A stretch of 42,632 nucleotides of DNA from Bacteroidota bacterium (GTDB taxonomy: Bacteria; Bacteroidota; Ignavibacteria; Kryptoniales; JAKASW01). Under the pieces are notes generated by a model that was not told the DNA's origin, made no database searches, and saw nothing but the letters and a program-made list of their open reading frames with translations. The stretch's first letter is position 1; each line of letters starts with the position of its first letter. A program made the position numbers and the translations under genes. The stretch is taken from contig JAJYRM010000023.1 in the NCBI GenBank assembly GCA_021794075.1, positions 1-42,632 on the forward strand. Direction: 5' to 3'. This document shows, piece by piece, positions 1 to 42,632 of the stretch.

Positions 1-241
1 TTTCCGGTAATTCGGGAATCCGGAGGCCGGTTGAGGGACCAGCAGCGCTGCGCTTTAATCAATCCACAAAGGGCTTGAAGAAAAATCCTCCTAATCTGAT
101 TCGAATGAATTGTAGAACCATGCTGGGAGACGAAATCTCGACATTTTCCCGCCCGATCCAGATCTTGCGATAATTAGGCGTCGATCTATCCATCCAGCAG
201 CCTCCGCGGTCTTGCTTTGACATTATTCCATGCTTATCCTC
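1..241. other. Region without a supported gene upstream of the TetR gene
   Basis: No gene is supported here. One plus-strand frame is open from the window edge to a stop near 173, but it has no recognisable motif and could be the tail of a truncated upstream gene or chance. A TTGACA hexamer lies at 217-222 with no good -10 partner. The long open frame on the minus strand that continues under the TetR gene is a shadow of that gene. Confidence 0.5.
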
Positions 242-272
242 TTGACAATGGAAACTACAAACACTAAATTGG
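242..272 (+). promoter_or_regulatory. Candidate promoter of the TetR/efflux operon
   Basis: TTGACA at 242-247 is followed after 17 bases by TAAATT at 265-270, a good sigma-70-like pair. Read as a Bacteroidota promoter it is TTG, 20 bases, then TAAATTGG (265-272), close to TAnnTTTG. It lies inside the most upstream possible reading frame of the TetR gene (ATG 230), so if real it moves the start to ATG 278. Transcription would begin about 276-279, on top of that codon. No transcript evidence is available. Confidence 0.5.
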
Positions 273-277
273 TTTCC

Positions 278-874
278 ATGGTGCCACGCACAGAAAATGT
301 CCGTCAGGATGTCCTCGAAATCGCTTACAGAAGATTCGCTGAGATAGGATTTAAGAAGGTGACGATTGACGAGATCGCGGCCGAGCTCGGAATCAGCAAG
401 AAAACCGTCTATAAGTTCTTTTCCAGCAAAGAGGAGATACTTCGCGAGGTCGTGCTCGGCAGGATGAATGTGCTCCTTGAAATGTTCGAAGAGATCCAAA
501 CGATGAAAGACACATCGGTGAACAAGATAGAGGCGATTTCCGAAATCGTGGGTACACACATCAACGAGCAGTGGCAGCGCATTCTCACCGAAGTCAGGTT
601 GAACGCGCCCAATCTTTTCCGGGAAATCGATGCAATTATCCAGAAACAACTTGCGCTCGGCTGGCAGAAACTCTTTGTCGACGGGCAGAAGAGCGGCTGG
701 ATCAGAAAAGATATAGATCCGGTCGTTTTTACGACAGCATATATCGGCGTGGTAAGGGAATTGATGAAAACAGATTTTCTTTCCAAACACTCGTTAACTG
801 AATCGGAAGTTCCAAAGCAGGTTTTTAGGATGTTTACAGAAGGTGTTCTTACGGAAAAAGGAAGAAAGAGATAA
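278..874 (+). CDS. TetR/AcrR-family transcriptional regulator
   Basis: A 198-residue repressor-type protein of usual TetR length. An N-terminal helix-turn-helix lies at about residues 28-47 (VTIDEIAAELGISKKTVYKF), followed by an all-helical region expected to bind a ligand and dimerise. I chose ATG 278 because the family's conserved part begins a few residues later and a promoter-like pair lies at 242-270. ATG 230 and ATG 248 are in-frame alternatives, and none of the three has a clear Shine-Dalgarno sequence. The stop is one base before the lipoprotein gene at 876, so the regulator is probably cotranscribed with the efflux genes. By family precedent (CecR/YbiH next to ybhGFSR in E. coli) it probably represses this operon. 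The ligand is unknown. Confidence 0.92.
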   Translation: MVPRTENVRQDVLEIAYRRFAEIGFKKVTIDEIAAELGISKKTVYKFFSSKEEILREVVLGRMNVLLEMFEEIQTMKDTSVNKIEAISEIVGTHINEQWQRILTEVRLNAPNLFREIDAIIQKQLALGWQKLFVDGQKSGWIRKDIDPVVFTTAYIGVVRELMKTDFLSKHSLTESEVPKQVFRMFTEGVLTEKGRKR

Positions 875-875
875 T

Positions 876-1838
876 ATGAAAAAGCTTGCCGTAGTGATCG
901 CTCTCGCCTTGTTCCTTTACGGCTGCGGGAGTAACGGTAACAAAAACGCGGTTACTGGAACGGGCACAGTCGAAGCCACGGAGAGTTCCATCGCCGCGCA
1001 GGTGCCTGGCAGGATAATGAAGATGAATTTTGAGGAAGGCGCTTTGGTTCAGCAGGGAGACACTCTCGCCGAGATAGACCACAGATCGCTTGTCCAGCAG
1101 GTTAATCAGGCGAGTGCGGCTCTGGTCATGGCGAAACAGCAGTACGATCTCCTCATCGCTGGCGCGCGAAGCGAAGATCTGAGGGTCGGCGAACAGGGGG
1201 TGAAGCAGGCGAAGGCAAACTTTACCCTTGCTCAACTCGCCTATGATCGTACCAGCAGGCTCTACAAGGAGCATAGCGTCTCTCAGTCCTCGATGGATGC
1301 TGCTCAGGCCCAGTATGATGTGGCAACGGCCCAACTGAAGTCAGCCCGGCAAAACCTCGAGAAGCTTCGGCATTATGCAAGGCCTGAGGAAATCAGGAGC
1401 GCCGCCGCCCAGGTGGAGGAGGCGCAGGCCGCACTCAACAACGCGAAGATCGCTCTGGAACATTCTTTCGTGAGAGCTCCGTTCACGGGGACTATCCTAG
1501 ATAAACTTCAGGAGCCTGGAGATTTCGCCACTATCGGCACGCCGCTGTACACGATCGCCAATCTCAAACGCATGAAGATGACGGTCTACATCGGCGAAGT
1601 TGACCTCGCGCGGATCAGGCTTGGAGACAAAGCGAAGGTCGTTCTCGATGGCATGCCCAATCATCCGTTCGACGGCAAAGTTATCTTCATATCTCCGACG
1701 GCGGAATTCACGCCGAAGAATGTCGAGACCAAGCAGGATCGTATCAAACTTGTGTTCGCGGTTAAGCTCGGGATTTTGAATCCGCAGGGTTACCTCAAGG
1801 CCGGACTCCCCGCGGACGCGACGATCTATACAGAATAG
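876..1838 (+). CDS. HlyD-family membrane fusion lipoprotein (YbhG-like)
   Basis: The 320-residue periplasmic adaptor links inner-membrane permeases to an outer-membrane channel. The signal peptide ends in a lipobox, LYGC, with Cys17 as the lipidated residue. A lipoyl-like half (about residues 33-70) is followed by a long Ala/Gln-rich coiled-coil hairpin (about 75-190). The second lipoyl half begins at about 200 (RAPFTGTI) and a beta-barrel domain follows. ATG 876 is preferred over the in-frame ATG 843 because it gives a proper lipoprotein signal, and 843 would overlap the TetR gene. The coiled coil and the neighbouring TolC-like, ATPase and permease genes point to one tripartite exporter. Lipid anchoring of the adaptor is inferred from the lipobox. 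Confidence 0.93.
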   Translation: MKKLAVVIALALFLYGCGSNGNKNAVTGTGTVEATESSIAAQVPGRIMKMNFEEGALVQQGDTLAEIDHRSLVQQVNQASAALVMAKQQYDLLIAGARSEDLRVGEQGVKQAKANFTLAQLAYDRTSRLYKEHSVSQSSMDAAQAQYDVATAQLKSARQNLEKLRHYARPEEIRSAAAQVEEAQAALNNAKIALEHSFVRAPFTGTILDKLQEPGDFATIGTPLYTIANLKRMKMTVYIGEVDLARIRLGDKAKVVLDGMPNHPFDGKVIFISPTAEFTPKNVETKQDRIKLVFAVKLGILNPQGYLKAGLPADATIYTE

Positions 1839-1907
1839 AGGCGGGTCACGGATTGAGCTATACGCTATGCGTTTGGCGATTCCAATGACTCATCTTTCAG
1901 AAAACAC

Positions 1908-2816
1908 ATGATCATACAGGCAAGTCAACTTACAAGAAAATACGGCGACCTGACGGCGGTCGACAGTGTCTCGCTAAGCGTGGAGCGCGGTGAGCTTGTC
2001 GGCGTGATCGGGCCCGACGGCGCAGGCAAGACGACATTCCTGCGAATGCTGGCAGGAGCCCTCGAGCCGACCGGAGGGAGCATCGTCGTCAACGACAAAA
2101 CTTTTGAGAAGAATCGCCGCGAACTCAAAGAAGAGATCGGCTATCTTTCGCAAGTGAGTCAGGCGTACGGCGACCTTACGGTTTGGGAGAACATTGAATT
2201 TTTTGGGAAGATCAGGAAAGTGCGGGACTGGAAGGAGCGCGGAGAACGCCTTCTCGAATTCGCAAGGCTTACTGAATTTAAGGGAAGGCTCGCTGATCAG
2301 CTGTCAGGCGGCATGAGACAGAAGCTCGGGATCTGCTGCGCGGTCATCCACCAGCCGAAGATCCTGATACTCGACGAGCCGACAACCGGCGTCGATCCGG
2401 TGTCGAGGAGGGAGCTGTGGCTCATTCTCGCTTCGTTCCTCAGGAATGAGATGACAATTCTTGTCGCGACTCCCTACTTGAATGAGGCCGAGAGGTGCAA
2501 CAGGGTTGCGCTGTTGAGTGAAGGGAAACTCCTGAGGTACAATACTGTTCCCAATATAATTGCTGAAATGTCGCTCCGCGTTTTCTCGATTCACTCCAGG
2601 AACCTTAAGCAGGCTTTTGATGTGGTTTCGGGATTCGGCTTTGCCAGAAATCTTGTCGTACTCGGTGACAGGATAACGTTTCTCGTGGACCTGGAATCGC
2701 TTGAGAAGGTGGGAGCGGTGTTGAACGCGGTCAGGTCCCAAATTGACGAGAGCGCAGAATTAAAAGAAATAAGTGCGTCATTGGATAATGTTTTTGCAAG
2801 TCTGATAAAGACATAA
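1908..2816 (+). CDS. ABC-2 exporter ATPase 1 (first half of a split YbhF-like pair)
   Basis: This 302-residue nucleotide-binding subunit has Walker A GPDGAGKTT (residues 35-43), a Q-loop near residue 82, a canonical signature LSGGMRQ (132-138) and Walker B ending LDEP (155-158). The switch-loop histidine is absent: the segment reads VATPYLNEA, with Pro189 where the family has His. This ATPase therefore supplies an intact signature but probably has an impaired catalytic site of its own, complementary to ATPase 2 (4218-5156). In E. coli YbhF the two halves are one fused protein. About 70 residues after the ATPase core form a C-terminal extension. The gene lies between the adaptor and the TolC-like gene, all on one strand. 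Confidence 0.92.
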   Translation: MIIQASQLTRKYGDLTAVDSVSLSVERGELVGVIGPDGAGKTTFLRMLAGALEPTGGSIVVNDKTFEKNRRELKEEIGYLSQVSQAYGDLTVWENIEFFGKIRKVRDWKERGERLLEFARLTEFKGRLADQLSGGMRQKLGICCAVIHQPKILILDEPTTGVDPVSRRELWLILASFLRNEMTILVATPYLNEAERCNRVALLSEGKLLRYNTVPNIIAEMSLRVFSIHSRNLKQAFDVVSGFGFARNLVVLGDRITFLVDLESLEKVGAVLNAVRSQIDESAELKEISASLDNVFASLIKT

Positions 2817-2831
2817 AGGAGGAAATTGAAA

Positions 2832-4154
2832 GTGCGGAAATTTTTGGTCATGATGGCAATTGCGGGGATGGCGACCGGAGCATTGGCGCAAACACCGCTC
2901 ACCTTGCAGCAAGCGCTCAAGGTCGGGCTGGAAAACTCGAAGGCCCTGAAGATTTCGGAACTAACCGCGATTTCTGCGGAGGCGAAATACCACGAAGTAA
3001 ACGCCAACAGGTGGGCTAACCTCGCGTTCCAGGGAAGGTATACCAGGCTCTCCGAAATTCCTCCTTCGCTTCTAACGCTCCCGATAAGCATACCGGGGTT
3101 CGGGAATTCGTTTCAAATTTCCCAGAACGTTTACAACAACTATGACCTCGAACTGAGTCTGAAGCAACCCCTCTTCACGGGCTTTCAGCTACTGAACTCC
3201 TCGAAAGCTGCGAAGGATAACGCCGAAGCCGCGGGATATGACACGAAGACCAATAAGTCAAACTTGAAAGTGCAGATCGCGACTGCATATTGGGATGTCT
3301 ACAACGCCGAGCAGGCTGAGGAGTTCATGCGCGAGAACCTCGGCAGAACGAAGTCGCACTACCAGCAGGCAGAAAACATGATGGCACAGGGCATGCTTAC
3401 GCAAAGCGATGTGCTCAGCGCCAAAGTGCAGGTTTCGAACAGTGAGCTTATGCTCCTCAATGCCCAAAACAACGTCAAGCTGGCCAAGGTCGCACTTAAC
3501 AACATACTCGGTGTTCCGCTCAACACGGCTTTCCAGATCAAGTCTGTGCCGCAGGCAGGAGATACCACACTTCCGCAGCTTGGGCAGCTTCTGAATAACG
3601 CGCTGGAACACAGGAGCGAGCTACACTCGTTGAGGCTGAAAGCGAAGGCTGCCGGAGCAATGGCGGCGGCGGCGTGGGGCGAATACCTCCCGCAGATTGC
3701 TTTGGTCGGCAATTTCTACTACCAGAAACCAAATCAGAGGATTTTCCCCACGCAGAATGTCTTCAAAGATACTTGGGATGCGAGCCTCGTGGTAAGCCTG
3801 CCGATATGGAACTGGGGCCAGACGCAGTCGAAGGTTGATGAGGCTAAAGCGCAGAGTGAGCAGGCGCAGCTTGCCGAACAACAGGCCGCCGACAATGTCT
3901 ATCTGGACGTGACACAGAGTTATCTCAACTTCAAACAGTCGATCGATAGGATCAGAGTAGCATCGACTACGGTGAAGGATGCCGAGGAGAGCTATAGGAT
4001 TTCGGACCAGAAGTTCAAGGTTGGCCTTGTCACGAACACTGATTTGATGGATTCTGAAGTCGCGCTGCTTCAGGCGAAGCTCAACTACTCCCAGGCTTTG
4101 ACCGACCTGGAAATTGCACGGGTTAGTCTGGAAAAAGCCACCGGCGAACTGTAA
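2832..4154 (+). CDS. TolC-family outer-membrane efflux protein
   Basis: This 440-residue protein has a signal peptide (cleavage near GALAQ) and two repeats of long Ala/Gln/Asn-rich helices, the layout of TolC/OprM channels. Two short beta-strand stretches suit the outer-membrane barrel. The start is not certain. AGGAGG at 2817-2822 lies nine bases before GTG 2832 and three bases before TTG 2826, so spacing favours GTG 2832. It follows ATPase 1 by 15 bases and would be the exit duct of the exporter. Having tolC inside the operon, between the two ATPase genes, differs from E. coli, where tolC is unlinked. Confidence 0.93.
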   Translation: MRKFLVMMAIAGMATGALAQTPLTLQQALKVGLENSKALKISELTAISAEAKYHEVNANRWANLAFQGRYTRLSEIPPSLLTLPISIPGFGNSFQISQNVYNNYDLELSLKQPLFTGFQLLNSSKAAKDNAEAAGYDTKTNKSNLKVQIATAYWDVYNAEQAEEFMRENLGRTKSHYQQAENMMAQGMLTQSDVLSAKVQVSNSELMLLNAQNNVKLAKVALNNILGVPLNTAFQIKSVPQAGDTTLPQLGQLLNNALEHRSELHSLRLKAKAAGAMAAAAWGEYLPQIALVGNFYYQKPNQRIFPTQNVFKDTWDASLVVSLPIWNWGQTQSKVDEAKAQSEQAQLAEQQAADNVYLDVTQSYLNFKQSIDRIRVASTTVKDAEESYRISDQKFKVGLVTNTDLMDSEVALLQAKLNYSQALTDLEIARVSLEKATGEL

Positions 4155-4217
4155 GAACACGAATAATTAATATTATGACTTCTAAATCGATCGGACTTCG
4201 AAGGTCTTAAAGCTAAC

Positions 4218-5156
4218 ATGGCCCTTGCGATAAAAGCAGATAATCTTACTAAGAAGTTCGGCAGCTTCACTGCCGTGGATTCGATCTCGTTCGAAATAGA
4301 AGAAGGAAAGATCGTCGGGTTCATCGGAGCAAATGGGGCAGGCAAATCGACTACCATAAAAATGCTTTGTGGGTTGACCAAGCCGACTTCTGGTTTGATG
4401 CAGGTGGCAGGTTTCGATGTCGCTGCACATCCTGAGAAGGTCCGCGAGAATATTGGCTATATGTCGCAAAAGTTTTCTCTCTACAGCGATCTTACTGTTA
4501 GGGAGAATATCGAATTTTATGGCGGCGTCTATGGGTTGAGCAAGAGTGAGCTCAAGGATAGGTTCACCTGGGTTGTCGAGGTTGCCGACCTTAGGGGGCG
4601 TGAAAACCTTCTCACGAGCGATCTACCGCTCGGGTGGAGACAGAGGCTTGCGCTTGGCTGCGCGGTGCTCCATCGACCAAGAATAGTTTTTCTGGACGAG
4701 CCTACAAGCGGCGTCGATCCCGTCGTGCGTGATAAGTTCTGGCAGCTGATCGGACAACTTTCCGCGGAGGGAGCCACCATCATCGTGACCACGCATCACC
4801 TCGAAGAAGCAGAGTTCTGCGAGAATATAATCATGATGCACCTTGGGCAGATTGTCGTAAACGGATCGCCTGAGGGAATACGAAGGCAATTCTCGGACCT
4901 TCCGCTTTTTGAAATAGAGACGGCGCAACCGTTGAGACTTTTCAACATACTCGAACGAGAGCCGTGGATCTCCGACGCCGCTATTTACGGTAACAACGTC
5001 CACGTGTACGCGGAGACGAATGCGCCCGACGAGGCGTTGGAGGCGGTGCTGAAGAGGAACTCTATTGCGGAGTTCAAGATTGTGAAAGCTTCGCCGACGC
5101 TCGAGGATATTTTCGTGAAACAGACTCGCGCTCAAGGGGGCAAGTCCCGTGATTGA
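4218..5156 (+). CDS. ABC-2 exporter ATPase 2 (second half of a split YbhF-like pair)
   Basis: This 312-residue nucleotide-binding subunit has Walker A GANGAGKST (37-45), Walker B with LDEP at 159-162 (catalytic Glu161) and an intact switch histidine (TTHHLEEAE, His193). Its signature is degenerate: LPLGWRQ at 136-142 instead of LSGGxxQ. That is the mirror image of ATPase 1, so a heterodimer would have one consensus and one degenerate ATP site. It overlaps the first permease gene by eight bases (GTG 5149), suggesting translational coupling. A 63-base spacer separates it from the TolC-like gene. Confidence 0.93.
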   Translation: MALAIKADNLTKKFGSFTAVDSISFEIEEGKIVGFIGANGAGKSTTIKMLCGLTKPTSGLMQVAGFDVAAHPEKVRENIGYMSQKFSLYSDLTVRENIEFYGGVYGLSKSELKDRFTWVVEVADLRGRENLLTSDLPLGWRQRLALGCAVLHRPRIVFLDEPTSGVDPVVRDKFWQLIGQLSAEGATIIVTTHHLEEAEFCENIIMMHLGQIVVNGSPEGIRRQFSDLPLFEIETAQPLRLFNILEREPWISDAAIYGNNVHVYAETNAPDEALEAVLKRNSIAEFKIVKASPTLEDIFVKQTRAQGGKSRD

Positions 5157-6279
5157 GAACATTATCACTATTTATGTGAAGGAATTTCGACAACTGAAGA
5201 GGGATAAGCTATCGCTCTCGGCTATCATCCTTGTGCCGACGCTGATGCTTCTGTTGTACGGCTACGCGCTGAACTTTGATGTAAAGCATGTTCGGATGGG
5301 GGTGCTCGACGAGTCGATGACGAGAGAGAGCAGGGAACTCCAGCAAAAGTTTTTCAGCACCGAGTATTTCGATTTTGCGGGTAACGTTCCTGATGAACGC
5401 GCCATCGACAAATTTATCCAGGACGGCCAGGCAAAAGCGGTCCTTGTTATACCGCGCGATTACGCCAGAAAAATACTGCTCGGTCGGAAAGTCAGCGTGC
5501 AAGTGCTGATCGACGGCGCTAATTCAAACACCGCGACTATAATTATGGGATATATCGACGGTGTTCTTCAGAATTACTCGGCGGATCTAACCGCCAGATT
5601 TGTCGAACAGAAAGGACTTCATCTCTCGTCCGCCGGAATCGATTACAGACCGCGGGTTTACTTCAACCCTGAGCTCAAGAGCGCGAAATTCCTCGTTCCC
5701 GGATTAATCGGTTTCATCCTGATGATCCTCAGCATCGTCACACCGGCAATATCTGTTGTGCGAGAAAAGGAACGCGGGACGCTGGAGCACATTAGCATGG
5801 CGCCAACTACCTCTCTCGAGATTATACTCGGCAAGACTACTCTCTACTTTGTGCTTTCACTTTTCGCGGCGGTGCTCGTCATCTCGGTAAGCTTCATCCT
5901 GTTCAACGTTACCATTCGCGGCAGCTTCCTCCTCCTCGCCGTGACCATCATTGTGTTTCTCATCGGAACGTTAGGCATAGGTATCCTCATATCTACCTTC
6001 ACAAATTCACAGCAGATGGCGTTCCTCGTCGCGAGCCTCCTCTCGATACTTCCGACGTTCATACTTTCGGGGTTTGTCTTCCCGATAAACAGTATGGCCC
6101 CTGTGCTCCAGTTTCTTACATATCTTCTTCCCGGAAGATATTTCTTATCAGCTCTAAGGGCGATCATGTTGAAAGGCTCAGACTTTTCCGAAATTTACAA
6201 CCAGATTTATCCTCTCGCGATTTTTGCGGTAGCGGTCCCCGCCTTCGCCTCCTTCAGATTGAGCAAGAAGGGTTTCTGA
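5149..6279 (+). CDS. ABC-2 type permease, first subunit (YbhS-like)
   Basis: This 376-residue inner-membrane protein has the ABC-2 permease layout. One transmembrane helix (about 20-42) is followed by a large extracytoplasmic domain (about 45-175) and then about five more helices to the C terminus. The motif REKERGTLEHI before the third membrane segment is typical of the family. The start is GTG 5149 inside the end of ATPase 2, with a purine-rich GGGGG just upstream. It is paired with the next gene (6281), one base after its stop, so the exporter core is probably a heterodimer of the two permeases with the two ATPases. The substrate is unknown. Confidence 0.92.
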   Translation: MIENIITIYVKEFRQLKRDKLSLSAIILVPTLMLLLYGYALNFDVKHVRMGVLDESMTRESRELQQKFFSTEYFDFAGNVPDERAIDKFIQDGQAKAVLVIPRDYARKILLGRKVSVQVLIDGANSNTATIIMGYIDGVLQNYSADLTARFVEQKGLHLSSAGIDYRPRVYFNPELKSAKFLVPGLIGFILMILSIVTPAISVVREKERGTLEHISMAPTTSLEIILGKTTLYFVLSLFAAVLVISVSFILFNVTIRGSFLLLAVTIIVFLIGTLGIGILISTFTNSQQMAFLVASLLSILPTFILSGFVFPINSMAPVLQFLTYLLPGRYFLSALRAIMLKGSDFSEIYNQIYPLAIFAVAVPAFASFRLSKKGF

Positions 6280-6280
6280 C

Positions 6281-7423
6281 ATGAATATGAAAAGAATTCT
6301 GCATGTGGTGAAGAAAGAATTCCTTCAGCTGAGGCGAGACAAGCGTATGTTCGGAATGCTTTTCATCGCGCCCGTTCTTCAACTCGTTTTGCTGGGGTAC
6401 GCAGCAACTGTCGACGTGAGGAATATACCGATAGTCATCTGCGATCTTGACAACACGCAGCAGAGCAGGGATCTGATCTCGCACTACACGAGCTCCGATT
6501 ATTTCACTCCGGTCGCGTATGTGGACAACATCAACAAAATAGATTACTACCTCCAAAGCGGCCGGGCCGGGATGGCGATCATCGTGCCTGTGCACTTTGG
6601 AAGGGATATACTCGCCGGCCGAACGCCGCAGCTCGCCGTGATCGCAGACGGTTCAGATTCGAACACGAGCGGGATTGGGTTGAGTTACGCAAGCGTGATA
6701 GCTCTCAACTACGCGAGAAACATAATCGTGAAGAGGGCGGAGCAGTTTGCCGTGATCAAAAACGCGAACGATCTCCCGCAAGTTACTGCCCAGACTCGCG
6801 CGTGGTTCAACCCTGAACTCAAGAGCGTAAATTTTATGGTTCCCGCGGTACTCGTTATGGTTCTCATGGTGATCACGCTGACGATTACTTCGCTCGCCAT
6901 CGTGAAGGAAAAGGAAAATGGTACCATCGAGCAGATTGTCGTAACGCCGCTCCACGACCTGGAATTCATCCTCGGCAAGATGATCCCGTTTACACTGATT
7001 GGAATTGTAGAAGTTTTCCTAGTGCTGTTCGTGAGCGTTTATGTGTTCCACGTCCCTCTGAGAGGAAACGTACTCACCCTCGTGATCCTTAGCCTCCTGT
7101 TTGTTATGGTCGCACTCGGCCTTGGGCTTTTTGTCTCTTCCATCTCCAAGACCCAGCAGCAGGCGACAATGACGGCGCAATTCTTTGTCATGATGCCTAT
7201 GCTTATTCTATCCGGTTTCATCTTTCCCATAGAAAACATGCCGAAGTTCTTTCAATACATCACATACCTGGTTCCGGTTCGGTATTTCATGGAGATCGTG
7301 CGAGGAATATTCCTGAAAGGAGATGGTTTCGCGGATCTTTGGTCGCAGACACTGGCCCTGTTTGGAATCGGCGTGGCGGTCCTATCACTCAGCGTTTATA
7401 CGTTCAGGCGTTCGCTTCGCTGA
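6281..7423 (+). CDS. ABC-2 type permease, second subunit (YbhR-like)
   Basis: This 380-residue paralogue of the preceding permease has the same layout: an N-terminal helix (about 22-43), a large periplasmic domain, then five helices. It carries the parallel motif KEKENGTIEQI and the family phrase LSGFIFPIENMP. It starts one base after the previous stop and is the last gene of the efflux operon. A hairpin-forming inverted repeat (7422-7429 with 7461-7468) directly follows its stop codon. Confidence 0.93.
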   Translation: MNMKRILHVVKKEFLQLRRDKRMFGMLFIAPVLQLVLLGYAATVDVRNIPIVICDLDNTQQSRDLISHYTSSDYFTPVAYVDNINKIDYYLQSGRAGMAIIVPVHFGRDILAGRTPQLAVIADGSDSNTSGIGLSYASVIALNYARNIIVKRAEQFAVIKNANDLPQVTAQTRAWFNPELKSVNFMVPAVLVMVLMVITLTITSLAIVKEKENGTIEQIVVTPLHDLEFILGKMIPFTLIGIVEVFLVLFVSVYVFHVPLRGNVLTLVILSLLFVMVALGLGLFVSSISKTQQQATMTAQFFVMMPMLILSGFIFPIENMPKFFQYITYLVPVRYFMEIVRGIFLKGDGFADLWSQTLALFGIGVAVLSLSVYTFRRSLR

Positions 7424-7468
7424 AGAGCGCAATTAATTGGGGGCGGGCCTTTAAATGTATCGCTCTTC
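7422..7468 (+). other. Inverted repeat after the efflux operon
   Basis: GAAGAGCG (7422-7429) and CGCTCTTC (7461-7468) are perfectly complementary over eight bases with a 31-base loop, directly after the stop of the second permease. No T-run follows, so a classical intrinsic terminator is not supported. It may end or stabilise the operon transcript. Confidence 0.35.
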
Positions 7469-7524
7469 GCAACCTCCCTATGAAATCATATTTGCGTTTG
7501 AATGATAAATCCGTCGAGACACAA

Positions 7525-7553
7525 TTGTATATTTGGTGCGATTTTGCTATTTA
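7525..7553 (+). promoter_or_regulatory. Possible promoter of the GH18-like gene
   Basis: TTGTAT (7525-7530), 17 bases, then TATTTA (7548-7553) is a weak sigma-70-like pair. The same stretch holds TATATTTG (7528-7535), a perfect TAnnTTTG box, but no TTTG lies 19-21 bases upstream of it. The position, 40-65 bases before the ATG, is suitable. Weak evidence. Confidence 0.3.
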
Positions 7554-7593
7554 GATAGGTTGTCTGCCAATCCGTAACAGGAGAATTTTAGTC

Positions 7594-8676
7594 ATGTTTC
7601 AGAAGTACAATCTGCAAGTTCTTGTCCTAGTTGGTTTCTCGTTATTCATCGGTTCTTCCGCAATAGCGCAGCAGTACTCATCGCAGAATTTGTTTTACCT
7701 CACCGGTTCACTACAGAGTTATGAAAGCTTCGTTCGGAACGCCGACGAGATATCGATCGTGTGCCCGGCCGATTATGGCGTCGATCAGCATGGGGTCGTG
7801 TCAGGTTTCGTGGACCCACGCGTGCTTAGGATCGCGGGTGAGAAAGGCATAAAGGTAATGCCGCTTGTCGCTTCGGGCGATCAGGAGGGGATCCATAAAT
7901 TCTTAATTAATCCGGCAGCGCGTGTGGAAGCGATCCGCCTGATGCTCTTCTATGGCCGTCAGTCCCATTACTACGGATGGCAGCTAGATCTCGAGAACGT
8001 ATTCTTCACCGACCGTGATAATTATACTTCATTTTACCGGCAGGCGGCTGACAGCCTGCACAAGTACGGCTTCAAGATCTCGATGGCGATCGTGAAATCG
8101 GATCAACCTGCTCCTGAACCGGGCGACCCTTCATATTGGCGAAGCAGGTACGAGAATACGCGAGGCGCGTTCGATATTCCCGCGATTGCGAAGGCAGGCG
8201 ATTTCATTTCATTCATGACTTATGACGAGAACACAGGCTCTACGCCTCCGGGTCCCGTCGCAGGAATTCCATGGATGATAGGCATGGTCAAATATCTGTT
8301 GAGCATCGGTGTACCAGCGAATAAGATTTCGCTTGGCATACCGAACTATTCAGACTACTGGTATCCCGTCGCGTTCGGGAAAGAAGGCGCCCATTCCACG
8401 CGAAGTGAGATAACTTACGCGGACGCGAAGAACCTTCTCGACGAATTCGGCGCGAAGGAAAGATGGATGAAGAGCCAGGAAGTCAATTATGCTTATTGGG
8501 AAGAAGGAGGAGTCTTCAACTGGCTCTTTCTCGAAAATGCGAGATCGTTTGCTCCAAAACTGGCACTCGTAAAAAAATACCATCTGCGCGGAATTTCAGT
8601 CTGGCTCCTTGGCATGGGCGATCCCAAAATCTGGCCTATACTAAAAAAAGAAGTGATGACGGTAAAGATTAAGTAA
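7594..8676 (+). CDS. Secreted GH18-like (YaaH-type) glycoside hydrolase homologue
   Basis: This 360-residue protein has an N-terminal signal peptide ending near SSAIAQ. The fold phrases match the chitinase-like TIM barrel of family GH18. The catalytic strand reads GWQLDLE, so Asp132 and Glu134 keep the last DxE of the DxxDxDxE signature, while the first Asp is replaced by Tyr. Later barrel strands are recognisable (FISFMTYDEN, KISLGIPNYSDYW). Glu134 would be the acid/base. The substrate cannot be told: relatives cut chitin or peptidoglycan, and some are inactive binders. AGGAG lies about ten bases before the ATG. The collagen-like lipoprotein gene starts 13 bases downstream, so the two are probably cotranscribed. 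Confidence 0.8.
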   Translation: MFQKYNLQVLVLVGFSLFIGSSAIAQQYSSQNLFYLTGSLQSYESFVRNADEISIVCPADYGVDQHGVVSGFVDPRVLRIAGEKGIKVMPLVASGDQEGIHKFLINPAARVEAIRLMLFYGRQSHYYGWQLDLENVFFTDRDNYTSFYRQAADSLHKYGFKISMAIVKSDQPAPEPGDPSYWRSRYENTRGAFDIPAIAKAGDFISFMTYDENTGSTPPGPVAGIPWMIGMVKYLLSIGVPANKISLGIPNYSDYWYPVAFGKEGAHSTRSEITYADAKNLLDEFGAKERWMKSQEVNYAYWEEGGVFNWLFLENARSFAPKLALVKKYHLRGISVWLLGMGDPKIWPILKKEVMTVKIK

Positions 8677-8689
8677 GTGATCGACGTAG

Positions 8690-9274
8690 ATGCCTGGTAA
8701 GTTCAATAGTAAGTCAAATATATGGGAAGTGGTTGCGCTGATTTGCCTATCGGCGATGGGTTTTCTTTCGTTGTCGTGCAATGGACAAGAAGGTCCGGTA
8801 GGCCCTCAAGGATCTCAGGGCCCTCGAGGACCTGTTGGACCGCAGGGACCATCGGGACCTCCGGGTAGTAACGCCACCGGCGATAAACAAGTGCGATTTA
8901 CTTTCAACGTGGCCGAAGGATCATCTGACTCAACCTGGCAGATGTGTCCGCCGTACACCGAAATAACCAGGTTCAACATATCCGATTATGACAGTCTGGA
9001 CTCTGCGGTTTTCGGCGCGTACATGGGGACTACGAGTCCGGGGGCGGAATGTGAAGTTGACTTGTTCGACGTTACTGATTCTACCGAGATTGCAGGAAGT
9101 ACGTTGTTTACGAACGTGTCGGGAACACAATTCACTTGGCCTTGGGTCTACTCGAATAACATCCTCAGTTCCTTCCCCAGTAGGGAGATAACACTTGCTG
9201 TGCGTGTAAGGTCGAATCAACCGGGGACACTCGCACAGGTTGATAACGCCGTATTGCTGCTGTATCGAAGATAG
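8690..9274 (+). CDS. Collagen-like repeat lipoprotein
   Basis: This 194-residue protein has a signal peptide and a lipobox, LSLSC, with Cys30 as the likely lipidated residue. The mature protein begins almost at once with ten uninterrupted Gly-X-Y triplets (about residues 32-61, such as GPQGPSGPPG). A C-terminal domain of about 130 residues follows that I do not recognise. It is rich in beta-prone and Asp/Ser/Thr residues and has a Cys pair that could form a disulfide. Bacterial collagen-like proteins usually form trimeric stalks displaying a terminal domain, so a surface or periplasmic trimer is plausible. Its partner may be the GH18-like protein encoded just upstream. Confidence 0.85.
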   Translation: MPGKFNSKSNIWEVVALICLSAMGFLSLSCNGQEGPVGPQGSQGPRGPVGPQGPSGPPGSNATGDKQVRFTFNVAEGSSDSTWQMCPPYTEITRFNISDYDSLDSAVFGAYMGTTSPGAECEVDLFDVTDSTEIAGSTLFTNVSGTQFTWPWVYSNNILSSFPSREITLAVRVRSNQPGTLAQVDNAVLLLYRR

Positions 9275-9285
9275 AGCGGCAGTAC
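9251..9285 (+). other. Hairpin spanning the stop of the collagen-like gene
   Basis: GTATTGCTGCT (9251-9261) can pair with AGCGGCAGTAC (9275-9285) over 11 positions with two G-U pairs. The 13-base loop holds the stop codon. There is no T-run. Possible 3' end structure. Confidence 0.3.
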
Positions 9286-9608
9286 GAAAGGGCAAGGTCG
9301 CGGAACATAATTCGCGGACACACCGTTCTGGCGCTCTTAGCTTGACGGAAAGGGGGAAAGGGGGCTCGGCAGGAGGTTCCCCGGAAACGGAAGTGAGAAC
9401 GATACGGACGGCCTGAGAGTGAGGTTGTCGCGAGTGATATGGATGGAGATTTCCCCCTAACCTTGATTCTGAGCCCATTCTTGGCTAATTTTTCATCCAA
9501 CCAAGCCTATCACAAATGGGCTTAAATTTATCTAAACATGTGTTCCGGCGGGCGCCGTTTACAAACGACGAATCGCTGGAATGAACCCACCAGAATCCAG
9601 AGGTTGCG
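9275..9608. other. 334-base gene-free spacer with inverted repeats
   Basis: No coding frame here looks real. Two inverted repeats stand out. AGGGGGAAA (9351-9359) is complementary to TTTCCCCCT (9450-9458). AGCCCATT (9472-9479) is complementary to AATGGGCT (9515-9522) and encloses a nested CTTGG (9480-9484) and CCAAG (9501-9505). TAAATTTA at 9523-9530 resembles a -7 box for the dehydrogenase gene, but I see no matching upstream element. The region could be a structured leader of gcdH or a small RNA. Function unknown. Confidence 0.4.
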
Positions 9609-10778
9609 ATGGTACAGTTTGGCGGCGTTGACTATTTCAATATGGAGAGTCTCCTTTCTGCGGAAGAAAGACTTGTCAGGGACACCGTGCGCGACTTCGT
9701 CTCAAAAGAAGTTGTACCGATAATCGAAAAACATTTTCGCGAAGGGACATTCCCGATCCACTTGGCCAGGAAGATGGGCGAGCTTGGATTTCTCGGCCCG
9801 ACGCTTCCGTCTAAGTACGGATGCGCTGAGATGAATAATATCTCTTATGGTTTGATCATGCAGGAACTCGAACGTGGCGACTCGAGCATCAGAAGCTTCG
9901 CGTCAGTACAAAGCGGCCTGGTGATGTACCCAATTTTCACTTTCGGCACCGAAGAGCAGAAGGACCGATGGCTCCCGAAGCTCGCCAGAGGTGAAGCTGT
10001 CGGATGCTTCGGTTTGACAGAGCCTGACTTTGGCTCCAACCCGGGAGGGATGAAGACTCACGCCGAGAAAAGAGGAAAGAAGTTTGTTCTGAACGGCGCC
10101 AAGATGTGGATTACAAACGGCACGATCGCTGACGTGGCTGTCGTTTGGGCAAAACTCGACGGGAAGGTTAGAGGTTTCCTTGTCGAGAAGGGGACAAAAG
10201 GGTTCAGCGCGCCCGAGATGAAGGGGAAGCATTCGCTTCGCGCTTCTGTGACGAGTGAACTGGTATTTCAGGATTGCGAGATCCCGGAAGAGAACATTCT
10301 CCCCGGGGCCACCGGCCTCAGATCGCCTCTCATGTGCCTCGATCAGGCGCGTTACGGCATCGCGTGGGGAGCAATCGGATCGGCAATGGCGTGCTATGAT
10401 ACTGCGCTGAACTACGCGAAATCCAGGATACAATTCGATAAGCCGATCGCGGCTTTCCAAATCACTCAGGAGAAACTTGTCTTCATGCTTACCGAGATTA
10501 CAAAGGGGCAGCTTCTTGTGCTCCAACTCGGCAGGTTGAAAGACCAGGACAAACATAAGCCTGTCCAGGTATCTATGGCGAAACGTAACAATGTCCATTT
10601 TGCTCTTGAGATAGCGAGGCTCGCCAGGACGATCCTTGGCGCAAACGGGATACTTGACGAGTATCCCGTCATGAGGCATATGGCGAATCTTGAGAGCGTG
10701 TATACTTACGAAGGTACTCACGATATTCATACGCTGGTGATCGGAGCGGACATAACCGGAATACAGGCGTTTTCATGA
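9609..10778 (+). CDS. gcdH: Glutaryl-CoA dehydrogenase
   Basis: This 389-residue FAD enzyme oxidises and decarboxylates glutaryl-CoA to crotonyl-CoA in lysine and tryptophan breakdown. The acyl-CoA dehydrogenase fold is clear: CFGLTEPDFGSNPGGM for FAD/substrate binding and the catalytic Glu368 in YTYEGTHDIH. The feature that separates glutaryl-CoA dehydrogenase from other family members is the Arg that grips the glutaryl carboxylate. Arg95 in IRSFASVQSGLVM occupies that place, as in human GCDH (Arg94, Glu370 of the mature enzyme). The length is normal. AGAGG (9599-9603) precedes ATG 9609; ATG 9642 is a less likely alternative. The gene appears to stand alone, so electron-transfer flavoprotein partners must be elsewhere. 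Confidence 0.9.
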   Translation: MVQFGGVDYFNMESLLSAEERLVRDTVRDFVSKEVVPIIEKHFREGTFPIHLARKMGELGFLGPTLPSKYGCAEMNNISYGLIMQELERGDSSIRSFASVQSGLVMYPIFTFGTEEQKDRWLPKLARGEAVGCFGLTEPDFGSNPGGMKTHAEKRGKKFVLNGAKMWITNGTIADVAVVWAKLDGKVRGFLVEKGTKGFSAPEMKGKHSLRASVTSELVFQDCEIPEENILPGATGLRSPLMCLDQARYGIAWGAIGSAMACYDTALNYAKSRIQFDKPIAAFQITQEKLVFMLTEITKGQLLVLQLGRLKDQDKHKPVQVSMAKRNNVHFALEIARLARTILGANGILDEYPVMRHMANLESVYTYEGTHDIHTLVIGADITGIQAFS

Positions 10779-10907
10779 TACGCGAAGTCGAGTCGTGATC
10801 GCTGGAAATTCTGACGGGAATCATGAAGCAGGGTGCAAGACGCATAGAAGTGAGCAGAGAATAAGGTTTAGAGTACATTATTTAGAAAGCAACCGGAGAA
10901 TAGATAA

Positions 10908-12374
10908 ATGAAGATGAATGGTAAGATTACCGGCGAGGCATTGACGTTTGACGATGTGTTGTTGGTTCCAAGTTATTCAGCCGTGTTACCACGGAATACA
11001 GACGTCCGCACAAAGTTTACGCGGAACATAGATCTCAATATTCCTCTCATAAGCGCGGCGATGGACACGGTGACGGAAAGTGAATTAGCTATCGCGCTCG
11101 CGCGTGAGGGAGGGATCGGAATAATTCACAAAAATTTCTCGATCGCTGAGCAGGCGGACCAGGTCGATCACGTCAAGAGATCGGAGAGCGGAATGATCTC
11201 TGATCCGGTTACGCTTGGCCCTGACCATACAGTCCGCGAAGCCGTGGCCTTGATGAACAATTACCACATATCAGGTATTCCTATAGTAGAAGGGGAGCTG
11301 CTCGTCGGCATACTTACGAATAGGGATCTTCGATTCTTCGATGACCATGACCGCAAAGTTTCCGATTTTATGACAACCGAACACCTCGTAACTGCGAAGG
11401 TTGGTACAACGCTCGAAGACGCCGAGAAAATTCTCCAGAAGCACAAAGTTGAGAAGTTGCCGGTTGTCGACGGCACTGGAAAACTACGAGGGCTGATAAC
11501 GTTCAAGGATATTCAGAAGAAGAAACGGCACCCGAACGCTTGCAAAGACGACCGAGGAAGGCTGAGGGTTGGAGCCGCTGTTGGAGTGAAGTCAGAGACG
11601 ATCGAACGAGTCGAAGCGCTAGTCAAGGCCGGGGTGGATGTTGTTATCGTCGATACTGCCCACGGCCACTCTCACGGGGTACTGGAGATGGTGAAGACAG
11701 TCAAGAAAAAATTCCCCGGATTGCAGGTCGTTGCCGGAAATGTCGGGACAAAAGAAGGTACTCTGGCGCTCATAAAGGCCGGCGCAGACGCGGTCAAGGT
11801 TGGCATAGGGCCTGGCAGTATCTGCACGACCAGGATCGTGGCCGGTATTGGTGTTCCACAGATTACTGCCGTCATGGAGTGCTCGGCGGCTGCGGCGAAG
11901 TTTGGAGTGCCGGTCATCGCCGATGGCGGCATCAAGCAGACAGGCGATATAGCTAAAGCCATCGCTGCCGGAGCCGACAGCGTAATGATTGGAAACTTGT
12001 TTGCGGGAGTTGAGGAAAGTCCCGGCGAAAAGGTGCTTTACGAGGGGAGAGCTTACAAAGCTTATCGTGGCATGGGGTCGGTAGAGGCAATGAAGGCAGG
12101 GAGTAGCGACCGCTATTTCCAGGACGTCGAGGATGATATCAAGAAGCTTGTCCCGGAAGGAATCGAGGGACGCGTTCCCTATCGCGGTCCGCTTAGCGAC
12201 ACCGTCTACCAGATGGTTGGTGGATTAAGAGCCGCGATGGGTTATCAAGGATGTAAAACGGTGACGGAATTGAAGAAGAACGGGAAGTTCGTCAAGATAA
12301 CTTCTGCCGGGCTGAACGAAAGCCACCCGCACGATGTCGAGATTGTAAAGGAACCGCCAAATTATCATCTATGA
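10908..12374 (+). CDS. guaB: IMP dehydrogenase
   Basis: This 488-residue enzyme oxidises IMP to XMP with NAD, the committed step to GMP. Two CBS domains (about residues 95-205) are inserted in the TIM barrel. The catalytic loop [15 protein letters not shown] carries nucleophile Cys306. The phosphate-binding ADGGI and the flap region with GMGS are also present. A GGAG lies just upstream of ATG 10908; ATG 10914 is a near alternative. The stop overlaps the next gene by four bases (ATGA), so the peptidase is translationally coupled. Length and motifs are all standard. Confidence 0.97.
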
Positions 12375-13489
12375 ATCCGACTGACATGCAGAAAGACTCC
12401 CGGAAATTTGTCGCGAGTCTTCAGACATACATGAGGAAAAATGCGCTCGACGCGTTCTTCGTGGCCGAATTGCCAAATGTCCGCTATTTGACAACTTTCA
12501 CCGGAACTTCAGGCTACTGTCTGGTCTTCCGCGACAGCGCCTACTTTCTAACCGATTTTAGATACAAGACGCAGGCCTCGCGCCAGGTAGCCAGCTGCGA
12601 GACGGTCGTTTATTCAGGCAACCTTTTCGAATTCATTCGGAAGAAATTCTTCAAGGGATCGAAAGAAGCGTCGATCGGCTTTGAAGATACTCTAACCGTT
12701 GGGATGTTTAGCGAAGCGCAGGAGAGAGTCAGCGGCTGCAAATTTGTCAAGACTTCCCAGGTGCTTGAAAAGCTCGCTGCAGTGAAGACGAAAGGTGAAG
12801 TAGAACGGATCCGTCAGGCTTGCGCGATAAGCAGCACGGCGCTCGACGTGCTGGTACAGGAAGAATGGCGAGGCAAGACCGAGTCCGAGCTCGCGGCGAT
12901 GCTGGAGTTCAACCAGAAGATCATCGGAGCGTCGGGAACTTCATTCGAAACGATCGTGGCAAGTGGAGCTCGAGGAGCGATGCCGCACGGCGTTGCTTCC
13001 GGCAAGGAAGTGACACGTAATGAATTTGTCACCATCGACTTCGGTTGCTTCTACGATGGCTACGCTTCCGATATCACGCGGACTTTCCAGACCGGCTCGA
13101 AAGTGAAACCGGAGCTAACGACTATTTACAAAGTGGTCCACGACGCCCAGTTGAAAGCGATCGCGACGGCCCGTGCCGGCGCAAAAGCGAGTAGGGTGGA
13201 CGAGGCCGCGAGGGATCATATTGAAAAGAAGGGATACGGGAAGTTCTTCGGACACGGCACCGGACATGGTGTTGGTTTGAGAATTCATGAGTTGCCGAGA
13301 GTGTCAAGGATTAGCGAGGACGTATTGGAAGAAGGTAATGTGATTACGATAGAACCGGGCATTTATATCCCCCGGCTCGGAGGGGTTAGGATCGAGGACG
13401 ATTTTCTCGTGACGAAGGACGGGGTGGAGCAACTTTCACATTTTTCTAAGGATGCGGAATACTATATTTCAGCCTATGGCAGACATTGA
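12371..13489 (+). CDS. Xaa-Pro aminopeptidase/dipeptidase, family M24B
   Basis: This 372-residue cytosolic metallopeptidase removes the N-terminal residue before proline. A creatinase-like N-terminal domain (about 1-130) precedes the pita-bread catalytic domain. All five metal ligands are visible: Asp223 and Asp234 ([19 protein letters not shown]), His299 (GTGHGVGL), Glu328 (TIEPGIY) and Glu342 (VRIEDDFLV). Whether it prefers dipeptides (PepQ) or longer peptides (PepP) cannot be decided, though the length suits the short Xaa-Pro peptidases of many bacteria. The start overlaps the guaB stop by four bases. Confidence 0.93.
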
Positions 13490-13536
13490 CGTTCATACGT
13501 CGATTGCCTGTCGGTTGAACAAAGGAAATCGGGAAA

Positions 13537-14853
13537 ATGGAAAATAAAGTACTTGTCATCGCCTACTATTTCCCTCCGATGGGAATGAGTGGCGTGCAAA
13601 GAACGTTGAAGTTTGTCAAATATCTGCCAAAGTATGACTGGGAGCCGACCGTATTGACTGTTACACCGACCGCTTATTACGCGCTCGACTACGGAATGCT
13701 GAGAGAGATGAACGAGAACAAGATCAGGACGGTTAGGACCAACTCCATAGACCCCACTCGCTTGTTCGAAGCGGGCAAGCCTGTTAAGATGCCTCACGAG
13801 AAACTTCGCAATTTCATGAGCGCAGTAAGTCAAGCGGTTTTCATTCCGGACAACAAGGTTGGCTGGAAACACGAAGCGTTGAAGGCTGGAAGGAAATTGA
13901 TGCGTGAGGAAAAATTTGACGCAATTCTTTCCACCGCGCCACCTTACACCTGCCATCTTATAGGGCTGGCTCTCTCCAGCGAGTTTGAGGTTCCACTAGT
14001 AGTCGATTACCGCGATGCCTGGGTCGATAACCCTTTGCATTTTTATCTGACGCCCTACCATAAGATCCTCCATCAGAAACTGGAAAGGAAAGTCCTTAGA
14101 GCTTCGAACAGGATCATCACGATAAATCGTAGAATCAAGGAGCTCATGATCAGGCGATACAGGTTTCTCGACTACAACGATATCGCCATAATTCCGCAGG
14201 GGTACGATCCCGCCGATTTCCAGGTGGAGGACGCTCTCAAGTTACCTTATTCCGATAGGATGAGGTTTACTTACTCAGGAACGTTTTACAGGAACAGGAC
14301 ACCGAAGTATTTCCTCAAAGCGTTGGCAGAGGTTTTAAAAGAGCATCCCGGGTACAGAAAAAAAATTGAAGCGGTGTTTATCGGGACCTTTAGAAAGGAG
14401 AACCTCGCGCTGATTGAATCGCTCGAGCTGCAGGACGTTGTGAAGGTATTCGGATATCTCGATCACAAGTCCGCGATGAGATACCTCCTTACCAGCGACG
14501 TCCTCTGGATGACAATCGGCAACGGCAAAGGCGAAGATATGATTTCAACCGGGAAGCTCTTCGAATACATCGGAAGCAGGAAGCCGATACTCGGTCTCGT
14601 GCCGAACGGCGTTGCGAGGAGCACCATAACTGAGTCAAAAGCTGGTAGAGTCGTGAACCCGGAGGACATTGCGGGTATAAAGAAGGCGATAGTCGAATAT
14701 TATGCCCTTTGGGAAAAGGGCCAGCTTCCTGAAATCGCCCCTGATTTCGCGCATAATTACGACAGGATTAAACTTGCGGGCGACCTTGCGCGAGAATTGT
14801 CAAGCCAACTCGATTACAGAGGGTCTTACGCTAAGATGGGGGCTGTGCATTGA
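13537..14853 (+). CDS. Glycosyltransferase (GT4-like)
   Basis: This 438-residue protein has the two-Rossmann GT-B layout. The N-terminal domain starts YYFPPMGMSGVQR, the acceptor-side glycine loop of GT4-like enzymes. A linker phrase IIPQGYDPADF precedes the C-terminal nucleotide-sugar domain, which holds FTYSGTFYRNR and GKLFEYIGSRKPIL. The latter contains the Glu of the usual E-x7-E region. It has no signal peptide or clear membrane helix. It probably builds a surface glycan, but donor and acceptor are unknown. AAAGGAAA precedes ATG 13537. Its stop overlaps the purD start as TTGA, opening a run of overlapping genes. Confidence 0.82.
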   Translation: MENKVLVIAYYFPPMGMSGVQRTLKFVKYLPKYDWEPTVLTVTPTAYYALDYGMLREMNENKIRTVRTNSIDPTRLFEAGKPVKMPHEKLRNFMSAVSQAVFIPDNKVGWKHEALKAGRKLMREEKFDAILSTAPPYTCHLIGLALSSEFEVPLVVDYRDAWVDNPLHFYLTPYHKILHQKLERKVLRASNRIITINRRIKELMIRRYRFLDYNDIAIIPQGYDPADFQVEDALKLPYSDRMRFTYSGTFYRNRTPKYFLKALAEVLKEHPGYRKKIEAVFIGTFRKENLALIESLELQDVVKVFGYLDHKSAMRYLLTSDVLWMTIGNGKGEDMISTGKLFEYIGSRKPILGLVPNGVARSTITESKAGRVVNPEDIAGIKKAIVEYYALWEKGQLPEIAPDFAHNYDRIKLAGDLARELSSQLDYRGSYAKMGAVH

Positions 14854-16148
14854 GAGTATTGGTAATTGGAAGCGGCGGCCGCGAGCATGCTATCGTGGAT
14901 GCGGTATCGCGTGAGAATGATGCGCAGATTTATTGCGCCCCCGGGAATGCCGGCATCGCGAACCAGGCCGAGCTCGTCGACATCAAAGCAGATGATGTTT
15001 CGCAGCTGCTTCGATTCGTGGACGACGGCCGGATCGACTTCACCGTAGTCGGCCCAGAAGTACCGCTGGCGGCGGGTATCGTCGATGCTTTCGAGTCGCG
15101 AGGAAAAGCGGTCTTCGGTCCGAAGAAGCTTGCCGCGCGGCTCGAGACGAGCAAGGTGTTCGCGAAAGAGTTCATGAAGCGATGGAAGATCCCGACCGCT
15201 GAGTTTCGGTCCTTCACGATACAGCAGCAAAGTGAACTCATCGACTATCTGAAGCGCTCGTCGTATCCACTGGTGTTGAAGGCGGACGGACTTGCGGCTG
15301 GTAAGGGCGTATCAATCGTTGAATCGGCTAAAGATGCCGAGGGCGAACTCGAGAGACTGTTCGTGAAGAAGGTCTTCGGCGGAGCTGGTGAGAGAGTTGT
15401 CGTCGAGGAGTTTATGACAGGTTTAGAGGCGTCCGTTTTTGCCATCACAGACGGAAAGGATTACGTAGTCCTCCCGCCGGCGCAAGATCACAAACGCGCC
15501 GGTGATAACGACACCGGCAAAAATACCGGTGGCATGGGCGCATTCGCCCCGACACCGTTCGTCGGTGAGCGCGAGATGGCGGCAATAAGATCGGAAGTCA
15601 TCGAGAAAGTAATCCAGGGAACAGCCGCGGAAGGTTACCCATTCAAGGGATGCCTCTACTGTGGAATGATGCTGACTCCGGATGGACCGAAGGTTGTCGA
15701 GTTCAATGTGAGGTTCGGCGATCCGGAAACACAGGCGGTCCTTCAACTTATCGATTCGTCAGTCCTCGGGCTGCTCGAAGCAAGTGCGAACAGATCGATC
15801 GGGTCGTACCGGCTTAACTTGAATGGCGCCGCTTCGGTCTGTGTCATCGCGGCGTCGAAAGGATATCCCGATTACCATGAGAACGGAAAAGAAATTACAG
15901 GTCTGGATGTGAAGCGTCAGAACGTAAAGGTTCTCCACTCAGGGTCGAAGTTGTCCGATGGCAAAGTAGTCACCTCTGGAGGAAGAGTCTTGGGCGTGAC
16001 GGGGATCGACACTGCGGGGAGCGTAACGAAAGCAGCGGAGCTCGCCTACAAGCATCTGAATCATGTTCGCTTCGACGGTATGTTCTACCGCCATGACATT
16101 GGAAGAAGTGCAATAGAAAATGAAGCTAAGAAAGGAAATTCGCATTGA
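14850..16148 (+). CDS. purD: Phosphoribosylamine-glycine ligase
   Basis: This 432-residue ATP-grasp ligase joins glycine to 5-phosphoribosylamine in purine synthesis. It shows GSGGREHA at the N terminus, LKADGLAAGKGV in the ATP-grasp, the PAQDHKR loop and FNVRFGDPETQ near the metal site. The start is TTG 14850, which overlaps the preceding stop by four bases (TTGA); the family's MRVLVIG start supports it. A purine-rich AGATGGGGG precedes it. Lying between two sugar-metabolism genes is not a functional linkage I recognise. Confidence 0.96.
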   Translation: MRVLVIGSGGREHAIVDAVSRENDAQIYCAPGNAGIANQAELVDIKADDVSQLLRFVDDGRIDFTVVGPEVPLAAGIVDAFESRGKAVFGPKKLAARLETSKVFAKEFMKRWKIPTAEFRSFTIQQQSELIDYLKRSSYPLVLKADGLAAGKGVSIVESAKDAEGELERLFVKKVFGGAGERVVVEEFMTGLEASVFAITDGKDYVVLPPAQDHKRAGDNDTGKNTGGMGAFAPTPFVGEREMAAIRSEVIEKVIQGTAAEGYPFKGCLYCGMMLTPDGPKVVEFNVRFGDPETQAVLQLIDSSVLGLLEASANRSIGSYRLNLNGAASVCVIAASKGYPDYHENGKEITGLDVKRQNVKVLHSGSKLSDGKVVTSGGRVLGVTGIDTAGSVTKAAELAYKHLNHVRFDGMFYRHDIGRSAIENEAKKGNSH

Positions 16149-17077
16149 AGATTCTCGTGACCGGCGGAGCCGGATTTATTGGTTCGAATATTGTTGACGC
16201 TTACCTGGCCGCCGGGCATGAAGTGTTCGTCCTGGATGACCTTAGCTCGGGAGTTGTCGAAAACCTCAGCCCCAAGGCGAAGTTTTTTCAGATGGACATA
16301 CGTGATCCAAAAGTTGAAAAGATATTTGAAGAGAATAAATTTGACGTCATGAACCATCTTGCCGCCCAGATGGATGTTAGGAAGTCAGTGGCCGATCCGG
16401 TGTTCGATTCAACTGTAAACGTAACCGGAACGCTTAACCTTCTTGAGAATTGTCACAAACATGGAGTTAAGAAGGTCGTTTTCTCCTCAACAGGAGGGGC
16501 GATTTACGGAGAGCAGGACTATTTCCCGGCAGACGAAAGCCATCCAACCAGGCCTCTTTCCCCGTACGGAATTGCGAAGCTGGCCGTTGAGAAGTATCTC
16601 TTCTTTTATAATGCCGTTCACGGCATGGACTATGTTGTCTTGCGATATGCAAATGTGTATGGCCCGAGACAGAACCCGCATGGGGAGGCGGGAGTGGTGG
16701 CCATATTTTCGAGTAAGCTGCTGAAGGGTGAAGAACCCGTCATAAACGGAGACGGCAAACAGACGCGGGATTACACCTACGTAGGCGATGTCGTCAGAGC
16801 CAATGTCCTCGCGCTCGAATATCGGAAATCTGATATATTCAATATCGGTACGGGGAAGGAAACGGATGTGAACGTGCTATATCGGAAATTGAGAGATGCC
16901 GTCGGGTCTAAGGCGGCCGAGAAGCACGGTCCGGCGAAAGCGGGAGAGCAAATGAGAAGCGTCATTGATCACTCAAAGGCAAAGAACATCCTCGGGTGGG
17001 AGCCCAAGGTTAGTTTAGATGAAGGTATCAAGCTGACAGTGGACTTCTTCAGGCATAAGATAAAAGGCAATGCCTGA
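16145..17077 (+). CDS. NAD-dependent sugar-nucleotide epimerase/dehydratase (GalE-like)
   Basis: This 310-residue extended short-chain dehydrogenase has the NAD loop GGAGFIGSN at the N terminus. The active site has Ser/Thr around 114-116 (FSSTGG) and the Tyr141-x3-Lys145 pair (PYGIAK). Later motifs RYANVYGPRQ and DYTYVGDV match UDP-glucose 4-epimerase-like enzymes. It could be a UDP-glucose or UDP-GlcNAc 4-epimerase; the sequence does not decide. It starts at TTG 16145 inside the purD stop (TTGA), preceded by AAAGGAAA, and overlaps meaB by eight bases. It fits the glycosyltransferase two genes upstream. Confidence 0.9.
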   Translation: MKILVTGGAGFIGSNIVDAYLAAGHEVFVLDDLSSGVVENLSPKAKFFQMDIRDPKVEKIFEENKFDVMNHLAAQMDVRKSVADPVFDSTVNVTGTLNLLENCHKHGVKKVVFSSTGGAIYGEQDYFPADESHPTRPLSPYGIAKLAVEKYLFFYNAVHGMDYVVLRYANVYGPRQNPHGEAGVVAIFSSKLLKGEEPVINGDGKQTRDYTYVGDVVRANVLALEYRKSDIFNIGTGKETDVNVLYRKLRDAVGSKAAEKHGPAKAGEQMRSVIDHSKAKNILGWEPKVSLDEGIKLTVDFFRHKIKGNA

Positions 17078-18026
17078 AACTGAGCTCGTCCGGAGACTTT
17101 TCGCCGCCGACAGGCTTGCGGTCGCGAAAGCTATCTCTTCCGTGGAGAATCAGGACGAGCGCCACCTTGATTTACTAAACTCGATACAGTCGCGCTTGGG
17201 AAACGCGTACCGTGTTGGGATCACTGGACCGCCGGGTGCCGGGAAGAGCACGCTCGTGAGTAAGCTGGCAAAATCTCTGAACGATACCGGGAGCCGTGTA
17301 GGGATTATTGCTGTCGATCCGACTAGCCCGTTTACGGGAGGTGCATTGCTCGGCGATAGAGTCAGGATGATGGAGCTTAGCTCGCGCGCGGGTATTTTCG
17401 TCAGGAGCATGGCCACGAGGGGGAGCCTTGGCGGACTTAGCAAGACCACTCAGCTTGCTGCTGACGTTCTCGACGCGGCAGGCTACGACTTTGTTTTCCT
17501 CGAGACGGTAGGAGTCGGACAGTCGGAGCTAGATATTGTGGAAGCAGCTGATACCACGATAGTAGTTCTCACGCCGGAGTCCGGGGATTCTGTCCAGGCT
17601 ATGAAAGCCGGGCTTATGGAGATTGCGGATCTGTTTGTTCTCAACAAGGCGGACAGACCGGGGGTGGATCAATCTTATAACGCCATTCTCACAATGCTTC
17701 AAATCTCCGGAGGCGAGATTGGCCGACATGCGGATGCGGATTCATGGACGCCATTTGTCGTTAAGACGGTGGCGAGTGAGGGGAGAGGGATCGATGAAGT
17801 CTCTAAGGCGGTGGACAAACACCGCCGCTATCTTACCGACACCCATAAGCTTATTTTGAAACGGAGGGATCGGGCCAGAAGGATTGTCCTTGATATTGTC
17901 GAGGAAAACTTGCAAAAGAAGTTCTGGACGGAGGAGCGTCTGTCGAAACTGGAAGACAGACTGGAGCTTGTACTTACGAACAAGTTGTCTGCGATACAAC
18001 TCGCTGAAGAACTGACCAAAGACTAA
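17070..18026 (+). CDS. meaB: Methylmalonyl-CoA mutase-associated GTPase MeaB
   Basis: This 318-residue P-loop GTPase of the MeaB/ArgK group protects and reactivates B12-dependent acyl-CoA mutases. It has the Walker A segment GPPGAGKS (53-60), DPTSPFTGGALLGDRVRM (the family switch region), ETVGVGQSE and the base-recognition NKAD. The mutase itself is not in this window. Its neighbour is an acyl-CoA dehydrogenase, which fits propionyl/methylmalonyl-CoA or branched-chain acyl-CoA metabolism. ATG 17070 overlaps the epimerase gene by eight bases. Confidence 0.95.
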   Translation: MPETELVRRLFAADRLAVAKAISSVENQDERHLDLLNSIQSRLGNAYRVGITGPPGAGKSTLVSKLAKSLNDTGSRVGIIAVDPTSPFTGGALLGDRVRMMELSSRAGIFVRSMATRGSLGGLSKTTQLAADVLDAAGYDFVFLETVGVGQSELDIVEAADTTIVVLTPESGDSVQAMKAGLMEIADLFVLNKADRPGVDQSYNAILTMLQISGGEIGRHADADSWTPFVVKTVASEGRGIDEVSKAVDKHRRYLTDTHKLILKRRDRARRIVLDIVEENLQKKFWTEERLSKLEDRLELVLTNKLSAIQLAEELTKD

Positions 18027-18092
18027 GAGCTTCTCCCAAAAGGCGAAGCGTGTTCAAGGTACCAGAAGACCTTAAAACAAAAGGATCGGCTG

Positions 18093-19235
18093 ATGGACTT
18101 CAATCTCACCCAGGAAAACGTACAAGTCCGTGAACTGGCGCGGAATTTTGCACGGACGGAAATCAAACCAGTTGTAATGAAATACGATGAGGCCCAGGAA
18201 TTTCCGCTGGAGCTGATGCACAAGTTAGGAGACCTCGGTTTTCTCGGTGTCACCATACCAGAAAAGTATGGCGGAGCGGGGTTGAGCTATGTGGATTATT
18301 GCAGTATCGTTGAAGAAATTTCCCGCGTTGATCCATCGATTGGACTTTCGGTAGCCGCGCATAACGGCTTGTGTACCGCGCATTTATACACCTTTGCCGG
18401 TGAAGATCTCAAGCGGAAGTATGTCCCCGATCTGGCCTCTGGGAGGAATATCGGAGCGTGGGGATTAACGGAACCTTCGAGCGGAAGCGACTCCGGTTCC
18501 ATGCGAACGGTGGCGGTACGCGACGGGAATTTCTACGTGCTGAATGGAAGCAAGCAATTTACGACACATGGCTCGGTAGGCGACACGTTTGTCGTAATGG
18601 CATTGACGGATCCACCCAAACGGAAGAAGGGGATCAGCGCTTTCGTGTTCAAGAGAGGAATCGAAGGCTTTTCTGTTGGCCATAAGGAAAACAAGCTCGG
18701 CATGCGGGCGAGCGACACGTCAACCATGATATTCCAAGACTTGAGGATACCCAGGGAAAATTTGATAGGTGCTGAAGGAGAGGGCTTTACTCAAGCGTTG
18801 CAAATTCTCGACGCGGGACGGATTGGCATTGCTGCACTCGCCGTCGGCTTGGCGCAGGGCGCTCTCGACGCAAGTGTCAAATATGCCAGAGAGCGCGTGC
18901 AATTTGGAAAGACGCTCGCCGAATTTCAGGCTATACAATGGAAGATCTCTGAAATGGGGACGCGAATCGAAGCGGCAAGACTTCTGACTTATGAGGCCGC
19001 CTATCTGAAGGACCACGGAAAGAATATCAACCTTGCAGCGGCGACCGCCAAGTACTTCGCGAGCGAGACTGCCGTGAAATGTGCCGAAGAGGCGGTTCAG
19101 ATTTACGGGGGGTACGGATTTATCAAGGACTTTCCGGTCGAGAAATTCTATAGGGATGTGAAACTCCTCACGATAGGTGAGGGCACTAGCGAGATACAGA
19201 AAATGGTAATTGCTAGAAATTTGCTCGATATTTGA
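18093..19235 (+). CDS. Acyl-CoA dehydrogenase (short-chain/butyryl-CoA type)
   Basis: This 380-residue FAD enzyme has all family markers: WGLTEPSSGSDSGSM, the KENKLGMRAS segment, RVQFGKTLAEFQAIQ and the catalytic Glu363 in IGEGTSEIQ. The Glu on the C-terminal loop is typical of short- and medium-chain enzymes. The Arg diagnostic of glutaryl-CoA dehydrogenase is absent, so it differs in role from the enzyme at 9609-10778. It follows meaB by 66 bases and is probably in the same transcript. The exact substrate chain length cannot be read from the sequence. Confidence 0.93.
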   Translation: MDFNLTQENVQVRELARNFARTEIKPVVMKYDEAQEFPLELMHKLGDLGFLGVTIPEKYGGAGLSYVDYCSIVEEISRVDPSIGLSVAAHNGLCTAHLYTFAGEDLKRKYVPDLASGRNIGAWGLTEPSSGSDSGSMRTVAVRDGNFYVLNGSKQFTTHGSVGDTFVVMALTDPPKRKKGISAFVFKRGIEGFSVGHKENKLGMRASDTSTMIFQDLRIPRENLIGAEGEGFTQALQILDAGRIGIAALAVGLAQGALDASVKYARERVQFGKTLAEFQAIQWKISEMGTRIEAARLLTYEAAYLKDHGKNINLAAATAKYFASETAVKCAEEAVQIYGGYGFIKDFPVEKFYRDVKLLTIGEGTSEIQKMVIARNLLDI

Positions 19236-19261
19236 AGTATGAAGTCAAATTACTCTGTTTC

Positions 19262-20143
19262 ATGAAGAGAATAGTAGTTTTACTACTCCTGATGCATTTA
19301 CCTGCAACTGCGCAGGTGAAGAACTCTTCTCCCTGCAGCAAACCTCTCGGCGATGTCGAGACTTTTGCAGTGGTTTATTACGCGAACCGCTCCCTCGATC
19401 AGCTAGCTAAGTTTAACATGGTTGTGCTTGATCCGGCTAATTATGATTCCGCGGATCTCACAAGACTCAAGTCTATGGGGTGCATCCCGATAGCATACCT
19501 CAATGTGGGCGAGGTAGAGACTTACCGTGCTTATTTCAGTCTTGTCGATACTTCGATCATGCTTTCGCCCGATCCGAATTGGCGTGACAGGTACTATGTT
19601 GATCTGTGCAATCCAATGTGGGAAAGAATTGTCGCGCAGGAACGCGTCCCCGAAGTCATGAGAAAAGGCTTCTGCGGAGTGTTCCTAGACTTTGCTGGCG
19701 CTCTTGAAGAGTATCCAAATATGGATTCGTGCGCGGTCTCTCTTGTGAGGCAGGTGCGGCGCGTCGAAGGGAATGGCGATATTATAGCCGATGGCGTGCG
19801 CCCGATTATTCAGAAGATCGGTAACTACATTGATGGCATCGCGGTGGAAGGACTCATGGGCTATTATGATTTTCACACAGACACATACCGCCTCAGGAAC
19901 GACAGTCTGGAGGATCAGCGCTCCACTGCGCTGCTGTCGGAAGCGAAGAAATTCAAACTCTCAGTGTTCCAACTGGACTATGCGGCTCCGAAAGATTCCA
20001 AGATTCGCGACTATATAATAGTCAGATCGCGTCAGATAGGATTCGTCCCATATGTCGGGACAATCGAGCTCGATACTCTCTTTACAAATACCATCACCAG
20101 AATAATCCTTCCTCAGGGGAGCTCGAAGAAGTTTCCAGATTAG
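19262..20143 (+). CDS. Secreted GH114-like (TM1410-type) putative glycosidase
   Basis: A 293-residue protein whose signal peptide ends near PATAQ. The barrel motifs match the TM1410/endo-alpha-1,4-polygalactosaminidase group: VLDPANYD, IAYLNVGEVETYR, YVDLCNPMW, GVFLDFAG and AVEGLMGYYDF. The acidic residues in those segments are the likely active site. I chose ATG 19262 because it gives a standard signal peptide; a TTG at 19232 would overlap the previous stop but add a poor N terminus. It ends the run of overlapping genes that contains a glycosyltransferase and an epimerase, so a role in trimming or degrading a surface polysaccharide is plausible but unproven. Confidence 0.75.
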   Translation: MKRIVVLLLLMHLPATAQVKNSSPCSKPLGDVETFAVVYYANRSLDQLAKFNMVVLDPANYDSADLTRLKSMGCIPIAYLNVGEVETYRAYFSLVDTSIMLSPDPNWRDRYYVDLCNPMWERIVAQERVPEVMRKGFCGVFLDFAGALEEYPNMDSCAVSLVRQVRRVEGNGDIIADGVRPIIQKIGNYIDGIAVEGLMGYYDFHTDTYRLRNDSLEDQRSTALLSEAKKFKLSVFQLDYAAPKDSKIRDYIIVRSRQIGFVPYVGTIELDTLFTNTITRIILPQGSSKKFPD

Positions 20144-20233
20144 CGGTCGAGGGCAGTTCATTATCTACATAATTCTTTCTCATCCTTTCTGGATCGGCTT
20201 CTTGCGTGTCGCTCCGCCGAGACATTCGCGTGG

Positions 20234-20265
20234 TTTGTAAACGTTATGAGTGAGCGGTAAATTCA
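20234..20265 (+). promoter_or_regulatory. Candidate Bacteroidota-type promoter of mrp
   Basis: TTTG at 20234-20237, 20 bases, then TAAATTCA at 20258-20265, which matches TAnnTTTG in four of six defined positions. Transcription would begin about 20270, giving a leader of about 35 bases before ATG 20304. Spacing and location are right; the second box is imperfect. Confidence 0.45.
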
Positions 20266-20303
20266 GAAGGTTTTTAACCAAAGGAACGATTGGAGAAATT
20301 GTA

Positions 20304-21392
20304 ATGACAAGAGATGAAATAATCGGAGTTCTTGCAAATATAAAAGATCCCGATTTGCACAAGGACATCGTATCTTTGGGCTTCGTGAAGAACGTTCAGT
20401 TGACTGACCACAAGGTGGACATCGAGATTCAGCTGACAACACCTGCCTGTCCTGTTAGAGATGACATGAAGAAACAGGCGGTAGAAGAAGTCAGGAGGTT
20501 GGGTTTCAAGGGCGACATAAATGTCGTGATGACGAGTCAGGTCGTGGGGCAGTCGAATCAAGTCAAGGAACAGATCCTTCCGGGCGTGAAGAATACGATT
20601 GCGGTAGCGAGCGGCAAAGGCGGAGTTGGAAAATCTACAGTAGCCGTGAATTTGGCCGTCGCTCTCGCGAAAGACGGGGCTAAAGTTGGTATCGTGGACG
20701 CTGACGTTTACGGGCCATCGCTTCCGTTAATGCTTGGAGTCACGGACAAACCGGAAACCGAACGGATTGATGAGAACAGGTTTAAGATTATCCCTATCGA
20801 GAAATTCGGCATTAAGATGATGTCAATCGGGTTCCTCGTCGATACCGAAACGCCCATGATATGGCGCGGTCCGATGGCGAGCGGCGCCGTGAAGCAGTTC
20901 TTAACTGATGTGGTTTGGGGAGAACTTGATTACATGATTTTCGACCTTCCTCCCGGGACGGGCGACGTGCAGTTGACTCTCGTCCAGACCATTCCGCTCA
21001 CCGGGGCCGTGATAGTTACAACGCCTCAGGATGTCTCTCTGGCCGACGTTAGGCGTGGCGTCAGGATGTTCCAGAAGGTGAACGTCCCGATCTCAGGCGT
21101 TGTTGAAAACATGAGCTACTTTATCTGCTCGCATTGCGGTCAGCGTGAAGACATTTTCAGCCATGGCGGTGGAAAGAAAACTGCCGAGACTTTCGGCGTC
21201 CCATTCCTTGGCGAGATACCGATTTACACGCCAATCAGGATAGGTGGCGATACCGGCAGGCCGATTGTCCTGACAGAGCCGGAATCTGAGCAGGCAAAGA
21301 TGATTCAGTCCGTGGCAAGGAAGCTGGCGGCACAGATAAGCATCTCGAATATGTCGGCGGCGAGCAAACCGAAAATTGAAATAGAGATGTGA
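20304..21392 (+). CDS. mrp: Mrp/NBP35-family Fe-S cluster carrier ATPase
   Basis: This 362-residue protein delivers Fe-S clusters to apo-enzymes. An N-terminal MIP18-type domain (about 1-85, with TPACP at 46-50) is fused to a deviant-Walker ATPase domain. SGKGGVGKST lies at 103-112, and a later CSHC supplies the Cys pair that binds the bridging cluster. DLPPGTGD is the Walker B region. ATG 20304 is chosen: GGAG lies eight bases upstream and the protein begins with the conserved TRDEI segment. A longer in-frame start at 20250 lacks these supports. A NifU-type gene follows four bases after the stop, so the pair forms a small Fe-S operon. Confidence 0.94.
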   Translation: MTRDEIIGVLANIKDPDLHKDIVSLGFVKNVQLTDHKVDIEIQLTTPACPVRDDMKKQAVEEVRRLGFKGDINVVMTSQVVGQSNQVKEQILPGVKNTIAVASGKGGVGKSTVAVNLAVALAKDGAKVGIVDADVYGPSLPLMLGVTDKPETERIDENRFKIIPIEKFGIKMMSIGFLVDTETPMIWRGPMASGAVKQFLTDVVWGELDYMIFDLPPGTGDVQLTLVQTIPLTGAVIVTTPQDVSLADVRRGVRMFQKVNVPISGVVENMSYFICSHCGQREDIFSHGGGKKTAETFGVPFLGEIPIYTPIRIGGDTGRPIVLTEPESEQAKMIQSVARKLAAQISISNMSAASKPKIEIEM

Positions 21393-21396
21393 GTAG

Positions 21397-21645
21397 ATGG
21401 TGGAAGTCTCAGACGAAATTATTAGCAGGATAAATGAAGTGCTCGTGGATGCCAACCGGTTCCTATCTATTGACAACGGGTCCGTGGAGTTTGTGCGGCT
21501 GGATCCGGACGGCATCCTTCGCGTGAAATTCCTCGGGTCATGCGCCGTCTGTCCGTTGCGGCCGATGACGCTCAGGGCTGGCGTTGAAAGGGCCGTGCTC
21601 CACAGGGTTGCGGAAGTGAAAAGAGTGGAGCTAGTTGCCAACTAA
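21397..21645 (+). CDS. NifU C-terminal-domain Fe-S scaffold protein
   Basis: An 82-residue stand-alone NifU-like domain. The cluster-binding pair is Cys49 and Cys52 in GSCAVCPL, followed by the usual amphipathic helix ending in a basic/acidic tail. Such proteins hold or transfer Fe-S clusters. It starts four bases after the mrp stop and is the last gene before the convergent ftsE operon. Confidence 0.9.
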   Translation: MVEVSDEIISRINEVLVDANRFLSIDNGSVEFVRLDPDGILRVKFLGSCAVCPLRPMTLRAGVERAVLHRVAEVKRVELVAN

Positions 21646-21684
21646 GATTTGGGCTCTTCAATTCTTGTAACATCCGTGTCCTAC

Positions 21685-21706
21685 TACCGCTAATTGAGCA
21701 GCGGTA
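21685..21706. terminator. Hairpin between convergent nifU-type and ftsE genes
   Basis: TACCGCT (21685-21691) pairs with AGCGGTA (21700-21706) over seven bases with an eight-base loop. It touches the minus-strand ftsE stop. It may act for both converging transcripts, but neither side has a T-run, so terminator function is uncertain. Confidence 0.35.
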
Positions 21707-22375
21707 TCAGAGCGAAAACGGGTCAAGTTCCTCGCACTTGTAGTTACGTATCGCGATTGTCCTCGCGGGAAATTTTCTGATGAGCTCATAGTTGTGTGTC
21801 GCGAGAAGAATGGTCGTCCCGCCCAGGTTGATTTTTTTGAGCAGTGTCAGGATATCTGCCGACGTAGCCGGATCGAGGTTGCCCGTCGGCTCGTCCGCCA
21901 ATATCGCTATAGGATCCTTGGAGATCGCCCTGGCGATGGAGAGCCGCTGCTGCTCTCCTCCCGATAGCTCACCGATAGGGGAATTCCTTCTGTGGATCAA
22001 CCCAACCTGGGTAAGAGCCTGTATCGCCTGCATCTTCATGTCGCGGCTTGAGAAGCCGACCGCCTGGAGAGCGAATGTAATATTCTCATACACGCATCTG
22101 TCATCCAGCAGCTTATAATCCTGGAATATTATCCCGAGTTTCCTCCTGAGCTGGTACAGCTTTCTTTTTCTGACTAGAGAAGACGAGAATGTGTCCACCC
22201 TGACGGTCCCGGATGTTGGCATGATGTCCATGTAAAGCAACCGCATTAGAGTGGTTTTTCCGCAGCCGGTCTCTCCGACTATATAAACAAATTCGCCCTT
22301 CTCAATCGAGAGGTTGACGTCAGTGAAAATAACGTGGTCGTCGAAGGCGAATGAGACATTCTTACAGTTAATCAT
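21707..22375 (-). CDS. ftsE: Cell-division ABC ATPase FtsE
   Basis: This 222-residue ATP-binding subunit works with FtsX to activate peptidoglycan hydrolases at the septum. It has Walker A GETGCGKTT, the Q-loop FQDYKLL (the DYKLL phrase is typical of FtsE), signature LSGGEQQR, Walker B LADEPTGNLDP and switch His in ATHNYE. No ftsX is adjacent: the partner must be elsewhere. It overlaps the methyltransferase gene by eight bases and is the last gene of a four-gene minus-strand run with the GWxTD protein and pdxA. A LolD-type ATPase is the main alternative, but the short length and Q-loop favour FtsE. Confidence 0.85.
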   Translation of the reverse strand: MINCKNVSFAFDDHVIFTDVNLSIEKGEFVYIVGETGCGKTTLMRLLYMDIMPTSGTVRVDTFSSSLVRKRKLYQLRRKLGIIFQDYKLLDDRCVYENITFALQAVGFSSRDMKMQAIQALTQVGLIHRRNSPIGELSGGEQQRLSIARAISKDPIAILADEPTGNLDPATSADILTLLKKINLGGTTILLATHNYELIRKFPARTIAIRNYKCEELDPFSL

Positions 22376-23174
22376 GTGATGGTTTCACCAATACAAAGTG
22401 GACTCTTTCTGACTTGTTGTTCGCCTCAAGCATAGTGAAGTCGCCGGCGGCGAACCTTTCTTCGAAGCCCGCCTGCGCGAAGAGATGTCTTATGACATCA
22501 AGATCGTAGACGTACTCTCTGTGGATTTCCTCGACTACCTTGCTATCCTTCATTATTCGGACGAAGGTGGTATGTATCCTTGCCTTTGGATCATAATGCG
22601 ATTTGCGATGATAATAAATGCCTTTGTGTTTCCCTCGCTGGACAAAGAGAGACGCATCGTTCAGGGAGTTGGACTCGAGACTCGCGTCGAATACGAAGAC
22701 GCCGCCTGGTTTGAGGCTCCCGAAAACTGTTTGGAAAAACTGCCCGACAGATTCGATGTTGGAGATGTAGTTCATGCTATCGTAGACGCAGACCGCCCGG
22801 TCGAATTTCTCCGCGCCTGTGTAAGTGACCATGTTGCTTAGGACAAGATGAAGGTTGTCGCGCCTTCTGGCAACTTTCTGCCCGGCCACCTGGAGCATTT
22901 CACTTGAACTGTCGATCCCCGTAACTTCGAAGCCGAGTCTTGACAGGACCAGGCAAATGTTGCCTGTACCGCAGCCGAACTCACAGAGTTTCTGTCCTTT
23001 GATTTTCGATCGGCGTGAGTCCAGCCCCGCTACTTTCATGAGCTGCGTGAGATATCGGGCCCAGCCTAGATAGTTGACTTCCTTCATCATGTGATCGTAT
23101 ATCGCTGCCGAGGCGGTGTATGGCGGTACCGACTCTGCCGGTAAAGCGAATAGATCCACTTCCTGGTGATACAA
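22368..23174 (-). CDS. Class I SAM-dependent methyltransferase
   Basis: A 268-residue protein with a Rossmann methyltransferase core. CEFGCGTGN is the SAM-binding glycine loop, VTGIDSSSEML is the acidic ribose-binding strand, and LKPGGVFVFD is motif post I/III. The N-terminal 60 residues and a C-terminal beta-rich part could form the substrate lid. The start read here is TTG (23174-23172 on the minus strand) without a good Shine-Dalgarno. It overlaps ftsE by eight bases and lies 26 bases from pdxA. The substrate is unknown; small-molecule methylation is more likely than rRNA. Confidence 0.82.
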   Translation of the reverse strand: MYHQEVDLFALPAESVPPYTASAAIYDHMMKEVNYLGWARYLTQLMKVAGLDSRRSKIKGQKLCEFGCGTGNICLVLSRLGFEVTGIDSSSEMLQVAGQKVARRRDNLHLVLSNMVTYTGAEKFDRAVCVYDSMNYISNIESVGQFFQTVFGSLKPGGVFVFDASLESNSLNDASLFVQRGKHKGIYYHRKSHYDPKARIHTTFVRIMKDSKVVEEIHREYVYDLDVIRHLFAQAGFEERFAAGDFTMLEANNKSERVHFVLVKPSHD

Positions 23175-23200
23175 GAGCGTCTTCGTATGGATCGTCCCGC

Positions 23201-24202
23201 CTATCTTCTCGCAGCTCTTCTGTTCTTAGAAACGTCCAGTGCGAGTTTTATCGCCTCGATCGTGCTCGAAGGATTGGCAATTCCTTTACCCGCTATATCA
23301 AATGCCGTTCCATGATCGGGGGAAGTTCGGATGATGCTGATCCCTGCGGTGAAATTAATTCCGGTGCTGAACGATCTCATCTTTAAGGGTATCAATCCCT
23401 GATCGTGGTACATCGCGAAGACACCGTCATACATCCCGTCTCTGTAGGTGCCGAAGAAAGCGTCAGCAGGGTAGGGCCCTCTGGCGTCGATCTTCATCGA
23501 GTTAGCTTCCTCGATCGCGGGCCTTATGGTCTCAACCTCCTCGTTCCCTATGTAGCCGTTCTCCCCGGCGTGCGGATTCAGTCCGAGGACTGCTATCTTC
23601 GGGGATTTGACTCCGAAGTCGTTCTTTATGGAGGCGTTGAAGACAGAAAGCCTTTCGACGAGTCCGGTCTTTGTGATGGAACGGGACACTTCGGAGATTG
23701 GGATGTGGATGGTCGCCAGCGCGATCCTCGCGAAGCCCGAAGCCATGATCATTATCGAGCCTTGGGAATCCGAAAGCTTAGTTACCATTTCGGTCTGGCC
23801 TGGAAAATCATATCCCGCCTGGCGCATCGTCTCCTTTGAGACAGGCGCCGTGACCATCGCTTCGGCTTCACCCGATACACAAAGCTGTACGGCGCGTTCG
23901 ATTGCTTTGCCTGCCCAATGCCCAGCTTCCTTCGTGGGCTTGCCAGGCCGAACTCTCTCCTTGAACTCTGGTGAAATATCCAGAATAGTTATCTCGCTCC
24001 TGCCGACCGCATCGGAAAGCGACTCAACCCTGAGTATTTTTCTGCGCAGGGAATACTTGTCCGCGTAGAACTCGAAGGCCTTGTAGGGACCAATGAGAAG
24101 AGGCGTACAGTTTGCCCTGATGGAACGGCTGGCGGCGGCCTTTAGTGCCACCTCAGGGCCGATCCCGTTGTAGTCACCGATAGTAATTGCTATTACGCTC
24201 AT
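23201..24202 (-). CDS. pdxA: 4-hydroxythreonine-4-phosphate dehydrogenase
   Basis: This 333-residue NAD enzyme of pyridoxal 5'-phosphate synthesis oxidises 4-phosphohydroxy-threonine. It has GDYNGIGPEVALK at the N terminus and the metal-binding His residues in TIHIPIS, NPHAGENG and MYHDQGLIPLK. The start overlaps the stop of the GWxTD gene by four bases, so the two are translationally coupled. The window also holds one PLP enzyme (25699-26835), encoded divergently from this operon. Confidence 0.95.
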   Translation of the reverse strand: MSVIAITIGDYNGIGPEVALKAAASRSIRANCTPLLIGPYKAFEFYADKYSLRRKILRVESLSDAVGRSEITILDISPEFKERVRPGKPTKEAGHWAGKAIERAVQLCVSGEAEAMVTAPVSKETMRQAGYDFPGQTEMVTKLSDSQGSIMIMASGFARIALATIHIPISEVSRSITKTGLVERLSVFNASIKNDFGVKSPKIAVLGLNPHAGENGYIGNEEVETIRPAIEEANSMKIDARGPYPADAFFGTYRDGMYDGVFAMYHDQGLIPLKMRSFSTGINFTAGISIIRTSPDHGTAFDIAGKGIANPSSTIEAIKLALDVSKNRRAARR

Positions 24203-25461
24203 AAGTTCTCCGTTCGGTACAACTCAAATTCTCCAAATCCTTTTTCTTTGAATATCAGGTTCTTCTTAAGCTTCGTGTAGCTCCAGACTTCCAAGGTACC
24301 ATCATCCTTATATTCACGCTTCACGGAATCAGGCTTGCCGAACAGGATGTATGCCTTACCTCTGTCTGTGGACGCTCCGGCCCTTGCGCCTATGGTCGCG
24401 AACGCGTTGTCGGCGTAGTCTGCCCTTTCATAGAACTGTGCCTCGAGTTCATTGTATACCGTCCCAGGTGTGGGATCCAGTGATCTCCAGAAGTGATTGA
24501 ACTTCTCTATCTTCTCCTTCTCGTTGCCCGATTCCATCTCTGAATAAATTGAATCTTGAACTACGTATTTTAAAAGTGAGAAGGCGGTGGTGAAGTTACG
24601 AAGGGTCCGTGGTTTAGTGATCCAGGAGTAACAAAATGGAAATGTTCTTTGAGTTGTCTTGCCGTGTATGCGAAGCTGGTAAAATCCTTCCGGCAATGTG
24701 TCCGCTCTGATCTCGCCGATCTCGATGCATGTGGTCGAGTCGGGCAGGGCGAGGAAGATGAGGTCTAACCCAATTGACACGGGGCGCAATTTTGCGGCCA
24801 AGCGGGTGAGATTCGCGTTGCCTCGAAGCAATTTCCCATCTTTCGTCAGCAGATCCGCGCGGGTTACTTCCGGCGATGTATTTCCGCAAACAATCCCAAA
24901 TCTGATTGGCTCAGGAAAAACAGCGACGTTTGGCTGGATTACAGGGTGGTACGACGAATTCGATACCGAGTCGAAGAAGATTATCGAATCGAATCCGGAG
25001 GAATCTATTTCAGAGAAGTCTCTTCTGACGTCGGTGTGAAGATATGTGAGTCTCTGGGTGTCGTCGCGCAACTCTGCCGCGATGTGGAAAACTGAACGAG
25101 GGAGTCTTAACGTTACGAAGTCTCCAGCATGACTCTTCTTTGATCGAGTCCCTTCATACGTTGGAGTCCCGACTTCCTTCGATTTCGACCGATGATAGTT
25201 GGAACCGGTTGCGGAATCGATAGCATCTGCAGAGAAAGTGAGAAAAGCGGAGAAGGTATCTCGAGCGTCGCCGGATTTGAGGAATACGAGATTGGTGTAG
25301 TTTACTGAGTACCCGGCGCAGACAGTTACGCTGTCCTTACCTGAGCTGAGAAGCCAAGTGGCAAAAGATGGTAGGTTGTCGGTAACAGGGAGCTGCGAGA
25401 ATGCTGTGCCCGACAGGATCGCAGTAGATAGTAGAACACCGAGAGAAGACTTTGCCGCCAT
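24199..25461 (-). CDS. GWxTD-domain secreted protein
   Basis: A 420-residue exported protein with a signal peptide ending near GTAFSQ. The C-terminal 100 residues are a GWxTD domain: STDRGKAYILFGKPD and a following EVWSY match the domain's conserved core. GWxTD is a domain of unknown function found mainly in the FCB group. The middle part is beta-rich and otherwise unknown. I chose the ATG at 25461 on the minus strand for the signal peptide; an in-frame ATG at 25542 would add 27 residues in front of it. It is the first gene of the operon with pdxA, a methyltransferase and ftsE. Confidence 0.85.
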   Translation of the reverse strand: MAAKSSLGVLLSTAILSGTAFSQLPVTDNLPSFATWLLSSGKDSVTVCAGYSVNYTNLVFLKSGDARDTFSAFLTFSADAIDSATGSNYHRSKSKEVGTPTYEGTRSKKSHAGDFVTLRLPRSVFHIAAELRDDTQRLTYLHTDVRRDFSEIDSSGFDSIIFFDSVSNSSYHPVIQPNVAVFPEPIRFGIVCGNTSPEVTRADLLTKDGKLLRGNANLTRLAAKLRPVSIGLDLIFLALPDSTTCIEIGEIRADTLPEGFYQLRIHGKTTQRTFPFCYSWITKPRTLRNFTTAFSLLKYVVQDSIYSEMESGNEKEKIEKFNHFWRSLDPTPGTVYNELEAQFYERADYADNAFATIGARAGASTDRGKAYILFGKPDSVKREYKDDGTLEVWSYTKLKKNLIFKEKGFGEFELYRTENL

Positions 25462-25698
25462 TGACTGTAAGTTAATCAGATAGAGAGTTTTTACCAAGGA
25501 GAGGAAAAGGCGCGGCAGGAAGTTGATCAACCCGACATGCACCTTAGCTGCTTATCATGGTACTCAGCGAAGGGTGGCGAAATTTTATACTCATTGCGGG
25601 TTTGTTAATTTCAACCATGTCTGTGAATATCGAATGAAGATATCGAGCACAGTGACCGGGACCTTTCCTTTAAGCTTATCTTTTGAAAAGAGGTTTCT

Positions 25699-26835
25699 AT
25701 GCTGAGATATGACATTGACGCGTATCGGTCTCTGTTTCCCGTTATAAAGACCGGAACTGTATATCTTAACCACGCAGCGACATCGCCGCTTTCTACGAAG
25801 GTTGTCGCCGCCGTTAACAAATACCTGGATGAGCGTAGCGAGACTCGCGTAGACAACTTTGGTTCTCAAATCGGGATCGCCAAGGAGACCAAAGAGTATA
25901 TCGCCAGGCTTATCAACTCCACGCCTGACAGGATAGCCTTCTGCGATAATACCAGCAATGCGATTAACATACTTGCCTCGGGAATGGAGTGGAGAGATGG
26001 AGATAGAATCATCCTCAACGATATGGAGTTCCCTGCAAATGTTTATCCATTCTTGAACCTGAAACGTCGCGGGGTCGAGGTTGATTTCGTGAAAAGCCGC
26101 GGCGGAAAGATACTCCCTGAAGACATCGAGGCGGCCTTGACCAATCGGACCAGGCTTGTGTCCATCAGTCACGTGCAGTTCTTATCAGGGTACAGAGCTG
26201 ACCTTGAATCGATTGGGGAACTGTGCAGGCAGCATGGAATCTTGTTTTCGGTGGACGCCATTCAGTCCGCCGGAGTCGTCCCCATCGATGTTCAGCGGAT
26301 GGAAATTGATTTTCTTGCCACAGGTGGACAGAAATGGCTGATGGCGCCACAGGGGATCGGTTTTGCCTTTGTATCGGAGAAGACGCAAGCGATGCTCAAT
26401 CAGGCTTATCTCGGATGGACAAGCATTAGGAACTTCTTCGGAGACTTCACGAGATATCGTATGGATCCTGACGAGAACGCGCGGAGGTATGAAAACGGCA
26501 CTCTCAACCAGATTGGGATACTGAGCCTTCATGAGACATTGGCGACTCTTCTTGATGTCGGTATCGATCAGATCGAAGAACATATTCTCGATCTCGGCGA
26601 CCATCTAATTGCCGAGCTGCACAAATTTGGAGCGCCGATTTTCGTCGATGGGGAGCGGAGTGAGCGGGCGGGGATTATTTCAGTGAAGGTTGACGATGCC
26701 GACCGCATGTTCGCACGATTGTCAAAAGCGAAGATCGAGGTCTCAGTCAGGGAAGGGTGGATCAGGGTTTCGCCGCACTTTTACAACACGGAAAGCGATA
26801 TACTCGCGTTCGTGGATGCAATTAACGGGCGCTGA
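25699..26835 (+). CDS. Class V PLP-dependent aminotransferase-like enzyme
   Basis: A 378-residue fold-type I PLP enzyme. Lys212 in TGGQKWLMAPQG forms the internal aldimine. Asp186 and Gln189 in SVDAIQSAG hold the cofactor ring, and NHAATSP near the N terminus binds substrate. It resembles cysteine desulfurases and isopenicillin N epimerases, but the C-terminal loop where SufS has its nucleophilic Cys reads VREGWIRVSPHFYN and lacks Cys. It is therefore unlikely to be a cysteine desulfurase and could be an aminotransferase, lyase or epimerase. AAAGAGG precedes the ATG. It appears to be a single-gene unit. Confidence 0.85.
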   Translation: MLRYDIDAYRSLFPVIKTGTVYLNHAATSPLSTKVVAAVNKYLDERSETRVDNFGSQIGIAKETKEYIARLINSTPDRIAFCDNTSNAINILASGMEWRDGDRIILNDMEFPANVYPFLNLKRRGVEVDFVKSRGGKILPEDIEAALTNRTRLVSISHVQFLSGYRADLESIGELCRQHGILFSVDAIQSAGVVPIDVQRMEIDFLATGGQKWLMAPQGIGFAFVSEKTQAMLNQAYLGWTSIRNFFGDFTRYRMDPDENARRYENGTLNQIGILSLHETLATLLDVGIDQIEEHILDLGDHLIAELHKFGAPIFVDGERSERAGIISVKVDDADRMFARLSKAKIEVSVREGWIRVSPHFYNTESDILAFVDAINGR

Positions 26836-26905
26836 ACCGTTTAGCAGAGAAGGGGCCTTCATTGAAATTGAGGGAGTACAAGAACTCAGCCTCTCGTCAA
26901 AGTAG

Positions 26906-27010
26906 TTGTTCCGCTACCTGCGCTCTAAGGGGCGAAACGTAGCACAAACTTCTGAAGTGCTCACATGGCGCGACTGGCACAATAATCGCAGCTTCTCGCG
27001 CCAAGTGAGC
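26906..27010. other. Cluster of inverted repeats between convergent genes
   Basis: Stem 1 (26906-26947) has three nested arms: TTGT/ACAA, GCTAC/GTAGC and CGCTC/GGGCG (26921-26925 with 26930-26934, loop TAAG). Stem 2 (26959-27010) has two 15-base arms, 26959-26973 and 26996-27010, complementary at 14 of 15 positions, around a 22-base loop. The palindrome ACTTC-T-GAAGT joins them at 26948-26958. No T-run follows. It lies in the 234-base gap between the PLP gene and the convergent bshB1. A nine-base direct repeat GAACGCAAA follows at 27015-27023 and 27047-27055. It could be a structured RNA, a bidirectional transcription end or a dispersed repeat. Confidence 0.5.
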
Positions 27011-27069
27011 CTGCGAACGCAAAATTTTACTATGACGAATCACGCGGAACGCAAAGAGGGGGGAAACCC

Positions 27070-27774
27070 TCAAACAACCGAGTCGAAATCCGAAATCGTG
27101 ATCGGTTCCTGTGTCCAGAAAGGTTCAGCGTACCTGACGCCTGCAAGCCTTCCGTGGTATCTCATTCTGCCGAGCAGATACTCCATGAATTCAGGAGTTG
27201 AGAGCATCGTCTGTGGATCTTTGCTTTTGGGATCGAAGAATTGCGATTTGTGCGCCTTGATAGCGGCTACCTTCGTGTCGAAGTCGTTTGATATGTCTAC
27301 GTAGAGCGTCGGTATGAAGGTCCGGTGCTGCATGTAATAGTAAGCATGCTTCGGCCGATATGGAGCGAGGTTTCCGGTCTTCAGCTTTCTGAGACCGGCG
27401 TAGAAAATCGCGTCGCTGACAAGCTGGTGCGCGTGAACATGATCCGGGTGGCGTTCTTCGCGATATGGAGCGAAGACGATATCCGGCTGGTATTTTCTAA
27501 TGACGGTGACGACCTTCAGGAGGTTCTTGCGGTTGAGTTCGATGTTTGAATCTCCTATGCCGAGGTTGACGCGTACTTCGGCGCCAAGTATTTTAGCGGC
27601 GGCCTTTGCTTCGCCAGCTCTTATAATGGCGTTCCCTCTCGTGCCCATCTCGCCGCGCGTGAAATCAACCATTCCGAACGGCTTGCCGTTTCTATGTAGC
27701 ATAGACAATGTGCCTCCGGCGCTCATCTCGATATCGTCAGGATGGGCCCCGAATGCAAGTGCGTACAATTTCAT
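27070..27774 (-). CDS. bshB1: Bacillithiol biosynthesis deacetylase BshB1
   Basis: This 234-residue zinc deacetylase of the LmbE/PIG-L family removes the acetyl group from GlcNAc-malate in bacillithiol synthesis. AHPDDIE near the N terminus holds zinc ligands and the catalytic Asp, ERHPDHVHAH provides the third ligand, and the end YAEPF is typical of BshB1. The length is standard. It overlaps the aldehyde dehydrogenase stop by four bases (ATGA). The organism probably makes bacillithiol; bshA and bshC are not in the window. Confidence 0.93.
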   Translation of the reverse strand: MKLYALAFGAHPDDIEMSAGGTLSMLHRNGKPFGMVDFTRGEMGTRGNAIIRAGEAKAAAKILGAEVRVNLGIGDSNIELNRKNLLKVVTVIRKYQPDIVFAPYREERHPDHVHAHQLVSDAIFYAGLRKLKTGNLAPYRPKHAYYYMQHRTFIPTLYVDISNDFDTKVAAIKAHKSQFFDPKSKDPQTMLSTPEFMEYLLGRMRYHGRLAGVRYAEPFWTQEPITISDFDSVV

Positions 27775-29318
27775 AACTTTCTGATCCTCAGGATTTTTGG
27801 TGCAAGTTTGAATAACGATCCGATCTTACGGAACACGCTCTTAGAAAATAAGAAATCTGTGGCAGTTTCAAAAAAGGAAAGGAGGATGGCATCATATCTG
27901 TACCACCATAACTTCTTCATGCGCGGTGCTCGTTCGACTTCATAGTATTTTGACGTCACCATTTCGAGAAGGCCCTCTCTTCCGTGCACTCGTCCGGTAC
28001 CGCTCTCTTTCACACCACCAACCATGCCATCGCTGATACCGTAATAGCTTATGACATCGTTAACCGTGACGGCTCCCGCGTGTAGCTTTTTTGCCAGATC
28101 GAGTCCGTGCTTCGAGTCCGCGGTCCATATACTGGCAGAGAGTCCGAACTTCGACGCGTTGGCCAGGTCGATCGCCTCACGCTCATTCCTGAATTCTACT
28201 ACCGGCAGCACCGGACCGAACGTTTCCTCCTTCATTAGAATGGAGTCCATCGGGACGTCGGCAAGGACAGTGGGTCTTATGAAATGTCCCCCTCCGTCTT
28301 CCGAAAACTCGCCGCCAACAACAACGCGCGCGCCTTTTGACGTCGCGTCGCTAATATGCCTGCGGATAATCTCAAATTGTGCCTTATGAATTATTGCTCC
28401 GATGTCAGAGCCGGCTTCCGTGCCAGCTCCCGTGCGCAGCTCAGCCACTTTTTTCCTGAGCGCTTCAATAAATCGGTCTGCTATTTTCTCGTCGACGAAA
28501 CATCTTTCGACGGATACGCAGGTCTGCCCGGAATTCATGAACGCTCCCCACATAGCACCGCTTGCCGCGGATTCGATGTCGGCGTCCGCGAGAACTATCA
28601 TTGCGTCTTTGCTCCCAAGCTCGAGCGACACCGGCGTAAGAGTTCTTGCCGCAAGCTCAGCCACTTTCCTCCCTGTCGCGGTGCTTCCCGTGAAAAAAAG
28701 TCTATCGATTCCCGATGATACTAGTGCGGCTCCTACGTCCGCGCCCCCATGAATGATGGAGAAAAGCTTCCTGGAAATTCCAACCTCCCACAAGAAATCT
28801 CCGATCAACGCGCCGACGAGCGGCGTAAATTCCGATGGCTTGAAGACGACCGCGTTGCCAGCCATAAGAGCCGGAATGATTTGGCCTAGCGGAAGCATAA
28901 GAGGATAATTCCAGGGAGAGATTATCCCGACAACGCCCAGCGGTTCATATCTGACATACGCCTTCTTAGTCTTGAGAAGCGGAATCCCAATTTCAACTCG
29001 CCGCTGCCTGAGCATCTTTCCCGATTTACTGGCGTAATATTTTATGAAACTTAAAGAGGGAATTATTTCGGATGCGTAAGCCTCGACGAGAGGCTTGCCG
29101 TTTTCTTTGGACATCAGCTCGGTCACAATTTTCCTCCTCGAGAGGAGGAGTTCGCCGAACTTCCTCAGTATCCCCGCGCGCGTACCGAGGGGGAGGGCAG
29201 ACCAGTCCGATTGTGCTGTTCTGGCATCGCTGATAATTCTACCGATCTGATTAACCGCGGTTGATTCGACTTCTCCGACGATCTCGCCTGTTGCGGGATT
29301 TACCGACTCGATTACCAC
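27771..29318 (-). CDS. Aldehyde dehydrogenase with C-terminal basic/hydrophobic tail
   Basis: A 515-residue NAD(P)-dependent aldehyde dehydrogenase. The catalytic Cys267 lies in NSGQTCVS, the general base Glu233 in SLELGSKD and Asn137 in PWNYPL. The cofactor loop FTGSTATGRKV is present. After the usual end of the family come about 70 residues rich in Lys, Arg, Phe and Leu, which could attach to a membrane as in fatty-aldehyde dehydrogenases; this is inferred. The start is GTG. The gene is coupled to bshB1, which suggests aldehyde detoxification with thiol metabolism. A 14-base perfect palindrome lies 30 bases upstream of the start. Confidence 0.9.
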   Translation of the reverse strand: MVIESVNPATGEIVGEVESTAVNQIGRIISDARTAQSDWSALPLGTRAGILRKFGELLLSRRKIVTELMSKENGKPLVEAYASEIIPSLSFIKYYASKSGKMLRQRRVEIGIPLLKTKKAYVRYEPLGVVGIISPWNYPLMLPLGQIIPALMAGNAVVFKPSEFTPLVGALIGDFLWEVGISRKLFSIIHGGADVGAALVSSGIDRLFFTGSTATGRKVAELAARTLTPVSLELGSKDAMIVLADADIESAASGAMWGAFMNSGQTCVSVERCFVDEKIADRFIEALRKKVAELRTGAGTEAGSDIGAIIHKAQFEIIRRHISDATSKGARVVVGGEFSEDGGGHFIRPTVLADVPMDSILMKEETFGPVLPVVEFRNEREAIDLANASKFGLSASIWTADSKHGLDLAKKLHAGAVTVNDVISYYGISDGMVGGVKESGTGRVHGREGLLEMVTSKYYEVERAPRMKKLWWYRYDAILLSFFETATDFLFSKSVFRKIGSLFKLAPKILRIRKL

Positions 29319-29347
29319 GCACGAATTTACGTTTTAACTTCCTGGTT

Positions 29348-29361
29348 TTCAAACGTTTGAA
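29348..29361. promoter_or_regulatory. Perfect 14-base palindrome, probable operator
   Basis: TTCAAACGTTTGAA is a perfect palindrome 30-43 bases upstream of the aldehyde dehydrogenase GTG start, in the 167-base divergent spacer with the GAF protein gene. Its size and symmetry suit a dimeric repressor of TetR or similar type. Which regulator binds is unknown. Confidence 0.45.
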
Positions 29362-29406
29362 CTGGTCAGCTTTCTTTTTATGTGAAATAATTTCAGCATT
29401 TGGTGC

Positions 29407-29439
29407 TTTGTAAATATGCCCTGCGTCCTATTATATTTA
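29407..29439 (+). promoter_or_regulatory. Candidate Bacteroidota-type promoter of the GAF/GGDEF-like gene
   Basis: TTTG at 29407-29410, 21 bases, then TATATTTA at 29432-29439, one base from the TAnnTTTG consensus. Transcription would begin near 29446, leaving about 40 bases before GTG 29486. This is the best match to this promoter class in the window. Confidence 0.55.
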
Positions 29440-29485
29440 ATGCAAAATGAAGAATTGTGGCCATAACCTCTGCTAGTCTCCTCAA

Positions 29486-31174
29486 GTGAACGAAGAACAG
29501 AATAAACCGGTAAAGCGGTACGTCTTTGACGATATAAGTTCCGAATACTATGCAGAGTATGAGGAACCACAGGTTGCTCGTCCTGAGAAAGTTATACCTC
29601 GCCAACCGGTGATGCCGACTCCGCCTGAAGCGCAGCGGACATACACGCCGAAAAAAGATGGTCCACGGTCGAGCATCATAGATACGTTCTACTTTAAGCC
29701 GGAAGAGCAGGCGCCTGCCGAACCCAGGGCGGAGTTCCATTCCATCCTGCATAAGCTTCTCGAGCTGGTACAGGAAGTCCTGTTCGCGAACACCGCCGTA
29801 CTCTTTTGGGTGAACAGGGAGCGGCAGCTGCTGGCCGTTGCTGACAAGATGACTAAGTCTACAGCCTTCACGAAGCAGCTTCGACTTACTATCGGCAACG
29901 ACGTGATCAGCAGGATTGCTCAAAGCGGGAAGCCGGAAATTATTTCGGAGATTAATCCAGCCGCTGAAATAGATGTCGTCCCTTATTACGACGAGCCCGC
30001 CGGAGTTAAGAGCCTTATCGGAGTACCGATTTTTTTCGGAGATGAAGTCATTGCGGTGCTGGCCGCGGACAGTCTGGCGGATGAGGGATTTGGAAGAGAG
30101 ACGGTCCCTCTTCTTGGCAATTTCACAAGACTATTGACGGCAATAATTCGCGCTATCACAGATAAGTACGACCTTGCTGTGGTTAAGAGCGCGTTCAATT
30201 CTTTGAAGTGGCTCGGAAACGAGCTCACGTCGAAGGCGGACATCAACGCGATTCTTTCCACTATCGCGACGGCTATTTCCGATACAGTGGATGCTGAATT
30301 TGTAAGTCTCGTGTCTCAAAGTGAACTCCACACTTGGGCGGTTTCAAGAATCGTGAAGCGTTCGGGGTCTGAATACGTTGAAGAGGGATGCAAAGTCGGT
30401 TTGAGCGACTCCATTGCCGGTCGCGCCCTGCGCGAAAACAGACCACTTTACATGGAGGACCTTTCTCACGTTGAGGAACACAGGTTCAACCAAAGCGAGC
30501 CTCTCGGAAAAGGTTCCTTCGTGGCGATACCGATTTCGGGTTTGAATACATGTTTCGGAGTAATCGCAGTTGAGAGTCTGACTCCTGCCAAGTTCTCCTC
30601 GTTGGAAGTTGACGGCATTAAGCAGCTCGTTTATCTCGGAGCTCTTGCCGCTGAGATCAACCAGGCGTACCAGCTACTCGATAAGTTTGTTGTATTTGAC
30701 CGGACTACCGGGACGCTAAATAAGCGATTCTTTCTCGAAAGGCTTGATGAAGAGATAGGACGCGTCACCGATCTTGGGATAAAGAGTGCGCTCGTTCTTA
30801 TGGGGTTGGACAGAGTCGATGAAATCAGAAATAGATTTTCTGTGGAAGGCGTGGACTACATACTAACTGATGTTGCGGAGACGGTACGCGGATGGCTCAA
30901 GCCGTATGATGCCATCGGGAAAGTATCGGCGCATTCGTTCGGCATTATTCTGGAGGGGTTCTCACAGCACGAGGCGCTTGCCTGGGGAGAGAAGTTCCGA
31001 AAGAATTTGGCGACAAAAGTCTACACAATCGGCGCTAGAAACTATATGGCAACCATCAGCGTTGCAGTTCTGAATGTGGAGATAAAGAACGATCCATCCG
31101 AACTTATAATTACGGCTCAGAAAGTTTTGCAGCGCGCTCATACGAGCGGCGGCAATGTCGTGAAGATTTTATAA
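29486..31174 (+). CDS. GAF-GAF-degenerate GGDEF signalling protein
   Basis: A 562-residue soluble protein. Residues 1-80 look disordered and Pro-rich, GAF domains lie at about 85-225 and 240-395, and a GGDEF-like domain at about 405-562. The GGDEF domain keeps its entry motif (RTTGTLNKRFFLERL) and the LDRVDEIRNRF segment, but the signature is SAHSF at residues 481-485. It therefore lacks the catalytic Glu and the glycines that bind GTP. It is unlikely to make cyclic di-GMP and may bind a nucleotide or act as a structural output. The start is GTG 29486 without a clear Shine-Dalgarno. A Cys-rich small protein and the primary sigma factor follow. Confidence 0.88.
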   Translation: MNEEQNKPVKRYVFDDISSEYYAEYEEPQVARPEKVIPRQPVMPTPPEAQRTYTPKKDGPRSSIIDTFYFKPEEQAPAEPRAEFHSILHKLLELVQEVLFANTAVLFWVNRERQLLAVADKMTKSTAFTKQLRLTIGNDVISRIAQSGKPEIISEINPAAEIDVVPYYDEPAGVKSLIGVPIFFGDEVIAVLAADSLADEGFGRETVPLLGNFTRLLTAIIRAITDKYDLAVVKSAFNSLKWLGNELTSKADINAILSTIATAISDTVDAEFVSLVSQSELHTWAVSRIVKRSGSEYVEEGCKVGLSDSIAGRALRENRPLYMEDLSHVEEHRFNQSEPLGKGSFVAIPISGLNTCFGVIAVESLTPAKFSSLEVDGIKQLVYLGALAAEINQAYQLLDKFVVFDRTTGTLNKRFFLERLDEEIGRVTDLGIKSALVLMGLDRVDEIRNRFSVEGVDYILTDVAETVRGWLKPYDAIGKVSAHSFGIILEGFSQHEALAWGEKFRKNLATKVYTIGARNYMATISVAVLNVEIKNDPSELIITAQKVLQRAHTSGGNVVKIL

Positions 31175-31190
31175 AAACAAGGAGAATATA

Positions 31191-31388
31191 ATGGCTAAAA
31201 CAACGAGTTTCGCGGAAAAAGCGGCAAAAGCAATAGCCGGCAAAAGAGGTTCCGAATGCCCGAAATGCGGTGAGACCTTGCAAAATGTCCTCGTGATTTC
31301 AGCTGAAAAGAGTGAAAAGGCGAGCTATAAGTACAATCAGCATTTCGTAAAGGTCTGCAAATGCAACGAGAAGGAAGTGTACGCCTGA
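31191..31388 (+). CDS. Small Cys-rich putative zinc-binding protein
   Basis: A 65-residue protein with a Lys/Ala-rich N terminus and four cysteines, Cys23-x2-Cys26 (CPKCGE) and Cys56-x-Cys58 (CKCNE). This could be a small zinc ribbon with an unusual second half. AAGGAGA lies just upstream of ATG 31191, so translation is well supported. It begins 16 bases after the GAF protein and is followed by a 188-base spacer before the sigma factor gene. I do not recognise a family. Binding of nucleic acid or ribosome is only a guess from size and charge. Confidence 0.75.
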   Translation: MAKTTSFAEKAAKAIAGKRGSECPKCGETLQNVLVISAEKSEKASYKYNQHFVKVCKCNEKEVYA

Positions 31389-31550
31389 GCAGCAAAATTC
31401 TTTACTGATATGGCTTGAACCAACAAACCTGTCTGTGACTGATCTATTCAGTGATAGGGAGCCTAATCTACTCGAATTTTGTTATCATGATTGAACTTAT
31501 TCGGCATTAGAAGTGTCAAATTCTGTTGTTCAAGCATGTGAAGAAAAGGA

Positions 31551-31566
31551 CTTTTGCCAACAAAAG
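31551..31566 (+). promoter_or_regulatory. Hairpin touching the sigma factor ribosome-binding site
   Basis: CTTTTG (31551-31556) and CAAAAG (31561-31566) form a perfect six-base stem with loop CCAA. The 3' arm overlaps the Shine-Dalgarno AAGAGG (31564-31569) of the sigma gene, so folding could lower translation. The stem is A/T-rich and would be weak at higher temperature. Confidence 0.35.
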
Positions 31567-31576
31567 AGGTAATTAA

Positions 31577-32434
31577 ATGATTAAAGTCGGTAAGCAATAT
31601 CCTTCCCGTGAGAACCAGACGATCGACAAATACCTTCAGGAAATTGGAAAGGTCGATCTGCTCACACCTGAGGAGGAAATTGACCTGGCGATCAAAGTTA
31701 GAGAGAACGATCAAAAATCTCTTGAGAAACTTATTAAGGCGAACCTGAGGTTTGTCGTCAGTGTTGCGAAGCAGTATCAGAACCAGGGACTTTCTCTTGG
31801 AGATTTGATAAATGAGGGTAATCTCGGATTAATCAAAGCTGCAAAGCGTTTCGATCCGACCAGAGGCTTCAAGTTCATTTCGTACGCGGTGTGGTGGATT
31901 CGTCAGTCCATCCTTCAAGCGCTGGCCGAGCAGTCGAGAATAGTAAGACTTCCTTTGAACCGGGTCGGCGCCCTTAATAAAATAGGAAAAAAGTTCAGCG
32001 AACTCGAACAGGAGTTCGAACGTGAACCGAGTCCGTCCGAGATCGCGGAACAGCTCGACATGAGCCTTTACGAAGTCGACAAGACGTTGCAGATCTCCGG
32101 AAGACATTTGTCTGTCGATCAACCTTTCGTCCAGGGTGAGGATAACAAGCTTCTCGATGTCATGGCGGATGACAATCAACTTCCTCCTGACTACACCCTT
32201 ATGAAGGAATCTCTCAGGACTGAGGTTGAGCGCGCCTTGAAGTCGCTCACAGATAGGGAAGCGGAAGTGATTCGCCTTTATTTCGGAATCGAGCGCGAGC
32301 ACCCGCTCACTCTCGAGGAGATCGGCGAGAAGTTCAACCTGACCCGTGAGCGCGTTAGGCAGATCAAGGAAAAGGCCATCAGGAGATTGAGACACGCCAC
32401 GAGAAGCAAAGCGCTTCGCGCTTACCTTGGCTGA
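31577..32434 (+). CDS. rpoD: Primary sigma factor RpoD/SigA, Bacteroidota type
   Basis: A 285-residue sigma-70 factor without the acidic region 1.1, as in Bacteroidota. Region 1.2 is [19 protein letters not shown]. Regions 2.1-2.4 include [19 protein letters not shown] and [15 protein letters not shown]. The region 4.2 helix-turn-helix is [20 protein letters not shown]. The end KALRAYLG is close to known primary sigma factors of that phylum. It would direct most transcription and recognise the TTTG/TAnnTTTG-type promoters noted here. AAGAGG lies eight bases before ATG 31577. A strong terminator follows. Confidence 0.95.
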
Positions 32435-32454
32435 TTAACTCAGCGGAGATTTGA

Positions 32455-32487
32455 GGGCATCCCGGGCACGGGATGCCCTTTTCATTT
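32455..32487 (+). terminator. Intrinsic terminator of the sigma factor gene
   Basis: GGGCATCCCG (32455-32464), loop GGCA, CGGGATGCCC (32469-32478), followed by TTTTCATTT. The ten-base stem is perfect. It separates the sigma gene from the kinase gene. Confidence 0.92.
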
Positions 32488-32561
32488 GAAGAAGTTTACC
32501 ACCAAATCAACTTTTTCTAAAGAGAGGGAATCCGACTACGAGCAAGCGTTCGTTCCAGGAG

Positions 32562-35500
32562 TTGCAGATCCTAATCGTAGAAGACTCGCAGGAGCTTCGA
32601 GAACAATTCAATAGGGTGCTGGAAGCGTCGAAGCTCGGTTTCATAATTGAGACGCTACCAGGCTCCGTGGGTCTCAACAAACGTCTCACATCCAGGAAGT
32701 ACGACGCGCTTGTCATTGACTACGACCTTTCCGTCGGTGATCCTGCCGCCATCGTGAAATTGACAAAAGAGATAGATCCTTTCCTGCCGGTAATAATAGT
32801 ATCGAGGGATTTCACCGATAGTATTTACTCTGAGACTCAGCAGATGGGGGCGGACTCCTACATCCCGGTGACTTCTGTTTCTATGAGGATGTTCCCACGC
32901 GTTTTGTTGGAAAGAATTGAGAGTATCGGATTTGTCAGAGAGGCGATCGAGGCGCGTCATCAATCTACTTTGAAGTCATACCAGATTGAGATTCTTGCCT
33001 CATTAGTTCGAAAGATGGTTGAGACCCACGACCTTAAATCGGTCATGCAGGAAATGGCTGAGCAGGTTGTCAAGAAGCTTGATATGAAGGTCGTAAGCCT
33101 CCAAAGGTTTTTCCCACGGCAGAACGGTTTTGCCGTCTACGGAATTTATCCGCAGGGCAAACTCGTGAAGTTTGCTCAAATGTTTTTCGGTATATCTCTG
33201 GACACGTTCGTCTTTCCGTTCGATCCTGAACATTGCATAGTGGACCAGTATACTCTCGAAAGAAAAGCATGGATCGGGACCGACTTCGCAGACGTTTTCG
33301 GTACGACGATGCCCGCTCAGGCGTCCCGCATGATTCAGAAGTTCGCCGGCGTCCGTTCCATTTACAACGCCCCATTCTACAGTAAGAACCAGCTCCTTGG
33401 CGGAATAATTGTTGGAAACGTTAGGAAGAACTTCACTGACGAGGAACTCGAAGCGTTCGACGCAATCGTTCACATAAGCTCGCTCCTTTTCGAATACAAC
33501 GAGACAGTAAAAGCTCAGATCGTACAAAACCATAAGCTACAGGCCATTCACGAAATCAGCTCTCAACTGCATGAGAATCTCGAGCCTGGGAAGATTTTTG
33601 ACATCATACAGGAAAAGCTGAATTCCATTGTACCGGCAGATGTAGTCAGACTCTTTGTGTACAACAGTCTTTCGCATTCGCTCGTCGAGAGGGAGACGAT
33701 AGTTAGGAAAGGGAAAACTCCGGCGTTCATGGTGCCGGAAATACGTTTAGGCACCGGCCTCATAGGTCTCGCTGCAAGTGAAAGACGCTCCATTCTTGAA
33801 AACAACGCGCATCTTAATCCGCAGTCCATTTATTCTTCCGGCCGGCCTGAGCTGGAACATCTTCTCGCCGTCCCGGTCACTCATCATGGCGAATTGCTCG
33901 GTATGATCGCGATGACGCGTCTGAAGGATGAACCGTTTTCTGAAACGGACAGGGAGGCGCTCGAAATATTCACTTCTCAATTTGGAATAGCGTTCAATAA
34001 TTCCAGGTTGTACGAGGACCTTCAAAGGAGCGAAGGCCTTTATCGACTTGTACTGGAAAATGTTAACGACCCGGTGATCTTTGTCGGAACAGAAGGAAGT
34101 CTCCGTTTCGTCAACCCGAAATTCGAAGAGCTCACAGGCTATTCGTCCGACGATGTCCTCGGGAAGAAATTCGATTTTCTAATACATCCCGACGACCTGT
34201 CGATGGTAAAGCGATACTATTTGTCGAGGATCGGGGGAAGCTTCGCTCCCGGGAGGTACGAATTCAGGTTTGTCAAGCGGTCCGGGGAAGTGAGGACCGT
34301 GGATTACAACGTTACGGCTATATCCGAGGGGGGTAGAGTCACCGGTCTTTTGGCAGTTGCTCGCGACGTTACTGATGACATCACGGCGCGGAAAAACCTC
34401 GAGCTCAAGACGAAGCAGCTTCAGCAACTCCTAGATATTAATATGCTCCTGATGCACAGCGGCAACTTATCCGAACTGCTGGACAAGTTGATCGCCGCAG
34501 CACGTGGAGCTGTGCCGCAGGCCGATGCCGGCGTAGTGCTGATTTATGACAGGACTTCCGCTAAACTCTCGCCGGCGGCGTCCATCGGCTATCCGAAAGA
34601 GCTTAGAGAGGCTCTTAACCTCGATCCCGATGAAGGGTGGATAAAAGATGTCTTTCGAGGCGGGGCTCCGCTCATAATCGAGGATTCAGCCTCTTATCCG
34701 ACGCCCAAAACAATATCTGGTTTTCCTCCCAACTATCGGATGAAGTCTTGCGTCGTCGCTCCTCTTATGGTTGATAATGAGGTACTCGGCGTAATCTCGC
34801 TCGATAGTTTCAATAAGGTCCGGGCTTTTGGAGATGAACAGCTTCAACTTCTTGAGGCGATCGCGCACCAGGCGGCCCTTGCCCTCAGGAAGGAACAGAT
34901 GCACAGCGAGATGAAGGAATCCGAATCGCGATACCGCACCATAACCGAATCAAGCAGCGATTTGATCGTTGTAGCGAACGGACAGGGAATAATAGAATTT
35001 TGCAATGACCGATTTTTTCAGACATTCGGCGTGAAGGCTGCGTTTGCTCGCGGCAAGATGATCGCCGATTTCTTCGAGCCCACTTCCCGCGAGGTTATCG
35101 CTGACATCGTTAAGATCGGCAGCTCTGACAAGAAGCATCGGGTCACGGCAAGGATCGAAGGGATACAGCTCCATTTCGATTTGGTAGCGAGGAGAATCAA
35201 AACTGAAGAGGGGCTATTTAGGGAAATACTGTTTCTCAACGATGTGTCCGATGTCGTCAAGACTGGCGACTGGATGGAAAGAGCGTATGAGGTCGGCCTC
35301 AAGCGGATCGGAGTCGACTTACTTGAGAGTTATATCGACCTGCTGGCTGATGTTTTCAATACGGAGCTGGTCTATATCGGCGAGTGTGATCGGGATAGCG
35401 ATTCGAGCATTGCGCAAGCGGCCAGGGTGGGACGCAAATATCTCCACACGTTGGCGTTCAAGGGTGTCAACGATCTCTTGAGCAATGATCCGGAGAAGGT

Positions 35501-36890
35501 CTCTTGTGTGGACCGGATTTGCAGGAGCGAGAACGGATGGCGGTCATATTACTCGACACCGATTGAGGTAAACGATAGATGTGTAGGGCTTATCGTCCTT
35601 GCAAGCGAACGCGTTCTCAACAGCGGCCGTGCCCAGATGAGCATTTTGAAACTCGTCAAGCAGAGATTGGCGTTTGAGTATGAGCGCCAAGTAAATGAAG
35701 CTGAAACACGTCGGCTGGAAGAACAGTTGAGACAATCCCAGAAGATGGAGAGCCTCGGCACACTGGCCGGAGGCGTGGCGCACGATTTCAACAATATACT
35801 CGGTGCGATTCTCGGCTACGCCGGATTGCTCCGACTCGAGTTAAAAAACAACGAGAAACTTACAAAATATCTGGAGACTATAGAAAAATCTGCGCGGAGA
35901 GCTTCGGAGCTGACCAAGCAGTTGCTCGGATTTGCCCGCGCCGGTAAGACTTCGGTCATGAGCGTCGACTTCAATCGCGTTTGCAAGGAAACCGTCGAGC
36001 TCACTCGTAAGATGATCGAAAAGAATGTAAATGTATCGCTGGACCTCTATCCTGATTTGCCAGCAGTCGAAGGAGACGAGACTCAGCTTTCGCAGGTAAT
36101 GATGAACCTTGCCATCAACGCGCGCGATGCGATGCCCAATGGAGGGAGCCTGAGGATTTCAACATCCCTGCTGGAGGCAAGTCATGCATCGAGCTACAAG
36201 TCGGATCTGCAGGAGAGGGACTATGTCGTTGTTGAAGTTTCGGACAGCGGACACGGTATCTCGAAAGAGAATCAGGAGAGAATATTCGATCCATTCTTCA
36301 CTACCAAGCCGAAGGGAAAGGGTACCGGCCTTGGCCTATCCATGGTTTACGGCATTGTCAAGAACCACGGCGGTGAGATTGACTTAAGCAGCCAGGTTAA
36401 TACGGGGACAACTTTCAGAATATTTCTTCCCGCCTCTTCACAGAAGATCACTGCTAAGTCTGCTAAACGTGACGGTGAAGTTGAGAAGCTGGTCTTCGGC
36501 AAGACGTGTCTTGTGGTCGACGACGAAAGCGAAATACGTGAGATGCTTTCCGACTCGCTCGCGCGGTTCGGATTCTCGGTGATATCGGTCGAGAGCGGCG
36601 AGAAGGCATTGGAGATTCTGCAGACCGGACGAGCTGTTGACGTGGTGGTCCTTGACATGATAATGCCTGGCATGGACGGGAGAGAAACTTTCTTGGAATT
36701 AAAGAAGATCCATCACGGACTTCCTGTGTTCATTTCGACCGGCTATAGTTCGGAAGGAAAGGTTCAGGACATAATGGACAACGGCGGTGTTGGAGTGTTG
36801 CACAAGCCTTTCACATTGGAAGAACTCAAGGCTCAGTTTGTGGATCGTTTCCTAGAACTTGAAACAAGGACATCTGAAGGCAGCAAGTAG
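32562..36890 (+). CDS. Soluble multi-sensor hybrid histidine kinase
   Basis: A 1442-residue protein without membrane segments. Order by eye: receiver 1 (1-120), GAF (about 145-310), GAF (325-485), PAS (490-610), GAF (625-785), PAS (790-905), GAF-like (915-1045), HisKA (1060-1130), HATPase (1165-1290), receiver 2 (1315-1435). The phospho-acceptor is His1074 in GGVAHDFNNILG; ATP-binding boxes are NLAINARDAMP, DSGHGI and GKGTGLGLS. Receiver 2 has DDE and Asp1365 (LDMIMPGMDG) and Lys in HKPF. Receiver 1 has Asp53 but Val103 where the conserved Lys is expected. The only usable start is TTG 32562. No DNA-binding output is encoded nearby. Confidence 0.92.
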   Translation: MQILIVEDSQELREQFNRVLEASKLGFIIETLPGSVGLNKRLTSRKYDALVIDYDLSVGDPAAIVKLTKEIDPFLPVIIVSRDFTDSIYSETQQMGADSYIPVTSVSMRMFPRVLLERIESIGFVREAIEARHQSTLKSYQIEILASLVRKMVETHDLKSVMQEMAEQVVKKLDMKVVSLQRFFPRQNGFAVYGIYPQGKLVKFAQMFFGISLDTFVFPFDPEHCIVDQYTLERKAWIGTDFADVFGTTMPAQASRMIQKFAGVRSIYNAPFYSKNQLLGGIIVGNVRKNFTDEELEAFDAIVHISSLLFEYNETVKAQIVQNHKLQAIHEISSQLHENLEPGKIFDIIQEKLNSIVPADVVRLFVYNSLSHSLVERETIVRKGKTPAFMVPEIRLGTGLIGLAASERRSILENNAHLNPQSIYSSGRPELEHLLAVPVTHHGELLGMIAMTRLKDEPFSETDREALEIFTSQFGIAFNNSRLYEDLQRSEGLYRLVLENVNDPVIFVGTEGSLRFVNPKFEELTGYSSDDVLGKKFDFLIHPDDLSMVKRYYLSRIGGSFAPGRYEFRFVKRSGEVRTVDYNVTAISEGGRVTGLLAVARDVTDDITARKNLELKTKQLQQLLDINMLLMHSGNLSELLDKLIAAARGAVPQADAGVVLIYDRTSAKLSPAASIGYPKELREALNLDPDEGWIKDVFRGGAPLIIEDSASYPTPKTISGFPPNYRMKSCVVAPLMVDNEVLGVISLDSFNKVRAFGDEQLQLLEAIAHQAALALRKEQMHSEMKESESRYRTITESSSDLIVVANGQGIIEFCNDRFFQTFGVKAAFARGKMIADFFEPTSREVIADIVKIGSSDKKHRVTARIEGIQLHFDLVARRIKTEEGLFREILFLNDVSDVVKTGDWMERAYEVGLKRIGVDLLESYIDLLADVFNTELVYIGECDRDSDSSIAQAARVGRKYLHTLAFKGVNDLLSNDPEKVSCVDRICRSENGWRSYYSTPIEVNDRCVGLIVLASERVLNSGRAQMSILKLVKQRLAFEYERQVNEAETRRLEEQLRQSQKMESLGTLAGGVAHDFNNILGAILGYAGLLRLELKNNEKLTKYLETIEKSARRASELTKQLLGFARAGKTSVMSVDFNRVCKETVELTRKMIEKNVNVSLDLYPDLPAVEGDETQLSQVMMNLAINARDAMPNGGSLRISTSLLEASHASSYKSDLQERDYVVVEVSDSGHGISKENQERIFDPFFTTKPKGKGTGLGLSMVYGIVKNHGGEIDLSSQVNTGTTFRIFLPASSQKITAKSAKRDGEVEKLVFGKTCLVVDDESEIREMLSDSLARFGFSVISVESGEKALEILQTGRAVDVVVLDMIMPGMDGRETFLELKKIHHGLPVFISTGYSSEGKVQDIMDNGGVGVLHKPFTLEELKAQFVDRFLELETRTSEGSK

Positions 36891-36991
36891 CGGTTGTCGG
36901 ATGTTTTATCGTCAATGTCAAGGGGTCAACTTCAGATGCGCGATTTTTAGCCGTTTTCGATGGTCGCTTGCGCAAATACGAATAAACTTTG

Positions 36992-37023
36992 TTTGCATTT
37001 GATATATCAAGAAGCTATTATTT
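36992..37023 (+). promoter_or_regulatory. Candidate promoter of the cold-shock gene with palindromic spacer
   Basis: TTTG (36992-36995), 20 bases, then TATTATTT (37016-37023). As a sigma-70 pair it is TTGCAT, 17 bases, TATTAT. The perfect 12-base palindrome TTGATATATCAA (36999-37010) fills the spacer and could be an operator. Consensus match is partial. Confidence 0.4.
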
Positions 37024-37059
37024 ACCCGCAAATAACAGTACACCGTTGTTTGCGCCAAA

Positions 37060-37076
37060 TGGCGCCCCAGGCGCCA
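37060..37076 (+). other. GC-rich hairpin in the cold-shock leader
   Basis: TGGCGCC (37060-37066), loop CCA, GGCGCCA (37070-37076). The seven-base stem is perfect. No T-run follows, so it is more likely a leader structure than a terminator of the kinase gene. Confidence 0.4.
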
Positions 37077-37288
37077 AGCCGCGTTTCGACTTAATGTCTG
37101 ATGCGGTGGTGGTGGCCGGTCCACTTTTAACGGTCGATACGGTCATGCTTTTATAGGTTGTAGCTGCAGATGTAATTCCCCGTGGGTCAGCTCCGTTGTT
37201 GTGGGTTCAAGACCCGCAGGATCCTGAAGACACGAGGCGTAGCATCATATGCAGGGGTGAAGCTCTCTTCTTGTCATGGTCTTCACCG

Positions 37289-37327
37289 GTCCCGACTCTT
37301 AAGCGGGATCCCGACACAAGTCGGGAC
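37289..37327 (+). promoter_or_regulatory. Two mutually exclusive hairpins in the cold-shock leader
   Basis: The outer pairing is GTCCCGACT (37289-37297) with AGTCGGGAC (37319-37327), nine bases. The alternative is two local hairpins: TCCCG/CGGGA (37290-37294 with 37304-37308) and TCCCGAC-ACAA-GTCGGGA (37309-37326). Both cannot form at once. The segment ends 76 bases before ATG 37404. Confidence 0.45.
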
Positions 37328-37403
37328 AATACTGTATAAGCCAAGAACATCTGGCGCGACGGCTCGGGTACGCATTTAGTAACATTACTGAAAGGATCCA
37401 GCA

Positions 37404-37604
37404 ATGGAGCAAGGAACCGTAAAATGGTTCAACGCAACCAAAGGATACGGCTTCATTTCCCGCGAGGGCGGTGATGACGTGTTTGTTCATTTCAAAGCCA
37501 TCATCGGTGAAGGCTACAAAACTTTGAAAGAGGGCGACAGAGTTCAATTTGAAGTTGAACAAGGCCCCAAAGGGTTGCAGGCAGCGAAGGTAAAGAAAAT
37601 ATAA
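37404..37604 (+). CDS. Cold-shock domain protein (CspA family)
   Basis: A 66-residue single-stranded RNA/DNA-binding protein. RNP1 is KGYGFISR and RNP2 is DVFVHF; the start [15 protein letters not shown] is a typical Csp N terminus. It acts as an RNA chaperone, in cold or in normal growth. Shine-Dalgarno AAAGGA lies just upstream of the ATG. The long upstream leader suggests control at the RNA level, and a strong terminator follows. Confidence 0.97.
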
Positions 37605-37622
37605 GCTGCCCATGCTTTCATG

Positions 37623-37657
37623 TCCCGGTTGACGAAACTCAGCCGGGATTTTTTTTT
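37623..37657 (+). terminator. Intrinsic terminator of the cold-shock gene
   Basis: TCCCGGTTGA (37623-37632), loop CGAAAC, TCAGCCGGGA (37639-37648), then nine T. The ten-base stem contains one G-U pair. Confidence 0.94.
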
Positions 37658-37758
37658 GCCTTTGTTGACTTGTCGATCTCTTTCTTCAACAGCATATGGA
37701 TGCGAAGGAGAAACTTTTTCCGAATAGTTCCGTAAGCTCTATCAAAAGGAGTCGGAAT

Positions 37759-38211
37759 ATGGAACGCAGATTATATCGGTCGAGAAAAAATCGGGTCGTT
37801 GCCGGAGTCGCCGGCGGACTTGGAGAGTATTTCGACATTGATCCAGTGTTTGTCAGGGTTATCTTCGTGCTTGCTACCCTCGCCGGTGGATGGGGTATAC
37901 TTGCTTATGTAATTTTGTGGATCGTCGTTCCGAACGAGAAGCTTTGTTTCGAATCCCAACCGAAGCCTAAAGAAGGAGAAACAGTTATGGAAGAAAAATA
38001 CACGGCTCATGAATACCAGGAGCGGAAACATCGTCACAGCATGGTTGGCGGCACAGTGCTGGTCGTGCTCGGGGTCCTTTTCCTCGCCAACAATTACCTG
38101 CCGAATTTCGATTTCTCATACACTTGGCCGCTGATTCTGGTCGGCATCGGAGCTGCGATGATAATGAACTCTCTTCACAAAACTGAGAAGGGAGAAGCCC
38201 ATGAAAGTTAG
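37759..38211 (+). CDS. PspC-domain membrane protein
   Basis: A 150-residue inner-membrane protein. A PspC domain occupies residues 1-65 (VVAGVAGGLGEYFDIDP, then a membrane helix ending in LWIVVPNE). A charged linker leads to two more hydrophobic segments (about 95-113 and 125-140). PspC proteins take part in envelope-stress sensing. ATG 37759 is chosen because AAGGAG (37746-37751) lies seven bases before it; an in-frame ATG at 37696 lacks such support. It overlaps the next gene by 11 bases. Confidence 0.9.
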   Translation: MERRLYRSRKNRVVAGVAGGLGEYFDIDPVFVRVIFVLATLAGGWGILAYVILWIVVPNEKLCFESQPKPKEGETVMEEKYTAHEYQERKHRHSMVGGTVLVVLGVLFLANNYLPNFDFSYTWPLILVGIGAAMIMNSLHKTEKGEAHES

Positions 38212-39106
38212 TCGATTATTTGCCGGTGTGCTTATCGTTCTCCTGGGTATAGCGCTGTTTCTCTCGAACTTCAATATACTCCGCCTTGACTGGCATTTTA
38301 TTTTCAGGCTGTGGCCGATCCTTCTTGTGCTGGCTGGCATTTCGGTGCTCGTGTCTAATTCAAAGTGGAGAGCCGCACTGTACGCGCTCACGTTGATACT
38401 TGTGATCGCCTGGATAGTGTCTGCGGCTTCGGAAGGATGGGGGCGCATCAGCCATATCTTCGATGGACGTGGAGGTGACGTGCAATCGCAGCAATTCACG
38501 CAGGCCATCAGCAAAGGAATTGAAAATGCCACCCTTTCTATAAAAGCCGGAGCTGGATCATTCACGCTTGGTGACACGACCGCGGAGCTCTTTGAGGCAA
38601 ATACGGAATCCAATATCGGTCATTACACTTTTGATTCCGACAAGAACGGGACTACCCAGATAATGGAATTGAAGTTGAAGGGGAAGGATGATAGATGGAA
38701 TTTCGGCAGCTCGAGAAACACCGTCGATCTTCAGCTGAACACCAGGCCTTCGTGGAACCTCGATCTCGATGTCGGCGCGTGCAAAGCAAACTTCGATCTG
38801 ACGCCGTACATCGTCAGACATGCCACGATAAAGGCAGGGGCTTCGTCAATAAAGATCAGGCTTGGAGGCAGGGCCGATACCACAAGATTGAACCTGGAGA
38901 CGGGTGTATCCTCGCTTCTGGTTTACGTGCCTGCCGCCGTTGGTTGCCGCATAAAAGACAAAGTCGAGTTATCGAGCAAGTCGTTCGAAGGCTTCGTAAA
39001 AGGCGATAACGGTTATTACGTATCGCCGAACTTCGATTCCGCGAGGAAGAAGATATTCATCGATGCGGATGCGGGGATTTCATCCGTTAAGGTCGAAAGA
39101 TACTAA
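38201..39106 (+). CDS. LiaF-like transmembrane/toast-rack domain protein
   Basis: A 301-residue protein. About three N-terminal membrane helices (5-25, 33-52, 57-77; LFAGVLIVLLGIALFLSN is the first) precede a repetitive beta-rich C-terminal domain with repeats around GAGSFTLGDT, DVGACKANFDL, KAGASSIKIRLGG and LETGVSSLLVYVP. That layout matches LiaF/DUF5668 plus toast-rack proteins of envelope-stress systems. The ATG lies inside the end of the PspC gene, so the two are coupled. A two-component partner is not adjacent. Confidence 0.82.
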   Translation: MKVSRLFAGVLIVLLGIALFLSNFNILRLDWHFIFRLWPILLVLAGISVLVSNSKWRAALYALTLILVIAWIVSAASEGWGRISHIFDGRGGDVQSQQFTQAISKGIENATLSIKAGAGSFTLGDTTAELFEANTESNIGHYTFDSDKNGTTQIMELKLKGKDDRWNFGSSRNTVDLQLNTRPSWNLDLDVGACKANFDLTPYIVRHATIKAGASSIKIRLGGRADTTRLNLETGVSSLLVYVPAAVGCRIKDKVELSSKSFEGFVKGDNGYYVSPNFDSARKKIFIDADAGISSVKVERY

Positions 39107-39141
39107 AGAATCGAACCCACATTGAAGTTTGATAAGCACAA

Positions 39142-39179
39142 TGCGATCGCTCCCGCATGGAGGCGATCGCACCATTTTT
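39142..39179 (+). terminator. Intrinsic terminator after the PspC/LiaF-like pair
   Basis: TGCGATCGC plus TCC (39142-39153) pairs with GGA, then GGCGATCGCA (39159-39171), 12 pairs with one bulged G. The loop is CGCAT. CCATTTTTC follows. It lies 36 bases after the stop of the LiaF-like gene. Confidence 0.8.
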
Positions 39180-39236
39180 CCCACCTTTATTCTAATCATG
39201 GTTCACTTTAGATTAACAAAAACGTGGAGGTTAATA

Positions 39237-42200
39237 ATGAGAAAGCTTGCTATAGCTTTTTTCTTTCTTGCCTCATCCGCCTTTGCGATGAACAATGCAA
39301 GGCTCTTGAGATTCCCAGATATCCATGGCGACAAAGTCGCGTTCGTCTATGCGGGAGACGTATATGAGGTTTCCGCGCAGGGAGGCGTAGCCAGGAGGCT
39401 GACTTCCGATCCGGGCTTGGAGCTGTTTCCGAAATTTAGCCCCGACGGGAAATGGATCGCTTTCACCGGGCAGTACGACGGCAATTTTAATGTCTATGTC
39501 ATGCCTAGCGAAGGCGGCCAGCCGCGCCAGCTGACTTTCCGACAGGACGACCCGGGGATACCCGAACGCATGGGGCCTAACGACGAAGTCATAACATGGA
39601 CGCCCGACGGAAAGAATATTGTTTTCCTTTCGCGCATGCACACGTTCAATACCTGGTTCGGCAGCCTTTATACGATATCAGTCGAAGGAGGAATGCCCGT
39701 CCAATTCCCGGTTCCAAAGGGAGGACTCCTGAGCTTCTCGCCCGATGGGAAGGAATTTGCTTATAACAGGATCTTTAGAAATTTCAGGGCGCGCAAAAGG
39801 TACTTCGGAGGAATGGCTCAGAAAATATTCATCCACAACATGAAGACTATGGATGAAGAACAGATCGGCGACTGGAAAGGCACCGACACGGATCCGATGT
39901 GGTACAAGAATATCATCTATTTCATTTCCGACAGGGGCGCCAATCTTCGAAAGAATATCTGGTCGTACGATCTGACGACCAAAGAGTTCAAGCAGATTAC
40001 TTTCTTCAAGGATTTTGATTGCAGCTGGGCTTCTCTTGGCACCAACGAGATAGTCTTCGAGAACGGCGGGTATCTGTATGTTCTCGATTTGCCAGGCAAC
40101 AAAATGAGAAAGCTTGACATCTCGATACCGAACGACGAGTCGCTCGCGATGCCGAAGTGGGTGGACGCCAGCAAAGACATAATGGATTTCGCGATCGCTC
40201 CAGACGGAGAGAGGGCGGTCTTCCAGGCACGCGGAGACATCTTCACCGTTCCGAAGAAGTCCGGCAACACGAGAGACCTGACGAACACTTCAGGTGTAGA
40301 CGACAAGGATCCAGTCTGGTCGCCCAACGGAAAATATGTCGCCTACATTTCCGACAGGACCGGCGAAGAAGAAATTTACTTGCGAGAGGATAAACCGAAT
40401 TCGGAATCGATCCAGATCACTCATGGTAACAAAGAATACCTCGATCACATGATCTGGTCCCCCGATAGCAAGAAAATTTTGTATACCGATCAGAGTTTTA
40501 AACTATGGTATGTGAATATCGCCGACAGGAAACCCGTGCTGATCGACAAAGATTCAATCTGGCAATTCAATGGCTATTCGTGGTCGCCCGATAGCCGCTA
40601 CGTCACATACGGGAAGCACCACGCAAACACGTTTAGCTCGATTTATATCTATTCGCTCGCGGACGGAAAGATTCACGAAGTGACCAAAGGATACACGAAC
40701 GACTACGATCCGATTTTTGATCAAGGGGGGAAATATCTGATTTTCCTGTCCGATCGCACTTATAACGGCGTGATCGGCAACTTCGATATGGAATTCACGA
40801 ACACTAAAACCACTGGCATCTATATCGCCACTCTGCAGGCGGACAGCGCTAACCCCTTCAAGCCTGAGAACAATGAAGTCAAGGTTACCGGACAGGAAAG
40901 CTCGCAAGCCAAAGCAACTTCTGAGAAGAAAGAATCCAAATCGGAGAAATCAAAGGAAGTTAATATCGATTTCCAAGGTTTGGGATCGAGAGCTGTGCAG
41001 GTACCGGTTCTCGCTAACAATATCGGCGGATTGAGCGAGGCAAACGGGAACATCTACTACGTGACCTTCCCAACAATGGGATTGTCCGGCAATGCTTCGG
41101 GAGAGGAGTCGGCGCTTCGTTGCTACAGCCTGGCCGATCGAAAGGATACAAAGATGATTTCACCGGTCGACAACTATGATTTGTCGGCGGATGGTGAGAG
41201 CATCATGTATCAGAGTGGCAAGACATTCGGGATCATCAGCTCCAAACCGGCGGAGCATCAGGTCGGCGATGGTCAGCTTGACCTTTCCCATATGAAAATG
41301 TTTGTCCATTTCCACCAGGAGTGGAAGGAGATATTCGACCAGGCGTGGCGGCTTGAGCGCCAGTTCTTTTATTCCCCAGAAATGAACGGCGTGAACTGGG
41401 AGGCCGAGAAGCAAAAATATGAAGCTCTACTCCCGTACGTCAACAACCGCTACGATCTGACTGGCATCATAAGCAACATGATAGGCGAGCTGCAGAATTC
41501 GCACACATACGTAGGCGGAGGATATTATCCGGAAATCCACAAGACGGTAACCGGCCTCCTGGGCGCCAATTACTCCCTCGATAAGGCCACCGGATATTAT
41601 CAGATAAGCAAGATCATGATCGGGTTGAACACGAACCCGAACAGAAGATCGCCCCTGACGATGCCGGGTGTCAACGTGAAGCGGGGCGATTATATACTCG
41701 CGATCAACAATCTCCCTGTAAAATTTCCAATGAGTATCGACAGCGTGATGGAGAATACCGTCGGAACAACTGTTTCGCTCCTCATAAACTCGAAACCTGA
41801 ATTAAAGGGCGCGTGGACGGTTGAGGTAAACCCGATATCCAGCGAGCTTAACCTTAGATACAACGACTGGATTGTCCGCAAACGCATGATGGTTGACAGC
41901 CTGTCGCATGGGGAAATCGGTTACGTCTATCTTCCGGACATGGAAGCTGCCGGTTTGAACGCCTTTGTGCAGCAATATTATCCGCAGATTATGAAGAAAG
42001 GGCTGATAATCGATGAGCGCTATAATGGCGGCGGTTTCGTGGACCAGCTCATACTCGAAAGACTGAGACGCATCCTTGTCGGAATGTCGATGTCGAGGCA
42101 TGGGGCGCCCACCACAATCCCGCAGCCGGTCTTCAACGGCTACATGGCTTGCCTGATCAACCACTATTCCGCATCCGACGGCGACATTTTCCCGTACTAC

Positions 42201-42524
42201 TTCAGGAAGTACGGTCTTGGTCCGCTCATCGGCACGCGGACCTGGGGCGGTGTCAGAGGAATTGTCGGCTACAGGCCTCTCGTCGACGGCGGTTATGTCA
42301 CCGTGCCGCAATTCTCGCTTTACGGTTTGAAGAGCGAGTGGATAATCGAGAACCATGGCGTCGAGCCTGATATCAAGGTGGACGAGACGCCAAAGCTTGT
42401 GATGGGAGGGCAGGATCCGCAGATCGACGAAGCGGTGAAGTATCTCATGAAGGAGATTAAGGAGAAACCAAAGACGATTCCTCCGCCTCCTCCGTTCACG
42501 CCTGCGTTCCCTCCGGAACGCTAA
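39237..42524 (+). CDS. Tricorn-type protease, S41 family
   Basis: A 1095-residue exported protease with a signal peptide (cleavage near SSAFA). Two beta-propellers built of WD40-like repeats (phrases such as FSPDGKWIAFTG, WSPNGKYVAYIS) take up about residues 20-680. They are followed by a C1-like helical part, a PDZ domain (about 785-870) and the S41 core. The tricorn tetrad is intact: Ser755-His756 (NSHTY), Ser980 followed by Asp981 (SASDGD) and Glu1038 (ENHGVEPD). The Asp after the nucleophile suggests basic P1 preference, as in Thermoplasma tricorn. A Lys/Ser-rich stretch lies near residue 565 and a Pro-rich tail ends the protein. GGAGG lies six bases before ATG 39237. Confidence 0.94.
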   Translation: MRKLAIAFFFLASSAFAMNNARLLRFPDIHGDKVAFVYAGDVYEVSAQGGVARRLTSDPGLELFPKFSPDGKWIAFTGQYDGNFNVYVMPSEGGQPRQLTFRQDDPGIPERMGPNDEVITWTPDGKNIVFLSRMHTFNTWFGSLYTISVEGGMPVQFPVPKGGLLSFSPDGKEFAYNRIFRNFRARKRYFGGMAQKIFIHNMKTMDEEQIGDWKGTDTDPMWYKNIIYFISDRGANLRKNIWSYDLTTKEFKQITFFKDFDCSWASLGTNEIVFENGGYLYVLDLPGNKMRKLDISIPNDESLAMPKWVDASKDIMDFAIAPDGERAVFQARGDIFTVPKKSGNTRDLTNTSGVDDKDPVWSPNGKYVAYISDRTGEEEIYLREDKPNSESIQITHGNKEYLDHMIWSPDSKKILYTDQSFKLWYVNIADRKPVLIDKDSIWQFNGYSWSPDSRYVTYGKHHANTFSSIYIYSLADGKIHEVTKGYTNDYDPIFDQGGKYLIFLSDRTYNGVIGNFDMEFTNTKTTGIYIATLQADSANPFKPENNEVKVTGQESSQAKATSEKKESKSEKSKEVNIDFQGLGSRAVQVPVLANNIGGLSEANGNIYYVTFPTMGLSGNASGEESALRCYSLADRKDTKMISPVDNYDLSADGESIMYQSGKTFGIISSKPAEHQVGDGQLDLSHMKMFVHFHQEWKEIFDQAWRLERQFFYSPEMNGVNWEAEKQKYEALLPYVNNRYDLTGIISNMIGELQNSHTYVGGGYYPEIHKTVTGLLGANYSLDKATGYYQISKIMIGLNTNPNRRSPLTMPGVNVKRGDYILAINNLPVKFPMSIDSVMENTVGTTVSLLINSKPELKGAWTVEVNPISSELNLRYNDWIVRKRMMVDSLSHGEIGYVYLPDMEAAGLNAFVQQYYPQIMKKGLIIDERYNGGGFVDQLILERLRRILVGMSMSRHGAPTTIPQPVFNGYMACLINHYSASDGDIFPYYFRKYGLGPLIGTRTWGGVRGIVGYRPLVDGGYVTVPQFSLYGLKSEWIIENHGVEPDIKVDETPKLVMGGQDPQIDEAVKYLMKEIKEKPKTIPPPPPFTPAFPPER

Positions 42525-42536
42525 GGGAGTACTTGA

Positions 42537-42572
42537 AAAGCCTGCGGCACGATTTGCCGCAGGCTTTTTTTT
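42537..42572 (+). terminator. Intrinsic terminator of the tricorn-type protease gene
   Basis: AAAGCCTGCGGCA (42537-42549), loop CGATT, TGCCGCAGGCTTT (42555-42567), continuing into a run of eight T (42565-42572). Perfect 13-base stem. Confidence 0.95.
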
Positions 42573-42615
42573 GTCGTTGAATCTGACAAAATTTCATGGT
42601 CCAATGATGCTATTC

Positions 42616-42624
42616 AAGGAGGAG
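42616..42624 (+). promoter_or_regulatory. Ribosome-binding site of a gene starting beyond the window
   Basis: AAGGAGGAG at 42616-42624 is a near-perfect Shine-Dalgarno sequence eight bases from the window edge, after a terminator and a short A/T-rich spacer. The start codon must lie at or just past the end. Confidence 0.6.
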
Positions 42625-42632
42625 AAATAGAG

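Follow-up and report, generated by a model that had tools for sequence, protein, structure and literature searches.

The window analysed here, i.e., 42,632 nt of contig JAJYRM010000023.1 from a Bacteroidota bacterium, carries on its forward strand a csp gene with a long, conserved leader on its 5' side and an intrinsic terminator on its 3' side (Table 1). Promoter-like sites are more frequent in this region than in shuffled sequence (3 versus a mean of 0.9). At the probable promoter among them, the −10 box reads TATTAT in 2/11 and TATCAT in 9/11 sequences, with an invariant GCAAATAACAGTACACC directly 3' of it. The conserved −10 box and the conserved 5' end together suggest a transcription start at about 37028 and thus a leader of about 376 nt. 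Such a start would lie upstream of 37225, the end of the 5' complementary strand in the earlier note on this DNA, which had proposed that the leader could hide its own ribosome-binding site (RBS). Our first choice of promoter, an extended −10 box at 37146–37156 (TGCTTTTATAG), was dropped because, some 120 nt further upstream, all three families that have the leader show a better −10 box followed by the conserved 5' end.

Table 1. Features of the csp locus, in window coordinates
Feature	Position	Strand	Basis or remark
Probable promoter: TTTGCA, 18 nt, TATTAT	36992–37021	+	Motif search and conservation
Probable mRNA 5' end with hairpin GCAAATAAC-AGTACACC-GTTGTTTGC	37028–37053	+	Conservation, folding
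Upstream partner strand CTGCAGATGTAATTCCCCGTG	37164–37184	+	Folding, motif conservation, compensatory pair in L125
Anti-start-codon strand GCTCCGTTGTT	37190–37200	+	Conserved complementarity with start-codon region 37400–37410
Hairpin insert GTGGGTTCAAGACCCGC	37201–37217	+	Between the antisense halves; only in the source genome and its nearest relative (L004)
Anti-SD strand GGATCCT	37219–37225	+	GGRTYCT-like in most genus relatives
Switch strand: ACACGAGGCGTAGC (P1 5' strand) and TATGCAG (P2 5' strand, 37248–37254)	37230–37254	+	Alignment, folding
P2a, variable hairpin	37256–37287	+	3/7 pairs changed on both sides
P2b and P2c, optional hairpins	37289–37325	+	Absent in L012 and L013
P2 3' strand CTGTATA	37332–37338	+	Pairs with TATGCAG 37248–37254; relatives' alignment
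P3 hairpin GCCAAGAACATCTGGC	37340–37355	+	Near-identical sequence in f1 and f18 and in two leaders of f4
P1 3' strand, ending in CTCGGGTAC (37363–37371)	37356–37371	+	Relatives' alignment; motif count
Linker 5' of the SD, containing P4, a weak hairpin	37375–37392	+	92.7% of cells paired
RBS and start: AGGATCC AGCA ATG GAGC	37393–37410	+	Sequence; relatives' alignment
csp ORF, CspA-like cold-shock protein, 66 aa	37404–37604	+	ORF reading; orthologues in 11 genus genomes
Intrinsic terminator after csp	37622–37657	+	11-bp stem (37622–37649), then a T run

Distribution of the leader

A 291-base query finds the leader upstream of the orthologous csp in 11 of the 13 genomes of the genus, the source genome included, and the relatives' best matches are 71–97% identical to the query. 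The two genomes without it (G004 and G012) lack the orthologue and show no more than a csp paralogue of 49% identity; the leader thus accompanies this particular csp gene. The source genome has one copy of the leader; upstream of its second csp, on contig C142, the sequence is different. A DNA pattern made from the leader matches eight records in a named genome collection (Bacteroidetes bacterium/Candidatus Kryptoniota bacterium).

Two model searches and one pattern search extend this range. Model R1 hits 13/391 genomes of the class, including two leaders in another family (f4), and model R2 hits 5/32 f4 genomes, three of them beyond R1 and all five directly 5' of csp. R2 overlooked the majority of f4 leaders, so it was replaced in the wider search by a gapped pattern (CTCGKGTAC, SD, csp start), which matches 30/391 class genomes (11 in f1, 11 in f4 and 8 in f18) and 4/395 genomes of a phylum sample, all four from the leader's own genus; the reversed control matches 0/391. 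A separate match in G147 was dropped because the motif check did not place it before a csp gene. The pattern misses L097 and L099; with these two added, the collection comprises 32 leaders in three families.

In f4 there are 30 csp loci, 28 of them readable (L103 and L105 were excluded, as their csp start was not readable): 13 have this type of leader, 9 have a second type and 6 have neither (L080, L085, L088, L089, L096 and L098). The second type stands before another csp paralogue (L091–L095, L100, L102, L104 and L108), and in 7/9 cases its 5' GCACCG complements a CGGTGT/C shortly before the RBS, with ACACC-type 5' sides in L093 and L104. At L055, L077, L078 and L079, a second, more divergent csp follows closely 3' of the first, after a terminator-like hairpin.

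Pairings of the proposed closed and alternative forms

The strand GGATCCT at 37219–37225 is exactly complementary to AGGATCC at 37393–37399, which contains the SD just 5' of the csp AUG. The earlier note had singled out this 7-bp pairing and was correct about its positions and exactness; it is also beyond chance. However, it is only half of a larger helix that reaches outside the 37201–37403 interval considered there. A search of 11 leaders gives GCTCCGTTGTT with AGCAATGGAGC (37400–37410), 11 bp over the start codon, as the longest conserved complementarity, and the 11 bp and 7 bp make a bipartite 18-bp helix over both the SD and the AUG. In pairing with the RBS, the antisense segment of the source genome outdoes 500/500 shuffles (299/300 for a wider segment), and the fold of 37201–37430 has a z-score of −4.93, with 0/200 shuffles as stable.

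Comparison between genomes bears on the same helix. In alignment A3 (11 leaders), 94.1% of its cells are paired, and within the genus six pairs have changed on one side and still form, whereas two-sided covariation is absent because the RBS side is invariant. In f4, the RBS and the antisense strand both differ from those of the genus and have changed together, e.g., TCCATGGATGT with ACATCCATGGA (11 bp) in L055 and L087, with helices of 14 bp in L084, 10 bp in L083 and 13 bp in L090. The antisense duplex is matched by at most 15/300 shuffles in 14/24 leaders; the test is weak in L087 (37/300 as good), and in L009, L011 and L099 the duplex is no better than shuffles (114–160/300 as good). A blind version of the test in seven f18 leaders (L125 was left out, its switch strand being TACGAG) gave 326, 239, 37, 304, 10, 296 and 81 of 500, so 1/7 passes at 5%, and a short AUG-centred complement in f18 became visible only post hoc, after that failure. 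Hiding of the RBS therefore has good support in f1 and f4 and lacks it in f18, and with that exception the comparative data bear out the earlier note on this point.

The closed helix encloses P1, P2, P2a and P3, plus P2b and P2c where these are present. Over the whole closed structure, 95.3% of cells pair, compared with 34.9–41.3% when partners are slid by 1–3 columns, and 6/7 pairs of P2 covary in eight f18 leaders. The earlier note was right about a hidden RBS but misplaced the switching segment, which it put at 37289–37327. That segment can be drawn in two ways, but in relatives it folds as a pair of distinct hairpins (with 95% and 100% of cells paired), and L012 and L013 do without it, so it is an optional double hairpin instead. 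Sequences similar to these CCCGAC/GTCGGG hairpins occur elsewhere in the G003 genome (L024, L057 and L059), whose own csp leader is without P2b and P2c; they may represent a dispersed repeat, which would have entered the leader by insertion.

The strand with two exclusive partners is CACGAGG (37231–37237), which can pair with the downstream CTCGGGTAC (closed) or with the upstream CGTG at 37181–37184 (open). The open pairing came from folding with the RBS held unpaired, where the partners of CTGCAGATGTAATTCCCCGTG are the P1 and P2 5' strands: CGTG pairs with CACG 37231–37234 and GATGT 37169–37173 with GCATC 37242–37246. All 32 leaders have the switch strand CACGAG (TACGAG in L125), an upstream CGTG (CGTA in L125) and a downstream YTCGKGTA, but the leaders were partly collected by these motifs, so the count is a description rather than proof. 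L125 has changed on both sides, with CGTA/TACG for CGTG/CACG. Compensatory changes, for which the earlier note had pointed to relatives, thus occur here as well as between the families, where the RBS and its antisense strand have co-changed.

The alternative helix also leaves a trace in how leaders diverge. L006, L008 and L009 have a hairpin inserted exactly between CTGCA and GATGT, which is the interior loop of this helix, and the distal part differs yet stays complementary (GATGT/GCATC in g1, TTGCAA/TTGCAA in L055 and GATAGA/TCTATC in L056), with the L055 pair hardly formed in the predicted nascent fold at 10 °C. A helix scan of ten f4 leaders, which assumed no structure, returned CACGAGR with YCUCGUG, including a compensatory pair, and GUACAC at the 5' end with GUGUAC in the downstream strand; the two overlap and are therefore mutually exclusive. 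In the source genome, the 5'-end GTACACCG (37038–37045) complements CGGGTAC (37365–37371). The 5' element fully complements the P1 3' strand in 29/29 leaders where it was found, either as GTAC-N-CCG with CGG-GTAC or as GTACAC with GTGTAC. A pseudoknot of AGATGT (37168–37173) with ACATCT in the P3 loop is co-conserved in the genus; it was rejected in favour of the alternative helix because L055 and L056 lack it, the loop being changed or the upstream strand absent.

Folding during transcription and with temperature

All folds are nearest-neighbour predictions, which leave out proteins, magnesium and pseudoknots, and the energies of the closed state (A) and the open state (B) were obtained with energy penalties in 24 of the 32 leaders, f18 excluded. 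Folding predicts that the nascent RNA adopts B and the finished RNA A. In the nascent RNA of the 24 leaders, the mean upstream pairing of the switch strand is 0.82, versus 0.47 with a shuffled 5' part; at most 2/40 shuffles are as high in 14/24 leaders, whereas L005, L010 and L082 do no better than shuffles and L086 is weak. The f18 leaders, fetched later, reach at least 0.63 in 7/8 cases, with only 0.13 in L126. For the source-genome leader, B is at 0.83 before the RBS is made, and the full-length RNA is in A (RBS with antisense strand 0.81 at 37 °C). Its nascent B persists at 10–60 °C in transcripts from 37028, which supersede a temperature trend computed from the shorter transcript starting at TGCTTTTATAG.

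At equilibrium, A is favoured by 3–5 kcal/mol at 5–65 °C in the source-genome leader (A minus B is about −5 at 5–50 °C). This leader has no equilibrium cold trend and is predicted to be closed at all temperatures folded, so a cold effect in it must be kinetic or protein-driven. At 37 °C, A is favoured in 16/24 leaders and B in 5, with a balance near zero in the other 3, and the full-length prediction is open at that temperature in L006, L099, L106, L107 and L109. On cooling from 37 to 5 °C, 14/24 leaders are predicted to shift towards B by more than 0.5 kcal/mol, 5 shift towards A and 5 move by 0.5 or less, the source-genome leader among them. In full-length folds, L107 and L125 are in B at 10 °C and in A when warmer, and B also declines in L097 as temperature rises, with the opposite trend in L009, L012 and L013, where the full-length probability of B falls on cooling. 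Temperature control, which the earlier note named alongside control by a protein, is thus suggested at most: cooling is predicted to favour the open form in 14/24 leaders and the closed form in 5, and the source-genome leader is predicted to stay closed throughout.

Upstream of TGCTTTTATAG, the G006 leader (L006/L025) contains 26 nt that are the reverse complement of this leader's TCGGGTACGCATTTAGAAACATTA segment, and the prediction that L006 stays open may be due to it.

Proposed mechanism and relation to known systems

We give a probability of about 60% to the reading that this is a conserved csp leader of about 376 nt with two exclusive structures, closed A and open B, acting as a cold-linked translational switch. 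Conservation, the pairings with their covariation and the order of the strands, all taken from sequence comparison, point this way. In state A, CACGAGG would pair with the downstream CTCGGGTAC, enclosing P2 and P3, and this would put the antisense strand 37190–37225 onto the SD and AUG as the bipartite helix, turning translation off. In state B, CACGAGG would pair with the CGTG strand upstream, which is transcribed earlier, and in many leaders the 5'-end GTACACCG would take CGGGTAC, which would shut the antisense strand into a loop and leave the RBS free. Since the strands of B are made first, the nascent RNA should start in B and rearrange to A once the RBS appears; an exclusive, nascent-like alternative form with a free RBS is predicted in silico. 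Cold should slow the rearrangement and, in many relatives, also stabilise B relative to A, and for these reasons Csp would be made in the cold. Cold induction of csp is likewise what we infer for the gene, together with an involvement of Csp proteins, which may help to hold B.

Instead of temperature, the binding of a protein or small molecule could set a conserved translational switch by deciding between A and B, with the P1/P3 core and its near-invariant loop as the binding site (e.g., for Csp or another RNA-binding protein). P3 (GCCAARAASATCTGGC) and the P1 strands are conserved in sequence, beyond pairing, in f1 and f18 and in two leaders of f4, which speaks for this, as does the source-genome leader's indifference to cooling at equilibrium, and PMC8155936 describes E. 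coli Csps as proposed remodellers of their own leaders. However, 11/13 f4 leaders keep the switch strands with P3 lost or changed, so the P3 site is not needed for the architecture, and no ligand or protein site was identified; we consider this reading unlikely, if worth keeping in mind. We think it improbable that the leader is static, i.e., that the closed helix does no more than limit basal translation and the alternative fold simply follows from GC-rich sequence. The source-genome leader strongly prefers state A and the alternative pairing is no better than shuffles in several leaders, as a static leader would have it, but both kinds of partner for the switch strand are kept in 32/32 leaders, the inserts of L006, L008 and L009 sit precisely where the two halves of the alternative helix meet, and L125 replaces CGTG/CACG by CGTA/TACG.

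An ordinary RNA thermometer, whose RBS helix melts at high temperature, would share the RBS-hiding helix. Heat induction would be odd for a cold-shock gene, however, and folding of the source-genome leader gave no exposure of the RBS by physiological heating: its mean unpaired probability rises only from 0.03 to 0.19 over 5–70 °C in the shorter transcript, and from 0.03 to 0.11 over 10–60 °C with the start at 37028. We give this explanation almost no weight.

With the cold-linked switch as the preferred reading, the leader can be compared with known ones. No Rfam family reaches its gathering score in the window, and Rfam matches no known riboswitch aptamer there. A permissive search of 36980–37700 with RF01766 (cspA thermoregulator) gave 9.7 bits, versus a gathering score of 78, at 37476–37549 inside the ORF. 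The leader is thus no member of that family, in agreement with the earlier note, which had expected a switch built from sequence elements other than those of the cold-shock mRNAs of other bacteria. No published description of this leader was found in the literature searched, which covers subscription journals thinly. As far as these searches show, the two-state csp leader is a new family of a known functional kind.

The E. coli cspA mRNA is described as having a closed form at 37 °C, in which the SD and the start codon are partly hidden, and a cold form, which nascent fragments resemble (Giuliodori et al. 2010, as cited in PMC9947658). The present leader is like that account of the thermosensor in its probable length and in its predicted closed and open forms and open-like nascent fold; unlike E. 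coli cspA, its strands, hairpins and RBS partner are others, and the source-genome leader has no equilibrium cold trend. RNA thermoswitches of csp genes are also described for Listeria monocytogenes cspA and Staphylococcus aureus cspB and cspC (PMC8155936), where alternative leader structures set csp translation, with more in the cold, as proposed for the present leader. The Listeria leaders, at about 100–125 nt by that source's description, are set apart from the probable 376 nt here, and the Listeria and Staphylococcus switches were tested experimentally (PMC8155936), whereas the present one is a prediction from sequence.

The cold box is described as a conserved element in the 5' UTR of enterobacterial csp mRNAs (PMC6719143). 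The present 5' element differs from it in complementing the P1 3' strand. In enterobacteria, the cold box has the sequence TGACGTACAGA. The 5' end of the leader (37028–37053) has what we take to be a resemblance to this sequence, clearest in f4 (TTAACGTACACC).

Tentatively, and with more doubt than confidence, we propose an undescribed family of csp leaders, in one class of uncultured Bacteroidota-related bacteria, that works by strand exchange: the 5' end (cold-box-like GTACNCC) and the upstream CGTG would hold the P1 strands apart during transcription, leaving the RBS open in the cold. Such a family may have evolved independently as a counterpart to the E. coli cspA switch, or be distantly related to the cold box of that mRNA. 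If this reading holds, the kinetic logic of two states established experimentally for cspA in E. coli would recur, with unrelated sequences, in a distant uncultured group, and annotation would gain a new structured RNA family. The comparative evidence for both states would make the essential part of a cold switch directly testable.

The coding region holds one further candidate element, a conserved hairpin that the first csp codons could form (GAACCGT..ATGGTTC, window positions 37414–37430), just inside the ORF.
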